Shown piece by piece: positions 1 to 64,000 of a stretch of 64,000 nucleotides of DNA (positions within the stretch are counted from its first letter, which is position 1; each line of letters starts with the position of its first letter). The position numbers and the translations under genes are program-made. The notes beneath the pieces are model-generated. The model had not been told where the DNA came from. It saw nothing but the letters and a program-made list of their open reading frames with translations, and did not search any database. Location: positions 2,415,501 through 2,479,500 of the forward strand of contig NZ_CP049783.1 of assembly GCF_015710975.1 (NCBI RefSeq). The letters run 5' to 3'. This stretch comes from Paenibacillus polymyxa (GTDB lineage Bacteria; Bacillota; Bacilli; Paenibacillales; Paenibacillaceae).

Positions 1-702
1 ACACTGGCTAATGGAAATATTGAAGTGACCCTTCCTAAAGGTACTGTGCTTCCTGAAGGAACGGTGTTGAATACAGGACCGAATAATACAGCGGTTACCT
101 ACTCTAATGCAAATAATAACCGGACTTTAACAAGCGATTTGAAAGTTACCGTCCAAGGGATCAATGGCCTTCATCAGTTGGGTTATACAATTAGTGGCAC
201 AACTCCTACTAAAGGGGATGCCTTTTTCACCTCTAAAGATGGTGCTGCGATTACAGCAGGGAATATTACGCTAAATCCTGACATACAAAGTGACCCTAAT
301 AAAATCGCAACTTCTCTTCGGGTAGATGGCACGGGAACGACCGATGAGAAAGTGATACTCGGAAACAATGCTTTAGCTATGGCTATGGCCAACCTAAAAA
401 ATGTGAAATTTGATTTTGGAGCAGCTTTATCCAGTCCAACATCAGTGGATGACTATTTTAGCTCTATTGCTGGACAGCTTGGGGTTCAGACTCAGGAAGC
501 GGAACGTCAATCACAGAACGCACAGCTCCTGACGGAGCAAGTAGATTTGAGTAGACAATCTGTCAGCGGGGTGTCTCTGGATGAGGAAATGTCCAATCTG
601 ATCAAGTTTCAGCATGCCTATAGTGCATCTTCGCGTTTCATGACAACGTTCGATCAGCTGTTGGATAAGCTGATTAATAGTACAGGCCGTGTAGGCCTCT
701 AA
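1..702 (+). CDS. flgK: Flagellar hook-associated protein 1 (FlgK), C-terminal part only
   Basis: FlgK forms the first hook-filament junction layer of the flagellum. The reading frame is open from base 1, so the 5' part lies outside the window and the visible 233 codons are the C-terminus. The last ~60 residues (SRQSVSGVSLDEEMSNLIKF, then QHAYSASSRFMTTFDQLLDK) are the typical conserved C-terminal amphipathic helix of FlgK/FlgE-type axial proteins, with a heptad pattern needed for polymerisation. An internal GTG at 25 is not the real start. It is followed 28 bases later by flgL, the usual partner, in the same operon. The identification is secure from the C-terminal motif plus flgL adjacency. 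Confidence 0.93.
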   Translation, partial: TLANGNIEVTLPKGTVLPEGTVLNTGPNNTAVTYSNANNNRTLTSDLKVTVQGINGLHQLGYTISGTTPTKGDAFFTSKDGAAITAGNITLNPDIQSDPNKIATSLRVDGTGTTDEKVILGNNALAMAMANLKNVKFDFGAALSSPTSVDDYFSSIAGQLGVQTQEAERQSQNAQLLTEQVDLSRQSVSGVSLDEEMSNLIKFQHAYSASSRFMTTFDQLLDKLINSTGRVGL

Positions 703-730
703 ACGTATTCTTATTAGTAGGAGGTAGCGT

Positions 731-1639
731 ATGGCGATTCGAGTAACCTCGGGGATGATGAGCATGCAGACGCTCAATAACCTGAATCATAACTACAGCA
801 ATATGAATAAAATGGAAAACCAGATTACAACTGGACGTAAGCTCAATAAACCTTCAGATGATCCTGTAGGTGTAACTTATGCCCTTCGCTATAGATCTGA
901 GTTAGCTTCTAATGAGCAATACTCCAGTAATGCAGATGCAGCTGTGAGTTGGTTGGATTTTACGGATTCAACTATGCAGCAAGCTGGAGATGTGATGAAA
1001 CGTCTAAAAGAGCTGACAGTTCAAGCTTCAAGTGGTACTGTTCCTCAATCAGGGTTGGATGCAATTAAGCTGGAGGTCGATCAGCTTAAGGAGCAAATGA
1101 CCAATATTGGGAATAGCCAAATCCGTGGTAAGTATATTTTTAATGGTCAAAAGTATGATCAGGCACCTTATGAGCTTACGAGTACCATTACTAGTTATGA
1201 CCAAATTGACCCAGATCAAGGTGCTGTAAATTATGCTATAGGAGATCAATCCACATTTCGGGTCAATACTAGCGGAAGTGAGTTTTTTGGGGCTTCAGCG
1301 GAAGCTGATAATGTTTTTAAAGTTATGGATAATTTGAGTGCAGCCTTGGCTAGTGGAAACCAAACGGCGATATCAAGTCAGCTCACAGGTATTGAATCCC
1401 GTTACACCAAAATGCAGTCCAGTTTATCAGAAGTTGGAGCGCGCACAAATCGTGTGGAGTTAGTGCAATCGCGTCTGGATGATCGTAATTTAAATTTAAC
1501 AAATTTGCAGTCTAAGACAGAGGATGCGGATATAGCAAGTCTGATGATTCAAGCGACTTCTGCTCAGACTATATATGAAGCTGCTTTGAAATCATCGGCT
1601 CAGATCATGCAGCCATCTCTTATGGATTTTTTGAGATAA
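731..1639 (+). CDS. flgL: Flagellar hook-associated protein 3 (FlgL)
   Basis: This 302-residue protein is the second hook-filament junction protein. The N-terminus (RVTSGMMSMQTLNNLNHNYS, then NQITTGRKLNKPSDDPVG) is the flagellin-like D0/D1 helix shared by FlgL and flagellins. The C-terminus (DADIASLMIQATSAQTIYEA) closes the coiled D0 domain. Length fits the family. A GGAGG at 720-724 lies just before the ATG. It follows flgK directly and ends before a hairpin with a T-run, after which fliW and csrA follow, as in Bacillus. Export would be through the flagellar type III apparatus, so no signal peptide is expected and none is seen. Confidence 0.94.
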   Translation: MAIRVTSGMMSMQTLNNLNHNYSNMNKMENQITTGRKLNKPSDDPVGVTYALRYRSELASNEQYSSNADAAVSWLDFTDSTMQQAGDVMKRLKELTVQASSGTVPQSGLDAIKLEVDQLKEQMTNIGNSQIRGKYIFNGQKYDQAPYELTSTITSYDQIDPDQGAVNYAIGDQSTFRVNTSGSEFFGASAEADNVFKVMDNLSAALASGNQTAISSQLTGIESRYTKMQSSLSEVGARTNRVELVQSRLDDRNLNLTNLQSKTEDADIASLMIQATSAQTIYEAALKSSAQIMQPSLMDFLR

Positions 1640-1663
1640 AATTTCGTTTTCTTTGACATTTTG

Positions 1664-1693
1664 AAGCTATGGACCAAGGTCTGTAGCTTTTTT
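1664..1693 (+). terminator. Rho-independent terminator after flgL
   Basis: AAGCTA at 1664-1669 pairs with TAGCTT at 1684-1689 with an inner GACC/GGTC pairing, followed by a T-run. The stem is interrupted, so readthrough into fliW is plausible. Confidence 0.6.
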
Positions 1694-1717
1694 ATTAGAA
1701 CTCTAGGAGGATGAGAT

Positions 1718-2167
1718 ATGGACCAAAAGCATGTAATAAATGGAAAAGAACAATATAAGGAAGAATCGATTTTTACTTTCCCGAAAGGCATACCTGGTTT
1801 TGAGCATTTACGTGATTTTAAGCTACAGGAACATAACGAGTTGTTCAGTATTTTTAGTGCTGTAGAAGAGGACGGTATTTCATTTATAACAATCAATCCT
1901 TTTGATTTTGTACATGATTACGAGTTTGAGTTGTCTAATGATGCTCTTGCAGATATTGATGTAACAGTCCGAGAACAGATTGCAGTTCGTTGTATTGTAA
2001 CTTGGCATAGTAATAGAGATAAAATAACGGTCAACTTAATTGCCCCTATCATTTTTAATACGGAAAATTTAAAAGGTAAGCAGATTATTCTGCAAAATTC
2101 GGAGTATACGACCAGACATGCATTGTGGCCAGATGTAGAATTGGAAGAGCAAGGCGGTGAATCCTGA
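1718..2167 (+). CDS. fliW: Flagellar assembly factor FliW
   Basis: FliW is a 149-residue cytoplasmic protein. In Bacillus it binds either free flagellin or CsrA, and when flagellin is secreted the released FliW sequesters CsrA and so relieves repression of hag translation. The family signature is seen near the start (FTFPKGIPGFEHLRDF) and in the mid-region (SFITINPFDFVHDYEFEL). An AGGAGG at 1704-1709 serves the ATG at 1718. The stop codon overlaps the csrA start (TGATG at 2165-2169), so the two are translationally coupled. Presence of a CsrA-type hairpin in the hag leader 2 kb downstream fits the same control circuit. Confidence 0.96.
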   Translation: MDQKHVINGKEQYKEESIFTFPKGIPGFEHLRDFKLQEHNELFSIFSAVEEDGISFITINPFDFVHDYEFELSNDALADIDVTVREQIAVRCIVTWHSNRDKITVNLIAPIIFNTENLKGKQIILQNSEYTTRHALWPDVELEEQGGES

Positions 2168-2403
2168 TGCTGGTATTGTCCCGCAAGAAAGGCGAGTCTA
2201 TCGTTATTCAGAATAATATTGTATTAACGGTGCTTTCCGTTGAAGGAGACAACGTCAAAATTGGAATATCTGCTCCTAAGGATATAGATATTTACCGAAA
2301 AGAAATTTTCGACGCAATTCAGGACAATAATCAAAGCGCTGTAATGGATCTTAAAACAATTCAAACTGCAATATTGAATATGGACGGTAACCGCATCGAG
2401 TAG
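2167..2403 (+). CDS. csrA: Translational regulator CsrA
   Basis: CsrA is a small homodimeric RNA-binding protein that binds GGA motifs in hairpin loops and blocks ribosome access. The 78-residue sequence begins MLVLSRKKGESIVIQNNI and continues with VKIGISAPKDIDIYRKEIF, the invariant beta-strand pattern of the family, including the LxRKxxE start and the basic strand. The length is close to B. subtilis CsrA. The start overlaps the fliW stop by one base. A strong terminator follows at 2428. Its expected target here is hag, whose leader has GGA sites both in a hairpin loop and at the Shine-Dalgarno sequence. Confidence 0.97.
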   Translation: MLVLSRKKGESIVIQNNIVLTVLSVEGDNVKIGISAPKDIDIYRKEIFDAIQDNNQSAVMDLKTIQTAILNMDGNRIE

Positions 2404-2427
2404 GAATCTATCTTTTTCGATATAGAA

Positions 2428-2459
2428 AAGCTGACCCAAGCGAGGGCCAGCTTTTTTTT
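2428..2459 (+). terminator. Rho-independent terminator after csrA
   Basis: AAGCTGACCC (2428-2437) pairs with GGGCCAGCTT (2444-2453) with one A/C mismatch, followed by an eight-base T-run. It closes the flgK-flgL-fliW-csrA unit. Confidence 0.88.
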
Positions 2460-2520
2460 GGTTTTTTTATGTTGTTAAAACTAGCAGAGTTTTAGTTAAT
2501 CTTCAATCTGTTTTACTAAG

Positions 2521-3924
2521 TTATCTTATTTGGTAAGCGAAATGATAGAGACTGTTAATATCTGAGTTAAGTAGTTTACCGCCACTGTAAAAGTCGATTG
2601 GGATAATATCAAAATAATGCGTGCTGACGCCGTTATAGAAAGAATACTTCCCTGCAGCCGAGGTCAAACCACTTACTGGGATCGTAAAGTATCCTTGTTC
2701 ATTGGTTGTTCCGCTTGCTGTAAATACCTTATTGTTTATTGTCACAATAATTCTTGTGGTGACAATAGCATTTGCTACAGGACTGCCTTGGGCATCAAAC
2801 GCTCTGCCGCTAATGGTGATGTTATTTTTTATTCTCCATTTTTGGCCGTAACCGTAGTTCATAAAACCATATACTCCACCGTCTGTTGTAATGTTGGAGG
2901 TTATCACCCGTGCAACATCAGCATTTTGATAACTTACTGTCAAAGTATACGGAGTGGTGAGATCAAACTTGGATGGTGCAATAACACGGATATAATATTC
3001 CCCTGCGGATAACTTTATTTGTGCGGTTGTGTTCTGGCTAAGATATCCGAGACTTGTTAAATTAGCGTCATATAGGTCCAGTCGGTATTCGCCGTAAGCT
3101 GAGGTGTTGTTGAGGTTGAGACGGACGGTGCTATCAGAGGGAACATTAATCTTACTCCAATCCTCATCAAGGATATTGTCGATCGTTTGGCTACTGCTAA
3201 AGGTGGCTGATCCCCTGTCTTTAGCAAACCAAGGATTGTCATCTGGTTCACTACTGTCATAGCTGTCGGATTGAATAGAGTGAACGGTAAAGGGCTGAGT
3301 TATATTAAATCCCTTATAGGATTGGACAAGTATGAAATAATAGCCAGTTCCTGCAACATAGCTAGCTTGTTCATATTGACCAGCTCCCTTTGTCGAATAT
3401 GAGACTTTGTTTAGCGTTCCTGTGCTTTCATCAAGCTTGTATAGATGAAGATCGTAATCGGTGGTTGTTGATGCCCCTGGATTTAGAAATACAGTCAGCT
3501 TATTGGGAGTCTCAACACGTGTGAAAAACCAGCGGCTTTCACCCTCCGCAGTAATATAACCCTGCGAGGAATTACCTGATTTAATAAAGATTGCCCCATC
3601 GGGTGTAGTATTATAAACATCATATGTGACTGCGGAGACGGAAAATTTATTGTTAGACGAAGTATCTGGTAATGTATTTAACTTTGGAGATTTTAAAATG
3701 ATGTCCTCTTTAGTGATTGAAAGTGATTTGGATCGGATTGGCGTTGTATGTAGATCGCTTAAAAGTGTGTTTGAGCCTTTCTTAACTATGTAATTAAGAA
3801 ATTGTGTTGGCAATTGAATAGGTTTGGCTTGAGAAGAACCCGCAAGCGCCAGATTAGAAGATGCTGAGAACCAACCTATCGTAAGAACCAAAATGGATAG
3901 CAAACGAATAGTTTTCCGAAGCAT
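2521..3924 (-). CDS. Secreted protein with PPC-like beta domains
   Basis: The function of this 467-residue predicted secreted protein is not recognised. Residues 1-29 form a signal peptide (basic MLRKTIRLLSI, hydrophobic core, ALA-G cleavage region). Residues ~100-215 and ~225-335 look like two bacterial pre-peptidase C-terminal (PPC-like) beta-sandwiches: YDLHLYKLD and YRLDLYDANL strands, then YYFILVQSYKG and YYIRVIAPSKF. Residues ~365-430 resemble a carboxypeptidase-regulatory or Ig-like fold (GRAFDAQGSPVANAIVTT). No catalytic domain or wall anchor is visible, so it may bind a surface polymer or carbohydrate. It lies antisense between csrA and hag and has its own sigma-A-type promoter. The domain assignment is by pattern only. 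Confidence 0.72.
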   Translation of the reverse strand: MLRKTIRLLSILVLTIGWFSASSNLALAGSSQAKPIQLPTQFLNYIVKKGSNTLLSDLHTTPIRSKSLSITKEDIILKSPKLNTLPDTSSNNKFSVSAVTYDVYNTTPDGAIFIKSGNSSQGYITAEGESRWFFTRVETPNKLTVFLNPGASTTTDYDLHLYKLDESTGTLNKVSYSTKGAGQYEQASYVAGTGYYFILVQSYKGFNITQPFTVHSIQSDSYDSSEPDDNPWFAKDRGSATFSSSQTIDNILDEDWSKINVPSDSTVRLNLNNTSAYGEYRLDLYDANLTSLGYLSQNTTAQIKLSAGEYYIRVIAPSKFDLTTPYTLTVSYQNADVARVITSNITTDGGVYGFMNYGYGQKWRIKNNITISGRAFDAQGSPVANAIVTTRIIVTINNKVFTASGTTNEQGYFTIPVSGLTSAAGKYSFYNGVSTHYFDIIPIDFYSGGKLLNSDINSLYHFAYQIR

Positions 3925-3967
3925 AATTGAAACACTCCTTAATTAGTATATTTTTTATCACAAGCTT

Positions 3968-3996
3968 AATATAAGCTAGAGTTCAATATATGTCAA
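3968..3996 (-). promoter_or_regulatory. Sigma-A-type promoter of the reverse-strand secreted-protein gene
   Basis: On the reverse strand TTGACA (complement of 3991-3996) is followed after 17 bases by TATATT (complement of 3968-3973), about 45 bases upstream of the ATG at 3924. Both boxes and the spacing match the vegetative consensus. Confidence 0.75.
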
Positions 3997-4074
3997 TTAT
4001 TGGTTTAAATTAAATTATTTACGTTTATCATGTTGTTTTCCAAAAAAGATTTTTTTGAAAATTTTGAAATGCTA

Positions 4075-4102
4075 TAAACAATACAGTGGTAGGTGTCGAT
4101 AT
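4075..4102 (+). promoter_or_regulatory. Sigma-D (motility) promoter of hag
   Basis: TAAA at 4075-4078 and GTCGATAT at 4095-4102 are separated by 16 bases. This is close to the Bacillus sigma-D consensus TAAA-N15-GCCGATAT. It implies a ~90-base untranslated leader before the hag ATG at 4200. Confidence 0.85.
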
Positions 4103-4120
4103 ATAATTTAGAGCGGTAAT

Positions 4121-4195
4121 TCTTCAGGGCGGCCGACCTGTGAAGACGCTCATACCACAAGGACGTGGGAAGTAAACCATTTCAGGGAGGAAATT
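4121..4195 (+). promoter_or_regulatory. hag leader with CsrA-type binding sites
   Basis: Two hairpins are visible. The first has TCTTC (4121-4125) pairing with GAAGA (4142-4146), plus AGG/CCT. The second has CCAC (4155-4158) pairing with GTGG (4165-4168), with loop AAGGAC exposing a GGA. A second GGA lies within the Shine-Dalgarno AGGGAGG at 4184-4190. One GGA in a hairpin loop plus one at the ribosome site is the layout by which CsrA represses hag in B. subtilis. The genes fliW and csrA lie just upstream. The protein-RNA interaction itself is inferred. Confidence 0.75.
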
Positions 4196-4199
4196 TAAA

Positions 4200-4967
4200 A
4201 TGATTATCAACCACAATATTCCTGCATTAAACACTCACCGTAACATGGGTATGAATAATGCTGCAGCAAGCAAAAACATGGAGAAACTGTCTTCCGGTCT
4301 GCGTATCAACCGCGCTGCTGATGACGCTGCTGGTCTCTCTATCTCCGAAAAAATGCGCGGACAAATCCGTGGTTTGGAACAATCCCAACGTAACGTTCAA
4401 GATGGTATTTCTTTTGCACAAACTGCTGAGGGTGCAATGAACGAAGTATCCTCCATGCTTTCTCGTATGAAAGAATTGAACGTTCAAAAGCTGAACGGAA
4501 CATACTCTACTAGTGATAAGAGCAACATCAACATGGAGCTTAACGCACTAGGATCGCAAATCGATAGCATCATGAAAAACACAACATTCAACGGAATCAA
4601 AATCACTTCTAACGTAAAAGTACAAGCTGACGATAAAGCCTTCACGATTACAGTTAGTGGTGTTGCTACAACAGGATTCACTGGTCTGAAATCTTCTTCC
4701 ACATTGACAAATGTAAGTGATGCTATTGAAAAAGTAGCTACACAACGTGCTAAATTGGGTGCTGTTCAAAACCGCTTGGAATATACCTCCAACAACCTGG
4801 GTACTACAGTTGAGAACCTGACAGCTTCCGAATCCCGTATTCGTGATACTGACATGGCTAAGGAAATGGTTACTTTGTCCAAAAACAACATCTTGCTGCA
4901 AGCTTCCCAATCTATGCTGGCACAAGCAAACTCTGCGCCACAAGGCGTACTGTCCCTGCTTCGTTAA
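4200..4967 (+). CDS. hag: Flagellin (Hag/FliC)
   Basis: This is the filament subunit, 255 residues. The N-terminal D0/D1 helix begins MIINHNIPALNTHRNMGMNN and includes LSSGLRINRAADDAAGLSIS. The C-terminal D1/D0 begins near NRLEYTSNNLGTTVENLTAS and ends in the typical LAQANSAPQGVLSLLR. The central part (~residues 140-180) is very short and D2/D3 domains are missing, so this is a minimal flagellin like that of Bacillus. Serine and threonine in the short variable region are the likely glycan acceptors, given the Maf and pse genes downstream, but the sites cannot be assigned. Codon use is strongly biased, as expected for a highly expressed gene. Confidence 0.97.
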   Translation: MIINHNIPALNTHRNMGMNNAAASKNMEKLSSGLRINRAADDAAGLSISEKMRGQIRGLEQSQRNVQDGISFAQTAEGAMNEVSSMLSRMKELNVQKLNGTYSTSDKSNINMELNALGSQIDSIMKNTTFNGIKITSNVKVQADDKAFTITVSGVATTGFTGLKSSSTLTNVSDAIEKVATQRAKLGAVQNRLEYTSNNLGTTVENLTASESRIRDTDMAKEMVTLSKNNILLQASQSMLAQANSAPQGVLSLLR

Positions 4968-4992
4968 AATTTTGGAAAGCAAACGAATTATT

Positions 4993-5022
4993 AAAGGCTC
5001 TGCATTTTGCAGAGCCTTTTTT
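4993..5022 (+). terminator. Rho-independent terminator after hag
   Basis: A perfect 12-base stem, AAAGGCTCTGCA (4993-5004) with TGCAGAGCCTTT (5008-5019), a three-base loop and a T-run. It is a strong terminator for an abundant mRNA. Confidence 0.95.
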
Positions 5023-5042
5023 GTTTTTTATATGATTTTTCA

Positions 5043-5069
5043 TAAATATTCTAAATCATTAACCGATAT
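5043..5069 (+). promoter_or_regulatory. Sigma-D promoter of the flaG-fliDST operon
   Basis: TAAA (5043-5046), a 15-base spacer and ACCGATAT (5062-5069) match the sigma-D consensus at 11 of 12 positions with the ideal spacing. It lies about 75 bases upstream of flaG. Confidence 0.85.
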
Positions 5070-5144
5070 ATAGAGTAGGACATCTAATAGGGATAGAAAA
5101 GATACATTGTTCGGTATACCATTTTAAGAGTGAGGGGTTATGTT

Positions 5145-5513
5145 ATGGAACCGTTGATACCCGCTAATGCAGGAAGTATAACACCGATTCATCTCTCTTC
5201 TGGAACTAAAAAGGAGGACACGGCTGTTGACCCTTCGAAAACCTCTGAAGAGGCGGTACAATCTGCAATTCCTGTAAAGGCACAGCAAACGCACGAGCAA
5301 ACCATCCAACAATTGCAAAAAGCAATTGATGCAATTCAGGGTCCTCAAAAGACGTTGGAAATATCTGTACACGAAAAAACTCACGCCATTATGATTAAAG
5401 TTTTAAACAAGGAAACGGGAGACCTCATTCGAGAGGTCCCGCCAGAAAAAATTTTGGATTTGGCAGCGAGAATGATGGAAATTACCGGGATTATTGTCGA
5501 TAAAAAGGTATAG
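5145..5513 (+). CDS. flaG: FlaG family flagellar protein
   Basis: FlaG proteins are small and are thought to influence filament length. This one has 122 residues from the ATG at 5145, chosen because AGGGG at 5133-5137 lies seven bases upstream; a GTG at 5130 would lack a ribosome site. The N-terminal ~70 residues are variable and probably disordered. The conserved C-terminal FlaG domain (LEISVHEKTHAIMIKVLNKE, then GDLIREVPPEKILDLAARMM) is clear. It is followed 12 bases later by fliD, as in Bacillus. Confidence 0.92.
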   Translation: MEPLIPANAGSITPIHLSSGTKKEDTAVDPSKTSEEAVQSAIPVKAQQTHEQTIQQLQKAIDAIQGPQKTLEISVHEKTHAIMIKVLNKETGDLIREVPPEKILDLAARMMEITGIIVDKKV

Positions 5514-5525
5514 GGAGGAAAATTT

Positions 5526-7049
5526 ATGGTTACGAGAATAAGTGGTTTGGCATCTGGTATGGATATAGATTCAATGGTTAAAAAGTTGATGACAGCAGAG
5601 AGCGCTCCTCTCGACAAGTTGAATCAACAGAAACAACTAATGGAATGGAAGCGTGAAAACTATCGGGAAACTAGTGTGAAACTAGTTAGTTTTACACAAG
5701 ATAAACTATCTAAACTTAGCTTGAGTAGTGCAATCAGTGCTCAGAAGGCCAATGTTACTGGAAATACGAGTGCGGTTAGTGCAAAAGTATCTTCGTCGGC
5801 CAGTGGAGTATTAGATGTAAAGGTAACTTCGCTGGCAACAGCATCAAGCGCTACTTCTTTTGCAGCTATCGAACTCAATGGTTCTGCTCCTGCACCGACC
5901 GATTGGGGAACTGTTAAGCTACAGGATATTAAAGATTCGGGAATCTCAGGAACCACTCCAATAACAGTCAAAATTGGTTCAGGAGACTCGGAAGCATCAA
6001 TAGAGATTGATCCTGTCAATGAAACGCTTGATTCCTTTGTACAAAAAATCAATTCAAATAAGCAAGCTGGTGTAAGTGCAATTTATGACTCGGCTACAGG
6101 TAAGATTTCTCTAACAAGTAAAACGACTGGAGCCAAAGATATTGCGCTTAATGGAGCAATATTTTCGGCTTTAAAGCTGGGGAGTACTATAACAGGAGGC
6201 GAAGATGCCAAGCTCACTGTAAATGGTTTGGATATCACAAGGTCTTCCAATACTTTTGCGATGAATGGTGTTGAACTTACGCTTAATAATGCCAGTGGGA
6301 GTACTTCAACACGCATTGAGGTAGTCAAAGATACGGATAAGCTGGTTGAAACGGTTCAAGGGTTTGTTGACGCGTATAATGATGTTCTCTCTACGTTAAA
6401 TAACAAAGTTAGTGAAGAACGTTACAAAAAATACGCCCCTTTAACAACTGACCAAAAAAAGGATATGAGTGATGATGAAATCACACTTTGGACTAACAAA
6501 GCCAAAAGCGGCATGCTTAAAAACGACAGCATTTTGCAGAGCGCAGCAGCGGATATGCGTAGTGCAATGGTTCAAAAAGTTACACTGGACGACGGTACAA
6601 CAATTAGTCTTGCCGAGCTTGGTATAACAACAGGTACGTATCAGTCAAAAGGAAAACTTATTTTAGATACAGATAAGCTGAAAGCTGCTTTAGATAAAGA
6701 TCCTGATATTGTGACCAACTTTTTCGGTAAGCAGGATTCTGCTACAGCACAAAGTAATAAATATACAGATCAAGATGGAATTTTCACACGTATGAAAAAA
6801 ATATCCAATACTGCGCTGCAAAAGTTAGCTGATAAGGCAGGAACCTCAAAGGTAAGCACTGATCTTAGTGCTTCATTCATTATCAGCAGCACGATGGGAC
6901 AAGAGCTAACGAGTATTGATAGAAGAATAACTGATATGACAGCCCGATTGAATATGATCGAAACGAACTACTACAAGAAGTTTACATCCATGGAGACGGC
7001 AATTAATAAATATAATAGTACTTCTTCTAGTTTGTCCAGTTTTAGATAA
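5526..7049 (+). CDS. fliD: Flagellar filament cap protein FliD (HAP2)
   Basis: FliD caps the filament tip and helps flagellin fold into the growing filament. The 507-residue product has the FliD N-terminal signature (MVTRISGLASGMDIDSMVKK, then KLMTAESAPLDKLNQQKQLM) and the C-terminal family region with DRRITDMTARLNMIETNYYK followed by KFTSMETAINKYN. The length is typical for Bacillales. A GGGAGGA at 5513-5519 serves the start. It sits in the flaG-fliD-fliS-fliT order, presumably driven by the sigma-D promoter at 5043. The middle domain is Ser/Thr/Asn-rich, which is normal for surface-exposed cap domains. Confidence 0.96.
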   Translation: MVTRISGLASGMDIDSMVKKLMTAESAPLDKLNQQKQLMEWKRENYRETSVKLVSFTQDKLSKLSLSSAISAQKANVTGNTSAVSAKVSSSASGVLDVKVTSLATASSATSFAAIELNGSAPAPTDWGTVKLQDIKDSGISGTTPITVKIGSGDSEASIEIDPVNETLDSFVQKINSNKQAGVSAIYDSATGKISLTSKTTGAKDIALNGAIFSALKLGSTITGGEDAKLTVNGLDITRSSNTFAMNGVELTLNNASGSTSTRIEVVKDTDKLVETVQGFVDAYNDVLSTLNNKVSEERYKKYAPLTTDQKKDMSDDEITLWTNKAKSGMLKNDSILQSAAADMRSAMVQKVTLDDGTTISLAELGITTGTYQSKGKLILDTDKLKAALDKDPDIVTNFFGKQDSATAQSNKYTDQDGIFTRMKKISNTALQKLADKAGTSKVSTDLSASFIISSTMGQELTSIDRRITDMTARLNMIETNYYKKFTSMETAINKYNSTSSSLSSFR

Positions 7050-7066
7050 ATAAGGAGGTCATACAT

Positions 7067-7450
7067 TTGATTCAATCCCCTTACCAGAAGTACCAGCAGG
7101 CTCAAGCCCAGACTGCCTCCAAGCCTAAACTTCTGATTATGCTGTATGATGGGGCAATCCGATTTACTCGGGCAGGTATAGACGGGATTTTAGATAAAGA
7201 TTTCGGGAAAGCGAACTATAATCTTTGTAAATCACAAGCTATCATTCATGAGCTAATATCTGCCTTGAATTTTGACTACCCAATTTCGCAGGACTTGTTA
7301 AGAATTTATGAATATATGTTGCATTGTCTGATTGAGTCTAATGTTCATAAAGATGTATCGAAGGCTCGGGAAGTAGAGGAACATCTAACAGATCTTAGAG
7401 AGGCTTGGGTTGAAATAAGCAAACTGCCAAGCTCGGTCACAGGTAGTTGA
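7067..7450 (+). CDS. fliS: Flagellin chaperone FliS
   Basis: FliS is a cytoplasmic export chaperone that binds the C-terminus of flagellin and prevents premature polymerisation. The 127-residue sequence shows the family start SPYQKYQQAQAQTASKPKLL and LIMLYDGAIRFTRAGID, plus an all-helical body. The start is a TTG at 7067, supported by a strong AAGGAGG at 7052-7058 eight bases upstream. Its stop overlaps the ATG of the next gene (TGATG at 7448-7452), indicating coupling with the FliT-like gene. Length matches the family. Confidence 0.94.
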   Translation: MIQSPYQKYQQAQAQTASKPKLLIMLYDGAIRFTRAGIDGILDKDFGKANYNLCKSQAIIHELISALNFDYPISQDLLRIYEYMLHCLIESNVHKDVSKAREVEEHLTDLREAWVEISKLPSSVTGS

Positions 7451-7794
7451 TGGATAATAACAGTATTCAAGACCTTATTCAGGTACTGAAGGAAATGACG
7501 ATAGAGACGACTAACCGAATTTCGATCATAGAAGAGGAAGAATTGGTTTCTTTTGTTGAACGTCGACAGGAAATTGTGCATGCAATGGAGAAATACCGTA
7601 ATTTTCTTACTGAAGAAGATAAACAAGAAATTGGATACATCTTAGATATGGATGAACCTATATTGGATCGCATGAATAAGTTAAAAGATGAAGCGGGAAG
7701 TTGGATGGAGAAAAAAGGGAACATACGAATTCAACAAAATGCTTACCAGCGTGCTTATTCAGTTGATAGTCTTTTCATAGACCACAGGAAATAA
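7450..7794 (+). CDS. fliT: FliT-like flagellar export chaperone
   Basis: A small acidic all-helical protein of 114 residues that directly follows fliS with a one-base overlap. The position and size match Bacillus FliT, the proposed chaperone of FliD, but sequence conservation in this family is low. Visible features are predicted helices with many Glu and Ile/Leu heptads (IETTNRISIIEEEELVSFVE). ATG at 7450 is preferred to the TTG at 7447. The call rests mainly on context. A terminator follows. Confidence 0.72.
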   Translation: MDNNSIQDLIQVLKEMTIETTNRISIIEEEELVSFVERRQEIVHAMEKYRNFLTEEDKQEIGYILDMDEPILDRMNKLKDEAGSWMEKKGNIRIQQNAYQRAYSVDSLFIDHRK

Positions 7795-7806
7795 GCGGTT
7801 TTATAA

Positions 7807-7840
7807 TCTCTCTCAGAAATTACTGGGAGAGACTTTTTTT
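7807..7840 (+). terminator. Rho-independent terminator after fliT
   Basis: TCTCTCTCAG (7807-7816) pairs with CTGGGAGAGA (7823-7832) with one mismatch and a six-base loop, followed by a T-run at 7834-7840. It ends the flaG-fliDST unit and separates it from the glycosylation genes. Confidence 0.88.
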
Positions 7841-7869
7841 GTTTGAAGGTTCACTCCTTCATGTTACAG

Positions 7870-7877
7870 TCCGATAT
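7870..7877 (+). promoter_or_regulatory. Possible sigma-D -10 element for the maf-pse operon
   Basis: TCCGATAT matches the sigma-D -10 box GCCGATAT at 7 of 8 bases and lies 20 bases upstream of the maf start. No good TAAA is found at the right distance (TTCA at 7850), so this promoter is only a candidate. Confidence 0.4.
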
Positions 7878-7897
7878 ACTAATTAAGAAGAATCATT

Positions 7898-9700
7898 ATG
7901 AATGGTGGTATGGTCTTGACAATTTTATCATTAAATCTAACTGCTATACAGAATCGTTTTCCAAACGTTACTAGTTCAATGCTCTCACTTGAGCCAACTA
8001 GAGCCCAGGTTCACAAGACTTATAATGAACCTATAGAAAAAGATCATATTTGGCTGGAGGCAGTCCAGCAGTCGGTAGGAAATATAGAATGTGTATTTGT
8101 TTATGGATTTGGTCAGGGGCTTGGCATTGCTGATATCCTTGAAATGTACCCTGATCGGTTGCTCTTTGTATATGAGCCGGACGAATACCAGTTTCTAAAC
8201 TCAATTAGTAGCTATGATATGCGGAGTATTTTAGAGCATCCCAATTTATACTGGCTAGCTATTGGTGATTCCCAATTGAATTCACTGTTTTATATGGCAT
8301 CTGTCCACATGCAGCGTGAGCTAGCATTCGTTGCGCTCCGTCATTATCTTGAGGCTGAGATGGATGGTTTACGTGATGTTAAAGAAAGATTGGAAGAATA
8401 CAATCACACCTATGAATCGAACCAACGCACGCATCATCTTTTTCGACAGGACTGGATTCGTAATAGTATGTATCAGATGGCAGGAATGCTCTCCTCACCC
8501 TCTATTGATGATTTGAAATTTTCTTTTCCCGGCAGCACGGCCTTTATTATTGCTTCAGGTCCGTCACTTCAGCAAGATATTGAGTGGGTTAAGCGTGTCC
8601 AACCTCATGCTCTTGTTATCGCGGCAGGCTCCAGTATTCAAGCACTAGTTAAACAGGGAATACAGCCTCATTTAGCGGTCACGCTGGATGGTGGTATTAT
8701 CAATGATAAGGTATTTTCCCAGCCAGAAACATTAGAAGCACCCTTATTGTATGGTTCTACTTCTTATTTTGGGATTACAGATCGCAAGCAAAAAGACACC
8801 GTTCATTTTGTGTTGAGCAATGACTCTATCTCACAGTATTATTTAGGAATTGATCGGGCACAGATTGCTATAACGGCAACACCAACGGTTGTAGGCTCAG
8901 CTATACAAGCGGCTGTATGGTTGGGGGCACGACGTGTTGTACTGATGGGACAGGATTTATCCTTCCCAGGCAATAAGTTCTACGCTGATGGAGTAGGACA
9001 TATTGAAGCATCCCACAATGCATCAATTGTAGAGAAAGCACCGAGACAGGTATTGAACGTACATGGTGAATACAATGCTACAAATGAAAGCTTCTTGTTT
9101 ATGAAAGACGCATTAGAGAATCTGTTTGCAGCTTTATCCAATATTGAATTTATTAATACGACTCGTAATGGGGCCGCGTTAGAGGGAACGGTTTGGAAGC
9201 CGATTGAAGAAGTATACGATATGATTGCCGAGGAACATATTGAGCACGATGCAATAGCTAATATCCAACGTAATCAACCATTTACTATAAATGAAAATCG
9301 TATCAAAGAGGTTAAAGGGAAAATCGAGAATACACTCAATGATTTCACTCGATTCAGGGAAGAATTGGAAGTTATGTTGAAGTCGATTCAAAATATTAGA
9401 GAATGGAGCCGAACGAAGCCGCTCAAATGTCATAATGCGATTGTCGAAATTGAACAACGCTGGACCAGCATTGTAAGTAGAGATTGGTTTGTTCCTATTA
9501 TAGAAACCGTACTCCCACTGGAAATTGGTCTGTTTGACCAGCAGCAGCCCTTGATCGCCATAGAGCAAAATCTCCTCCGCAAAGCCGATATGATACATGA
9601 ACATTTAGGGAAGCTGGCGAATGAGATAGTGGGTAAAATCTCAATGCTTGAAGAGTTGTTTGTAGAATCGATTCGCAGAATAGATGATATAAAGAGTTAA
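7898..9700 (+). CDS. Motility accessory factor (Maf)-type flagellin glycosyltransferase, DUF115
   Basis: This 600-residue cytoplasmic protein belongs to the Maf/DUF115 (MptE-like) family. In Campylobacter, Aeromonas and Geobacillus these proteins are needed to transfer nonulosonic acids such as pseudaminic acid to flagellin. The DUF115 core lies around residues 205-380: GSTAFIIASGPSLQQDIEW, the sialyltransferase-like GPSL motif, then HLAVTLDGG, and ARRVVLMGQDLSF. The N-terminal ~190 residues resemble the usual Maf N-domain (VFVYGFGQGLGIADIL). It is placed after fliST and immediately before seven nucleotide-sugar genes, 12 bases ahead of pseB. The start is ATG 7898 or ATG 7910; both have weak ribosome sites. 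Confidence 0.88.
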   Translation: MNGGMVLTILSLNLTAIQNRFPNVTSSMLSLEPTRAQVHKTYNEPIEKDHIWLEAVQQSVGNIECVFVYGFGQGLGIADILEMYPDRLLFVYEPDEYQFLNSISSYDMRSILEHPNLYWLAIGDSQLNSLFYMASVHMQRELAFVALRHYLEAEMDGLRDVKERLEEYNHTYESNQRTHHLFRQDWIRNSMYQMAGMLSSPSIDDLKFSFPGSTAFIIASGPSLQQDIEWVKRVQPHALVIAAGSSIQALVKQGIQPHLAVTLDGGIINDKVFSQPETLEAPLLYGSTSYFGITDRKQKDTVHFVLSNDSISQYYLGIDRAQIAITATPTVVGSAIQAAVWLGARRVVLMGQDLSFPGNKFYADGVGHIEASHNASIVEKAPRQVLNVHGEYNATNESFLFMKDALENLFAALSNIEFINTTRNGAALEGTVWKPIEEVYDMIAEEHIEHDAIANIQRNQPFTINENRIKEVKGKIENTLNDFTRFREELEVMLKSIQNIREWSRTKPLKCHNAIVEIEQRWTSIVSRDWFVPIIETVLPLEIGLFDQQQPLIAIEQNLLRKADMIHEHLGKLANEIVGKISMLEELFVESIRRIDDIKS

Positions 9701-9712
9701 AGGAAAAGGGAC

Positions 9713-10717
9713 GTGTTCAACATGCAGAAGGAAACCTACAAAGGTAAGAAAATACTAATTACAGGTGGAACGGGCACAATAGGGCGCCAACTGGTACAGA
9801 GACTTTTGAAAGACGAGCCGAGTGTGATTCGTATTTTTAGCCGTGATGAGCATAAGCAGTATGAAATGAATATTGATTTTCAGGCCCATTCTAATCAACT
9901 GCGATTTCTGATCGGTGATGTGAGGGATCAGCAAAGATTGATGAGGGCAATGGAGGATATTGATTATGTATTTCATTTAGCTGCTATGAAACACGTTCCT
10001 TCATGTGAGTATAATCCATTTGAGGCTGTACAAACCAATGTAATAGGCACGCAGAATGTCATACAAGCGGCGTTAGTGAATGGCGTGAAAAAGGTCCTTT
10101 TCACAAGCACGGATAAGGCTATTTCTCCAACCAACACATATGGTGCAACGAAGCTAACGGCAGAGCGTCTAATTTCAGCCTCTGAATATCAAAAGGGTTC
10201 TAAGTCTACTATATTTTCTTCGGTACGATTTGGGAATGTAATGGGTTCACGGGGGTCCGTTATTCCGTTATTCAAAAAACAAATTTTGGGAAATGGTGAA
10301 ATTACTATTACGGATCCGGAAATGTTGAGATATATGATGACTCCTTCCCAGGCGATTGAGCTAATCTTACAGGCAAATGAGGTCGCACAAGGTGGTGAGG
10401 TCTTTGTTCTAAAGATGCCAGTGGTACGAATTGCAGACTTAGCGGAGGCGCTCATAGAAACGGTTTCAAAAAAATACAAACTAAATGATGAAGTAGTTAT
10501 TAAATATATCGGTCTCCGTCCTGGAGAAAAACGTTATGAAGAGTTAATGACTTTAGATGAACAGCTAGTCGCATTGGAATCGGAAAATATGTTTATCATT
10601 CCACCTTCTTTTCAAGGAAAGCCCCAATCTTTAGAAAGAAATATTACTGAGTTAGAAATGAATCCTATTAGTAAAAAGGTTGTTATTGATTGGTTATATG
10701 ATGAAAGTCTTATATAA
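9713..10717 (+). CDS. pseB: UDP-GlcNAc 4,6-dehydratase (inverting), PseB-like
   Basis: PseB performs the first step of CMP-pseudaminic acid synthesis: UDP-GlcNAc is converted to a 4-keto-6-deoxy sugar with C5 inversion. The 334-residue SDR protein has the NAD(P) motif GGTGTIG at residues 18-24, and TSTDKA with D134/K135 plus Y143/K147, equivalent to the reported D132/K133/Y141 of H. pylori FlaA1. The C-terminal YIGLRPGEKRYEEL stretch is typical of this dehydratase subfamily. The start is GTG 9713 or ATG 9722. It is first of a tightly packed pse operon behind maf. Confidence 0.9.
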   Translation: MFNMQKETYKGKKILITGGTGTIGRQLVQRLLKDEPSVIRIFSRDEHKQYEMNIDFQAHSNQLRFLIGDVRDQQRLMRAMEDIDYVFHLAAMKHVPSCEYNPFEAVQTNVIGTQNVIQAALVNGVKKVLFTSTDKAISPTNTYGATKLTAERLISASEYQKGSKSTIFSSVRFGNVMGSRGSVIPLFKKQILGNGEITITDPEMLRYMMTPSQAIELILQANEVAQGGEVFVLKMPVVRIADLAEALIETVSKKYKLNDEVVIKYIGLRPGEKRYEELMTLDEQLVALESENMFIIPPSFQGKPQSLERNITELEMNPISKKVVIDWLYDESLI

Positions 10718-10743
10718 GAATATAGCAGAAAGTATGGGGACTT

Positions 10744-11475
10744 ATGAATATTGTAGCTATCATTCAAGCTAGAATGGGATCTACTCGCCTACCAGGAAAA
10801 GTTAATTTGAATTTACTGGGTGTAACAGTACTTGAGCGGGTTGTAAAAAGAATAAAAAAAGTAAAACAAATTAGTAAAGTTGTAGTAGCAACTACTGATT
10901 TAATGATAGATGAAACTATAGTAAATCTGGCTCGTAAAGCAGGGGTTGAAGTATATCGTGGTAGTGAAAGTGATGTGTTAGAACGCTATTATAAAGCGGC
11001 TGTCACATATAATGCGGATGTGATCATTCGTATTACTTCAGATTGTCCTGTCATAGATCCTATGATTATTGATCAGCTAATCAAAAAATACATCACTGGC
11101 TCTTATGACTACGTCAGCAATACCATTGAGCGTTCTTACCCAAGAGGGTTAGATGCAGAAGTGTTTTCTTTTGCTTCTCTAGAAAAAGCACATCTGGAGG
11201 CGAAGAGTACAGAGCAAAGAGAACATGTAACACCCTATATTTACCAAAATGCAGATCGATTCTCTTTGCTAAGTGTTACTTATCCGAATGATTTCTCTAA
11301 TTATCGCTGGACTTTGGACACAACTGAAGATTGGGAGCTAATTCAGCAGATATATACCTATTTTAAGGATAGGGATAGCTTTGGTTGGCAGGATGTTATG
11401 GAACTAATGGAGACTCGCCCAGAAATTGCACTTATTAACTCACACATAGAGCAGAAGAAGCTCAAGGGGGAATAA
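10744..11475 (+). CDS. pseF: CMP-pseudaminic acid synthetase-like cytidylyltransferase (PseF/SpsF type)
   Basis: This would activate pseudaminic acid with CTP. The 243-residue protein has the nucleotidyltransferase signature IIQARMGSTRLPGK at residues 6-19, and RITSDCPVIDP at ~97-107 (metal/nucleotide site). It also shows a C-terminal DTTEDWELIQQIY helix. It resembles both PseF and Bacillus SpsF, and the surrounding pathway favours PseF. Base composition is clearly more AT-rich than flanking genes. The stop overlaps the next ATG (TAATG, 11473-11477). Confidence 0.82.
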   Translation: MNIVAIIQARMGSTRLPGKVNLNLLGVTVLERVVKRIKKVKQISKVVVATTDLMIDETIVNLARKAGVEVYRGSESDVLERYYKAAVTYNADVIIRITSDCPVIDPMIIDQLIKKYITGSYDYVSNTIERSYPRGLDAEVFSFASLEKAHLEAKSTEQREHVTPYIYQNADRFSLLSVTYPNDFSNYRWTLDTTEDWELIQQIYTYFKDRDSFGWQDVMELMETRPEIALINSHIEQKKLKGE

Positions 11476-12518
11476 TGAAATTTTTGATTAGAGCGGATGC
11501 CTCTGTTGAAATCGGTACAGGACATGTGATGCGTTGTTTAGCTTTAGCAAAAGCACTGATCAGTTCAGGAAAAGAAGTGGTTTTTGTTTTTCAACAAATG
11601 CCTGATCACTTAGTTGGAAAAATTAAACAGATAGGTTGCATTTCGTTTTATTTAAACAGCGAATATCCGGTTGGATCAATTGAGGATGCTGTGTATGTAA
11701 GCTCAAAAATCAATAATGCTTTTCATAATGGTTTTGATTGGATGATTATTGATCATTATAAAATTGATGAAATATGGGAAAGTAGAATGTATCGAATTGC
11801 TAATAAACTTTTAGTAATTGATGATTTAGCTGATCGGAGGCATATTTGCAATATCCTTCTAGACCAAAATTTATATGAATCTTCTGATTCAAGATATAGT
11901 AAGTTAACAAATAATGCCAAACAATTGATAGGACCAAGTTATGCACTGCTAAGAGATGAATTTCAGCTGGAACGTCAGAACGTTAAAGCAAGAAGTGGCC
12001 CCATTCGAAGGGTATTGGTCACTTTTGGAGGGACTGATCCTACTAATGAGACGTTGAAGTCTCTGTATGCGTTGAAGAAAGAAGGGTTATTAGATAGCAA
12101 CCTGGATTTTGAAATACTAGTCGGCCAATCATATGCTCATCTCAATGAATTGAGAAAAGTTGTCGATTCAAAAAAAAGTTTGAGTCTGCATGTTCAAACT
12201 AATTCTGTTGCAGCTATTATGAAAAAAGCTGATTTAGCCATTTGTTCTGGGGGAACCTTGACTTGGGAACGATATTGTATGGGCCTTCCGGGTTTGGTTA
12301 TAGCGGTTGCTGAAAATCAGATTCATAATGCTATTATGGGAGAAAAGTTAGGGATAGACAAATTCTTGGGTTTTTACTCCGATGTTTATGATCTTGATAT
12401 TGTTAACAATTTAAAGGATTATGAAGGTGACTTAGAGAACAATAGCCTAACAGCGTTCAAGATTGTTGACGGTAAAGGTGTAGAAAAAGTAATCAGGAAC
12501 TTGAAGACTACTATTTAA
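11475..12518 (+). CDS. pseG: UDP-2,4-diacetamido-trideoxy-altrose hydrolase (PseG)
   Basis: PseG removes UDP from the diacetamido sugar, the fourth step of pseudaminic acid synthesis. The 347-residue GT-B-like protein starts MKFLIRADASVEIGTGHVMR and carries the conserved His of GTGHVMRC at position 17, the same position as the catalytic His17 described for Campylobacter PseG. The second half has VLVTFGGTDPTNET and the UDP-binding SGGTLTWERYCMGLP loop. Translation is coupled to pseF through a one-base overlap. DNA is AT-rich, as for its neighbours. Confidence 0.9.
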   Translation: MKFLIRADASVEIGTGHVMRCLALAKALISSGKEVVFVFQQMPDHLVGKIKQIGCISFYLNSEYPVGSIEDAVYVSSKINNAFHNGFDWMIIDHYKIDEIWESRMYRIANKLLVIDDLADRRHICNILLDQNLYESSDSRYSKLTNNAKQLIGPSYALLRDEFQLERQNVKARSGPIRRVLVTFGGTDPTNETLKSLYALKKEGLLDSNLDFEILVGQSYAHLNELRKVVDSKKSLSLHVQTNSVAAIMKKADLAICSGGTLTWERYCMGLPGLVIAVAENQIHNAIMGEKLGIDKFLGFYSDVYDLDIVNNLKDYEGDLENNSLTAFKIVDGKGVEKVIRNLKTTI

Positions 12519-12533
12519 ATAAGTGGGGATCAT

Positions 12534-13001
12534 ATGGAACTTCGAAGCGCGGCCCTGAATGATTCGATCTTCATTTTTAATTTGAGGAATGATTTAGACA
12601 CTAGAAAAAACTCGTTTGTCACGGACGAAATTCCCTATGAAGAGCATAAAAATTGGTTTGAAAAGTCATTAGGCATCAAAACAAGGAAAATACTCATAGC
12701 TTATGAAAATAAAGTATTAGTAGGAGTAGTTAGATTAGACTTAAAGAGTGACAATGAAGCGGTAATTAGCATAAGCATTGATCCAAGTCTTAGACAAAAG
12801 GGATATGCTAATAAAATACTATGCGAAATTGAAAGTTATACAACTTCTTGGAATAATGAAATAAAGGTTCTGACTGCTCTTATAAAGCCAAGCAATATTG
12901 CTTCAATTAAATTGTTTAGTAAAAGGGGTTATGCTGTCGTTTCGGAGAATAAGGAAGAAATAATAATGTGTAAAGAGCTTAGGGGGAAATATCTTGACTG
13001 A
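12534..13001 (+). CDS. pseH: UDP-4-amino-4,6-dideoxy-AltNAc N-acetyltransferase (PseH-like GNAT)
   Basis: This 155-residue GNAT-fold acetyltransferase would acetylate the 4-amino group (third step). The acetyl-CoA loop appears as SIDPSLRQKGYANKIL at ~residues 82-97 (R/QxxGxA variant). An N-terminal LRSAALNDSIFIFNLRNDLD and FVTDEIPYEEHKNWFEKSL are typical of PseH-like GNATs. It lies between pseG and pseI and overlaps the pseI start by eight bases. The assignment relies on both GNAT motifs and context. Confidence 0.84.
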   Translation: MELRSAALNDSIFIFNLRNDLDTRKNSFVTDEIPYEEHKNWFEKSLGIKTRKILIAYENKVLVGVVRLDLKSDNEAVISISIDPSLRQKGYANKILCEIESYTTSWNNEIKVLTALIKPSNIASIKLFSKRGYAVVSENKEEIIMCKELRGKYLD

Positions 13002-14043
13002 ATTTAAAATAATGAATAGGGAAATAAGCGCAAATACACGTCCCTTCATCATTGCAGAAATGTCAGGAAATCATAATCAATCATTAGAACGTGCCTTGCG
13101 TATTGTGGAAGCAGCGGCAGGTGCGGGGGTAGATGCTCTAAAGATACAAACCTACACTGCTGAAACTATGACTCTTAATATAAATTCAGGAGAATTTTTT
13201 ATTAAGGATGAGGACAGTCTGTGGGAAGGAAAGAGCCTATATAATCTGTATCAAGAAGCATACACTCCATGGGAATGGCATGAACCTATTTTTAATAGAT
13301 GCAATGAGCTAGGGATTATAGGGTTCAGTACTCCCTTTGATGCTACAGCGGTGGATTTTTTAGAATCACTCAATGTTCCTGCGTATAAAATAGCTTCTTT
13401 TGAAAATACGGATATTCCATTAATTAAAAAGGTAGCCTCTACAGGGAAACCTGTCATCATCTCTACTGGAATGGCTACTATATCAGAATTAGAAGAAGCT
13501 GTTCAAGCAGTGAGAGAAACAGGGAATAATCAAATTGTATTGTTAAAATGCACTAGTACGTATCCAGCATCACCTGAAAACACGAATATACGCACGATTC
13601 CTCATTTAAAGGATTTATTCAACACCCAAGTAGGATTGTCTGATCACACTATGGGAGTAGGAGTTGCTGTTTCTAGTGTTGCATTAGGTGCCACTGTAAT
13701 TGAAAAGCATTTTACTTTGTCTAGAGCTGATGGGGGAGTAGATTCCACGTTCTCGTTGGAACCGGAAGAAATGAAGTCATTAGTTATTGAGACTGAAAGA
13801 GCATGGCAATCTCTTGGAGGAATATCATATGGAGCGACAGATGCAGAAAAAGCTTCTCTTCAATTCCGAAGATCCTTATATATTTCTAAAGATATGCAAG
13901 TAGGGGATATTCTTACGGAGGAAAATGTTAGGGCTATACGCCCGGGCTATGGTCTTCCACCGAAGTATATAGATCAAATATTAGGAAAAACCGTTCGCAA
14001 GAATGTATTAAAAGGGACGCCTATCAGCTGGGATATCTTATGA
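12994..14043 (+). CDS. pseI: Pseudaminic acid synthase (PseI, NeuB family)
   Basis: PseI condenses the hydrolysed diacetamido sugar with phosphoenolpyruvate to give pseudaminic acid. The 349-residue NeuB-type enzyme shows PFIIAEMSGNHNQSLERAL at the start of the TIM barrel, LKCTSTYPASPENTN and VGLSDHTMGVGVAVSSVALG in the barrel core, and EKHFTLSRADGG. The C-terminal ~60 residues (GDILTEENVRAIRPGYGLPP) form the antifreeze-like SAF domain. The start is probably TTG 12994, with AGGGGGA at 12981-12987; ATG 13012 is the alternative. MSGNHNQ favours PseI over sialic acid synthase. Confidence 0.92.
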   Translation: MTEFKIMNREISANTRPFIIAEMSGNHNQSLERALRIVEAAAGAGVDALKIQTYTAETMTLNINSGEFFIKDEDSLWEGKSLYNLYQEAYTPWEWHEPIFNRCNELGIIGFSTPFDATAVDFLESLNVPAYKIASFENTDIPLIKKVASTGKPVIISTGMATISELEEAVQAVRETGNNQIVLLKCTSTYPASPENTNIRTIPHLKDLFNTQVGLSDHTMGVGVAVSSVALGATVIEKHFTLSRADGGVDSTFSLEPEEMKSLVIETERAWQSLGGISYGATDAEKASLQFRRSLYISKDMQVGDILTEENVRAIRPGYGLPPKYIDQILGKTVRKNVLKGTPISWDIL

Positions 14044-14067
14044 ATTAAAAAATAAAGGAGATAAAAT

Positions 14068-15015
14068 ATGAACATTTTACTTACTGGTGGCGCTGGTTTC
14101 ATTGGGCGTTGGGTTGCCAAGCGTCTACTGGAGGATGGGCATCAGCTTTGGATTGTAGATGATTTGTCGAATGGACGCGAGGAAAATTTGTCGGAATTAG
14201 TCGAACATAGCGGCTTCAAGGAGTTTATTAAGGGGAGCATTTTGGACGAAGCGCTGTTGGAACAGTTGTTCGAAGAATATAAATTTGGAGTTTGTTACCA
14301 TCTGGGAGCTTCGATAAATGTACAGGATTCTATTGACGATCCACGCACTACTTTTAATAACGATACTTTAGGAACCTTCGCAATTTTGGAGCAATGCCGC
14401 AAGCATCAGACCAAGTTAGTTTTTATGAGCACCTGCATGGTATATGATCGCTGTAGTGACGATAAAGGTATTAATGAACTGCATCCTACCAAACCTGCTT
14501 CTCCTTATGCAGGAGCGAAGGTAGCTGCTGAGAATATGGTACTTTCCTATTATTTTGCTTACGGGTTACCGACAGTGGTTATTCGACCGTTTAATACGTA
14601 TGGCCCTTTTCAAAAGACAGGCGGTGAAGGTGGGGTAGTCGCAATCTTCATTAAAAACCACTTGGAAGGTAAAGAACTTAACATCTATGGGGAAGGCACA
14701 CAAACCCGTGATCTTCTGTATGTCGAGGACTGTGCTCGCTTTGTTGTAGAGGCGGGCTTTAGCGATCGCGTTAATGGTCAGATTGTCAATGCAGGACTGG
14801 GGCAGGATATTACTGTGAATGATTTGGCTTTGCTGATTAGCGGTGATTCGTCACGTATCAAGCATATAGAGCATATCCATCCGCAAAGTGAAATTCAAAA
14901 GCTGCTGTGTAACTCAACGAAGGCGAAGGAGTTACTTGGTTGGGAACCACGTATTAGTTTGGAAGAAGGTATTCAGCGAACTACAAGATGGATTCGTGAG
15001 AGTGGCATGATCTAG
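14068..15015 (+). CDS. NAD-dependent epimerase/dehydratase (SDR), role in pse cluster unknown
   Basis: A 315-residue extended SDR enzyme acting on a nucleotide sugar. GGAGFIG at residues 7-13 binds NAD. S121/T122 with Y147xxxK151 (SPYAGAK) form the catalytic site. VVIRPFNTYGP and TRDLLYVEDCARFV are the GalE/RmlB-type substrate regions. It is not one of the six canonical pse enzymes. In Bacillus thuringiensis the PseB reaction is split between two SDR proteins (Pen and Pal), so a similar division, or synthesis of a second sugar, is possible. Base composition is less AT-rich than pseF-pseI. AAGGAG at 14054-14059 serves the ATG. Confidence 0.85.
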   Translation: MNILLTGGAGFIGRWVAKRLLEDGHQLWIVDDLSNGREENLSELVEHSGFKEFIKGSILDEALLEQLFEEYKFGVCYHLGASINVQDSIDDPRTTFNNDTLGTFAILEQCRKHQTKLVFMSTCMVYDRCSDDKGINELHPTKPASPYAGAKVAAENMVLSYYFAYGLPTVVIRPFNTYGPFQKTGGEGGVVAIFIKNHLEGKELNIYGEGTQTRDLLYVEDCARFVVEAGFSDRVNGQIVNAGLGQDITVNDLALLISGDSSRIKHIEHIHPQSEIQKLLCNSTKAKELLGWEPRISLEEGIQRTTRWIRESGMI

Positions 15016-15045
15016 TTTGTTTCAAGTATAGAGGGGGTTAACAGG

Positions 15046-16230
15046 ATGTCCGATGATTTTTTGTCAGGACCTGTGCGTGATACGCTGCTGCCCTATGGAC
15101 AGCAATGGATTGATGATGAGGATATTCAAGCTGTTGTGGGGGTACTCCGTAGTGGTTTTATTACTCAGGGGCCTGCGATTCAGCAGTTTGAAAACAAGGT
15201 TGCTGAGTATGTAGGAGCCAAGTATGCGGTGGCGTTCACTAACGGAACTGCCGCACTGCATGGAGCATGCTTTGCTGCAGGAATCGGACAAGGTGATGAG
15301 GTCATCACAACACCACTTACGTTCCTAGCTAGTAGTAACTGTGTGCTATACCAAGGTGGAACACCGGTGTTTGCAGACATTAATATGAATACCTACAACA
15401 TTGATGCGGAACGGATTGCTGAGCGGATTACTGAGCATACCCGGGCGGTTATAGCCGTCGACTTTACGGGTCAGCCAGCTGAGCTTGATAAGATATCGAT
15501 GTTATGCCGGGATCATGGGCTGGTGTTAATTGAGGATGCTGCTCACTCTTTGGGAGCAGATTACCAAGGTAACAAAGTAGGTTCATGGGCGGATATGACT
15601 ATGTTTAGTTTCCATCCGGTCAAGCATATTACGACAGGCGAGGGCGGCATCATTACGACGAATTCTGAGGAATTTTATCGAAAATTGTTGCTATTCCGTA
15701 GTCACGGTATGACACGAGATCCACAGGAATTGACAAAAAACGACGGCCCTTGGTATTACGAAATGCAGGAACTGGGATATAACTATCGTATGACAGATAT
15801 CCAGGCTGCATTAGGTCATTCCCAAATGGACAGGCTGGATACATTTGTAGATAAACGTCGCACAATCGCTCGGGCGTATAATGAAGCTTTGAGTGAGTTG
15901 ACAGGGATTGTTCTTCCTGAACAACTTGCGGGGGCCCACTCCAGCTGGCACTTGTACGTTATCCGTTGGCAACCTGAGCATTTTAAAGTAGATCGGAAAA
16001 CAATATTTGAGGCACTGCGTTCTGAAAATATTGGTGTAAATGTGCATTACATTCCTGTTTATCTACAACCTTATTACCAACGCCTGGGATATGAGGAAGG
16101 ACTGTGCCCGAACGCTGAGGAGTATTATCGGACAGCAGTAACCCTTCCCCTTTTTCCTAAGATGACAGATAAGGATGTACAGGATGTAATCCGGGCGATT
16201 CGTAAGATATGGACCAAGTATACAAGGTGA
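15046..16230 (+). CDS. pseC: UDP-4-amino-4,6-dideoxy-AltNAc transaminase (PseC)
   Basis: PseC is a PLP-dependent DegT/DnrJ/EryC1 aminotransferase. It aminates the 4-keto sugar made by PseB using glutamate. The 394-residue protein shows LPYGQQWIDDEDIQAVVGVL near the start. The PLP phosphate region is FTNGTAALH (residues 64-72), with D164 in LIEDAAHSLG and the Schiff-base K193 in FHPVKHITTGEGG. GYNYRMTDIQAALG is a further family signature. It is the last gene of the cluster, with a GGGGG ribosome site before ATG 15046 and a terminator at 16352. Its unusual position after pseI and the extra SDR suggests gene shuffling. Confidence 0.92.
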   Translation: MSDDFLSGPVRDTLLPYGQQWIDDEDIQAVVGVLRSGFITQGPAIQQFENKVAEYVGAKYAVAFTNGTAALHGACFAAGIGQGDEVITTPLTFLASSNCVLYQGGTPVFADINMNTYNIDAERIAERITEHTRAVIAVDFTGQPAELDKISMLCRDHGLVLIEDAAHSLGADYQGNKVGSWADMTMFSFHPVKHITTGEGGIITTNSEEFYRKLLLFRSHGMTRDPQELTKNDGPWYYEMQELGYNYRMTDIQAALGHSQMDRLDTFVDKRRTIARAYNEALSELTGIVLPEQLAGAHSSWHLYVIRWQPEHFKVDRKTIFEALRSENIGVNVHYIPVYLQPYYQRLGYEEGLCPNAEEYYRTAVTLPLFPKMTDKDVQDVIRAIRKIWTKYTR

Positions 16231-16351
16231 GCTACTGAAAAATGTAACAAAGTGAATTGATATATAAGATGCAGTGGTTTTCTCCGTGAGTAAGTCGATT
16301 TGTCAGAGAAATTTATTTTAATTTTTTGATTCAAATTAATTTTTTTAGGGT

Positions 16352-16381
16352 AAAGGAGCTGAGAAGCTCCTTTATTTTTTG
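16352..16381 (+). terminator. Rho-independent terminator of the maf-pse operon
   Basis: AAAGGAGCT (16352-16360) pairs perfectly with AGCTCCTTT (16365-16373) around a GAGA loop, followed by ATTTTTT. The ~120 bases between pseC and this hairpin hold no visible gene. Confidence 0.9.
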
Positions 16382-16460
16382 CCTTTACTCCCCCTTGACT
16401 AAATCAATACCGAACCCTAATTTGTGGTAAAAAAATGTATGAAAACATTATCAATTCCAA

Positions 16461-16490
16461 TTGACAATGGATAACTTTGGGTGGTATAGT
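16461..16490 (+). promoter_or_regulatory. Sigma-A promoter of the cold-shock gene
   Basis: TTGACA (16461-16466), an 18-base spacer and TATAGT (16485-16490) lie ~55 bases upstream of the ATG. The short leader contains GAAGGGA as ribosome site, ten bases from the start. Confidence 0.75.
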
Positions 16491-16544
16491 CAAAAATGTG
16501 GGCGAGAGCTTCACTTCATTTGATGACGAAGGGAATGTTAGTGC

Positions 16545-16742
16545 ATGCAAGGTAAAGTAAAATGGTTTAACGCAGAAAAAGGTTATGGTTTCATCGAAAC
16601 GGCTGACGGCGGCGACGTATTTGTACATTTTTCCGCAATTCAAACAGAAGGTTTCAAAACACTTGAAGAAGGACAAGACGTGGAGTTCGACATCGTCGAA
16701 GGCGCACGTGGACCACAAGCCGCTAACGTAACCAAATTATAA
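16545..16742 (+). CDS. Cold-shock protein (Csp family)
   Basis: A 65-residue single-domain cold-shock protein that binds single-stranded RNA/DNA and melts mRNA secondary structure. Both RNP motifs are intact: KGYGFIE (RNP1 region) and DVFVHFSAI (RNP2). The start [16 protein letters not shown] and end [10 protein letters not shown] are standard for CspA/CspB proteins of Bacillales. The gene is monocistronic with its own promoter and terminator. Confidence 0.96.
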
Positions 16743-16809
16743 TCATCCCCGGCATAGCCGACCTACATAATTGGTAAGATGGTTAGCAATGGATAACGCG
16801 CTAGCAACT

Positions 16810-16838
16810 GCCCTGGAATATATTCCAGGGCTTTTTTA
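16810..16838 (+). terminator. Rho-independent terminator after the cold-shock gene
   Basis: GCCCTGGAATA (16810-16820) and TATTCCAGGGC (16821-16831) form a perfect inverted repeat followed by TTTTTTAT. Confidence 0.92.
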
Positions 16839-16851
16839 TGTTTTTTTACAT

Positions 16852-16886
16852 AAATAAAAAAGCCCCTTACCTAATGGTAAGGAGCT
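16852..16886 (-). terminator. Rho-independent terminator of the giant reverse-strand gene
   Basis: On the reverse strand, CCTTACC/GGTAAGG with a four-base loop (stem at ~16874-16880 and 16863-16869) is extended by partial GAGC/GGCT pairing. It is followed by a T-run (A-run at 16852-16860 on the plus strand), just after the stop at 16908. Confidence 0.85.
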
Positions 16887-16907
16887 CAGCTAAATTCAAC
16901 AAAACGT

Positions 16908-19900
16908 TTATTCTAGAGAACCGTCAAAGTCAGCCATTTCCACAAAAATGGTATTGGAGGAGGCAGATTGTTTCTCTACGCGTCCGTCTGGATAACGGAA
17001 TTGATAGCGCAGGATGGCCTGGGCGATCAAGTACGCGCGGAGTGCAGATTCGATATCGAAGGAGAAGACGATGACGGCTTTATGGTCAGGATCAAGCTGG
17101 CCTAACGGGATACCTTGGAGCAGATTAGGATGCGGAATTGGCACAGAGTTCACGGTGACGGTTCTCAGTACAAGGAAATCTTCGGCTGAGAATGGTGCTG
17201 TGAGCAATAGCTCCTCTAGCGGAGTGTTGCCGATGTTTTCCACCTGGACGGTGAAGGACAGGGTATCTTCTTGCCCGACACGCAGAGCGCTGGAGCTAAG
17301 TGTAAGTTTAGGAATGGCTGCAATGACGGCCACGCCTACAGTGTTGGTTTGAGCGGTTTCCTGCAGGGTCTCTCCACCACTACGACGCGAGGTATATTCG
17401 ATGGTGGCCTGGTTGCTAAATGTACCATCTGCAGGTGCTTCACGGATTTGTGCCTGGAGCGTAAGGGTGAGCGTCTCTCCTGGTGCAATATCCGGGAGCG
17501 TAATACCAGTGCCAGGATTTGCGCCTGGCTGTGCTTTTTCTTGGATAGTCAGGCTGTTGGGCACATAAACAAGTCCATGCGGCAATGGGTCCGTGAACAA
17601 TGGATACTGCGCCGAGATTCCCCCCTTATTTGTAATCTGAATGGTGAAGGTCAGAGTGTCTCCTACAGAAGCGTCATGGGTGTTCACCTGTTTCACTAAT
17701 TCAAGCAGTGGGAATACCACTGGGATCGTCACGGTATTTGTAGTCAATGTGCCTGGTACGATTCTTCCTCCAGGCAATGTAAATGAGTAGGTAAAGGCAG
17801 CTTGATTTACGATGTAGCCAGATGGTGGTGCCTCGGATACGGTTACCTGATAAGTCAGGGTCAATGACTGACCAGGTTCCACAGAACCTAGACTAACTCC
17901 GACAGCAGGATCGGCTTCTGCCAACGATTGACCGTCCAGCTGGATGCTGCCAGGAATGTATAGGGTTCCGGCAGGAATAAAATTCTGCAGAATAACTTCT
18001 GAAGTAATGTTGCCAAAGTTATGGAGCAGTACCGTGTAGGTCAGGGTTTCTCCTGCTAGGGCCTCCTTATTTTCTGTGGAGATGTTTGCGGAAAGCTGCG
18101 GATCAAAAACAGCTACAGTCACGGTATTGCTGGTGACCTCGCTCGCACCGCCACTATCAGCATACTGAAGTCGCACATTATTATTTAGACGTCCTCCGAC
18201 CGGCAGAGATTGAACAATTACGGTGTAGGATACGTTAATTGTCTGTCCCGCCTGTAAGCTGCCGATAAAGAGTGGTTCACCCGGCTTGCTAGAGGCAGAT
18301 GGAGAACCGTTAATTTTCAAGCTGTCCGGATTTATGATGGTGCCACTTGGTACGTAATCGGCTAACACGATGTCGGTAACGACGGAACCTCCATCATTAA
18401 CAAGGGTCAGCTGATAAGGCACAGCATCACCCAATGCGACAGTAGATACCGTCGTGTGCAGCACAGCTGACAAGGCTCCTTGATCGGCAGCGGCTACTTT
18501 AACCGAGACGGAAGGCGAAGTGGTTTGCTGATCTAGGCTTCGCCCATCCGGCAGCTGGTAGGAGTAAGTCAGCGAAGCTTGATTCTCTAGTAAGCCCGAC
18601 TCAGGGACACGAACGACAAGTGCGGAGAAGACAGTAGTCGTTTTTTCTCCTGGTGCAATAGCGCCTAGCGTAATACCTTGTTCTGGACTGGCACCATATT
18701 GAGCAACTCCATTAACCGAAACAGAGCCGGGAACAAAGGAGAGATCAGGTGGCAATAAGTCAGCCAACAAGCCGAAGGCCCCAATATTTCCGGTGTTTTC
18801 CGCGATGATGGAATAGGTGACGCTTTGACCCGGATGTGCGATCTCTGTATTGGTTAATTTCGTAAGGTTCACTACAGGCTGGAGTATAGCAACCGTCACA
18901 GGATTGGACAAAATGGCACTCGATTCTTCACCATTTGTGAGCAACAAGCGGGCCTGGTTGGTACGCGGTCCCGGCTGTTCGGTAGCTGCGATACGGACTT
19001 CAAAGGATATAAGGGTCTTGGTATTCGCTTCTAATGAAGGCAACGGTATGCCATCATTAGGATCGATTCCAGCCACGGTAGACCCGTTAATCTGAACTGA
19101 GTCTGTAATAAACTCGATATCCTCTGGCAATGTATCCAGCAAACGGGCATTTTGCACGGTGTCCGCATCCTCGTTATGAATCACGAGTTCATACGTCAGG
19201 GTATTGCCAGTAGTGGCGAAAGGTGAGCTTACGCTTTTACTTAAGGTGATATCTAGCGGTGACACGGCAACCTCAACGATGTTGGATAAATGGAATCCGC
19301 TAGCCTCTCGGCCATCTGGAGCATTAAAGCGATAGCCTACCTCAGCCTGGTCTACCAGTAGTACAGCTGTAGGGATGGAGGATACCAGCACTTGGAAAGT
19401 AACGGTTGCCGATTGTCCTGGTGCTATAGCTGGAGTCGGGATGCCGGAAACTGGGCTTGCACCAGGAGCAGCGATGCCGTTAATCGACACTGTATTTGGA
19501 AGGAATACGGAGCCGTCTGGAATATTGTCACTTACCGTAGTTGAGGCAGCAATGTTTCCGGTGTTGGATACGACAATGGTGTAGGTGATGATGTCCCCTA
19601 TGGTGGCATTGTTGGTACTGCTTGTTTTGACTGCTGTCAGGATCGGCTGGAAGACTGGAATAGTCACCACATTAGATATTGAGCTGCCAGTAAATGCCCC
19701 GCTGGTAAAGCTAACTGATGCCTGATTGGTTAATTGTGCAGGTGCGGGTAAGAAATCAACTCGAACCTGGAATGTAACGGTAGTAACGGCTCCAGGAGTG
19801 AGTGTACCGATGGCAATGCCAAATCCCGGATTTCCATCAGGGAAGGAGGTTCCGTTTACAGTAACACTGCCATTCACAAAGGAGCTTCCCGCTGCAATGA

Positions 19901-22900
19901 CATCTGAAACCACTATATTATTGGCGGTACTGATTCCATTGTTGGAGACAGCCAAAGTATAGGTGATGATATCGCCGACAATGGCGTCTGTAGCTGCTGT
20001 TCCTTTGACAATGCTCACATCTGGCGAAGATACAGAGATACTAACTGTGTTGGATACAACTGATCCTGATACGGTTCTGCCATCCGGCGGTTGGAAAGTG
20101 AATGAGCCTGATGCTTGATCGACCAGTACCTGTGGATTAGGCAGAGCATTGATAACGGTTTGGAAAGTTACGGATACCGTTCCGCCCGGCAGCACAGATC
20201 CAACCGGGACGCCCGTTTCGATGGACACACCAGGTTGTGGACTGCCAGCGATACTGACACTGTTGGCAAGGAATGATGATCCGGCAGGGATATTATCACT
20301 GATCGTAAGGGCAGCTGCAATATTACCGTTATTCACAGCTGTAATCGTATAGGTTAGTGTATCGCCGACGGAGGCGTTAACAGTGCTCGATGCTTTAGTA
20401 AGTGTAATTAACGGCTGGAACACAGGGACGATGAGTGGATCGGAAAAGGCAGTGCCGGTGAACGTTCCGCTGGTAAATGTGACGGATGCAATATCCGTGA
20501 GCAGTGGTGGTTGCGGCAAGCTTTGGACAGAAGTTTGGAAACTCACGATAAATGTATTTCCAGGTGCGACGTTTCCGATGACAATTCCAGCAATGGGCGA
20601 GGCGTTAGGGAAAGGTACCCCGTCGATAAGGACACTACCCGGAACGAATGAAGTACCTGCTGGGATTGTATCGGTTACAACGGTATCTGTGACGGAATCC
20701 ACACCGCTATTCGTAATACTCAGTGTATATCTGATCGTATCTCCAACTACAGCGGCTGCCAGACTGGATGTTTTAGTCACCTGAATATTAGGTGCAGACA
20801 CAGCGACATTAACTGTATTGGATGTGACAGTACCGCTCAGCACTCTACCATCCGGTGGTGAGTACGTAAAGTTCACTTGCCCTTGGTCGGTCAGTATAGG
20901 CGGAGTTGGCAGAGACGAGACGATGGTTTGGAAACTTACTGTGATACTGCCTGAAGGGGCCAGTGATCCGAGTGTTATGCCTGTAACTGGCGAAGCTCCT
21001 GGCACCAGGATGCCGTTAACGACTACGCTGTTAGGTAATAGTTCAGAACCTACAGGAATGTTATCCGACAGAACAGGTAAAACGGCGATATTTCCAGTAT
21101 TGGTTAACGTCAAGGTGTAGACCAATGTCGATCCGATCTGTGTGTTGATGGTATTAGCGGTTTTGGTCAGGCCGATGATCGGCTGATAAACGGGCAAGGT
21201 CACCGGATCGGATTGCGAAGACGAGGTCAACGCGCCTGAAGTAAAGCTGACAGTCGCTTGGTTGGTTATTTGCGGCGGCTGAGGCAGACTGGCAACGGAG
21301 ACCTGGAATGTAACGGCTGCTGAGCCACCTACTGCAATGGTGCCTACAGGGATACCTGAGATTGGTGACGCAGCAGGCACAGATGTGCTATTCACGGTCA
21401 CACTGCCGGGGACAAAGCTGGTGCCTGGCGGCAGTGGATCAGATACGACGGCATTCACGACTGGGCTGATTCCGTTATTCGTAGCGACCACGGTATAAGT
21501 AATGGTATCTCCGACTACGGCAACTGTGGCAGAGGCTGTCTTGATAACGTCCACATCCGGCGAAGAGACGGAGACGGTCACGGCCGGAGATACTGCACTT
21601 CCGGTCAGGACACGGCCATCTGGTGGCTGATAGCTGAAAGCAGCGGTCGCCTGATTGACCAGTGTACCCGACGCGGGCAGTGAGGTAATAACTGCCTGGA
21701 AGGTCAGTGCGACGGTCGTAGCGGCGCCTATAATACCTAAGGGAATCCCGACGGTTGGATCTGAGCCAGGTGCGGCCGTGCCGTTGATCACTACACTATT
21801 AGGGATAAAGGCAGCCCCGGCTGGAATCGGATCAGTAAGGACGGTATCGGCGCCAATGTTCCCAGAGTTAGTAACAGAGAATGTGTAGGTCACAGTATCT
21901 CCAACCGTAGCTCTTCCCGTTCCTGCACTTTTTGATACAGTGACGATGGGTTGGTACACAGGGATGGTAACGGGGTTGGACACAGAAAATCCATTAAATA
22001 CACCTGAAGTAAAGCTGACGGTTGCTTCATTGGTAATGGACGCTGGTGACGGCAGTGACTGTACGTTAAGCAAAAAACGAATGGTGGCTCCACCACCGGC
22101 TCCAAGCGTCCCGACAGGAATGCCATTTTGCGGGTTGGCTGTAACAACAGGAGTACCATTGATTGTAACGCTGCCCGGTACAAAGGCGGTTCCGAAAGGA
22201 ATGGTGTCTGTGACGATTACGCCAGTCACTGGATCGAGTCCGTTATTGAACGCAGTTATGACGTAGGGAACAGAATCGCCCACGACAGCGACTGCCACAT
22301 CAGCTGCCTTCGTAACTGTAACGTTCGGTGATGAGATCGGAATGGATACGGGCAATGCGGCACCGCTGCCGGTCAACGTACGTCCATCCGGCAGTTGGAA
22401 CGTGTAGTTCACAGTGGCTTGGTTGGTTAGTATAGAGCCAGGTGGTACCGATATGACCACGGCGCTAAATGAGACGGTTACCGTCGCACCTGGGGCGACC
22501 GAGCCGATATTAATACCTGTAATCGGGTCTGCCCCGGGAATAGGCGCACCGTTGACCAACACGCTATTTTGATTCAGGCTAAGCGAGCTGGATAACAGAT
22601 CAAGCACGACTGTCTCTGCGGGCGCATTGCCTGTATTCGTGACAGTGATGATAAAACCAAGCGTATTCCCTACGGTTGCACGATCTGCGCTCAGAGTATT
22701 GGTCACATTCAAAATCGGCTGAAATACAGGCAGGCTAACTTGATTCGAGACGGATTGGCCTGCGAAAGCCCCAGAATTAAAGGAGACCGTTGCCTGATCC
22801 GTTGACAAACCTGATGCTGGCAAGGAGGTTACTGTGGCCTGGAAAGTGACCGTTGCCGAGCTGGCAGAAGGGACAGTGCCCACGGACACGCCTGTGGCAA

Positions 22901-25900
22901 TGTTGGCTCCCGGTATAGTGACACCGTTGACTTGTACGGAGTTAGGTACAAAAGTAGTACCGTCAGCAATCGGGTCGATAAAGACCGTTCCTGTCACCGG
23001 TGTAATGCCATTGTTTGCTGCGGTAATGGTGTACGTTATGGTGTCTCCAAAGGCTACAGACGTCTGATTGACTGTTTTGGTCACGGTGACATCTGGATTG
23101 GATACAGGAATAAACACCGGATTCGATTGGACGCTTCCGTTTAATGTTCGACCGTCAGGCGGCTGGAAAGTGAATGTGGCCGAACCTTGATTTAACAGGC
23201 CCAAGCCTGTAGGGACAGCATTAATGACCACTTGAAAGGTTAAAGCGACAGAGGATCCTGCTGCAATATTTCCGACCACCACACCCGTTTGGGGGTTAGC
23301 CCCGGCAACAGGTAAACCATTTACGGTGACGCTGTTGGGTATAAAGGAGGAGCCTGATGGAATGGCATCGGTAAAGGTAGCTGTTGCTGCTAAATTACCT
23401 GTATTTTGGGCGGTCAGTGTATAGACTACGGTATCGCCTACGGTTGCTTGACTCATATTAGCAGTTTTAACGAGGTTGATAATAGGTTGGTAAACGGGAA
23501 CGACAACGGTGTTGGAGAGTGAGGTGAAATTCAGTGTGCCGCTGGTAAAAGAAACCGTGGCCTGGTCACTCAGTTGGGGTGGATCAGGTAGACTGTTAAC
23601 AGACACGGAAAAGGTGACCGTTGCTGACGCCCCGGCTGCGATAGAACCGACTGGAATCCCGGTCACGGGGCTGGCTGACGGCAGCGTTGTTCCATTTACG
23701 ATAACGGAGCCAGGAACAAAAGAGGAGCCTGTCGGAATGGTATCGGTCACGCGGACATCTGTTACGATTGCGATCCCACTATTGGTAGCTGTAATAGTAT
23801 AGGTTATCGTATCACCAGGAACGGCATCAGTTGCCGAGGTGCTTTTACTGACCTGCACATTGGGCGATGAAACAGGAATTGTGACGATATTGGACGAAAC
23901 ATTGCCGTTAACAATCCGGCCATCGGGCGGTTGAAAGGAAAAGCTGATATTCGCCTGGTCGGTGAGTTGGGGAGGTAAAGGCACGGAAGTAATCACCACC
24001 TGAAAAGTTGTTTGAGTTGTGGCTCCTGGTGCAATGGAGCCAATAGACAGACCTGTTGCGGGACTGGCACCCGGAGCAGGAGTACCGTTAACGACCACAC
24101 TGTTCGGCACCAGTGCCGAGCCTGTGGGGATATTGTCTGTTAATGTGGCAGCAGCAGCAATGTTTCCATTGTTGGTCACTGCCACAGAATACGTAACGAT
24201 ATCGCCAACCGTTGCCTGTAGGGGGTCAGCAATTTTACTTACAGTTAGCACTGGAGCATTGACGGCTACTGTCACCGGATTAGATACTGAAACACCTGAA
24301 AAAGCGCCGCTGGTATAGCTGACACGCGCTTGATTGGTGAGCTGCGGTGGGCTCGGCAATGGAGAGGATACCGTGACCCTGAACGTGATCGTCGCCCCTC
24401 CTCCTGGGGCAATGCTCCCAACCGGGATACCTAATGCCGGATCTCCGTTAGCCACTGCGATGCCATTCAGTGTTACGCTGCCCGCAGTGAATTGGGAGCC
24501 AGGCGGGATCGGATCGGAAACGACCACATTGTTCACTGCCTGGATACCGTTATTGAGTACTGTCAGCGTGTATAACACTGAATCGCCTGGAATGGCAGTG
24601 GAACGGTCTGCGGTCTTTGAAATGGACACATTTGGCGCAGACACAGGAATGGATAACACGTTGGATGATGAGCTATCTGTTCGCACTCGCCCATCAGGCA
24701 GCGTAAAGGAAATGGCGGCGTTGGCCTGGTCTGTCAGCACAGATGGCGTTGGAAGAGAGGTCACTACAGTTTGAAATGTCAGTGTGATCGGGCTTTGCGG
24801 TGACACGGTTCCGATAAAAATACCTGCTGCTGGACTGGCTCCCGGCTGACTAACACCATTGATTACCACGCTGTTCTCTATAAAAGTAGACCCGGAAGGA
24901 ATAGCATCAGTCAGCGTGACAGAAGCATTATAGTTGCCGCTATTTGTGACCGACAAGGTATACAAAATCGTGTCGCCAATCGTAGCTGCTGTTGTGCTTG
25001 CAGATTTGGCGACGCTGATACGCGGCTGATAAACGGGCACAGCAACCGTATTCGTCTGGGAGGTTCCGGTAAAGGTGCCACTGGTAAAACTGACACTGGC
25101 CGTGTTTTGCAGCGGCTGTACGGACGGGACGGAATTGACCAGCACGGCATAGGACACTAGAACAGATGCGCCTGCGCTGATGTTGCCGACAGGAATACCG
25201 CTTCTGGGGTCAGCCGTGCTCACAGGTGAACCGCCAACGGTTACGCTCCCGGGTACAAATGACACACTACTAGGGAGCGGATCGGTAATCAAGGCGTTGG
25301 TGATGGGATCAATTCCGTTATTAACGGCATTTACACTGTAGGTTAGCGTTTCGCCTACACTAACGGATGTGAATCCGGCAGACTTGGTTACTGCTACGTT
25401 GGGGAGAGATATGGATACGGAAACGATATTTGAAAGAAGTGTGCCCGACAGGGTTCTCCCGTCTTGCAATTGATAGGAATACTGGAGCTGTCCCTGATCG
25501 TTTAATCCACCTCCGGGTGGGAGAGAGTCTACTGTGGTGCGAAACGAGACTGTAATTTGTGCTCCAGGATTCACTGTGCCTACTGGAATTCCGGTATTGG
25601 GGTTGGCCCCCGGAACCGAAGATCCGCCAACAATGACGCTCCCTGGAATAAAGGTGGAGCCTGCCGGTACAGTTTCCGTTAAGGTCGTATTTAACACGGC
25701 TGTACCGGTGTTGGCGATGAGAAATGAATAAGTAATCGTTCCACCGACGCTGGCACGGTTGGAGCTTGCGCTTTTAGTAATCGTTGGCGCTGCAATCACG
25801 ACAGGTATAGCTACAAGATTGGACAACGATGATCCGGTAAAGGCACCGGAGGTAAAGCTGACGATCGCGCGATTGTTGATTTGCGCGGGAGAAGGCAATG

Positions 25901-26957
25901 AATTAATGGCTGCTCGAAATACAATCGTTACCGATGCGCCTGGAGCTAAAGTGCCAATTGGAATCCCGGTTACAGGCGAAGCTGTCGTAGCTGGTGTCCC
26001 GTTTATGGTGACGCTGCCGGGTACGAAGGCAACTCCACTAGGTAGCGGATCAGTTACCACGACATTGGTCACATTTGCAATGCCGTTGTTTGTGGCGGTT
26101 ATCGTAAACTGAACGGTTTCGCCAACAGCGGCAGCCGCTAGGGAAGAGGCTTTGGTCACGGTCACATTCGGCGAGGATACAGGAATGGTGAGCGTGTTGG
26201 ATGTGCCGTTTCCATTCAATATACGTCCGTCAGGTGGCGTAAAGGTGTACGTGTAGGTCGCCTGATCTATCAAGTTGCCAGAGGCAGGAACAGCATTGAC
26301 GAGGGTTTGGAAGGTCACCGGTATAGTAGACCCTGTATTAATCGTTCCTACTGAAAAGCCAGCAGCAGGATTGGCAGCAGGCACGGAAGAACCGCCAATG
26401 GTCACACTGCCCGGAACAAAGGATGAGCCCGCCGGGATGCTCTCTGTAAAGTTGAGATTCGCAGCAATGCTACCCGTGTTGGATATTTGAAACGTGTACG
26501 TAATGGTGTCTCCTACTGTAGCAGCCGATGTATTGGCACTTTTAACAATCCCAATAACGGGTTGATAGATCGGTGTACTCGCAGTATTGGAAGGAACATT
26601 ACCAGAAATGACAGGCCCGCCAGGCACGGTTTGAAAGGAAAAGGCTGCCGATGCCTGATTGCCTAGCTGCGCATTGGCTGGCAATGAGGTGACTGTTGCT
26701 CGGAATGTAATGGTTACCGTGGAAGAAGGAGCTACGCTGCCCACTGTAATACCTGTTGCAGGATTGGCTGTGGGCTGGGCAGTGCCCGCGACAATAACGC
26801 TGCCGGGTACAAAGGTAGCTCCGGCTGGTATGGTGTCGGTAAGTACTGTGTTAGACGCGCTGACGAGCCCCGTATTTGAAATGTTAACCGTGTAAGTAAC
26901 TGTATCGCCAATAACCAATCCCGTAGAGCTAGCAGTTTTGGTTAGAGTCACCAGCGG
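16908..26957 (-). repeat. Array of 26 DUF11-type coding repeats in A/B alternation
   Basis: About 10 kb of coding repeats with a ~387-base unit and a ~774-base two-repeat superunit. The plus strand shows recurrent words such as CCATC(T/C/G)GG(C/T)GG (complement of the PDGR/PPDGR region) and GTATC(T/G/A)CC (complement of the GDT region). Repeats are diverged in DNA, so this is old duplication rather than a recent exact tandem array. Confidence 0.85.
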
Positions 26958-27983
26958 AGCATTGATATCAATTTGAATGGCATTGGCATTGACGGTATAA
27001 ATATCGCCATTAGTGGTTAGTTGAAGGACACCGCTGGTTTGGCTGTTTAGCAGTGTGGAGGAGATATCGACGTTGGTAATGTCCCAGCCTTGCCGTCCCC
27101 CCGTGACCTGCGTCCCAGGTGTCCCATTCACCGCATTAGTGGTACCGAAGCTCCCTGTCGTGACGAGTGTGCCATCATCCCCGTTAATTTGCGACGCAAA
27201 AAAATTAGTCGAAAAATTGTTGGGCCCAGACAGCGCAGTTAAGCTGGATGTGGTAGGTCCAAATAACGCACGATCCCCGGTGATATCCACGTCACCCTCT
27301 TGGGCGCTAATTAACGCCCTGCCGCGCAAAGTCCCCTGTACAGGCGTGGCAAACCCGCTCACTACCACGTTGACCGAGCCAGTAGCGCTGCTAACTCCTT
27401 CACCGCCTACACGCAGCGATAGGTTACGGAAGGGGAGAGACGGGTTATTGTATACCACTGCCAGTGTCCATCCAGCGTGGTTGGTGTTGGTAGAATCGGG
27501 GACCGTGATGGTGCCCGTTACATTTCCGACCGTGTATGCCCCTGCGCCGCCTTGAATGACCAAATTTGTTACATTTGCGGTTCTCACATAGGTACTGAGA
27601 CTGGTGACGTTGACCGATGTTGCAGATTCAGGGCTGACTGTAGTAGATAAAGCAGGCGTCTGAAATGTGATCGGATTGCTGGCGCTGGACAATACATTGG
27701 TACTGCCGTTGGCATAGCTTCCTCCCCAAATAAGCTCAGCATACAGCACTGTACTGCCCGCAGGGAGCACGAGGAATGCTGTCGATGAGTTACTGGCAAA
27801 GGCAGAAGTCGTGCCGAATGGATACGTGCCGAAGCGTGAGGCTGTATTGGTTGTGATGAAAGCGCCGATGCTGGTCGCAGTACCCGGCACCCCTACCGAA
27901 GCAGAACGTGCCAGCCCGAGTGTATTCCCTATAAAGGTAATAGCCCCGGTCTGGTTCGTTGCGTAACGCTGAATAAAAGCCAT
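16908..27983 (-). CDS. Giant 3691-residue DUF11-repeat protein
   Basis: Function unknown. Residues 1-342 form a distinct N-terminal domain (MAFIQRYATNQTGAITFIGN; VLYAELIWGGSY; WTLAVVYNN). It is followed by 26 tandem ~129-residue DUF11-like beta-sandwich repeats, each with a (V/I)GDTxxYTxxxxNxG start, a xIPxGxxFxPxSVxxNG strand and an A/GxGIxVGxIxxG turn. From repeat 2 on, two kinds alternate. A type carries PDGR (13 copies, with variants); B type carries FTSGxFxG (12 copies). The last six repeats are the most diverged. I find no signal peptide, no LPXTG, SLH or transmembrane anchor, and no cysteine. AGGAAG precedes the ATG. A surface, spore-coat or exosporium-type filament is one possibility, unproven. 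Confidence 0.9.
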   Translation of the reverse strand: MAFIQRYATNQTGAITFIGNTLGLARSASVGVPGTATSIGAFITTNTASRFGTYPFGTTSAFASNSSTAFLVLPAGSTVLYAELIWGGSYANGSTNVLSSASNPITFQTPALSTTVSPESATSVNVTSLSTYVRTANVTNLVIQGGAGAYTVGNVTGTITVPDSTNTNHAGWTLAVVYNNPSLPFRNLSLRVGGEGVSSATGSVNVVVSGFATPVQGTLRGRALISAQEGDVDITGDRALFGPTTSSLTALSGPNNFSTNFFASQINGDDGTLVTTGSFGTTNAVNGTPGTQVTGGRQGWDITNVDISSTLLNSQTSGVLQLTTNGDIYTVNANAIQIDINAPLVTLTKTASSTGLVIGDTVTYTVNISNTGLVSASNTVLTDTIPAGATFVPGSVIVAGTAQPTANPATGITVGSVAPSSTVTITFRATVTSLPANAQLGNQASAAFSFQTVPGGPVISGNVPSNTASTPIYQPVIGIVKSANTSAATVGDTITYTFQISNTGSIAANLNFTESIPAGSSFVPGSVTIGGSSVPAANPAAGFSVGTINTGSTIPVTFQTLVNAVPASGNLIDQATYTYTFTPPDGRILNGNGTSNTLTIPVSSPNVTVTKASSLAAAAVGETVQFTITATNNGIANVTNVVVTDPLPSGVAFVPGSVTINGTPATTASPVTGIPIGTLAPGASVTIVFRAAINSLPSPAQINNRAIVSFTSGAFTGSSLSNLVAIPVVIAAPTITKSASSNRASVGGTITYSFLIANTGTAVLNTTLTETVPAGSTFIPGSVIVGGSSVPGANPNTGIPVGTVNPGAQITVSFRTTVDSLPPGGGLNDQGQLQYSYQLQDGRTLSGTLLSNIVSVSISLPNVAVTKSAGFTSVSVGETLTYSVNAVNNGIDPITNALITDPLPSSVSFVPGSVTVGGSPVSTADPRSGIPVGNISAGASVLVSYAVLVNSVPSVQPLQNTASVSFTSGTFTGTSQTNTVAVPVYQPRISVAKSASTTAATIGDTILYTLSVTNSGNYNASVTLTDAIPSGSTFIENSVVINGVSQPGASPAAGIFIGTVSPQSPITLTFQTVVTSLPTPSVLTDQANAAISFTLPDGRVRTDSSSSNVLSIPVSAPNVSISKTADRSTAIPGDSVLYTLTVLNNGIQAVNNVVVSDPIPPGSQFTAGSVTLNGIAVANGDPALGIPVGSIAPGGGATITFRVTVSSPLPSPPQLTNQARVSYTSGAFSGVSVSNPVTVAVNAPVLTVSKIADPLQATVGDIVTYSVAVTNNGNIAAAATLTDNIPTGSALVPNSVVVNGTPAPGASPATGLSIGSIAPGATTQTTFQVVITSVPLPPQLTDQANISFSFQPPDGRIVNGNVSSNIVTIPVSSPNVQVSKSTSATDAVPGDTITYTITATNSGIAIVTDVRVTDTIPTGSSFVPGSVIVNGTTLPSASPVTGIPVGSIAAGASATVTFSVSVNSLPDPPQLSDQATVSFTSGTLNFTSLSNTVVVPVYQPIINLVKTANMSQATVGDTVVYTLTAQNTGNLAATATFTDAIPSGSSFIPNSVTVNGLPVAGANPQTGVVVGNIAAGSSVALTFQVVINAVPTGLGLLNQGSATFTFQPPDGRTLNGSVQSNPVFIPVSNPDVTVTKTVNQTSVAFGDTITYTITAANNGITPVTGTVFIDPIADGTTFVPNSVQVNGVTIPGANIATGVSVGTVPSASSATVTFQATVTSLPASGLSTDQATVSFNSGAFAGQSVSNQVSLPVFQPILNVTNTLSADRATVGNTLGFIITVTNTGNAPAETVVLDLLSSSLSLNQNSVLVNGAPIPGADPITGINIGSVAPGATVTVSFSAVVISVPPGSILTNQATVNYTFQLPDGRTLTGSGAALPVSIPISSPNVTVTKAADVAVAVVGDSVPYVITAFNNGLDPVTGVIVTDTIPFGTAFVPGSVTINGTPVVTANPQNGIPVGTLGAGGGATIRFLLNVQSLPSPASITNEATVSFTSGVFNGFSVSNPVTIPVYQPIVTVSKSAGTGRATVGDTVTYTFSVTNSGNIGADTVLTDPIPAGAAFIPNSVVINGTAAPGSDPTVGIPLGIIGAATTVALTFQAVITSLPASGTLVNQATAAFSYQPPDGRVLTGSAVSPAVTVSVSSPDVDVIKTASATVAVVGDTITYTVVATNNGISPVVNAVVSDPLPPGTSFVPGSVTVNSTSVPAASPISGIPVGTIAVGGSAAVTFQVSVASLPQPPQITNQATVSFTSGALTSSSQSDPVTLPVYQPIIGLTKTANTINTQIGSTLVYTLTLTNTGNIAVLPVLSDNIPVGSELLPNSVVVNGILVPGASPVTGITLGSLAPSGSITVSFQTIVSSLPTPPILTDQGQVNFTYSPPDGRVLSGTVTSNTVNVAVSAPNIQVTKTSSLAAAVVGDTIRYTLSITNSGVDSVTDTVVTDTIPAGTSFVPGSVLIDGVPFPNASPIAGIVIGNVAPGNTFIVSFQTSVQSLPQPPLLTDIASVTFTSGTFTGTAFSDPLIVPVFQPLITLTKASSTVNASVGDTLTYTITAVNNGNIAAALTISDNIPAGSSFLANSVSIAGSPQPGVSIETGVPVGSVLPGGTVSVTFQTVINALPNPQVLVDQASGSFTFQPPDGRTVSGSVVSNTVSISVSSPDVSIVKGTAATDAIVGDIITYTLAVSNNGISTANNIVVSDVIAAGSSFVNGSVTVNGTSFPDGNPGFGIAIGTLTPGAVTTVTFQVRVDFLPAPAQLTNQASVSFTSGAFTGSSISNVVTIPVFQPILTAVKTSSTNNATIGDIITYTIVVSNTGNIAASTTVSDNIPDGSVFLPNTVSINGIAAPGASPVSGIPTPAIAPGQSATVTFQVLVSSIPTAVLLVDQAEVGYRFNAPDGREASGFHLSNIVEVAVSPLDITLSKSVSSPFATTGNTLTYELVIHNEDADTVQNARLLDTLPEDIEFITDSVQINGSTVAGIDPNDGIPLPSLEANTKTLISFEVRIAATEQPGPRTNQARLLLTNGEESSAILSNPVTVAILQPVVNLTKLTNTEIAHPGQSVTYSIIAENTGNIGAFGLLADLLPPDLSFVPGSVSVNGVAQYGASPEQGITLGAIAPGEKTTTVFSALVVRVPESGLLENQASLTYSYQLPDGRSLDQQTTSPSVSVKVAAADQGALSAVLHTTVSTVALGDAVPYQLTLVNDGGSVVTDIVLADYVPSGTIINPDSLKINGSPSASSKPGEPLFIGSLQAGQTINVSYTVIVQSLPVGGRLNNNVRLQYADSGGASEVTSNTVTVAVFDPQLSANISTENKEALAGETLTYTVLLHNFGNITSEVILQNFIPAGTLYIPGSIQLDGQSLAEADPAVGVSLGSVEPGQSLTLTYQVTVSEAPPSGYIVNQAAFTYSFTLPGGRIVPGTLTTNTVTIPVVFPLLELVKQVNTHDASVGDTLTFTIQITNKGGISAQYPLFTDPLPHGLVYVPNSLTIQEKAQPGANPGTGITLPDIAPGETLTLTLQAQIREAPADGTFSNQATIEYTSRRSGGETLQETAQTNTVGVAVIAAIPKLTLSSSALRVGQEDTLSFTVQVENIGNTPLEELLLTAPFSAEDFLVLRTVTVNSVPIPHPNLLQGIPLGQLDPDHKAVIVFSFDIESALRAYLIAQAILRYQFRYPDGRVEKQSASSNTIFVEMADFDGSLE

Positions 27984-28421
27984 GGATTAACTTCCTACTT
28001 TCCATCTCTTCCCAATTAGATACCTCAGAGATTTTTGAAGGGGAAGAGCCAGCTAGGCTGGGTGTAATGATCCTTTCGTATAAATTGCCTGCATGATAAT
28101 CAGGTCTTGCATACGGCATAAGTTCCTATACCTGATTCAGCTTGATATGGCCCCCCCTCCTCCTTCGATAAAATAGATTAGCATGAGCTCCAAATAGTGG
28201 ATCTGTCACGACACCAGCGGAGTAGCTATTTAAATATCTCTTCATTATTCACATATGTATGCGAGCTAAAATTAAACATGACCCTTTTCATAGAATGGCG
28301 TTATTGGAAGCGTTTTATCGAATCATGAGGGATTTTGTAAAAATCCGTCGAAATGTTGATAGGTTTTTTTACTTGGCGTTAACATATGTGTTATACTGAA
28401 GAGGCAAAGGAGGCGTGCCCT
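27984..28421. other. Intergenic region between the giant gene and hpf
   Basis: This 438-base divergent region must hold both 5' control regions. For hpf a weak sigma-A-like pair is seen: TTTACT (28368-28373), 18 bases, TATACT (28392-28397). On the reverse strand a GAAGGAGGAGG followed by a seven-base G run (complement of ~28151-28168) has no start codon after it. No convincing promoter for the giant gene was found, including sporulation-sigma types. Confidence 0.5.
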
Positions 28422-28982
28422 ATGAACTTAACAGTACGAGGTCAACAGATCGAGGTTACCGACGCTTTGAAGGACTACGTTGAAAAGAAATTCAGCAGAC
28501 TTGAGAAGTATTTCGATGCACCCCCGACGTCTGATGGAAGTGTAACGTTAAGCACAACCAGAGATTTGCACACTGTAGAAGTAACCATTCCTTTGCCGGG
28601 GCTTGTACTCCGTGCCGAAGACGAAAGCGATGACATGTATGCATCCATTGATGCCGTGGTAGACAAGCTAGAACGGCAAATTCGCAAGCACAAAACTAAG
28701 CTTAACCGGAAATTCCGGCAGGAAGGTAGTTTGAAAACTCTTTTTGTGGAAGATCCAGCGGGTAGCGTGGCTGTTGCCGAAGATGAGGATGCGGAAATGG
28801 ATGAGCTGGAAGTCGTTCGTACCAAGCGTTTCTTGTTGAAACCTATGGATGTGGAAGAAGCTATTCTGCAAATGAACATGGTTGGACATAATTTCTTCGT
28901 ATTTTCTAATATTGATAATGAGGAAGTTAACGTAGTTTACAAACGCAATGATGGTAAATACGGTCTGATCGAACGAGAATAG
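28422..28982 (+). CDS. hpf: Long-form ribosome hibernation promoting factor (HPF)
   Basis: HPF binds the decoding centre of idle 30S subunits. The long form also dimerises ribosomes to 100S particles through its C-terminal domain. From ATG 28422 the protein has 186 residues; this start was chosen because AAAGGAGG at 28406-28413 lies eight bases upstream, whereas an earlier start at 28386 has none. The N-terminal domain (~1-95) begins MNLTVRGQQIEVTDALKDYV, with KLERQIRKHKTKL. The C-terminal dimerisation domain (~128-186) shows VVRTKRFLLKPMDVEEAILQ, then MNMVGHNFFVF. It sits upstream of secA, as in many Bacillales. Confidence 0.95.
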   Translation: MNLTVRGQQIEVTDALKDYVEKKFSRLEKYFDAPPTSDGSVTLSTTRDLHTVEVTIPLPGLVLRAEDESDDMYASIDAVVDKLERQIRKHKTKLNRKFRQEGSLKTLFVEDPAGSVAVAEDEDAEMDELEVVRTKRFLLKPMDVEEAILQMNMVGHNFFVFSNIDNEEVNVVYKRNDGKYGLIERE

Positions 28983-29074
28983 CCTGTGAAGCAGAAACTC
29001 ATCACATTTTAAAGTGAATAGAATGTTTTCGATTGAAGCATGCTTCATGGATATTAGGAAAATGATCATAACAC

Positions 29075-29115
29075 GAGCCTTATCCTTGCGAACCTGGCGG
29101 GATAGGGCTCTTTTA
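29075..29115 (+). terminator. Rho-independent terminator after hpf
   Basis: GAGCCTTATCC (29075-29085) pairs with GGATAGGGCTC (29100-29110) with one G-U pair, followed by TTTTAT. Confidence 0.85.
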
Positions 29116-29233
29116 TATGTTTATTGTAAACATGATTGAAAATTTCAGCTTGGACAGGTGTAACCAATTGTGTATTTCGTGCGTCAATTGTTTTGGTATC
29201 TTTAACCGGATGCAAATCTGGAGGCTGCTTGTG

Positions 29234-29262
29234 TTGCGGCATGTCCTACAAACTGTTACAAT
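29234..29262 (+). promoter_or_regulatory. Candidate sigma-A promoter of secA
   Basis: TTGCGG (29234-29239), a 17-base spacer and TACAAT (29257-29262) lie ~130 bases upstream of secA. The remaining 29116-29394 shows no gene. Confidence 0.5.
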
Positions 29263-29394
29263 TTATGCAAAGAACATCGCACGATGGGCTGGTATAGCCG
29301 GGCCTGTCAAACATATCGGGAATCAATTTCATCATGGACCCTTTCTTATTGTGAAATTGATTCTATTAATTGTTTTGCGCGAAAGGGGTAAACC

Positions 29395-31845
29395 ATGCTA
29401 GGAATTGTCAAAAAAATTTTTGGGGATACAAATGAACGTGACGTCAAACGTTTAATGAAGACGGTTGAACTGATCAATAAAATAGAGCCTGATTTTGAGA
29501 AGCTCTCGGATGAGGAACTGAAAGCCAAGACGGCGGAGTTTAGAGAGCGGATTGAACAAGGTGCTACGGCTGAAGAAGTGCTGCCGGAAGCTTTTGCAAC
29601 GGTTCGTGAAGCGTCCAAGCGGGTGCTGGGCAAACGTCACTATGACGTACAGATGCTCGGCGGTATTGCGTTGCACGAAGGAAAAATCGCAGAAATGAAA
29701 ACCGGTGAAGGTAAAACACTGGTGGGAACATTGCCGGTTTATTTGAACGCTCTGTTGGGCAAAGGTGTGCACGTGGTTACAGTCAATGACTATTTGGCAC
29801 AACGCGACAGCGGAGAAATGGGACAAATTTATAATTTCTTGGGAATGAGCGTAGGTCTGAACCTGGCCAATATGGATCATGCTGCCAAACAGGAAGCTTA
29901 TGCTTGTGATATTACGTATGGTACAAACAATGAGTTCGGGTTCGATTATCTGCGCGATAATATGGTGCTTTACAAAGAACAGATGGTACAGCGTCCGTTG
30001 TACTTCTGTATCATTGATGAAGTGGATTCCATTCTCGTCGATGAAGCTCGTACACCATTGATCATTTCAGGACAAGCTCAAAAATCGACCGAGCTATATT
30101 TTGCGGCTGATCGTTTTGTGAAGAGCCTGAATGTTGAAGAAGACTACACGCTGGATATTAAGGTGAAGTCAGTTGCTTTGACCGAAAACGGCGTATCCAA
30201 GGCTGAAAATTTCTTTGGTCTTGAAAACCTGTACGATCAGGAAAGTGTTACAATCAATCACCACATCGTACAAGCCTTGAAAGCTAACGCTATTATGCGT
30301 TTGGATGTGGACTATGTCGTGGCTGATGGTGAGGTCCTGATTGTCGATGAGTTTACAGGTCGTCTGATGGCTGGACGTCGTTACAGTGATGGTTTGCACC
30401 AAGCTATTGAAGCGAAGGAAAACATCATTGTCCAAAATGAAAGCATGACACTGGCGACAATTACATTCCAAAACTATTTCCGTATGTACCGCAAATTGGC
30501 GGGGATGACGGGTACAGCGAAAACAGAAGAAGAAGAATTCAAAAAAATCTACGGTCTGGAAGTGCTCCAAATTCCGACGAACAAGCCTAACCAGCGTGTA
30601 GATATGCCTGACGTAGTATACAAGAGCGTGAAGGGCAAATTCCATGCTGTAGTAGACGAAATTCTGGAGCGTAACAAAAAGAACCAGCCGATATTGGTAG
30701 GTACGGTTTCTATTGAAAACTCGGAGCTTCTTTCTGAAATGTTGAAACGCAAAGGCGTTCGTCATAAAGTACTTAACGCCAAATATCATGCGGAAGAAGC
30801 TGAGATTATTTCCCGTGCAGGTGAAGCTGGCGCGGTTACCATCGCTACTAACATGGCTGGACGTGGTACTGACATCGTACTGGGCGAAGGCGTTGCAGAA
30901 CTCGGTGGTTTGCACATCATCGGTACAGAACGTCATGAATCCCGTCGTATTGATAATCAGCTTCGCGGACGTGCAGGACGTCAGGGTGATCCGGGCTCCA
31001 CACAGTTTTACTTATCGCTGGGCGATGAGTTAATGAAGCGTTTTGGTGCAGATAACGTACTGAATATGATGGAGCGCTTGGGCTTCGAGGAAGATCAGCC
31101 TATCGAGAGCCGTATGATTTCGCGTGCTATCGAATCAGCTCAAAAACGTGTCGAAGGGAATAACTTTGATCAGCGTAAAGTCGTTCTTCAATATGATGAC
31201 GTGATGAATCAGCAGCGTGCTATTATCTACAAACAACGCCGTGAGGTGCTGGAATCAGAGAACATCAAGGAAATTGTGTTCGACATGATCAAGCCTGTCA
31301 TTGAGCGTGTAGTGGAAGCTCACTGTGGTGATGATATCCCTGAAAACTGGGAACTGGAAGAAGTTGCAGAGTATGTGAACAACAACCTGCTTGAGGAAAA
31401 CACACTTTCGCGCGACGATCTGTGGGGTAAGGAAAAAGAAGAGATGGTCGATATGATCTTCGAAAAAGTTACCAACAGATACCACAGCCGTGAAGAGATG
31501 ATCGGCGAAGAAATGGTACGTGAGTTCGAGAAGGTTATCGTATTGCGTGCGGTTGACAGCAAATGGATGGATCATATTGATGCTATGGATCAATTGCGTC
31601 AAGGTATTCACTTGCGTGCTTATGGTGGTACTGATCCATTGCGTGAATACCAATTTGAAGGTTTCGAAATGTTCCATGCTATGATCGCCAGCATCCAAGA
31701 GGAAGTTGCGACCTACATTATGAAAGCACAAATCGAATCCAACCAAGAGCGTCAGGCTGTCGTTGATGAAGATAAAATCTCGACGAGTGGCGAACCTGCG
31801 GCTCCCAAAAAGAAATCCGCTCCTTCGCGTCCGCGTAGAAAATAA
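29395..31845 (+). CDS. secA: Preprotein translocase ATPase SecA
   Basis: SecA drives post-translational export through SecYEG. The 816-residue protein has Walker A MKTGEGKT (101-108), DEAD-type [17 protein letters not shown], the preprotein-binding region, and motor domain 2 with [14 protein letters not shown] and [14 protein letters not shown]. The helical scaffold ([20 protein letters not shown]) is complete. The C-terminal linker ends APSRPRRK and lacks the CxCx8C(H/C) zinc motif found at the end of B. subtilis and E. coli SecA, so the protein is ~25 residues shorter than B. subtilis SecA. AAAGGGG precedes the ATG. Confidence 0.97.
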
Positions 31846-32286
31846 CGGATTGAAATTAAGGGATAGGTCTTGATATACACTATCCTCTGCAATGCATATA
31901 ATGGCAGGCGGCAGTTCAACCACTGACCGTCGGCCATTTTGTGCCATCAGGGGACGACACTGATGTATTCAATATAACTCTTCTGCGAGATGGCCAGGTT
32001 GAATATGGTGATGACTGTGCTCTCCTAGTTCTTTTAAAACAATTATGACAAGCAAGTAGGTCCCTGCTTGCTTGTCAGTGAATTCAGCAGTTGATCTGGC
32101 TCACATACCAGAGCCTGTTATTTAAAAGCAGTTTGACTTTACGGCGGTCGGGAGCGAAGCGGAGGATTTAAATCTGGAGAAGCGTCAGCGTTCGTAAGAT
32201 CAAATCATTCGCGCAGCGTCTCTTACCCAGCCGTAACTCAAAACGCTTTACTCCCCCTAACCCTATATTAAAAGGAGAATGACACC
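31846..32286. other. secA-prfB intergenic region with hairpins
   Basis: This 441-base stretch has no convincing gene. It contains an 11-base perfect stem, TGACAAGCAAG (32046-32056) with CTTGCTTGTCA (32067-32077), not followed by a T-run. A shorter GGCTC/GAGCC hairpin lies near 32097-32114. The region ends with the AAAAGGAG ribosome site of prfB at ~32271-32278. No clear secA terminator was recognised. Confidence 0.6.
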
Positions 32287-33400
32287 ATGATTGATCCAAG
32301 TGTAAAACATGATTTACGAGAAATAGGCAAGAAACTAACAAACCTTAGGGGGTCTCTTTGACTTAGATCTCAAACAGGAAATGATCGCGAACTTTGAGGA
32401 AAAGATGGCAGCGCCTGATTTTTGGGATGATAACGAAAAGGCCCAAGGCGTAATTGCTGAAATGAATGCTGTGAAATCTTCTGTGGACAGCTATGAACAG
32501 CTGCGTCAGGAATATGAAGATGCAGGTATGATGGTTGAGCTGGCTGAAGAAGAAGGCGATGAAGCGCTGGCTGGAGAAGTTGAAAACAGTATCAAATCCC
32601 TGCTGAGCAAGCTGGAGGAATTTGAGCTGCAATTGCTTTTAAATCAGCCCTATGACAAGCTTAATGCTATTCTGGAGCTGCACCCGGGGGCAGGCGGTAC
32701 CGAGTCTCAGGACTGGGGACAAATGCTGCTGCGTATGTATACACGCTGGGGTGAAAAACGAGGCTTTAAGGTAGAGACCCTGGATTATCTGGCAGGTGAT
32801 GAAGCGGGAATTAAGAGTGTAACCCTCTTGATCAAAGGCTACAATGCCTACGGTTATCTCAAGGCGGAGAAAGGCGTACATCGGTTGGTTCGCATCTCTC
32901 CATTTGATTCCTCCGGTCGTCGACATACATCGTTCGTGTCTTGTGATGTAGTACCGGAAATTGCGGATGATGTGGATATTGAGATCCGCACGGAAGATCT
33001 TAAAATTGATACGTACCGGGCCAGCGGTGCAGGTGGTCAGCATATTAATACGACCGACTCGGCTGTTCGGATTACGCATTTGCCTACCGGTATTGTCGTG
33101 ACTTGCCAAAATGAACGCTCCCAGATCAAGAACCGTGAACGTGCGATGACGATGCTTCGTTCCAAGCTCTACGAGCGCAAGATTGAAGAACAACAGCAGC
33201 AATTGGACGAAATTCGTGGTGAACAGTCCGACATTGCATGGGGCAGCCAAATTCGCTCCTACGTGTTCCATCCATATAGCATGGTTAAGGATCACCGTAC
33301 CAGCGTGGAAACTGGCAATGTAGGAGCTGTTATGGATGGCGATCTCGATCCGTTCATCGATGGTTACCTGCGCAGCCAAATTAAGCTGGACGCAGAATAA
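32287..33400 (+). CDS. prfB: Peptide chain release factor 2 (RF2), with programmed +1 frameshift
   Basis: RF2 ends translation at UGA and UAA. The gene starts at ATG 32287 in one frame and meets an in-frame TGA after 24 codons (32359-32361). Reading continues in the +1 frame from GAC 32360 to the stop at 33400, giving about 370 residues. The RF2 specificity tripeptide SPF ([12 protein letters not shown]) and the catalytic GGQ ([17 protein letters not shown]) are intact. The first-frame peptide starts [17 protein letters not shown], matching the RF2 N-terminus, so the frameshift is real and not a sequencing error. It is followed by a terminator. Confidence 0.96.
32347..32362 (+). promoter_or_regulatory. 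RF2 autoregulatory frameshift site
   Basis: The internal Shine-Dalgarno-like AGGGGG (32347-32352) lies three bases before CTT TGA C (32356-32362). This is the classic RF2 slip site: low RF2 leaves the UGA slowly decoded, and the ribosome slips +1 on CUU. Confidence 0.96.
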
Positions 33401-33413
33401 TTGTCTGTACGTT

Positions 33414-33460
33414 TTCCTACAGAACCGCAGTCTACGTGCCTGCGGCCTGTAGGAATTTTT
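33414..33460 (+). terminator. Rho-independent terminator after prfB
   Basis: TTCCTACAG (33414-33422) pairs with CTGTAGGAA (33447-33455), with an inner GCAG/CTGC helix, and is followed by TTTTT. Confidence 0.88.
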
Positions 33461-33493
33461 GTGTGACGGTATTTTTATTAAAGGAGAACGTGA

Positions 33494-34396
33494 ATGATGT
33501 CTCAATTGAACCCTCCCACTGCCCGCCGAAGAAGGCGTAAGCCTCTGATTGCCGCCAGTGGACCAGCGCGTAACGTGACCGATGTTTTGCTAATTATACT
33601 CGGCTCCTTCATTACAGCGTTGACCTTTAACATGTTCTTGCTGCCCAACCGGATTGCATCCGGGGGTGTATCTGGCTTGTCTATCTTGGGCGAGGAGCTG
33701 TTTGGCCTGGAACCGGCCTATACGCAATGGGGAATGAACATTCCGTTATTTATAGCAGGAGTACTGCTGTTAGGAAAAAAGTATGGCTTGCGTTCCCTGC
33801 TGGGCAGCATCATGCTGCCACTATTTGTTTATGTGACGAAGGATTGGGCAGTCCCGACAACCAATCCGTTGCTGGCTTCGCTGTATGGTGGAATCGGAGT
33901 AGGATTGGGCTTGGGCACTGTGTTTCGTGGCAGAGGCTCGACGGGTGGACTGGCTATTTTAGCACAGATTATTCAAAAGTATACCGGTTTTAGCCTTTCC
34001 CTTTGTGTCATGCTGATGGATGGCACGGTAATCACACTAGCTGGTTTCGCCCTATCGCCGGAGCGAGCTCTGTATGCATTGATTGGCTTGTTTGTAACCG
34101 GCAAGGTTATTGATGCTGTAGAAATGGGACTGGGCTACTCCAAAGTGGCTTACATCATATCCAATCAAAAGGAAAAGATCACGCAAACTATTTTACAGGA
34201 TTTGGATCGGGGTTTGACAGAGCTTGCAGGACGGGGGGGTTACACGAACGAAGAACGTCCTGTACTTATGGTTGTAGTCGGGCAAAACGAGGTAACCCGC
34301 CTCAAAACGCTCGTTCGCTTGGTAGACCCGGAAGCTTTTGTGATTATTAGTAATACACGTGAGGTATTGGGTGAAGGGTTCAAAAGGGAAGGCTAG
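33494..34396 (+). CDS. YitT family membrane protein (DUF161/DUF2179)
   Basis: A 300-residue integral membrane protein of the YitT family, common in multiple copies in Bacillales, with no firmly known function. After a basic N-terminus (residues 1-25) there are about five hydrophobic segments (e.g. VLLIILGSFITALTFNMFLL; IPLFIAGVLLLG; TGFSLSLCVMLMDGTVITLA). GLGLGTVFRGRGSTGGLAIL is the family hallmark. The cytosolic C-terminal ~80 residues are the DUF2179 ferredoxin-like domain (GGYTNEERPVLMVVVGQNEV). ATG 33494 or 33497 can be used, with AAGGAG at 33481-33486. Confidence 0.9.
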   Translation: MMSQLNPPTARRRRRKPLIAASGPARNVTDVLLIILGSFITALTFNMFLLPNRIASGGVSGLSILGEELFGLEPAYTQWGMNIPLFIAGVLLLGKKYGLRSLLGSIMLPLFVYVTKDWAVPTTNPLLASLYGGIGVGLGLGTVFRGRGSTGGLAILAQIIQKYTGFSLSLCVMLMDGTVITLAGFALSPERALYALIGLFVTGKVIDAVEMGLGYSKVAYIISNQKEKITQTILQDLDRGLTELAGRGGYTNEERPVLMVVVGQNEVTRLKTLVRLVDPEAFVIISNTREVLGEGFKREG

Positions 34397-34446
34397 CATG
34401 ATATGGTCTTCTGGACGCTTGCTCTTAACTGAATCAATGCAGAAGA

Positions 34447-34472
34447 GCCCACTGATGTAGTGGGCTTTTCTC
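34447..34472 (+). terminator. Rho-independent terminator after the yitT-type gene
   Basis: GCCCACT (34447-34453) pairs with AGTGGGC (34459-34465), followed by TTTT. It lies between convergent genes. Confidence 0.85.
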
Positions 34473-34489
34473 TTTTCAGAACAGCTTTA

Positions 34490-35410
34490 TCAAGCCTTTT
34501 TTGGTAACAGATCAAGCCAATCTGCTGCTTGTCCTTGATTAAAATATGAGGTCGGTACTCCTTTTACTCCGGTTTTGACCATAAATAAACCGCCTGCTAG
34601 TGGTTGATCGGTATTATCGCCATCTTGAGCAGTTGTGATATACAACTCATCCAGATGTTCACCGCCAAAAGCACATGAAGTCACACAATTGACTGGAAGT
34701 GAAACCTCAGCAATTACTTCTCCCTGAGCAGAATGGATACGAGAAACGCGTTTACCGCCCCAACGCGCGATCCACAACATGCCCTCTGCATCGATGGTCA
34801 TGCCATCTGGATATCCTTCACTTTCATCCAATCTAGCTATCACTTGCTTATTCTTAATGGTTCCCTGTGTCACATCGTAATCGAAGGAGACCACTTCCAA
34901 GGTCGGAGTATCGATATAATACATGGTACGATGATCTGAGCTCCAGGCTAAGCCATTAGATGTGGAAGCTTTATCGATCAGTAAGAAGACGCTTCCCTTT
35001 GTGGTCAGACTATACAACGCTCCTTGCGCGCGTTCGCCATTTAAACTCATAGTTCCTGCCAAAAAACGTCCGGCAGGATCACATTTACCATCATTAAATC
35101 GATTGCCTGTTCTACCTTCCTCAGGATCATGGATCAATACTTTCATTCCGGTCTCTATATCCAGACAATATAGACCGCTGATCATGGCCACGATTACTTT
35201 ATTTTTAAGATAAGGTACAACTGCACTAATATGTTCGCCCACATCTATGGTACGATCTGTGCCTGTAGATGGATCGTAAATGTGTAATTGAAAACCCTCA
35301 ATATCGACCCAAAATAAACGTTGCGACTGATGATCCCAACTGGGACCCTCGCCTAACTTGGCTTTAGCATCTATCACTAAATTCGCTGTATATGTTTTGA
35401 TGTGTAGCAC
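34490..35410 (-). CDS. SMP-30/gluconolactonase family protein
   Basis: A 306-residue cytosolic six-bladed beta-propeller of the SMP-30/gluconolactonase/LRE family, which hydrolyses sugar lactones using a divalent metal. Family metal-site motifs are present: LGEGPSWD (first Glu ligand, ~residue 20), NRFNDGKCDPAGRFLAGTM, TSNGLAWSSDH (Asn ligand) and YPDGMTIDAEG (Asp ligand), then GMLWIARWGG. The substrate cannot be told. The annotated start is GTG, with TTAGGGG touching it and no better alternative, so the exact N-terminus is uncertain. It stands alone, convergent with the yitT-type gene. Confidence 0.88.
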   Translation of the reverse strand: MLHIKTYTANLVIDAKAKLGEGPSWDHQSQRLFWVDIEGFQLHIYDPSTGTDRTIDVGEHISAVVPYLKNKVIVAMISGLYCLDIETGMKVLIHDPEEGRTGNRFNDGKCDPAGRFLAGTMSLNGERAQGALYSLTTKGSVFLLIDKASTSNGLAWSSDHRTMYYIDTPTLEVVSFDYDVTQGTIKNKQVIARLDESEGYPDGMTIDAEGMLWIARWGGKRVSRIHSAQGEVIAEVSLPVNCVTSCAFGGEHLDELYITTAQDGDNTDQPLAGGLFMVKTGVKGVPTSYFNQGQAADWLDLLPKKA

Positions 35411-35689
35411 CCCTAACGTATAGGTTTATTTTCGTACATACTCACTCTTTATACCCTATTCAATGTCCAACGAATACATAAGTGCAGCAAATGTATAAAC
35501 CGGATGAATACCAATATACAACATAATATATAAAGGGAACGCTCCTTTTCTTATGCAAAATAGAAGACTAGATTCGCAAGGGGGTCTGTCTTTTTTGTTT
35601 TCCTTAATTTTAGCCTGTACAGCTTGGCGGCCAAAAGAATGGGCAAGGGTGCATATTTTAAATTTGGAGGAATAACATGACATGAGGTG
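35411..35689. other. Intergenic region before argC
   Basis: Divergent region between the lactonase gene and argC. Short ORFs here overlap in several frames without ribosome sites. No RNA gene or T-box was recognised. Confidence 0.5.
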
Positions 35690-35718
35690 TTGTATTTATA
35701 TGAATAGAGTCGTATAAT
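35690..35718 (+). promoter_or_regulatory. Sigma-A promoter of the arg operon
   Basis: TTGTAT (35690-35695), a 17-base spacer and a perfect TATAAT (35713-35718) lie ~40 bases upstream of argC. Confidence 0.75.
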
Positions 35719-35733
35719 AATACATATTTCATA
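35699..35733 (+). promoter_or_regulatory. Possible ArgR/AhrC operator half-sites over the arg promoter
   Basis: TATGAATA at 35699-35706 and TATTTCATA at 35725-35733 resemble the two arms of ARG boxes (TGAAT...ATTCA). They flank and overlap the -10 box, which fits arginine-dependent repression. The match is partial and the spacing is not canonical for a single 18-base box. Confidence 0.35.
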
Positions 35734-35755
35734 GGGACGGAATGGAGGAAGGTCT

Positions 35756-36805
35756 GTGAGCAGCAAGCTAAAGGTAGCAATTGTCGGTTCCACTGGATAT
35801 GGCGGAGTGGAGCTGATTCGATTTTTGGTTCATCATCCGCAGGTGGAGATTGTATCTGTTATTTCTTCATCCAGCGCGGGTGTCCCGATTAGTGATGGGT
35901 TTCCACATCTGACGGATATTGTGGTACAGGATTTGGACGGTGTCGATATCCATGAAATTGCTGCCAAGGCTGATCTGGTTTTCACAGCTACGCCATCAGG
36001 CGTTAGCACCAAATTAGTGCCACAGCTTCTGGATGTCGGACTGAAGGTGATTGACCTTTCCGGGGACTTTAGGCTCCGAAGCGGGGAAGCGTATGAAGCA
36101 TGGTACAAAAAGCCTGCGGCTTCACCCGAGTATCTCAAGCAAGCCGTTTACGGACTCAGCGAGGTGTATGCAGAAAAGCTTGCTGGTGTTTCTTTTATTT
36201 CGAATCCAGGCTGCTATCCCACGGCGACACTATTGGGAATTATTCCTGCCTTAAAGGCAGATTGGATTGACCATCGGTCACTGATTGTGGATGCTAAATC
36301 CGGGGTATCCGGCTCCGGTCGGGGAACAAGTCTTGTTTCACATTATGCGGAGATGAATGAGAATTTTAAGGCTTATAAGGTGAATAAGCACCAACATATC
36401 CCTGAGATCGAACAGGTATTGGGTGATGTTGTGGGCGAGGACGTTACAATTACGTTTACGACACAGCTGGTGCCTATGACGCGAGGAATCATGAGCACAA
36501 TTTATGTCACGTTGAAAGGTGATCATACGGATCAGGATCTTATCGGGTTATACCGGGATTATTATAAAGGCCATCCTTTTGTCCGCGTACGTGGCGAAGG
36601 TATATGGCCGGCAACAAAAGAAGTATTTGGTTCAAACTACTGCGACATCGGTTTTGCAGCAGATGCCCGTACTGGGCGTCTTACGATTATTTCTGTCATT
36701 GATAATGTTGTGAAGGGTGCCGCTGGGCAGGCGATTCAGAATTTAAATTTGATGATGGGATGGGAGGAGAACCTCGGACTGGGCTTCATACCGGTATATC
36801 CGTAA
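35756..36805 (+). CDS. argC: N-acetyl-gamma-glutamyl-phosphate reductase
   Basis: ArgC is the NADPH-dependent third step of arginine synthesis, reducing N-acetylglutamyl phosphate to the semialdehyde. The 349-residue protein has the Rossmann start VAIVGSTGYGGVELIRFL, the catalytic cysteine in FISNPGCYPTATLLG, and HQHIPEIEQVLG with the catalytic His. The start is GTG 35756, with GGAGG at 35744-35748. It is first of seven consecutive arg genes. Confidence 0.97.
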   Translation: MSSKLKVAIVGSTGYGGVELIRFLVHHPQVEIVSVISSSSAGVPISDGFPHLTDIVVQDLDGVDIHEIAAKADLVFTATPSGVSTKLVPQLLDVGLKVIDLSGDFRLRSGEAYEAWYKKPAASPEYLKQAVYGLSEVYAEKLAGVSFISNPGCYPTATLLGIIPALKADWIDHRSLIVDAKSGVSGSGRGTSLVSHYAEMNENFKAYKVNKHQHIPEIEQVLGDVVGEDVTITFTTQLVPMTRGIMSTIYVTLKGDHTDQDLIGLYRDYYKGHPFVRVRGEGIWPATKEVFGSNYCDIGFAADARTGRLTIISVIDNVVKGAAGQAIQNLNLMMGWEENLGLGFIPVYP

Positions 36806-36912
36806 GTAGCACGTAAACGCAACAGGTACAGGAGAACGACAGCGGGCAGGTTTGAGAACGCAAGCGTCCGGCTGCCATTCATTCCTTATAATGCGGGCGA
36901 GGGCACATAATT

Positions 36913-38139
36913 ATGGGCAAATTAGGATTTACAGTAGTACATGGGGGCAACATCGTAACTCCGCGTGGCTTTACAGCCGGGGGATTGCACTGTGGATTGA
37001 AAAATACGAACCGCAACGATATCGGCGCGATTCGCTGTGAGGTAGAGGCGACAGCTGCTGCGGTGTATACCACTAATGTGTTTCAGGCTGCACCGCTGAA
37101 GGTGACTCGCGAGAGCCTGACAAACGGTCGATTGCAGGCGATAGTAGTGAACAGCGGGAACGCCAATGCCTGTACAGGACAGCAAGGGGAGCAGGACGCT
37201 TACGCTATGCGTTCGGCCGCTGCTCGTGAACTGGGTGTGGCAGAGAGCAATGTAGCTGTTGCTTCGACGGGTGTAATTGGCGAGCATCTGAAAATGGATT
37301 GTGTGCTTGGCGGTATATCGTCACTACCTGAGCGGATGAGCGAGGCAAACGATGGAGCGGAGCAATTTAGCCAAGCCATTCTGACAACGGATTTGGTGAA
37401 AAAGGAAGCATGCGTGTCAGTTGAAGTGGACGGTGTGACCGTGCACATCGCCGGGGCGGCAAAAGGATCGGGTATGATTCATCCGAATATGGCAACCATG
37501 CTCGCTTTTATAACTTGTGATGCGGTCATCGGGCAGACGGCTCTTCATCAACTATTAAAGGAGGCCACGGATACTAGCTTTAATATGATTACGGTCGATG
37601 GGGATACCAGCACGAACGATATGCTAATCGCTATGGCAAGCGGACTGGCAGGCAACAGCGAGTTGAACGCAGAGCATCCTGATTGGGGGGCTTTTGCCGA
37701 GGCATTCACTTATATTTGCCGGGAGCTGGCGAAGGCGATTGCCCGTGACGGGGAAGGTGCTACGAAGCTGGTAGAGGTGTCCGTAAGCGGAGCGGTAAGC
37801 GATGCTTCTGCCCAGGCGATAGCCAAGACCGTAATTGGGTCCAGTCTGGTGAAGTCAGCCGTTTTTGGCGCAGACGCCAACTGGGGACGGATTATTGCAG
37901 CCGTCGGACGTGCTGGAGAACCGGTCAATCCAGATACGGTAGACATCCGTTTGGGCGATATTGTGGTGCTGAGTCAATCAAGTCCAGTCGCTTTTGATGA
38001 AGCCGAGGCGCTTTCCTATTTACGTGGAGATATGGTGCAAATTATCGTTGACTTGCATCACGGGAACGGAATGGCTACAGCATGGGGCTGTGATCTAACC
38101 TACGATTATGTGCGGATTAATGCGGCTTATCGGACATAG
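36913..38139 (+). CDS. argJ: Bifunctional ornithine acetyltransferase/N-acetylglutamate synthase
   Basis: ArgJ recycles the acetyl group from N-acetylornithine to glutamate and can also acetylate glutamate from acetyl-CoA, so no separate ArgE/ArgA is needed. The 408-residue precursor cleaves itself before the Thr of the conserved GSGMIHPNMATMLAF motif to give alpha and beta chains. FTAGGLHCGLKNTNRNDIG near the start and the terminal GCDLTYDYVRINAAYRT are both typical. It lies 107 bases after argC with a GAGGG ribosome site. Confidence 0.96.
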   Translation: MGKLGFTVVHGGNIVTPRGFTAGGLHCGLKNTNRNDIGAIRCEVEATAAAVYTTNVFQAAPLKVTRESLTNGRLQAIVVNSGNANACTGQQGEQDAYAMRSAAARELGVAESNVAVASTGVIGEHLKMDCVLGGISSLPERMSEANDGAEQFSQAILTTDLVKKEACVSVEVDGVTVHIAGAAKGSGMIHPNMATMLAFITCDAVIGQTALHQLLKEATDTSFNMITVDGDTSTNDMLIAMASGLAGNSELNAEHPDWGAFAEAFTYICRELAKAIARDGEGATKLVEVSVSGAVSDASAQAIAKTVIGSSLVKSAVFGADANWGRIIAAVGRAGEPVNPDTVDIRLGDIVVLSQSSPVAFDEAEALSYLRGDMVQIIVDLHHGNGMATAWGCDLTYDYVRINAAYRT

Positions 38140-38257
38140 ATACCAGATTTAAATACAGATGGATATTTAATAGTTAATAGAAGAAGCGAGCGGATATAGT
38201 TTTTCGCATCATTTGAAAATCGCACAAAATTGTGCAAAGGAGAAAAGGAGAGATGAT

Positions 38258-39097
38258 ATGCAATCGGCAGTGGGACACGCGGATCAAGCGAAACAAGCGG
38301 GACTGGCACGTCGTAATTTTGTGATGAAATGCGGAGGAAGTACGCTGGCTGCGTTGCCTGATTCCTTTTTTGACGACTTGGTCCGTCTGCAGTCGGAAGG
38401 CCTTCAACCAGTCATTGTACATGGCGGCGGGCCTGCGATCTCTGACAATTTGGCGAAGCTGGGAATCGAAACGGAGTTCATTCACGGGTTGCGTAAAACG
38501 ACTGAACCCGTGTTGGATGTCGTGGAAATGGTGCTGGCAGGCAGCATTAACAAGCAGATTGTTCGCCGAATAGGGATGCACGGAGGGCGAGCGCTGGGCT
38601 TGTCGGGCAGTGATGGCTATTTAATTGAAGCAAAGCCTGTGCCAAATGCTGCCGAGATCGGCTGGGTCGGAGAGGTAACATCTGTTCAAGCTTCGATTAT
38701 TACCGGTGTGCTGGACATGAGCTATATGCCAGTTATTGCGCCTATTGGCATTGATCGATCCGGTCAGCGTTATAACATTAATGCCGATACAGCGGCGGGC
38801 GCGGTTGCGTCTCATCTCGGCGTCAGTCGAATGATTGTTGTGACGGATGTACCTGGTATTTTGAAAAAGAATGGTATAGAGAAGAAGGTCCTAGAGTCGA
38901 TCACTATACAGGAAATTGAAGATATGATCAGCACGGGTGAAATCTACGGTGGTATGATCCCGAAAGTGAGAGCGGCTATTGCCTGCATTCACGGAAAAGT
39001 GAAGGAAGTCGTCATCGTTGACGGCAGCGAACCGCAGGTACTCAGCCGTGTGCTGAGCGGAGAATCAATTGGAACACGCATTGTGCGCATGCAGTAA
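38258..39097 (+). CDS. argB: N-acetylglutamate kinase
   Basis: ArgB phosphorylates N-acetylglutamate, usually the committed and sometimes arginine-regulated step. From ATG 38258 it has 279 residues; AAAGGAG at 38244-38250 fixes this start, and an upstream in-frame TTG is unlikely. Motifs seen are FVMKCGGST (nucleotide-binding), VIVHGGGPAISDNL (substrate), NINADTAAGAVASHLG and GGMIPKVRAAI. The N-terminus carries an extra ~20 residues compared with minimal arginine-insensitive kinases, but this alone does not prove arginine feedback. Confidence 0.96.
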   Translation: MQSAVGHADQAKQAGLARRNFVMKCGGSTLAALPDSFFDDLVRLQSEGLQPVIVHGGGPAISDNLAKLGIETEFIHGLRKTTEPVLDVVEMVLAGSINKQIVRRIGMHGGRALGLSGSDGYLIEAKPVPNAAEIGWVGEVTSVQASIITGVLDMSYMPVIAPIGIDRSGQRYNINADTAAGAVASHLGVSRMIVVTDVPGILKKNGIEKKVLESITIQEIEDMISTGEIYGGMIPKVRAAIACIHGKVKEVVIVDGSEPQVLSRVLSGESIGTRIVRMQ

Positions 39098-39149
39098 TTG
39101 CAATATATGCTCAACCTATATAACCAAACGATAAAGGGGCGTGAACGAC

Positions 39150-40412
39150 ATGAGTAAGGAACCGAATACGCTGGTGAGCGAGGAAATGCTAAGTACGAAT
39201 GGAAGCGGAGCGCAAGCGCAAAAGGGGACGGCAAAAACGCAGGCAGATAGCTCTCTTTTTCCAAACTACGCAAGATACCCGCTTACACTGGTGAAAGGAC
39301 AAGGAAGCTGGCTGTGGGATGATCAGGGCAAACGTTATCTGGATTTCATGTCAGGTATTGCTGTTACCAATCTAGGCCATGCGCCTCAAGCTGTAGCGGA
39401 GCGTTTGAAAAAACAGATCGATGAACTGTGGCATGTATCCAATCTGTTTCATATTCCCGGGCAGGAACGGGCCGCGGCCTTGCTGACAGCCAATAGCAGC
39501 GCAGATGCCGTGTTCTTCTGCAATAGCGGAGCTGAAGCGAACGAAGCTGCCATTAAGCTGGCGCGTCGTTACCACCAGAAGGTGAAGCAGACCGGTCGCT
39601 ATGAAATCATTACGTTCACGCAATCCTTCCACGGACGGACGCTGGCAACCTTGACTGCTACGGGTCAGGACAAAGTAAAAGAAGGCTTTTTACCGCTTCC
39701 CGCCGGGTTCAAAAGCGTTCCGCTTCATGACCAGGCTGCGCTCGAAGCAGCGATCAATGAGAATACAGCGGCAATTATGCTGGAAATGGTGCAGGCCGAA
39801 GGTGGCATGTATCCGGTAGACCCTGCTTTCGTAGACGTGATTACCCGGCTGTGCCAGGAGCATGGATTGCTGCTGATCATTGACGAGGTGCAAACAGGTA
39901 TGGGACGGACAGGTAAACTGTTTTCCTTTGAGCATTATGGTATTGAGCCGGATATTTTTACATTGGCGAAAGGACTGGGCAGTGGCTTTTCGGTCGGTGC
40001 AATGCTAGGCAAAGAATATTTGCGTGAAGCGTTCACAGCGGGCAGTCATGGTTCTACGTTCGGGGGTACACCGCTTGCTATGGCAGCAGTTCAAGCGACC
40101 GTTGAAACGATTATTGATGACAAGCTGCCAGAACGCGCTGCCGAAATGGGAGATTATCTCTTCCAAAGTCTGCAAAAGCAGCTTGGAGATATTCCTTTTG
40201 TCCAGGATATCCGCGGAAAAGGTCTGATGGTCGGGATTGAGTGTGCGGAGCCGGTAGCAGAGCTTGTTTTGGCAGGACAGAAGAAGGGCATTCTGTTCAT
40301 TACAGCAGGACCGAACGTGATTCGCTTGTTGCCTAACCTGTATGTAACGAAAGAAGAAATAGATCAGGCTGTAGCATGGATTGCTGAATTGATTCGGGAG
40401 CACGTAGCTTAG
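39150..40412 (+). CDS. argD: Acetylornithine aminotransferase
   Basis: ArgD is a class-III PLP aminotransferase that makes N-acetylornithine from the semialdehyde and glutamate. From ATG 39150 it has 420 residues, preferred over GTG 39141 because AAAGGGG at 39133-39139 is correctly spaced only for the ATG. Motifs: FCNSGAEANEAAIKLAR (PLP phosphate), FHGRTLATLTATGQ, LLIIDEVQTGMGRTG, and TLAKGLGSG with the Schiff-base lysine. The first ~35 residues are a non-conserved Ser/Gln/Ala-rich extension. Confidence 0.95.
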   Translation: MSKEPNTLVSEEMLSTNGSGAQAQKGTAKTQADSSLFPNYARYPLTLVKGQGSWLWDDQGKRYLDFMSGIAVTNLGHAPQAVAERLKKQIDELWHVSNLFHIPGQERAAALLTANSSADAVFFCNSGAEANEAAIKLARRYHQKVKQTGRYEIITFTQSFHGRTLATLTATGQDKVKEGFLPLPAGFKSVPLHDQAALEAAINENTAAIMLEMVQAEGGMYPVDPAFVDVITRLCQEHGLLLIIDEVQTGMGRTGKLFSFEHYGIEPDIFTLAKGLGSGFSVGAMLGKEYLREAFTAGSHGSTFGGTPLAMAAVQATVETIIDDKLPERAAEMGDYLFQSLQKQLGDIPFVQDIRGKGLMVGIECAEPVAELVLAGQKKGILFITAGPNVIRLLPNLYVTKEEIDQAVAWIAELIREHVA

Positions 40413-40460
40413 TGTAAAGACAGAAGCATCCGAGATTAGAGCGTAAAAGGAGAGGATCAC

Positions 40461-41417
40461 ATGAGCCAGGGCGGCGCACTGCAACAGGTGAATTTGAAAG
40501 GACGGGACTTTCTAGAGCTGGACGACTACTCGCCAGAGGAGATCCAGTATTTAATTGATCTCGCCATTGAAATTAAGCGTAAGCACAAAAACGGAGAAGC
40601 TTATCAGCCGCTGAAGGGGAAAACGCTTGGGCTGATTTTCGAAAAATCCTCCACACGCACACGGGTATCCTTTGAAGTCGGTATGTATCAATTGGGCGGG
40701 CATGCCCTTTTCCTCAGCAAAAATGATATTCAACTGGGACGCGGAGAGCCGATTAGTGACATGGCCCAAGTGATGTCACGTTATCTGGATGGCATTATGA
40801 TTCGTACCTTTGGGCACGATAATGTCGTAGAGTTGGCGCGTTATGCATCCGTTCCTGTGATTAATGGTTTGAGCGATTTGGCGCATCCGTGTCAGGTGCT
40901 GGCTGATTATCAAACCTTATATGAACAAAAGGGTAAGCTGAAAGGACTCAAACTGGCTTACATCGGAGACGGCAACAATATGGCGCATTCCCTCTTAATT
41001 GGTGGAGCGAAGCTCGGAGTGCATGTCTCCATTGCAAGTCCAGCTGGATACGAGCCTGACCCGAGTGTGGTCGCGGTTTCCCGTGAGATTGCCAAACAGA
41101 CAGGGAGTGAAATTGTTATCACGCAAAGTCCGCAGGAAGCAGTAAAAGATGCCGATGCGATCTACACAGACGTGTGGGCAAGCATGGGCTTTGAGGAAGA
41201 GCAGAAGGAGCGTGAGCTTGCTTTTGCCGACTTCCAGGTGAATGAGGAGTTGGTTAAGCTCGCCAAGCCAGATTATTTATTCCTGCACTGTCTACCTGCG
41301 CATCGTGGGGAAGAAGTGAGTGCAGGAGTAATCGACGGTCCCCATTCGGTCATTTTTGATGAAGCGGAAAACCGTCTACATGCACAAAAAGCGTTGCTAG
41401 TTGCTTTAATAGGATAA
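40461..41417 (+). CDS. argF: Ornithine carbamoyltransferase
   Basis: ArgF forms citrulline from ornithine and carbamoyl phosphate. The 318-residue protein carries the carbamoyl-phosphate motif SSTRTRVSFE, HPCQVLADYQT, the ornithine-loop region DVWASMGFEEE, and HCLPAHRGEEV with the catalytic Cys. AAGGAGAGG precedes the ATG. No carAB genes lie in the operon, unlike B. subtilis argCJBD-carAB-argF, so carbamoyl phosphate must come from genes elsewhere. Confidence 0.97.
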   Translation: MSQGGALQQVNLKGRDFLELDDYSPEEIQYLIDLAIEIKRKHKNGEAYQPLKGKTLGLIFEKSSTRTRVSFEVGMYQLGGHALFLSKNDIQLGRGEPISDMAQVMSRYLDGIMIRTFGHDNVVELARYASVPVINGLSDLAHPCQVLADYQTLYEQKGKLKGLKLAYIGDGNNMAHSLLIGGAKLGVHVSIASPAGYEPDPSVVAVSREIAKQTGSEIVITQSPQEAVKDADAIYTDVWASMGFEEEQKERELAFADFQVNEELVKLAKPDYLFLHCLPAHRGEEVSAGVIDGPHSVIFDEAENRLHAQKALLVALIG

Positions 41418-41468
41418 AGTTGATCGTAAAGAAGATAGAGGTATAAGCATTCGGGGAGGACTTCAACA

Positions 41469-42704
41469 ATGGCAAAAGAAAAAATCGTACTCGCATATTC
41501 CGGCGGTCTGGATACGTCGGTCATTCTGAAATGGCTCAAGGAAACCTATGATGCTGAGATTATCGCATTTACCGCAGATATCGGACAAAAGGAAGAACTG
41601 GACGGTTTGGAGGAAAAGGCACTCGCTACGGGAGCTTCCAAAGTGTACATCGATGATCTGCGTGATGAATTCGCCAAGGATTTTATTTACCCGATGTTTC
41701 AGGCGGGTGCTTTATATGAAGGGCAATATTTGCTCGGAACGAGTATTGCACGTCCATTGATCGCTAAGCGGATGGTCGATATTGCGATTGCCGAGGGAGC
41801 AACAGCCATTGCTCACGGCGCAACAGGCAAAGGCAACGATCAGGTGCGCTTCGAGCTGAACGCGGCGGCGCTAACGCCGGACATCCAAGTCATTGCACCT
41901 TGGCGGCTGGAAGAGTTCCGCAACCAGTTCCCGGGCCGGGCAGAAATGATTGCCTATGCGGAAAAACACGGTATTCCGGTAACCGCTTCTGCAGCCAAGC
42001 CGTACTCCATGGACCGCAACCTGCTGCATATCAGCTATGAAAGCGGCGTGCTGGAGGACCCTTGGTTTGATCCGAGCGCTCCTGAAAATAAAGAAATGTT
42101 CTTGCTCAGCAACGCGCCTGAGGACGCCCCTGATGAAGCAGAATATTTGGAGCTGGAATTTAAAGCAGGCAACTGCGTCGCTTTGAATGGTGAACAGCTA
42201 ACTCCGCTGCAAGTGATGGAAAAGCTAAATGAACTGGGCGGTAAGCATGGAATCGGACGCGTAGATATGGTGGAGAACCGTTTTGTGGGTATGAAGAGCC
42301 GCGGAGTCTATGAGACGCCAGGTGGTACAATTCTGTTCACAGCTCACCGCAAAATGGAATCCATCACAATGGATCGCGAGGTTATGAATCTGCGTGATAG
42401 CCTGATTACCCGTTATGCTACCTTGGTGTACAATGGATTCTGGTTCGCGCCGGAACGTGTTGCCTTACAGGCACTGGTTCATGAGAGTCAGAAAAATGTC
42501 AGTGGTACGGTGCGCGTGAAGCTGTACAAGGGCAATATTATCGGTGCAGGCGTTAAAAGTCCGGTTAGCTTGTACAACCCAGACATTGCAACCATGGAAG
42601 CTGATCCGACGCAAGCCTACGACCAAGGCGATGCCACAGGCTTTATCCGCTTGAATGCTTTGCGTTTGAAGGTAAATGCGGGCGTAACACAAAATCATAA
42701 ATAA
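41469..42704 (+). CDS. argG: Argininosuccinate synthase
   Basis: ArgG joins citrulline and aspartate with ATP. The 411-residue protein shows the N-type ATP pyrophosphatase P-loop [10 protein letters not shown] at residues 8-17, [15 protein letters not shown], and [14 protein letters not shown]. The length is normal for the family. GGGGAGG at 41454-41460 serves the ATG. It is followed by argH after 85 bases. Confidence 0.97.
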
Positions 42705-42789
42705 GATGTAATCTAACACTGTACGGAATGCGGGCCGTTCTTGTCCAAACGACGAGGGCGGCTTGTTATTGCAGAGAGGGGATCATGCA

Positions 42790-44202
42790 ATGAGTAAGCT
42801 ATGGGGCGGACGGTTTACAAAGCAAACGAACAAGCTGGTAGAGGAATATACGGCTTCTATCGGATTTGATCAGGCGTTGGCGGAAGAAGATATTCAAGGC
42901 AGTTTAGCTCATGTGGCCATGCTGGGCAAATGCGGTATTATTCCGCAGGAGGATGCAGACACGATCAAGGGGGGACTGCACACCGTTCTGGAGCGTATCC
43001 GCCGTGGGGAAATTGAATTTTCCGTTTCGGATGAGGATATTCACATGAATATTGAAAAAAACCTGATCGAGGCCATTGGTCCGGTCGGCGGTAAGCTTCA
43101 CACTGGACGCAGTCGTAACGATCAGGTGGCAACGGATATGCACTTGTATTTGCGCGGACGTGTGGTATCGCTGGTAGGTATGCTGCATGATGTACAAGTT
43201 GCATTAATTGGGCAGGCCAAGGACAATCTGGACACAATAGTGCCTGGATACACACACTTGCAGCGTGCGCAGCCTATTTTGTTCGCGCATCACTTGCTGG
43301 CGTATGTGTCTATGCTAGAGCGTGATATTGACCGACTCAAGGACAGCTACAAGCGCATCAATGTGTTGCCGCTCGGGGCTGGCGCTTTGGCTGGAACCAC
43401 TTTCCCGATTGATCGTCATTTTGTAGCTGAGCAGCTCGGTTTTGATGGCGTCTATGAAAATAGCCTGGACGCTGTTAGTGATCGGGACTTTATCGTAGAG
43501 TTTTTGGCCGGGGCCTCGCTGATTATGACGCATTTGTCCCGTCTGAGTGAAGAACTGGTGCTATGGAGCAGCACGGAGTTTGGTTTTGTCGAGCTGGATG
43601 ATGCTTTCTGCACAGGCAGCAGCATTATGCCACAGAAGAAAAACCCGGATGTACCGGAGTTAGTACGTGGCAAAACCGGGCGTGTCTATGGAAACCTCGT
43701 TGGTCTGCTGACAGTACTGAAGTCCTTGCCACTGGCATACAACAAGGATATGCAGGAAGATAAGGAAGGGATGTTCGATACGGTTGCTACGCTGGAGGGA
43801 GCCCTGCAATTGTTCGCTCCGATGATCGCCACCATGAAGGTGAACAAGGATCGCATGCGTCAAGCGGTCAACCAGGATTTCTCCAACGCAACGGATATTG
43901 CGGACTTCCTGGTCGGCAAGGGGCTTCCGTTCCGTCAGGCCCATGAGGTTATCGGCAAAACGGTGCTGTATTGCATCCAGCAGGGCAAGTATTTGCTTGA
44001 TCTGAAACTGGATGAATTCCAGCAGTTTTCGGATCTGTTCGACGAGCGGATTTATGAGGTGCTTCAACCAGAAGCAGTAGTCAATGCTCGGAATGTGTAT
44101 GGCGGAACCGCCACCGGTCAGGTGCAGGCAGCCATTGGACGTAGTGAACAGCTTCTAGTGAACACGTCAACATGGTTTGAAAATCATAAGCCAAAAAATT
44201 AA
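42790..44202 (+). CDS. argH: Argininosuccinate lyase
   Basis: ArgH splits argininosuccinate to arginine and fumarate, the last step. From ATG 42790 (AGAGGGG nine bases upstream) it has 470 residues; the TTG at 42763 would add nine atypical residues. The start [20 protein letters not shown], the [12 protein letters not shown] motif and the signature [12 protein letters not shown] with the catalytic serine loop are all present. It is the last arg gene. Confidence 0.97.
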
Positions 44203-44719
44203 TCCGTAAAGAAAATTATTCTCTTGCACAGCAACGGAATGCTGTGTAAAATCAGATTTTAAGAATATTTGCCAGCTATGTTTTCAAAGGCACCGTTCGC
44301 GGTGTCTTTTGTGTTTTCCGAGAGGGTTGAAAGATTTATGATCGGAATAATCATGAACTACATAGAATTATTGGAAGTATATCGTCTACGATGTTTGACT
44401 CGCGTAGTTCTATAGACCCATTCATACATTAGTGTGAAAGTTTCTAGAATTTACATTTTTGTATACTACGCCTACTAGGATTATGGTAGAATAGCACTAA
44501 GTTTTTCATTGAATTACCAATTTAGTAGAACGAGAAGCATATGCGATAAATCATTGTCAAGTGTTTAATGGCTTTTTCGACCAGGGGAATTTCATAAATG
44601 TGTAAATGAAGAGCTTAAATGAGAACACAGGTGTGTCCTGGTTTCGGGAGAACGGCTGGTAACAATATGGAAATAGCGACATAGCAAAAGACAGAGTCGG
44701 GACGATCCAGGGAGGTATT
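44203..44719. other. Intergenic region between argH and the glycosylation cluster
   Basis: 517 bases without a gene. A hairpin ACAGCA/TGCTGT (44231-44247) has no T-run. A TTCG-loop terminator lies at 44289. The remaining ~400 bases form a long AT-rich leader to the coiled-coil gene. I saw neither a clear sigma-A promoter nor a c-di-GMP riboswitch consensus in it. Confidence 0.5.
44289..44312 (+). terminator. Rho-independent terminator of the arg operon
   Basis: GGCACCG (44289-44295) pairs with CGGTGTC (44300-44306), including one G-U pair, around a stable TTCG tetraloop, followed by a T-rich tail. Confidence 0.8.
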
Positions 44720-44971
44720 ATGAGAACTAAACGAACGACGCGTCAGCTAAAGAGCGCTTGGATCGGTTATCGCGCTTCTGACGCCGATGAATTGGTATCC
44801 TCATTGCATGAGGAGCGAATCCAGGCAGAGAAGTTGCTACGTGAGGAGCGGGAGCTTTTCCACGCGGCGCTGGAGCGGAAGAAGCAGCGGGATGCCGAGT
44901 TAAAGCAGCTGCTTGCGGACGCGCTTGCGGAAGAGCGGCGCTGGATTGAAAGGGCGGGAATTCATGGGTGA
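44720..44971 (+). CDS. Small coiled-coil protein, function unknown
   Basis: I do not recognise this 83-residue protein. After a basic start (MRTKRTTRQLKSAWIGYRAS) residues ~25-78 are strongly charged and helical with Glu/Arg/Leu heptads (EERIQAEKLLREERELFHAA), predicting a coiled coil. There is no signal peptide or membrane segment. GGGAGG at 44710-44715 gives a good ribosome site. Its end overlaps the next gene by eight bases, and that gene also begins with a coiled coil, so a direct partnership with the MshEN glycosyltransferase is likely. It may be a regulatory or scaffolding subunit. Confidence 0.75.
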   Translation: MRTKRTTRQLKSAWIGYRASDADELVSSLHEERIQAEKLLREERELFHAALERKKQRDAELKQLLADALAEERRWIERAGIHG

Positions 44972-47423
44972 CAAGCTTAGGTGGCAGGTTGGAGGAGTTT
45001 CAATTCGCCAAACCAAGAGAAGAATAAAAGAAGAGCGTCAGCGAATCGAACAACTGCAACAGCAGCTAGAGGCTCAGCGTGCAGAGCAGGCCCCGATACT
45101 GTACAAGCTTGATTTTCATATCGAAGAGTTGGAACGGCGACTGCAGGATACAGAACTTCGTATTCAGGCTTTACAGAATGCCAATGATACAGCAGCAGCT
45201 GTGGAACAATTGCTGGATGAAGGAATACAGGATGGACAGGTGCAGGAGGCGCAAGTCCAATATGCATCTGGGCAGGAACAAGCAGCGGCAGGAGCAGCTA
45301 TAGGTCTTGCTTCCAGTATCCCTGGTGCAGAAGGCGGAGAGGCGGCAGCAGGAACGCAGACCGGACGAAACGGCAAGGCCCGTCTGGGAGATCAACTGGT
45401 GGAGAACGGGATGATTACCCGGGATCAGCTGACAGATGCTATCCGCAACCAGAAGCGTTACGGTGGCAGACTGGGCGATATTCTTGTAGAGATGGGCTTC
45501 ATTACAGCTGAGCAGCTACAAGAGCAAATTGACGGTGATGAGTCCAAGGAGAGACTGGGCGATATGCTGGTTCGTTCCGGCTATATTACACCGGAGCAGC
45601 TAGAGCGTGCGCTCGAGTTCCAGGCGAAGAGCGGCGGACTGCTCGGCGACATCTTGCTATCATTGCAAATGTTGGAGCCAGCGGATTTGTACCGCGCGAT
45701 TGCTACACAGAACCGAATCGGGCGTATTGGTGAGGAGTTGGCGCTGGATGCGGCGTACAAGCTACCTGAGCAAGTGGCCATGGCTTATGGCGTGGTCGTC
45801 ATCCACCAATATATGAACCGCTATATTGTAGCGGTCAGTGATCCACTGCCAGAGGAGCGACGCTTGAAGCTGGAAGAAATTCTGGGTATGCCGGTAGAGC
45901 AAGTACTTGCAACGAAGGAAGAGATGGAGCAGCTCTGGGGTAAAATCTACGGTGAGGAAATGATGCAAGAGAGCACGACCGGGCTATTGGAAAAAGAACC
46001 GCATAATTCGGCGCGGACCACCTTTACCAAGGGACAGCTCTGGGTGTTTGCAGCTATGGGAATGATCACACTGCTTGGCCTCCTCTGGAACAGTTGGAAA
46101 ACGGTGCTGATCATTAATATGATGATTCAGCTGTTTTATTTTGCTATGACGCTATTCAAATTTGGTATTATCTATCTCGGTTCCCGGCGTGGGGCGCAGC
46201 TTCGCTTCACGAAGGAAGAGGTAGACGCCATGGATGAAAAAAGACTGCCGATCTATACGATTCTTGTTCCGATGTATAAGGAAGCGGGCGTGCTTCCGAT
46301 GTTGTTGCGGAATTTGGAACAGCTGGATTATCCAAAGTCCAAGCTGGATGTACGGCTGCTGATCGAAGAGGACGACATTGAGACGATTGAGCTGCTACGG
46401 GAAATGAAGCTGCCAGCGTATTACACGACACTGGTCGTGCCCGACGGCTTGCCGAAAACTAAGCCGAAGGCATGTAATTATGGACTTATTCGGGCCCGCG
46501 GCGAATTTGTCGTCATTTACGATGCTGAGGATCGCCCCGATGCTGACCAACTTAAAAAGGTCATTGCAGCGTTTGATTCACTGCCTGAGAATTATGCGTG
46601 TATTCAAGCGAAGCTCAATTATTTTAACAGCACACAAAATTTGCTGACCCGCTGGTTCACACAAGAATACAGTATGTGGTTCGAATTGCTGCTGCCAGGA
46701 ATTATGCAGTTAGACACCCCCATTCCGTTGGGCGGTACGTCCAATCATTTCCGGGTATCTGTATTGAAAGATATCAATGCGTGGGACCCCTATAATGTAA
46801 CCGAGGATGCCGATCTGGGCATTCGTCTGTATAAAGGTGGTTATAAAACGGCCATTGTCGATTCCCGCACATGGGAGGAAGCGAACAGCCGCGTGGGCAA
46901 TTGGATTCGTCAGCGTTCACGTTGGATCAAGGGATATATGCAGACATGGCTGGTTCATATGCGCAATCCGGTTAAGCTGGTGCGCGAAGTGGGCTGGAAA
47001 GGATTTTTCGGTTTTCAGGTGATGATTCTGGCGACTCCGATGTTGCCATTGCTAAACCCGATTTTTTGGGGCTTGCTTATTTTATGGTTTGGCTGGGAGT
47101 TGTCCTTTATTCCCAAGCTGTTCCCGGGTTATGTGTACTACTTGGCCAGCGCGGAATTTTATATCGGTAACTTTCTGTTCGTATTCAGTAATGTGGCCGG
47201 CATGTATTGGGTCATCGGTGAGCTGGAAGAACGCGGTGAACGAACATTTTCATACGCGATGGTCAAATATGGGCTACTCTCGCCGTTATATTGGGTACTT
47301 ATGAGTATAGCTGCGATAAAAGCAGCTTGGCAGCTTATAACCAAGCCGTTCTATTGGGAAAAGACGACGCATGGTCTGACCGATATGCATGACTTGGATG
47401 ATACCCCGGCACAGTCCTCCTGA
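44964..47423 (+). CDS. NfrB-like GT2 glycosyltransferase with MshEN c-di-GMP-binding motifs
   Basis: An 819-residue membrane glycosyltransferase. Residues ~15-75 are a coiled coil. Four MshEN-type motifs (RLGDxLVxxGxITxxQL...Q) lie at ~140-163, 169-189, 197-220 and 226-249; such motifs bind c-di-GMP in MshE. Two membrane segments follow (~357-405). The GT2 domain has YDAEDRPD (519-526), TED (613-615) and QRSRW (650-654), the cellulose-synthase set, then further membrane segments to ~790. E. coli NfrB combines the same two modules. The likely role is c-di-GMP-activated polysaccharide synthesis. ATG 44964 is chosen for GGGCGGGA upstream and overlap with the preceding stop. Polymer identity is unknown. 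Confidence 0.88.
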   Translation: MGDKLRWQVGGVSIRQTKRRIKEERQRIEQLQQQLEAQRAEQAPILYKLDFHIEELERRLQDTELRIQALQNANDTAAAVEQLLDEGIQDGQVQEAQVQYASGQEQAAAGAAIGLASSIPGAEGGEAAAGTQTGRNGKARLGDQLVENGMITRDQLTDAIRNQKRYGGRLGDILVEMGFITAEQLQEQIDGDESKERLGDMLVRSGYITPEQLERALEFQAKSGGLLGDILLSLQMLEPADLYRAIATQNRIGRIGEELALDAAYKLPEQVAMAYGVVVIHQYMNRYIVAVSDPLPEERRLKLEEILGMPVEQVLATKEEMEQLWGKIYGEEMMQESTTGLLEKEPHNSARTTFTKGQLWVFAAMGMITLLGLLWNSWKTVLIINMMIQLFYFAMTLFKFGIIYLGSRRGAQLRFTKEEVDAMDEKRLPIYTILVPMYKEAGVLPMLLRNLEQLDYPKSKLDVRLLIEEDDIETIELLREMKLPAYYTTLVVPDGLPKTKPKACNYGLIRARGEFVVIYDAEDRPDADQLKKVIAAFDSLPENYACIQAKLNYFNSTQNLLTRWFTQEYSMWFELLLPGIMQLDTPIPLGGTSNHFRVSVLKDINAWDPYNVTEDADLGIRLYKGGYKTAIVDSRTWEEANSRVGNWIRQRSRWIKGYMQTWLVHMRNPVKLVREVGWKGFFGFQVMILATPMLPLLNPIFWGLLILWFGWELSFIPKLFPGYVYYLASAEFYIGNFLFVFSNVAGMYWVIGELEERGERTFSYAMVKYGLLSPLYWVLMSIAAIKAAWQLITKPFYWEKTTHGLTDMHDLDDTPAQSS

Positions 47424-47446
47424 ATATGAAGAAAGAAGGAGCAAGA

Positions 47447-48454
47447 ATGGAGACCAAAAATCCTTTTTTATCCGTCGTCATTCCCATGTACAATGAAGGC
47501 TCACACCTTGAGCGTTCACTTAAGGTGATTGATGGGGTGCTGTCTGTCGTCACCTCACATTATGAGCTTATTATTGTAGATGATGGTTCCAAAGACGATA
47601 CGTGGCTCAAGTTGTCCGAATTGTCCCGTCGTATGCCCTCTTTGCTCGCACTCCGGCTGAGTCGGAATTTTGGTAAGGAGCTGGCGTTGTGCGCAGGTTT
47701 GGAAAATGCATCTGGCGATGCGATCATTGTCATGGACGGTGATCTGCAGCATCCTCCTGAGATGATCGGGGAAATGGTGCGTTTATGGCAGAATGAAGGT
47801 TATGATTTAGTTGAATGTGTGAAAGAATTTCGGGGAGAAGAGTCTGTAGGCAAAAAGCTCGGAGCTTCTTTGTTCTATGCAACCTTGAATCGTTTGACGG
47901 GCTTTAATCTAAAGGATGCCTCCGATTATAAGCTGCTGGATCGAAGAGTGGTGGATGCCTGGATGGCGATGCCAGAGCGTATGCCGTTTTTTCGCGGGAT
48001 GACCGCCTGGCTCGGTTTTCGTAAAACCCAGATTACATTCCGGGTGGCTCCACGAGAAGAGGGTCCAAGCCGCTGGAGTCCGTTAGGCCTATTTCGATTG
48101 GCTGCGGAAGCGATCGTTTCGTTTTCGACGGTACCTTTGCGGGTAGTGAGTTTAATGGGTCTCATTTTCATGCTGATTTCGGTCGTGTTGGGGATTCAAA
48201 CCTTAATGCACAAAATAACGGGTGACGCTGTGACCGGGTTTACCACTGTCATTTTACTGCTTTTGATTATCGGTAGTGTACTTATGCTGTCGATTGGAGT
48301 GGTAGGAGAATATATTGCCGCCATATATCACGAAGTCAAAGCCAGACCCCGTTATCTAATTGCAGATAAACGGGCGAATGCTGACCGACTGTGGGTGGAT
48401 AGGGAGTTTAATCAACATGATCAGACGTTCGTATCTAAAGTATCCAATCATTAA
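47447..48454 (+). CDS. GtrB/DPM1-like undecaprenyl-phosphate glycosyltransferase
   Basis: This enzyme would load a sugar onto undecaprenyl phosphate on the inner membrane face. From ATG 47447 (AAGGAG at 47436-47441) it has 335 residues. The GT-A domain shows LSVVIPMYNEGSHLERSL, LIIVDDGSKDDTW and IIVMDGDLQHPPE (DxD-type metal site). Two C-terminal membrane segments follow (VVSLMGLIFMLISVVLGIQT; VILLLLIIGSVLMLSIGVVG). This architecture is that of GtrB, CsbB and YkcC proteins of three-component glycosylation systems. The gene overlaps gtrA by 38 bases. Confidence 0.9.
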   Translation: METKNPFLSVVIPMYNEGSHLERSLKVIDGVLSVVTSHYELIIVDDGSKDDTWLKLSELSRRMPSLLALRLSRNFGKELALCAGLENASGDAIIVMDGDLQHPPEMIGEMVRLWQNEGYDLVECVKEFRGEESVGKKLGASLFYATLNRLTGFNLKDASDYKLLDRRVVDAWMAMPERMPFFRGMTAWLGFRKTQITFRVAPREEGPSRWSPLGLFRLAAEAIVSFSTVPLRVVSLMGLIFMLISVVLGIQTLMHKITGDAVTGFTTVILLLLIIGSVLMLSIGVVGEYIAAIYHEVKARPRYLIADKRANADRLWVDREFNQHDQTFVSKVSNH

Positions 48455-48836
48455 ATACGGTATTGTCGGACTGCTGGGTACAGGCATTCACGTCGGTGTA
48501 CTTGTGCTGCTGGTGGAGCTGTTTGCAATACCTGCAGTAACGGCTACTACCATAGGCTTTATCGTTACGTTGCTCGTTTCGTATGTGCTGAATCGTAACT
48601 GGACGTTCGAGCCTACCGGCGAAGGGAGCCGCACTCAGTTTCTTAAATATTTATTGGTCTGCACCTGCGGCTTGCTCCTGAATGCCGCTCTGATGTACGT
48701 AACCATTCACTGGATTGGTTGGTCGTATCTGATCGGTGAAGTCTTAACTACCATCATCGTGCCAGTTCATAATTATATCTGGAACCGCTATTGGATCTTC
48801 TCCGTTCCGCAACAGCGTCAGAAAGAGGTTTCATGA
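48417..48836 (+). CDS. GtrA-like flippase protein
   Basis: GtrA proteins are small four-helix membrane proteins thought to flip undecaprenyl-phosphate sugars. From ATG 48417 it has 139 residues; an upstream in-frame extension would overlap the preceding gene further and was not used. Four hydrophobic segments are clear: IIKYGIVGLLGTGIHVGVLV, TATTIGFIVTLLVSYVLNR, YLLVCTCGLLLNAALMYV and LIGEVLTTIIVPVHNYIWNR. NRNWTF is a family motif. The stop overlaps the next start (ATGA at 48833-48836). Confidence 0.9.
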   Translation: MIRRSYLKYPIIKYGIVGLLGTGIHVGVLVLLVELFAIPAVTATTIGFIVTLLVSYVLNRNWTFEPTGEGSRTQFLKYLLVCTCGLLLNAALMYVTIHWIGWSYLIGEVLTTIIVPVHNYIWNRYWIFSVPQQRQKEVS

Positions 48837-50434
48837 TCGTAAGGAAACATGGAAAGTTGTTGTCATTGTTTGCTTGTATTGCTGCTCTAGAATTAGCCGT
48901 GGGTGTTTATTTTGCATGGCATCTTGGCTATATGCATACCGATGCGCTCAGTCGAGTAGCAAATGCATTTTATGTACTGTATAGTCGTGATCCGCATTTG
49001 GGTGCTATTGGGTTTGTGTGGAATCCACTACCGAGTTTGATGGAACTCATTGTACTGTTGTTCTATCCATTGTTTCCCGCACTCGCTTCCCACGGGCTGG
49101 CAGCAGTGATTGTGAGCAGCCTGTTTGCTGGGGCGAGTGCAGCATTATTGTACGGGACGGGAAAAGAACTAGGGCTTCACGGTGTAACTAGTTTGCTAAT
49201 TGCGCTGTTATTTTCACTGAATCCGTTTATGTTTCTGTTTGGCTTCAACGGCTTGAGTGACTCGCCCTATATCTTTTTTATCCTGTTGACAGTGAGTCGA
49301 TTCTGTATGTGGCTTAAGGATCGCAAGGCGGCGAATTTGATCGTATCCGGTTTTGCGCTTGCATTGGCATTTTGGGTTCGCTACGAAGCAGTCCCACTGG
49401 GGGTTGCGCTGGCTTTGGGCGTATTACTGACGATTTTTTTTCTGCATCGGTGGCGTACAAACAGAGAGAACGTTAAAACGCAATTGTCTTTAAAAGAGCG
49501 CCTGTACAAGGTAGAAGCGACATGGCTTCTATTGTTGCTGCCGCTTGTCTTTTCCGGTTTGCTGTGGCTCTTTTTTAACTGGATTATCATGGGCGACCCG
49601 CTTTACTTTTTACGCTCGCAATATTCCAATTCCACACAATCAGCGGCTTTGCTGGAGGATCAACGCTTTGTAGAAATGTTTGCTCACCCTATGCTGATGC
49701 TAAAGTTTGTCGGGCAACGGACCTTATGGTATGCGGCTCCGTTGATTGCCGTTTTGCTTATACGCCTATTGGACAAACGTCTGTGGAGTTGGAGCACATT
49801 AACGCTGCTGGCTATTTTTTTATCAGTACCTGGGCTCCAGCTTTTACTGATGCTTAAGCATTCTTCGTTTGGCTGGTTCCGATATTTTATGTATGTATTT
49901 CCGATTACGGTTGCTTGGCTGCCGTATGAGCTTAGTCTGTTGAAGGGGAAAATGCGGGGGATCGGAATCTCACTGGTAACGGCAGGAATGTTGGCAACAG
50001 CAGGCTTGTTATCCTACGCACTGACGAATCCCGCGATTGCGGCGGATGAGCATAGCTATCTGACGCATAGTGGCAATGAAAGCTATACTCGACAAATTGT
50101 TGAACGGAAAATAGGGTCATGGCTGGATGAACATTATGGTTCATCTCTCATTTTGACAGATTCTTATACGGCCTATCCGATTATTTTGAGCAGTAAAATT
50201 CCGAAGAAGTTTATGATAACGAGTGATTATGATTTTGGGAAATCTTTAACGGATCTGCCCGCTTCCAAGGTGGATTATGTTTTGGTTACGCGCTTGGTAG
50301 AAGGGGTACCGCTGGATCAGGTGAACCGGAACTATCCTGATCTGTTTGAAAAGGGGGCGCCATGGGCCTCGTTGGTGCATGATTTTGACGGGGAGTGGCG
50401 ATTGTACAAGATAGAGCATGAAGAACTGCAATAA
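48833..50434 (+). CDS. GT-C-fold membrane glycosyltransferase (first copy)
   Basis: A 533-residue polytopic protein with ~11-12 membrane segments and a C-terminal extracytoplasmic domain (~410-533). The first outside loop has GYMHTDALSRVANAFYVLYS; the Asp resembles the catalytic Asp of GT-C enzymes (GT39/GT83 type), which take sugars from undecaprenyl phosphate and transfer them outside the membrane. It overlaps gtrA by four bases and completes a GtrB-GtrA-GT-C set. The acceptor (teichoic acid, exopolysaccharide or protein) is unknown. It is closely similar to the next gene along its whole length. ATG 48833 follows GAAAGAGG. Confidence 0.82.
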   Translation: MIVRKHGKLLSLFACIAALELAVGVYFAWHLGYMHTDALSRVANAFYVLYSRDPHLGAIGFVWNPLPSLMELIVLLFYPLFPALASHGLAAVIVSSLFAGASAALLYGTGKELGLHGVTSLLIALLFSLNPFMFLFGFNGLSDSPYIFFILLTVSRFCMWLKDRKAANLIVSGFALALAFWVRYEAVPLGVALALGVLLTIFFLHRWRTNRENVKTQLSLKERLYKVEATWLLLLLPLVFSGLLWLFFNWIIMGDPLYFLRSQYSNSTQSAALLEDQRFVEMFAHPMLMLKFVGQRTLWYAAPLIAVLLIRLLDKRLWSWSTLTLLAIFLSVPGLQLLLMLKHSSFGWFRYFMYVFPITVAWLPYELSLLKGKMRGIGISLVTAGMLATAGLLSYALTNPAIAADEHSYLTHSGNESYTRQIVERKIGSWLDEHYGSSLILTDSYTAYPIILSSKIPKKFMITSDYDFGKSLTDLPASKVDYVLVTRLVEGVPLDQVNRNYPDLFEKGAPWASLVHDFDGEWRLYKIEHEELQ

Positions 50435-50539
50435 TTTTATTGTATTTTAGTGCATCGTAGCGGAGGGAAGGATACAGCTGGAGGGCGTAAGCTCCCTACA
50501 GCTGCACCACCGCAAGAAGTTTGAGGGGGAACGAGAGGA

Positions 50540-52174
50540 ATGTCCTTTCGCAAATGGTCTGCAAGCAGATGGATGGCTATAGGTCTGTTTGTGTTTATAC
50601 TTGCATTGGAGCTATCTGCGGGCATCTATTTCAGCTATGTTCTGGGATATATGCACACAGACGCGCTCAGTCGGGTAGCTAACGCCTTTTATGTGCTGTA
50701 CAGCCGCGACCCGCATCTGGGCGCTATCGGATTTATCTGGAATCCACTACCCAGTCTTCTGGAAATGGTGATTCTATTGCTGTATCCAATCTTTCCGGCA
50801 TTAGCCTCCTATGGATTGGCTGCTGTTATTCTGAGTGCTACCTTTTCTGCTTTGACCGCTATGCTGCTATATCGGGCGGGTGTCAGAACAGGGATTAGCT
50901 CTAGGATGAGCTTGCTGCTAGCTTTGTTGTATGCACTGAATCCGTTTATTTTACTATTTGGTGCCAACGGTCTAAGCGATTCGTTATACATATATTTCAT
51001 TATGATGACGGTGATTGAATTTGCGCTGTGGCTCAAGGACCGCATGACGGCAAGTCTGATTGTTTCTGGGTTAGCACTTGCCATGGCGTTTTGGACTCGT
51101 TATGAAGCGGTGCCTCTGGGCGTGGCCATGGCTGTTGGCGTGGTCTTGGCGATTTTATTTCTTCATCGCAACTTGGGTAGACGTGAACTGGCCTTGCGGG
51201 AAAAGCTACATAAAGTCGAGGCAACCTGGTTGCTTCTTCTGCTCCCCGTGGTCTTTTCCGGACTGTTGTGGATTTTCTTTAACTATCTTATTATGGGGAA
51301 CGCTTTTTATTTCCTGAATTCAGAGTACTCGAACACGGCCCAATCGGCAGAGCTGCTGAATGATGATAAATTTGTAGAGATTTTCTCCAATCCGCTGGTG
51401 GCTTTGAAGTTTATTGCATCCAAAACTATCTGGTATTCTGTACCGTTGTTTGCTATTTTGTTCATTCGTCTGTTGAGTGGACGCTTGTTCCGGTGGGGAA
51501 CCTTGATTATTTTGTTATTGTTCCTGTCTGTACCAGGCTTGCAATTTTTACTTATGATGCGGCAATCCTCGTACGGTTGGTTCCGCTACTTTATGTATGT
51601 ATTCCCAATTACCGTAGCCTGGTTGCCTTATGAGTTGAGCCAGCTTCAGGGACGTTGGCGGAGGGCGGCCTTTGGTCTAGTGTCCGTCAGTCTGCTACTT
51701 ACCGCTGGATTACTCTCCTATGCGTTGACTCGCCCGGATATTGCACCGGATGAGAATAGCTTTCTCACACGCACGGGGAATGTAAACTATGTGAGACAAG
51801 AATCAGATCGTAAGATTGCCGTTTGGCTGGATGAGCATCTGCCGAAGTCTACCATTATGACAGATTCGGCTTCAGCCTACACGATGATCGTCTACAGCCA
51901 ATATCCCAAACGTTTTCTGATCACCAGTGATTATGCGTTCAATAAAGCATTAAGTTATCCGCAGGACAATCATGTGGACTATATCCTTGTACCTAAGATT
52001 ATGTCAGGCATGCCGCTGAGTAAGATTAATATGGTATATCCGAATTTATATGAGCATGGTGCCCCATGGGTTCAGCTTGAACGTGAGTTTAACGGCGAGT
52101 GGCGCCTGTATAAAGTGTTGCCTAAGGCACTAACTAATGGATCTCTAACGACGGAGACAACGACTAATCCCTGA
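50540..52174 (+). CDS. GT-C-fold membrane glycosyltransferase (second, paralogous copy)
   Basis: This 544-residue protein is a clear paralogue of the preceding gene. Shared stretches include MHTDALSRVANAFYVLYSRD, PHLGAIGF, KVEATWLLLLLP and WFRYFMYVFPITVAWLPYEL. Even the C-terminal soluble domain (MTDSASAYTMI, then GEWRLYKV) is conserved. It has ~11-12 membrane segments and the same loop-1 Asp. The duplication is diverged in hydrophobic stretches, so it is not recent. Different acceptor or donor specificity is a reasonable inference. GAGAGGA precedes ATG 50540. A hairpin (CAGCTG...CAGCTG) lies in the 105-base gap before it. Confidence 0.82.
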   Translation: MSFRKWSASRWMAIGLFVFILALELSAGIYFSYVLGYMHTDALSRVANAFYVLYSRDPHLGAIGFIWNPLPSLLEMVILLLYPIFPALASYGLAAVILSATFSALTAMLLYRAGVRTGISSRMSLLLALLYALNPFILLFGANGLSDSLYIYFIMMTVIEFALWLKDRMTASLIVSGLALAMAFWTRYEAVPLGVAMAVGVVLAILFLHRNLGRRELALREKLHKVEATWLLLLLPVVFSGLLWIFFNYLIMGNAFYFLNSEYSNTAQSAELLNDDKFVEIFSNPLVALKFIASKTIWYSVPLFAILFIRLLSGRLFRWGTLIILLLFLSVPGLQFLLMMRQSSYGWFRYFMYVFPITVAWLPYELSQLQGRWRRAAFGLVSVSLLLTAGLLSYALTRPDIAPDENSFLTRTGNVNYVRQESDRKIAVWLDEHLPKSTIMTDSASAYTMIVYSQYPKRFLITSDYAFNKALSYPQDNHVDYILVPKIMSGMPLSKINMVYPNLYEHGAPWVQLEREFNGEWRLYKVLPKALTNGSLTTETTTNP

Positions 52175-52190
52175 TGATAGGCATAACAAC

Positions 52191-52251
52191 AATCCCTGGA
52201 GCCTATTCCCTTCGCATGGTGCGAGGAGGAAGGCTGCGGGGATTTTTTTGC
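52191..52251 (+). terminator. Rho-independent terminator of the glycosylation cluster
   Basis: AATCCC (52191-52196) pairs with GGGGATT (52238-52244) and AGCCT/AGGCT form an inner helix; seven T's follow. It lies between convergent genes. Confidence 0.75.
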
Positions 52252-52255
52252 CTGT

Positions 52256-53044
52256 TTAGTGTCCTTTAAGCGGTAGCCATGCCAGTACATCCTGAATTTT
52301 GGCGTCCCAGTATCCCCATTCATGAGTTCCAGGACCTTCTTCGTAGGTCAGTGGAACTCCAAGAGAGGTGCATGTTTCACGAAAAGTCTGATTTCCCTTG
52401 TATAAGAAATCTTCCGTACCGCAGCATTGGTAGAGTCGGGGGAGTGAGGTCCCCGCGGTGGTATGACGTTGTAGCAGCTCCAGCAAATCGTGATCTGTTC
52501 CACGTATTTCATCTGGCCCGAAAATGTTAAGCCATTCCGCTGGACTCATGGCATTTTGCATAGGATCGGTACGGGATGCGTGTAAATCCATAACCCCCGA
52601 AAGACTGGCAGCGGCTGCAAAGCGTTCTGGGTGCTGGAGTGCCAGTTTGAAGGCACCATACCCCCCCATAGAAAGACCAGCTACAAAATTGTCTTCACGT
52701 TTGTCCGACAGAGGAAAGAATGAACGTGCCAAAGCCGGCAATTCTTCACTGATAAAGGTCCAATAAGCCGCTCCTTGCTCCATATTCGTATAGAAACTCC
52801 GATGTACCTGGGGCATGACGACGGCTAGGCCCATAGAGGCGACGTAGCGTTCAATCGAGGTTCGACGCAGCCAGGTTGAATCATCGTCCGACAGGCCATG
52901 CAGTAAATACAGTGTCGGATGTGGCCCTGTTCCTTGCTTGCCCTCCATTCCAATCTGTGAGCGGGTTGCCTGCGGAAGAATAACATTCATGGATGTGCTT
53001 AGACCAAGAACTTCCGAATAAAACTGACATTGAATTAGAGCCAT
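52256..53044 (-). CDS. Esterase of the tributyrin esterase/EsteraseD-like family
   Basis: A 262-residue cytosolic alpha/beta hydrolase. From the ATG at 53044 (AGAGG eight bases upstream; an earlier in-frame ATG at 53074 adds ten unusual residues) it shows [13 protein letters not shown] (oxyanion region, ~46-58), the nucleophile elbow [12 protein letters not shown] with Ser125, and a C-terminal GTHEWGYWD with the catalytic His. The family includes Firmicute tributyrin esterases and S-formylglutathione hydrolase relatives that cleave short acyl esters. No signal peptide. It might remove acyl decorations, but nothing ties it to the neighbouring glycosylation genes beyond proximity. Confidence 0.88.
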
Positions 53045-53311
53045 AAGAAAACCTCTTTTCCTAGGGGGTTGCAATCGCTTTGACCTGTCCCAGCCTACAA
53101 CTGATTATTCATTCAGTATACTTTAACCTGTCCAAATATACATATCCAAGTGAATGACTAGGCATTAAGTCCTGTTTCTTATTTATCCTACATTAGGAGG
53201 GGGTATGGTTATATGGGACGATTTTTTTAATTTAGGGGTTATTTGGGTTTGATTTCTGGTAAAGTGTTTAAAAAAGATTGATGAATCCAATCTGAGGGAG
53301 GAATTTATAGC

Positions 53312-54466
53312 ATGGGGAAAAAGTTAAGAACCACAATTACAGGTGTACTGAGTACAGGTCTTATTCTTAGCGCATTCAGCGCAGCGGCAGCTGCTCCTCT
53401 AACTACAAGCGGCCATTGGGCAGGAGATCAGGTGCAACGCTGGTCAGCTACAGGGCAATTGGATGGGGCGGTAAAACCGGATGCGGCGATCACACGCGCA
53501 GAATTTATCGTTCTTCTGAACCGCAGCTTGGGAACGTTCACACAGGAACTTCCAGCAGTGACAGACGTAACGTATGCAGGTGGTGTGAAAATCAACGGTA
53601 ATGGAAGCAGAACGTTCACAGATGTTCCGGCATCCCACTGGGCATACAACGAACTGACTAGTGCCGTAAATGCTGGCTACATAAGCGGCTATGCAGGTAA
53701 CAAGCTCAAACCAAATGGTAAGGTAACACGTCAGGAAGCAGCTGCGATTATTGGCAAAGCTATTGGGCTGACTGCGGGTAACGCAGCAGATGTTACTAAA
53801 TTCATTGACTCCGACAAAATTGGATCTTGGGCGAAGAAAAGTGTAGCGGCTGTTGCGGAGCAAAAAATCATCAACGGTTATCCGGATGGTAAATTCCAGC
53901 CACTGAAGCCGCTGACTCGTGCAGAGGCGGTTGCTATTCTGGATGCTGCATCCGGTTATAACCTGAGCCCTGTTGATAATCTGACGACGACTCCTGGTGG
54001 AACGGTAACGGATTCCACATACAGTAACGTGACCAATTCCACTTACGGTAATACGTCGACTACTTCTGGCAGTGAAACAGAAGATAGCAGCACAAGTACT
54101 AGCACAGATAGTACAACTACTACGGACAACTCTACAACAACAGAGACAAGCACAGAGACAACTACAAATACCGATACGACTACAGACACAGCTACTGACG
54201 CGGATGCTACTTCGAATGCACTGAAAGTCAACGATGTGTACGATGGTGAAGGTACAATTACAGGAACAGCAAAAGCTGGTTCCACAGTAACTGCCTATTC
54301 CAACGATCTGCCTATCGGCAGTGCAGTAGCCAAAGATGACGGCACATTTAGCATCAGTGTTCTTACTCAAAAAGCGACAGTTAGACTGGTGATCAAAGCT
54401 AAAGATACAGACGGCCATGAAAGTGAGCCTGTAGAAATCTCGGTTTTGAGTAAACGCAGCGAGTAA
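53312..54466 (+). CDS. S-layer homology (SLH) domain surface protein
   Basis: A 384-residue secreted protein held on the cell wall. Residues 1-28 are a signal peptide (basic start, SAFSAAAAAPL cleavage region). Three SLH domains follow (~33-78, ~100-155, ~162-210), each with the wall-polymer motif TRAE or TRQE (ITRAEFIVLL, VTRQEAAAII, LTRAEAVAIL). Residues ~220-300 are a Ser/Thr-rich linker, probably extended or glycosylated. The end (~300-380) is a Big/Ig-like domain (GEGTITGTAKAGSTVTAYSN). SLH domains bind pyruvylated secondary wall polymer, made elsewhere. The partner or enzyme activity is not evident. GGGAGGAA precedes the ATG. Confidence 0.93.
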   Translation: MGKKLRTTITGVLSTGLILSAFSAAAAAPLTTSGHWAGDQVQRWSATGQLDGAVKPDAAITRAEFIVLLNRSLGTFTQELPAVTDVTYAGGVKINGNGSRTFTDVPASHWAYNELTSAVNAGYISGYAGNKLKPNGKVTRQEAAAIIGKAIGLTAGNAADVTKFIDSDKIGSWAKKSVAAVAEQKIINGYPDGKFQPLKPLTRAEAVAILDAASGYNLSPVDNLTTTPGGTVTDSTYSNVTNSTYGNTSTTSGSETEDSSTSTSTDSTTTTDNSTTTETSTETTTNTDTTTDTATDADATSNALKVNDVYDGEGTITGTAKAGSTVTAYSNDLPIGSAVAKDDGTFSISVLTQKATVRLVIKAKDTDGHESEPVEISVLSKRSE

Positions 54467-54475
54467 TTTAGAAAC

Positions 54476-54535
54476 AAAAACCCCCCTTTCACTCTGTCTG
54501 GAACCAATCCAGCCAGTAGTGAAGGGGGATTTTTT
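54476..54535. terminator. Bidirectional terminator between the SLH and VanW genes
   Basis: CCCCCCTTTCACT (54481-54493) pairs with AGTGAAGGGGG (54518-54528) with an inner CTGG/CCAG helix. T-runs occur on both strands (A-run at 54476-54480, T-run at 54530-54535), so it serves both convergent genes. Confidence 0.9.
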
Positions 54536-54538
54536 CGT

Positions 54539-55957
54539 TTATTCGCTTATGCCATCTTCCACAATAGGTTTCTCCAGTTCGCGTTTTTGTGGCTCAGACG
54601 ATGTGCTACCGCCATAACTAGCTATAATGCGCTGCTGCGCCCGGTACGTATCGCGGCTGATTCGGGTGCGCTCGACGGGTTTTCCATCTACCTTTTTTAT
54701 TCGAAAGGTCTCTACCACATACCCTTCTTTCCCCTGCCGAATGACTTGATAGAAGCCTGAGGGGAGTGAGTCGTTACGTATTCTCTTTACGGGTATGGGG
54801 AGTACGCGAACGGTGTGAGATTCAAGCTCATACGAAATATTGGGTGGGAATGTACCAAAAATTTTGACGGTAAGCGTTCGATTTTGGACCGCGGCACGTA
54901 GGAGCAAATGTTTGCCGGTATTATTTCTAAAACGAAAATTAATGGATCCTGTAGCAAAGGTCGCATCCTGGCCTTTGGGCAGATAGCTGACTGGCAGGGA
55001 ATGGTTGCGGCGTTCGACAATGTCCAAGCCGACTCGCAGCGCTGCATTATAGACCGTGCTGGATACCTGACAAATCCCACCGCCAATGCCGGACTCCAGC
55101 CGTCCGTTCACGATTACTGGAGCCTCACGAAAACCATGGGTGCGCTCAGCCTTGGCAATCACCTGGCCGTAGTCAAATATGTCACCTGGTTTGAGAATTA
55201 AACCATCAACGGTGCTTGCCGCCGAATTAACGTTATACACACGTCCTTCCGAGCTGCTGCCGAGACTGGTGGAAAATTGGGTGATTTTTCGCTCTATACC
55301 TTCGCTGCGCAGACTGTCGACCGTAATTTTCGGCTCCAACTGGTGGAACGGTAATTCCACTCGGATCGGCTCCTCCAAAGTCGTAAAATCCTTGGGGAGT
55401 GCCTGCTTCATTACGACGTCCAATTTGGGCCAATCCAAGCGCCGGGCAGAGCGCCCCGGAATATAACGAACCTGATCGTTTGCATCAATCTGACGCACCG
55501 CATTGATAGGCATGCCGTATCGTTGCTCCTCCCAATCAGCTCCAAATTGGGATTTTAAGATCTTCTCTTGCTGGAAAGGTGTGATAGACCATTCCTTCTC
55601 GAAGCTAAAACGTGTCTGTACGCGAGTCCATAGATGCTTCGCGCTGAGTGCCTTTACCGCATTTCGGAATGCCTCCGCTTTATAACTGAACCCTGCTTCC
55701 CCGAGTGTTAGCTTTATATCTTGTGCACTGCTGTCACTGTCCGTGAAGAGCAGAGGGCGCTGCTTCAATGCATCCAGTTTTTTCTCCACCAGTCGAAGAG
55801 CGTCCGTTTTATCCATGCCGCCTACGTTGACTCCTCCGATCCGCACTCCCTCCGGTAGTGTTTGTCTATCGGCGTACAGATGAAGTCCTCCCCACAACAT
55901 AGCCAGCGCCAGAACACCAGACCATATCCAAATGACAGATAAATGAATTTTTTTCAT
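54539..55957 (-). CDS. VanW family protein (YoaR-like)
   Basis: A 472-residue cell-envelope protein. An N-terminal membrane anchor (LSVIWIWSGVLALAMLWGGL) is followed by a peptidoglycan-binding-like domain (VRIGGVNVGGMDKTDALRLV, ~35-115) and a second similar region. The VanW domain (~240-390) has FDYGQVIAKAERTHGFREAP, GGGICQVSSTVYNAALRVGL and RRNHSLPVSYLPKGQDATF. The C-terminus resembles a G5-like beta segment with a charged tail. VanW proteins occur near vancomycin-resistance genes but their biochemical role is not established, and this copy has no van neighbours. It is divergent from ftsE. Confidence 0.9.
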   Translation of the reverse strand: MKKIHLSVIWIWSGVLALAMLWGGLHLYADRQTLPEGVRIGGVNVGGMDKTDALRLVEKKLDALKQRPLLFTDSDSSAQDIKLTLGEAGFSYKAEAFRNAVKALSAKHLWTRVQTRFSFEKEWSITPFQQEKILKSQFGADWEEQRYGMPINAVRQIDANDQVRYIPGRSARRLDWPKLDVVMKQALPKDFTTLEEPIRVELPFHQLEPKITVDSLRSEGIERKITQFSTSLGSSSEGRVYNVNSAASTVDGLILKPGDIFDYGQVIAKAERTHGFREAPVIVNGRLESGIGGGICQVSSTVYNAALRVGLDIVERRNHSLPVSYLPKGQDATFATGSINFRFRNNTGKHLLLRAAVQNRTLTVKIFGTFPPNISYELESHTVRVLPIPVKRIRNDSLPSGFYQVIRQGKEGYVVETFRIKKVDGKPVERTRISRDTYRAQQRIIASYGGSTSSEPQKRELEKPIVEDGISE

Positions 55958-56055
55958 AATGCAGATGTCTCCTGTCTGATAAGCTTGATAGCATTTCGTG
56001 TGCCATAATATTCATATATATGTGCCAAAAGCAGAAAACTTTCGGTACTATTTAG

Positions 56056-56071
56056 GTAACAAATTTGTTAC
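56056..56071. promoter_or_regulatory. 16-base perfect palindrome upstream of ftsE, probable operator
   Basis: GTAACAAATTTGTTAC at 56056-56071 is a perfect inverted repeat overlapping a TACAAT -10-like box (56069-56074), 110 bases upstream of ftsE and 99 bases from the divergent vanW start. It resembles an operator for a dimeric regulator. The TGTTAC arms recall WalR half-sites, but those are arranged as direct repeats. Confidence 0.5.
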
Positions 56072-56180
56072 AATGATAAACGGTATGATGAAATACAGAA
56101 GTTTTTAAAGGAAATGCATGGAATATGTCGAATGGATAATAGGTTATACGTAACATGATTAAGCAGCGGGAAGTGATCGA

Positions 56181-56867
56181 GTGATTGAAATGCAGGATGT
56201 GTGGAAGACCTATACGAACGGGACCCACGCACTTCAAGGAGTATCGGTCAGAATTGACCGTAATGAATTCGTATACGTAGTCGGCCCGTCTGGAGCGGGG
56301 AAATCGACTTTTATGAAGCTTATTTATAGAGAAGAAGTACCGACCAAGGGACAAATTTCAGTCAATGGTTTTAATATTGGGAAGCTCAAGCAGCGCAAAA
56401 TTCCCTACGTTCGTCGTAACATCGGAGTCATTTTTCAGGATTTCCGGCTTTTGCCGCGTTTGACAGCCTATGAAAATGTGGCTTTTGCTATGGAAGTTAT
56501 AGAGGCTCCCAAGAAGCTGATCCGCAAGCGGGTTCCAGAAGTGCTCGAATTGGTTGGCTTGAAAGAAAAAATGAATCGTGAGCCTGCCCAGCTTTCTGGT
56601 GGGGAGCAACAGCGTGTAGCAATTGCACGGGCCATCGTGAACAATCCCTCGGTCATCATTGCTGATGAACCGACGGGGAATCTGGACCCCGAAACATCGT
56701 GGGAGATCATGCAGTTGCTGGATGAAATTAATTTTCGGGGTACGACCATTGTGATGGCGACACACAATAAGGACATCGTGAACTCCATGCGTAAACGCGT
56801 CATTGCCATCGAAAATGGCAATATCGTAAGAGACCAGGTAAGAGGGGAGTACGGATATGACTTTTAA
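56181..56867 (+). CDS. ftsE: Cell division ATP-binding protein FtsE
   Basis: FtsE is the ABC ATPase partner of FtsX; the complex transmits a signal across the membrane to activate a peptidoglycan hydrolase. The 228-residue protein has Walker [10 protein letters not shown] (35-43), signature LSGGEQQR (138-145) and Walker [14 protein letters not shown] (158-170). The start [20 protein letters not shown] uses GTG 56181. It overlaps ftsX by 11 bases. The organisation ftsE-ftsX-hydrolase-ctpB-minJ is as in B. subtilis, except for the hydrolase placement. Confidence 0.96.
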
Positions 56868-57774
56868 TACCTTCTTGCGTCATATGCGGGAAGGTTTCAA
56901 AAACATATTCCGCAATGGCTGGATGTCCGTAGCATCCGTCACCTCAATTATTGTGTCACTGCTCATACTGGGCGTGTTTATTATGCTGGTGCTTAACGTC
57001 AACTCCTTGGCTGATCAAGCAGATAGTCAGGTGGAAGTTAACGTATTTCTGGAGCTCAATGTCGATCAGAGCATGCGTGAAACGCTGCAAAAGGAAATCG
57101 CGGCAATGCCGGAAATCAGCAAAACAACCTTTGTGACGAAAGCTCAAGGTTTGGAGGAGCTTCGCAAAGATTTGGGAGACAGTGGCAAGGATCTGCTGGA
57201 GGGTTTTGACAAGGACAGCAATCCACTGCCGGACAAAATCGTGGTAGAGGTTATTGAACCAACGACGGTTCCATTTGTGGCCGAGAAGATTGAGAAGCTG
57301 AATACATTGCATCCTGAAAAACCGATCTTAAAGGTTCGTTACGGCAAAGGCACTGTAGAGACGCTCTTTACCATTACTAAGCTGATCCGCAATGTTGGTT
57401 TTATATTCGTCGCCGGACTGGCGATCATGTCTATGTTCTTGATCTCGAATACCATTCGAGTAACGATATTGGCACGACGCAGAGAAATCAGCATTATGAA
57501 GCTGGTCGGTGCGACCAACTTTTTCATACGATGGCCGTTTTTTATCGAAGGCGCGCTTATTGGTCTTATTGGTTCTCTTATTACTGTAGGAATTTTATTT
57601 ACAGGCTATCAGCGTTTGCTGACAGCCGTTCAGGGAGATATCGCTCTCAATATGTTGAAGCTTATGCCGCTTGAAGGCATTTGGATTCAGCTGAGTGCAT
57701 TGCTGGTTATTTTGGGGATGCTGGTCGGAATTATTGGCAGTACCCTGTCCATGCGCAAGTTCTTGAAAGTCTAA
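56857..57774 (+). CDS. ftsX: Cell division protein FtsX
   Basis: The 305-residue membrane partner of FtsE. The cytosolic start [20 protein letters not shown] is followed by a first membrane helix (~22-45) and a large extracellular loop (~46-170) that would contact the hydrolase. Three C-terminal helices complete the FtsX/MacB fold, with [20 protein letters not shown], the hallmark motif, between them. The start lies inside ftsE, indicating translational coupling. Confidence 0.95.
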
Positions 57775-57857
57775 GAAGCATTTGGTGGAACGTCGTAGTC
57801 ATTCAATAGAACGGGGAAGCCCGGTGTTATTTTGCGATAAAGGATGGGGAGTGCAAG

Positions 57858-59141
57858 TTGAAAAAAATAGGATCTGTGTTGGCTGCTACGTTGGTAGCTG
57901 CATTGCTAATCCAGCCTTCTGACGGATATGCCAAAAGCGTAAGTGAGATCAATTCGCAACTGAGCCAATTAGAAAAGCAAGCCAAATCTGCCAAGCAACA
58001 GCAGCAAAAGGCTGCTCAAGATAAACAGTATGCTCAACATTACAAAAATAAAACCGTACAAAACCTGAAAACGGTACTTGCTCAAATTAACAGCGTCAGT
58101 GATCAGCTGACTCGTGTAGCGGTTCAGATCGATCAAACGGAAGATAATCTGCGTGCGACTAAAAAAGATTTGGCCGAAGCAATTGATCGCATTAATTCGC
58201 GGGAAAAAATGCTGGAAACTCGTGTGCGTCTCATGTATACGGATGGAACGGTCTCCTATATGGACGTGCTTATGTCTTCGACCAGCTTTAGTGATTTTCT
58301 CAGTCGGGTAGATTCCCTGAAAACGATCGTGGAGCAGGACCAAATTCTGTTGGACGAGCATAAAAAGGACAAGGCTCTGGTCGTTAGCAAGAAAAAGCAG
58401 CTTGATACGGAATATAAAAATGCCAAGAAGCTGTATGCGCTCAAGCAGGACGCCAAAGCTCAATTGAATTCGAAGGAAAAAGAGAAGCAAAGACTGATTG
58501 CCAACTACGATCATGATATTGCTGAATCGGATGAAATTAGTGAAGAGCAAAACGATATGCTGGTAGCCCTCGCGAACAAACGTGTGGCGCTGGTGCAGGA
58601 GAAGAACAAGCTCAGAGCGGAGCAGGCTGCCAAAGCAGCACGCGCTAGAGCAGCTGCACGTGCTGCTGCAGCCAAGCGAATTGCATCTTCATCCTCAGGC
58701 GCCGCCTCGAATTCCAGCCATACGGCAGCCAGTACGTATACGGGCGGATCAGGTACTTTGGCTACGCCTGTAGCCCATTACCGACTCTCATCTACTTTTG
58801 GCATGCGGGTACATCCGATAACCGGCAAGCTTAAAGGCCATACAGGTATTGATCTGGCGGCTCCGCAGGGAACCGACATTCATGCAGCCGAGGACGGTGT
58901 TGTCATTGTTGCTGAATGGTGGAGCGGATATGGGAACACGGTTGTCATTGACCACGGAGACGGACTATGGACCCTATACGGACATATTCGCAACGGCGGT
59001 ACGGTGGTTCATACGGGGCAAACCGTGAAACGCGGTCAAAAAATTGCGGAAGTGGGTTCGACGGGGAATTCCACAGGACCTCACTGTCATTTTGAAGTGC
59101 GCGAGAATAACAAACCTGTAAATCCGATGAACTATTTATAA
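57858..59141 (+). CDS. Secreted M23 peptidoglycan hydrolase with coiled coil (EnvC/PcsB-like)
   Basis: A 427-residue secreted protein. Residues 1-25 are a signal peptide (KKIGSVLAATLVAALLIQPS). Residues ~28-260 form long coiled coils as in EnvC, PcsB and CwlO, the parts that dock with FtsX. An Ala/Ser linker (~262-300) leads to a LytM/M23 zinc peptidase domain (~305-427). Its metal motifs HTGIDLAAPQG and HCHFEVRE are intact, so it should cut peptide cross-links itself. The gene is directly after ftsX and probably encodes the FtsEX-activated enzyme. The start is TTG 57858 with GGGGAG at 57846-57851. Confidence 0.93.
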   Translation: MKKIGSVLAATLVAALLIQPSDGYAKSVSEINSQLSQLEKQAKSAKQQQQKAAQDKQYAQHYKNKTVQNLKTVLAQINSVSDQLTRVAVQIDQTEDNLRATKKDLAEAIDRINSREKMLETRVRLMYTDGTVSYMDVLMSSTSFSDFLSRVDSLKTIVEQDQILLDEHKKDKALVVSKKKQLDTEYKNAKKLYALKQDAKAQLNSKEKEKQRLIANYDHDIAESDEISEEQNDMLVALANKRVALVQEKNKLRAEQAAKAARARAAARAAAAKRIASSSSGAASNSSHTAASTYTGGSGTLATPVAHYRLSSTFGMRVHPITGKLKGHTGIDLAAPQGTDIHAAEDGVVIVAEWWSGYGNTVVIDHGDGLWTLYGHIRNGGTVVHTGQTVKRGQKIAEVGSTGNSTGPHCHFEVRENNKPVNPMNYL

Positions 59142-59154
59142 TAGATAAGGTAAG

Positions 59155-59193
59155 CCCTATTTGTAACCAATCCGGTTGTAGATAGGGTTTTGC
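59155..59193 (+). terminator. Rho-independent terminator after the M23 hydrolase gene
   Basis: CCCTAT (59155-59160) with ATAGGG (59182-59187) encloses an AACC/GGTT helix, followed by a TTTTG tail. The stem is imperfect. Confidence 0.7.
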
Positions 59194-59346
59194 TTTAATG
59201 GTTCATATCCAATGAAGAACATGTGCATTGAAACACGGAGTAGGATACAATTAACATATTCCGTACAAGCTAAACGTATACTTCGTGAATGGATGCGTTG
59301 TGAGGGAAATAGGATACAAGATAAAGAGAAGGCGGTGGACGATTAG

Positions 59347-60813
59347 ATGTTGAAGAAAAGTACAGCGGTACTCTTGATGGTGATCGGGCTGCTTGGCGGC
59401 AGTCTGCTCACTTTTGCTTATACTGGAACAACCACAGTAGGGAATAGCGCTCTGGGCGAAGGACTGCTGGCGAGTGTAACGGGGAGTAGTTCCTCCTCCA
59501 GAAGTGATATCCGCAAAATTGAGACAGCGATGGACCTAATCCAGGGACAATATTATCAGGATGTGGATCGCACCAAGCTGGTGGATGGCGCCATCAATGG
59601 AATGATGGAGTCGCTTGGCGATCCGTATTCCTCTTATATGGGTAAAGAAACTGCACAACAGTTCGAGCAATCCATAGAAGGCTCTTTTACCGGGATTGGA
59701 GCCGAAGTAGCGGCTGAAAATGGGAAAGTAGTCGTAGTCACACCAATTAAAGGATCTCCGGCTGAAAAGGCGGGTCTACGCGCTAAGGATATTATATTGT
59801 CTGTTAACGGTGAAACACTGGACGGTTTGGATCTGAACAAGGCCGTTTCCAAAATTCGTGGACCAAAGGGCAGTCAGGCAAAAGTCAAAATTCAGCGTAA
59901 CGGTTCTCCTGATCCACTCGAATACACGATTACCCGTGACAACATTGATATGGAAACTGTAACGGCTCATATGGAAAGTGATGGAGTAGGCGTCATTACG
60001 ATCACCCAGTTCTCCTTAAATACGGCAGAACGTTTCAAGGAAGAGTTAGCCAAGCTGGAAAAACAAGGGCTTAAGGGACTCGTCATTGACGTGCGTAATA
60101 ACCCAGGTGGGGTACTTTCTGTTGTCATTGATATTGCACAGCAATTTGTACCTTCCGGTAAAACGATTGTACAAGTGGAAGACAAAAATCAGAAGCGTGA
60201 GGAAGAGAAGTCCAAAGGTTCACGCAAAAATTATCCGGTGACTTTGCTCATGAATAAAGGTAGCGCAAGTGCGTCCGAAATTCTGGCAGGTGCTCTCCAG
60301 CAATCCGCTGGCGCAGTGTTGATCGGAGAAAACTCCTTTGGTAAAGGTACTGTACAAACCAGCTATGACAAGCAAATGGGTGACGGTAGCCTGCTCAAAA
60401 TCACGATTGCCAAATGGCTAACGCCAAATGGAACATGGATTCATAAAAAAGGGATTAAGCCGGACATCGCGGTGGACCAGCCTGAATACTTTACGGCAGC
60501 ACCGCTGAACAAGGAAAAGTCCTTGAAATACAATATGAATAGCAGCGATGTGAAAAATGCACAAATCATTCTGCAAGGCTTGGGATACAAACCAGGTCGC
60601 GAGGACGGCTATTTTGACAAAGTGACTGAAAGCTCTGTTATGGCTTTCCAAAAAGAGGCGAAGCTGACGGCTAACGGCATTATTGATGCGAAGACAGCAT
60701 CAGCGATGGAAGCCAAGCTGATTGAAAAAATTCGTGATCCGAAAAATGATAATCAACTCAAGCAGGGGATTGAAGAGATTCGGAAGGAAATGAAGACAGG
60801 CGTAGCGAAATAA
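59347..60813 (+). CDS. ctpB: CtpB-like S41 carboxy-terminal processing protease
   Basis: A secreted or membrane-tethered serine protease of 488 residues. An N-terminal hydrophobic signal/anchor (~5-26) is followed by a PDZ domain (~108-195, GSFTGIGAEVAAENGKVVVV). The S41 catalytic domain has S308 in NKGSASASEIL, K333 and Q337 in FGKGTVQ, the same 25/4 spacing as the S309/K334/Q338 triad of B. subtilis CtpB. A C-terminal peptidoglycan-binding_1 domain (~400-460) ends the protein. In B. subtilis CtpB cleaves SpoIVFA in sporulation. Here it could act in that or in wall metabolism. Confidence 0.92.
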   Translation: MLKKSTAVLLMVIGLLGGSLLTFAYTGTTTVGNSALGEGLLASVTGSSSSSRSDIRKIETAMDLIQGQYYQDVDRTKLVDGAINGMMESLGDPYSSYMGKETAQQFEQSIEGSFTGIGAEVAAENGKVVVVTPIKGSPAEKAGLRAKDIILSVNGETLDGLDLNKAVSKIRGPKGSQAKVKIQRNGSPDPLEYTITRDNIDMETVTAHMESDGVGVITITQFSLNTAERFKEELAKLEKQGLKGLVIDVRNNPGGVLSVVIDIAQQFVPSGKTIVQVEDKNQKREEEKSKGSRKNYPVTLLMNKGSASASEILAGALQQSAGAVLIGENSFGKGTVQTSYDKQMGDGSLLKITIAKWLTPNGTWIHKKGIKPDIAVDQPEYFTAAPLNKEKSLKYNMNSSDVKNAQIILQGLGYKPGREDGYFDKVTESSVMAFQKEAKLTANGIIDAKTASAMEAKLIEKIRDPKNDNQLKQGIEEIRKEMKTGVAK

Positions 60814-60830
60814 TAGTGAGGCTACAACAA

Positions 60831-60856
60831 GGGGGCTGGAAACAGCCTCCTTTTTT
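60831..60856 (+). terminator. Rho-independent terminator after ctpB
   Basis: GGGGGCTG (60831-60838) pairs with CAGCCTCC (60843-60850) around a GAAA tetraloop, followed by six T's. Confidence 0.92.
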
Positions 60857-60977
60857 ATTGGGATTTATTTGCAGTCTGTCGGTTTGTCTTCCCTACATTG
60901 GCAATTTCATATAAAATAAATGGATATGAAATGTACGTGCTCCGCTATACAGCGGACCTGGGGCATAAGGAGTGTGA

Positions 60978-62294
60978 ATGGACTTGGAATGGGCATTACA
61001 ATGGGGATGGAGCGTCTTGAATGCTTGCTTGTACCTGCTTTTGCAGCCGTTTTATTATATCTCGATACTCATTGTCGCGCTTGGCTATCGTCGGCAAATG
61101 CTACTGGAGCGCAAGCTATTTCATACTAGAATGCATAGCTGGGCTGCAGAAACCTGGCGTGTCGTATGGAGTGGCTTGCTTGCCGGGATGGCACTATCCG
61201 TTCTAGGGATGTTCGTCAGCGTGCATCTGAACCCGACTTCCATCGTGTGCCTGTGGATAGCCACATTACTGCTCATGCTGATACGCGTCCGTTACCTGTG
61301 TCTTGCTTATTCGGTTGGTCTGCTAGGTGTAGTTCAATTTTTTCTGAACATAGCCAGTGGCTGGCAGCCTGGGGGAGTGCTCGGGACATCGGTAGCAGCT
61401 ATCCGTGGATTGGATATTCCAGCACTCTTAGTGTTGGTTGCTGTACTGCATGTGGCTGAAGCGCTGTTGGTTCGCTGGCAAGGAGGAAAGGCAGCTACTC
61501 CGCTGTTCGTCGAGGGCAAACGGGGGAGATTGGTTGGTGGCTATCGTATGGAAGATCTCTGGCCCATTCCATTGCTATTACTGGTACCCGCTCAGGGAGG
61601 ATTCGTGCTCCCCTGGACACCTTTGTTCGGCGGCGATGCCGGAACAGGGTATATGCTAGCAGCTCTGCCAGTCCTGATGGGCTTTAGCAGTGTGACGCTC
61701 GGCCAGCTACCCCGACAGAAGGCAGTACTTACTTCGAACCGATTGCTCCTGTACAGTGTGGCTTTGCTTCTGCTAAGCCTGTTGGCGGCCTGGTGGAGTC
61801 CGCTAATCTTGCTGGCAGCGTTGTTCTCCTTCTTGGCCCATGAGGCGCTGATTTGGTACGGCAATATAGAGGAAAGCCGTCTTAGCCCGATGTTTGTACA
61901 TCCCGAGCAAGGGATGCGTGTTCTCGCTGTGCTGCCAGATAGTCCGGCGACAGCTATGGGCATACTGCCGGGTGAGGCCATATACCGTGTGAATGGCATG
62001 GTCGTGAACAGCCGTGCCGAGCTGCATCAGGCCTTGCGGATCAACTCTGCTTTCTGTAAGCTGGAGGTACGCAATCTGCAAGGGGAGAGCAAGTTTGTAC
62101 AGCGAGGCATGTACGATGGCGATCATCATCAGTTAGGGGTCGTGCTTGCACCTGATGCAGACGCAGGCTGGGCCGTATCCATACAGCCGGCCTCCATCTA
62201 CCGAATTGTGGCCATGCACATAGGTGCACGACGACGCAAAGCAGGACAGGCATCCAAGGCAGAGGGTACGCATTTGGACACCATGGACCAATAG
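60978..62294 (+). CDS. minJ: MinJ-like polytopic membrane protein with C-terminal PDZ domain
   Basis: MinJ links DivIVA to MinD and so restricts division to midcell in B. subtilis, where its gene (yvjD) lies next to ctpB-ftsXE as here. The 438-residue protein starts with ~8-9 hydrophobic segments (residues ~15-310) and ends with a PDZ-like domain (~315-410, MRVLAVLPDSPATAMGILPG, then EAIYRVNGMVVNSRAELHQA). It is slightly longer than B. subtilis MinJ. AAGGAG at 60967-60972 serves the ATG. The call depends on synteny plus topology, and sequence divergence in this family is high. Confidence 0.78.
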   Translation: MDLEWALQWGWSVLNACLYLLLQPFYYISILIVALGYRRQMLLERKLFHTRMHSWAAETWRVVWSGLLAGMALSVLGMFVSVHLNPTSIVCLWIATLLLMLIRVRYLCLAYSVGLLGVVQFFLNIASGWQPGGVLGTSVAAIRGLDIPALLVLVAVLHVAEALLVRWQGGKAATPLFVEGKRGRLVGGYRMEDLWPIPLLLLVPAQGGFVLPWTPLFGGDAGTGYMLAALPVLMGFSSVTLGQLPRQKAVLTSNRLLLYSVALLLLSLLAAWWSPLILLAALFSFLAHEALIWYGNIEESRLSPMFVHPEQGMRVLAVLPDSPATAMGILPGEAIYRVNGMVVNSRAELHQALRINSAFCKLEVRNLQGESKFVQRGMYDGDHHQLGVVLAPDADAGWAVSIQPASIYRIVAMHIGARRRKAGQASKAEGTHLDTMDQ

Positions 62295-62304
62295 ATATTA
62301 CAAT

Positions 62305-62354
62305 AAGAGGGTAGTCATTATTTGATTAGAATCGAATAAGGCTACCCTCTTTTG
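62305..62354 (+). terminator. Rho-independent terminator after the minJ-like gene
   Basis: AAGAGGGTAG (62305-62314) pairs perfectly with CTACCCTCTT (62342-62351), with a further GATT/AATC helix inside, followed by a short T-run. Confidence 0.85.
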
Positions 62355-62472
62355 TATATGGCGACAGCAGCCTGCTTGAAATGAATATTCTCATCGGTAT
62401 ACAATGAATAATGTAATGGGAACATTGATGAACCGAATGCCTATCATGTGTGTCAAGCAGGGAGAGGAAAAG

Positions 62473-63030
62473 ATGAACGCGATTCACTTTATTCGAGAGT
62501 ACATCAGGCACCCACGCAGCGTAGGCGCTGTAATACCCAGTTCAAGACAGCTGGCCAAGCAAATAGCGACACCGATTTACTTTGACAAAGCCTCGTGCAT
62601 TATTGAATATGGGGCAGGGACTGGTGTGTTTACGCAAGAGCTGATTTTGAACAAGCGTCCAGAAACGTTACTGTTAGTGATTGAGGCAAATGAATCGTTT
62701 TATAAAAAATTACAAAGCAAATATGGTCACCTGGAGAGGGTACACATCATTCATGGATCGGCCGAGCATGTAGCGCGGTATATGGAACAGTACCAAGTCT
62801 CGAAGGTGGATTATATCGTATCGGGGCTTCCTTTCACCAGCTTACCCGCCGCGTTATCCAGCCTCATTTTGGGACAAACGGCCGAGGTGTTAGGCCAAGA
62901 AGGCAAGTTTATTACGTTCCAGTATAGCAAAGTTAAGCACAATTTCTTCCGTACTTTCTTTGCAGATATCCAGATTAAAAAGGTAAATTATAATGTGCCG
63001 CCAGCCTATGTGTTTACTTGCAGCCTGTGA
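62473..63030 (+). CDS. SAM-dependent methyltransferase (PmtA / rRNA adenine methylase-like fold)
   Basis: A 185-residue class-I methyltransferase. The start MNAIHFIREYIRHPRSVGAV, then IPSSRQLAKQI, is shared by short phospholipid N-methyltransferase-like proteins. IIEYGAGTGVFTQEL (~44-58) is the SAM-binding motif I, VIEANESFYKKL motif II, and YIVSGLPFTSLP motif IV, resembling the NxPY/F site of the KsgA/Erm superfamily but with GLPF. The substrate is uncertain (lipid or small molecule). ATG 62473 is chosen because GGGAGAGG lies five bases upstream. It stands alone. Confidence 0.82.
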   Translation: MNAIHFIREYIRHPRSVGAVIPSSRQLAKQIATPIYFDKASCIIEYGAGTGVFTQELILNKRPETLLLVIEANESFYKKLQSKYGHLERVHIIHGSAEHVARYMEQYQVSKVDYIVSGLPFTSLPAALSSLILGQTAEVLGQEGKFITFQYSKVKHNFFRTFFADIQIKKVNYNVPPAYVFTCSL

Positions 63031-63303
63031 CCCTTCAGCTATGTAGAAGATTAGAATAAATACGAATATCCATATACGGATGATTATGAGAAGATTGGGT
63101 CAGCATCATTAAGATGTTGAAACGGTCTTTTTTGTTGTCCACTTTTATGGAAATATAAGATAAGGGTTATGTTAAATGGCAAAATTCATTTAAGGAATCA
63201 TATTTTAAAATGGGGCTTAACCTATATATTACATAAGTTGGAACCTGTTAGACTTTTGTAAGATTCATAATAAATCTGAACTTTTGTTAAAGGAGATTTA
63301 TAT
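63031..63303. other. Intergenic region, no gene seen
   Basis: AT-rich spacer of 273 bases. CAGCATC/GATGTTG (63101-63119) followed by TCTTTTTTG may be a weak terminator for the methyltransferase gene. AAAGGAG at 63289-63295 is the ribosome site of the next gene. Confidence 0.5.
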
Positions 63304-63687
63304 ATGGTAAAACCGCTGATGTTCATGCGCTGGTGTGAGTATTATGGGTTAAGCGACCGTGAGACAGATTTTGTATCCTTTTTTATGATGAATTTTTCGG
63401 CTGCACGATCAGGCAATCAACCCAAACTTAAGGATCAATTTGTTGAGATTCAAAAAAAAGCCTTTCCAGAATACCCCTTTGATATTAGCCCGGAAGAACT
63501 GGATTATAACAAATTTGAAGAACTGATGAAACGAGTGTTGAACATTCATTTTGACACAGCTGAACTGCTGTACTCCTTCTATCTCCAAAAGCTGTGCGCA
63601 CCTTTAGCAGAATACATTTTATCTACTGGAGATGCCGAGCCTGCACGAATTTACTATGAGCTTATTCAAAAGGATAAAGTACGGTAG
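63304..63687 (+). CDS. Hypothetical protein, 127 residues
   Basis: I do not recognise a family. The protein is probably soluble and all-helical, rich in aromatic residues (MFMRWCEYYGLSDRETDFVS; LLYSFYLQKLCAPLAEYILS). It has no signal peptide or membrane segment. AAAGGAG nine bases before the ATG, a terminator at 63692 and AT-biased third positions support a real monocistronic gene. The EELDYNKFEELMKRVLNI region might be a small helical interaction module. Nothing in the context suggests a role. Confidence 0.75.
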   Translation: MVKPLMFMRWCEYYGLSDRETDFVSFFMMNFSAARSGNQPKLKDQFVEIQKKAFPEYPFDISPEELDYNKFEELMKRVLNIHFDTAELLYSFYLQKLCAPLAEYILSTGDAEPARIYYELIQKDKVR

Positions 63688-63691
63688 AGAT

Positions 63692-63721
63692 AAAAAAGCC
63701 CCTTGGCTAAGGGGCTTTTTT
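63692..63721 (+). terminator. Rho-independent terminator after the 127-residue gene
   Basis: AAAAAAGCCCCTT and AAGGGGCTTTTTT form a long perfect stem around GGCT, with T- and A-runs on both sides, so it may work in both directions. Confidence 0.93.
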
Positions 63722-63871
63722 CTATACTCAGGCTATAAAGTTATTTAATAAGTTAACTCTAGTCAATGTTCTGCTATATGGATATATGGAATAATCTATG
63801 TATATGGACATTACGTCCCATAAATGGTTCGATATGAAGATTTGGTCGGTAGAACGTATAGCAAAGCTGTA

Positions 63872-64000
63872 TTACAACATTTGAAGATCCGAGCACTTCT
63901 GAATTTCGGACGGAGAGGAGAGTGTAATCAACCGAATACCTGGAGCTTCGAGACGCTGTACCGGAACGATTAACTCGTTAGGAATCAGGAGCCTTAAAGC
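63872..64000 (-). CDS. Possible C-terminus of a reverse-strand gene cut by the window end
   Basis: A reverse-strand frame is open from base 64000 to a stop at 63872-63874 (42 codons, IPNELIVPVQRLEAPGIRLI followed by TLSSPSE). Length is too short for certainty and no family is recognised. The bidirectional terminator at 63692 would suit a convergent gene. Confidence 0.25.
   Translation of the reverse strand, partial: ALRLLIPNELIVPVQRLEAPGIRLITLSSPSEIQKCSDLQML

Follow-up and report, generated by a model that had tools for sequence, protein, structure and literature searches.

Conserved pairing of an MshEN-domain glycosyltransferase with a GT-C enzyme in Paenibacillus polymyxa and relatives, and its proposed role in c-di-GMP-gated exopolysaccharide formation

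Genes and encoded proteins at the Paenibacillus polymyxa locus

Six intact open reading frames follow one another on the forward strand between 44720 and 52174 of the window, the 64,000-nucleotide stretch of a 5.96 Mb genome of the Paenibacillus polymyxa group that was analyzed here. They encode an 83-aa small coiled-coil protein with a GY start (44720..44971), an 819-aa family 2 membrane synthase with MshEN domains (MshEN-GT2; 44964..47423, ATG at 44964), a 335-aa GtrB-type polyprenyl-phosphate glycosyltransferase (47447..48454; alternative start 47426), a 139-aa GtrA-family membrane protein (48417..48836), and two GT-C glycosyltransferases of the PMT_2 family, of 533 aa (GT-C1, 48833..50434) and 544 aa (GT-C2, 50540..52174). 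ORF calls, overlaps and gaps bear out an earlier sequence-only reading of six consecutive same-strand genes, mostly overlapping or close: the small ORF overlaps GT2 by 8 bp, the GT2-GtrB gap is 23 bp (2 bp if GtrB begins at 47426), GtrA overlaps GtrB by 38 bp, GT-C1 and GtrA overlap in ATGA, and 105 bp separate GT-C1 from GT-C2. The two GT-C genes (48833-52174) are tandem copies, 61-62% identical, and GT-C1 is absent from P. farraposensis and one P. terrae. The GT2 shares 99% identity with a P. polymyxa protein from a cluster of 152 sequences, hence the assignment to the P. polymyxa group.

Upstream, a predicted hairpin 3' of argH (44286..44309, forward strand), terminator-like by a match to the intrinsic-terminator consensus only, lies between argGH and the six-gene run. 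Downstream are an esterase (opposite strand), an SLH protein (53312-54466), a VanW-type protein (opposite strand) and ftsEX; the arg, VanW and fts names come from reading of the ORFs. In Paenibacillus macquariensis (L009:2919-15350), the same site between argGH and vanW holds a tandem duplication of ManC, small ORF, GT2 and GtrB, followed by GtrA and GT-C; ManC may have been lost from this site in the P. polymyxa group.

The synthase is laid out as long N-terminal helices (coiled coil), two MshEN_N bundles, one MshEN_C, a processive-type GT2 domain and transmembrane helices, with Pfam matches to Glyco_trans_2_3 (1.5e-25) and MshEN (1.6e-8). The motif set of processive family 2 enzymes (D, DxD, TED, Q(Q/R)xRW) is complete. 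Conservation was read from 75 aligned sequences, comprising the window protein and, for 73 related loci described below (the best 79 of 473, less L069, L070, L072, L075, L077 and L079), the cluster members longer than 600 aa. The DxD-type motif DAED (46521..46532, forward strand, as are all motifs given here) is identical in 74 of the 75, with A to G in one, and the TED (46800..46808) and QRSRW (46911..46925) motifs of the earlier reading are identical in all 75. The predicted model shows a BcsA-like glycosyltransferase plus transmembrane fold, which is no proof of a polymerase because PcManGT ranks level with BcsA when folds are compared. Polymer synthesis by the GT2 is put forward with high confidence.

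Four MshEN motifs had also been claimed, and all four half-motifs were located, in two pairs with 24+5 spacing in each; only the first and third proved canonical. These are half-motif 1, RLGDQLVENGMITRDQLTDAIRNQ (45381..45452; model residue 141), and half-motif 3, RLGDMLVRSGYITPEQLERALEFQ (45552..45623; model residue 198); model numbering, as used here, runs one ahead of protein numbering, because the model starts one codon (TTC) before the true ATG. Degenerate half-motif 2 (45468..45539; model residue 170) keeps RLG and has Asp for the final Gln; in degenerate half-motif 4 (45639..45710; model residue 227) Leu replaces Arg and Gln replaces Gly, the final Gln being retained. Helix sets of four at 142-190 and 199-250 in the predicted model, with pLDDT mostly about 90, are consistent with two four-helix MshEN_N bundles. 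By sequence match this part resembles PilF and MshE chains of known structure; in VIA-align the matches listed for the GT2 model fell mainly on its catalytic part (368-809), and the lack of MshEN chains among those listed does not count against this resemblance.

Loss of c-di-GMP binding, which would leave the MshEN region a structural or dimerization role only and P. polymyxa without c-di-GMP control of this synthase, is quite improbable. Half-motifs 2 and 4 fail the relaxed form of the MshEN consensus given in PMC5013675, and XpsE is reported to have lost c-di-GMP binding through several such changes; yet in NfrB, where by our reading of the sequence one half-motif likewise fails and one is perfect, c-di-GMP is bound with a Kd of 1 uM according to the accessible part of PMC8669469. 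Half-motifs 1 and 3 of the window protein are canonical, and the NCBIfam model 'c-di-GMP_motif, MshE-related' matches it twice, over two stretches, at 125 bits. The window carries no c-di-GMP riboswitch, which would fit such a loss, whereas the genome encodes eight GGDEF domains over cut-off, none of them at a site inside the window (2415501-2479500). Binding of c-di-GMP by the window GT2 is regarded as very likely.

The window GtrB matches Synechocystis GtrB sll0501 with 241 bits over residues 8-307 of 335, against 145 bits for ArnC and 77 for P. furiosus DPM synthase, and so appears closest to the Synechocystis protein along its full length. GtrA, scanned with the longer ORF from 48360, matches GtrA_DPMS_TM (PF04138) at 5.9e-29 and 101 bits (cut-off 26.1), and is presumed from its family to be a lipid-sugar flippase.

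The two GT-C enzymes match Pfam PMT_2 at 1e-9 and 3.3e-7. Their loop-1 Asp, noted in the earlier reading, was confirmed as D41, which 80 of 84 sequences share, the two window copies included. Searching PDB sequences with the GT-C profile yielded no match at E<=0.1; in a Foldseek search the predicted GT-C2 model (mean pLDDT 93.9) matched OST (1.9e-5), ArnT (3.4e-5) and DPY19 (1e-4), and also ALG9, AftA and PMT4. A GT-C superfamily transmembrane fold with a loop-1 acidic residue is thus predicted. These structural relatives use lipid-linked sugars, and there is little doubt that a lipid-sugar would be the donor here as well. PMT-like O-glycosylation of a protein for matrix assembly, for instance of an SLH protein or a synthase partner, is a very unlikely alternative to polysaccharide as the acceptor. 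The Pfam match to PMT_2 and the fold matches to OST, DPY19 and PMT4 would fit it, but ArnT and AftA, whose substrates are glycolipids or glycans, are similarly close. An SLH protein does lie nearby (53312-54466), and the window GtrB scores 250 bits against the model of PgfS, which acts in protein glycosylation, under the cut-off of 500; no acceptor protein family, however, was seen to be common to the related loci (best 79 of 473).

Conservation of the synthase and its neighbors

Related loci were taken from one collection scan as the best 79 distinct loci of 473, the basis of all counts out of 79, with the own-genome loci L001 and L002 removed beforehand. They span Paenibacillus, Cohnella, Clostridium, Sporolactobacillus, Desulfosporosinus, an Acetobacterium bin, Chloroflexota and Nocardioides, the remainder being other bins, one labelled Planctomycetaceae. 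By an in-house profile, a GT-C gene lies within 6 kb of the MshEN-GT2 gene in 78/79 of these loci, from Bacillota to Chloroflexota and Actinomycetota; the sole miss (L065) is a contig that stops right after GT2. Because the profile was trained on members of the same loci, the window GT-C was also used as a single BLASTP query, which found a match in 76/79 (all except L018, L065 and L076). GT-C is on the GT2 strand in 70/79 and within 6 kb on the opposite strand only in eight (L022, L025, L027, L037, L056, L058, L059, L070), so that the two genes do not always form one operon. Gene orders vary, and include GT2-GtrB-GtrA-GTC, GT2-GTC-GtrB-GtrA, GTC-GtrB-GT2-GtrA and ManC-GTC-GtrBA-GT2-BcsB.

Whole genomes were searched at E<=1e-60 for GT2 and, for GT-C, at E<=1e-30 in a family sample of 59 and 1e-20 in a phylum sample of 299, two scans of the latter scoring up to three and up to four candidates per genome. 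GT2 and GT-C occurred in the same six of 59 and the same four of 299 genomes (G000 counts in both), every time no more than about 1.6 kb apart. Simple-draw probabilities for such a pattern take no account of common descent. The spread is patchy, with neither gene at these thresholds in 53/59 and 295/299 genomes, four of the same genus included. In another class, 4 of 113 genomes had GT2, and 3 of those 4 had GT-C. The fourth, G354, was set aside as a counter-example of GT2 without GT-C at 1e-20, since an ORF with 84 bits to the GT-C profile lies directly downstream; this divergent ORF has no Pfam match and is recognized by the in-house profile alone. BcsB (Pfam 2e-17) and ManC relatives lie upstream. 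The MshEN-GT2 synthase has a dedicated partner in this GT-C family, a role in which the family is new.

GtrB is found within 6 kb in 57/79 loci and GtrA in 52/79 (best 79 of 473). Whether the gtr genes stay with GT2 in related genomes bears directly on the earlier reading, and they were found to do so, as the GT-C (78/79) and GtrB (57/79) counts and the genome co-occurrence attest. Apart from GT2, GT-C, GtrB, ManC and GtrA, no gene cluster occurs in more than 19 of the best 79 loci of 473.

The lipid-sugar supplier is a fused protein in 13 loci and a separate one in 44; none lies within 6 kb in 22 (best 79 of 473), some of these being short contigs, so that the lipid-sugar arm is not always local. 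Sequence comparison distinguishes two forms, a GtrB type and a DPM-synthase type fused to GtrA. The GtrB of L012 gives 221 bits to Synechocystis GtrB and 65 to P. furiosus DPM synthase, while the fused supplier of Clostridium drakei, the fused form that the DPM-synthase comparison covers, gives 226 bits to DPM synthase over its full length and 64 to GtrB. The occurrence of one GT2/GT-C pair with either of two distinct suppliers speaks for a requirement of GT-C for a lipid-linked sugar, one that is not the same in every lineage. In Paenibacillus sp. RC67 (L024:12293-14860), GT-C and GtrB are fused in one 855-residue ORF.

ManC lies within 6 kb in 43/79 loci and BcsB in 19/79 (best 79 of 473). 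The ManC-like proteins (two members scanned) have TIGR01479 as best model, under its cut-off, and L054 has a phosphoglucomutase/phosphomannomutase besides its ManC-like protein, which together suggest a supply of GDP-mannose. ManC accompanies 3 of 13 fused and 32 of 44 separate suppliers, and is present in 8 of 22 loci without one (best 79 of 473), so that it may feed GT2. Feeding of GtrB by ManC is not favored in Paenibacillus, the window GtrB being of the sll0501 rather than the DPM-synthase type. For a mannose-containing product the chances appear about even. At L085:1018-2430 a ManC relative, possibly broken, is split over two ORFs. ManC is not at the window locus, three relatives lying elsewhere in the genome, and BcsB has no match in the whole genome by a search that detects it in the E. 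coli and B. subtilis controls; the export-subunit argument thus rests on the relatives only.

A coiled-coil ORF of 65-101 aa with a GY start overlaps or touches the GT2 start in 29/79 loci by gene calls (best 79 of 473), and BLASTP finds it in L006 (P. farraposensis) as well. An alignment of 15 small proteins shows an invariant Gly, with the Tyr and one Val almost invariant; the window protein has Ala in that Val column. Charged helical ORFs that do not begin with GY occupy the site in L030, L046, L049, L051, L052 and L057, and the ORFs there in L065 and L070 look unrelated. DivIVA membership was rejected, with sub-threshold matches in 7 of 10 scanned and none for the window copy. The small protein is probably a scaffold or positioning factor.

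c-di-GMP control and the proposed product

Rfam was used to look for riboswitches in 41 of these 79 loci and in L088. A c-di-GMP riboswitch heads the operon in five of the 41. In Cohnella laeviribosi (L038) a c-di-GMP-II aptamer, the only c-di-GMP-II match in its genome, immediately precedes the run of small ORF, GT2, GT-C, GtrB and GtrA. In two Clostridium loci (L048, L050) such an aptamer immediately precedes ManC, GT-C, GtrB-GtrA, GT2 and BcsB, and in L053 it immediately precedes GtrB-GtrA, GT-C, GT2 and BcsB; these three Clostridium genomes have 4, 5 and 2 c-di-GMP-II matches over cut-off. In L061 a c-di-GMP-I aptamer stands at the locus start; the GT-C ORF follows about 620 bp further on, beyond a 60-aa ORF. 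No c-di-GMP riboswitch was detected by Rfam in the other 35 of the 41 scanned loci, in L088 or in the window, and the whole window has no Rfam RNA at gathering scores; a SNORD49 match upstream of the operon, the only match at E<=1, scored below gathering and was discarded.

Several further features were recorded at these loci. In the L061 Acetobacterium bin (L061:726-3413), a DUF772 transposase-like region lies in frame ahead of the GT-C ORF, downstream of the aptamer, perhaps through fusion, insertion or faulty assembly. In L079 (Chloroflexota), c-di-GMP-II-GAG matches slightly over cut-off (4919-5038 and 16773-16885) flank the operon; from the end of the first it is about 40 bp to an ORF with DSDGDG repeats, and the second lies after the operon. 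GGDEF-family clusters (c42 and c67, one member of each scanned) occur in 8/79 loci (best 79 of 473), and at L016:6586-7494 and L072:9688-10560 GGDEF-family membrane proteins stand beside BcsB near GT2, in a YdaK/PssE-like position. The L072 protein reads RYDQE at the GGDEF place and may be a receptor or inactive.

The riboswitch-headed operons indicate a single c-di-GMP output to which GT2, GT-C and the lipid-sugar supplier all contribute, and are independent evidence of this in some relatives only; P. polymyxa has just the protein route for c-di-GMP control. They also bear on an alternative in which GT2, making a c-di-GMP-dependent polymer, and GtrB-GtrA-GT-C, glycosylating (lipo)teichoic acid like CsbB-GtcA-YfhO, are independent neighbors. 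GtrB/GtrA/GT-C triads, CsbB-GtcA-YfhO being an example, are indeed known to modify wall polymers. No GtrB is local in 22/79 loci and GT-C is on the opposite strand in 8/79 (best 79 of 473), as independence would allow, but the GT2/GT-C linkage survives the varied gene orders and GT-C was found only in MshEN-GT2 genomes in both samples (59 and 299 genomes). L038, L048, L050 and L053 place both arms in one riboswitch-headed same-strand run, and Nocardioides and Chloroflexota, whose wall polymers differ, keep the pair nonetheless. Independence is accordingly judged unlikely, if somewhat less so than the other alternatives.

The preferred explanation, considered likely, is a synthase-made exopolysaccharide gated by c-di-GMP and decorated outside by GT-C from an undecaprenyl-phosphate sugar. 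Binding of c-di-GMP to the tandem MshEN bundles on the cytoplasmic GT2 N-terminus would release polymerization, and GT2 would convert nucleotide sugar into a polysaccharide threaded through its own membrane channel, as in BcsA. GtrB would load a hexose onto undecaprenyl phosphate and GtrA would flip the product to the outer leaflet, where the GT-C enzymes would transfer the sugar to the polymer as it emerges. The small coiled-coil protein, encoded and translated immediately ahead of GT2, would probably act as a scaffold. That the GT-C acceptor is the polymer of the synthase is probable. The conservation and riboswitch data make this model, first proposed by the sequence-only reading as a c-di-GMP-linked GT2 with a GtrB-GtrA-GT-C module, considerably stronger than at the outset, the same gene set being headed by a c-di-GMP-II riboswitch in Cohnella laeviribosi. 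Its further suggestion of a wall polymer as product was not supported, since BcsB and ManC neighbors in relatives and the synthase fold make an exopolysaccharide likelier.

More broadly, there is perhaps an even chance that these loci represent a widespread, unnamed class of c-di-GMP-gated exopolysaccharides in Gram-positives and relatives, in which an N-terminal-MshEN synthase and a dedicated GT-C form an obligate pair. The messenger would act on the enzyme and in some lineages on an operon riboswitch, interchangeable GtrB- or DPM-synthase-type suppliers would set the side-chain sugar, and the backbone, possibly mannose-based, would be fed by ManC. Control of matrix polymers by c-di-GMP is well known in Gram-negatives and thinly so in Gram-positives. 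The conserved unit would tie c-di-GMP to both backbone synthesis and side-chain addition, provides a candidate c-di-GMP receptor-effector for the plant-associated and biotechnological P. polymyxa group, apart from the known pep clusters, and gives a proposed job to a GT-C family that had none.

Comparison with known systems

NfrB of E. coli is a c-di-GMP-activated GT2 with MshEN, part of the N4 phage glycan receptor system. Like NfrB-NfrA-YbcH, the window locus combines MshEN with a GT2 bearing DxD, TED and QxxRW, and would likewise make exopolysaccharide under c-di-GMP gating. In NfrB, however, MshEN is C-terminal, whereas in the window GT2 it is N-terminal and doubled, and the NCBIfam NfrB model gives the window GT2 58 bits against a cut-off of 1170. 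No NfrA-type match was seen among the neighboring ORFs in a Pfam scan, and around nfrB in MG1655 (586000-596000) no gene is annotated as GT-C, GtrA or GtrB. The available part of a survey places NfrB mainly in proteobacteria and rarely in Gram-positives, e.g. Eggerthella.

GtrA-GtrB-GtrC (O-antigen) and CsbB-GtcA-YfhO each consist of a polyprenyl-phosphate sugar synthase, a small, flippase-like protein of the GtrA kind and an outside-acting GT-C. The window has the same three-part set, but tied to a predicted c-di-GMP-gated polysaccharide synthase, and its GT-C is of the PMT_2-type family, unlike YfhO. With the c-di-GMP-gated BcsA-BcsB cellulose synthase the window GT2 shares the processive GT2 fold, and 19/79 relatives (best 79 of 473) the BcsB partner. 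Unlike BcsA, it has MshEN and no PilZ match, and its genome has no BcsB. BcsG decorates cellulose with phosphoethanolamine outside the membrane; at the window locus such decoration would be by GT-C instead.

The nearest Gram-positive systems, as far as the accessible parts of the sources extend, are YdaJKLMN of Bacillus subtilis (PMC13274460) and PssA-E of Listeria monocytogenes (PMC4125290, PMC5039582), likewise c-di-GMP-controlled exopolysaccharide operons. In those parts, Pss is described with a GT2 synthase and a BcsB-like subunit (PMC4125290) and a poly-ManNAc polymer with galactose decoration (PMC5039582), and no dedicated GT-C/GtrA pair is mentioned for either system. A Gram-positive GT2 synthase that has no BcsB is described for Romboutsia in the accessible part of PMC10374906. 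Yda and Pss use a separate sensor (YdaK, PssE), whereas at the window the predicted c-di-GMP-sensing MshEN is fused to the synthase, with neither BcsB nor a separate degenerate GGDEF receptor. The sequence-only reading knew of no such combination in Paenibacillus, and no account of MshEN-GT2 with GtrA, GtrB and GT-C was found in the open-access literature; subscription papers were outside this scope, and priority is not established. The system is a new form of the NfrB/Yda/Pss type of c-di-GMP-gated, synthase-dependent exopolysaccharide systems.
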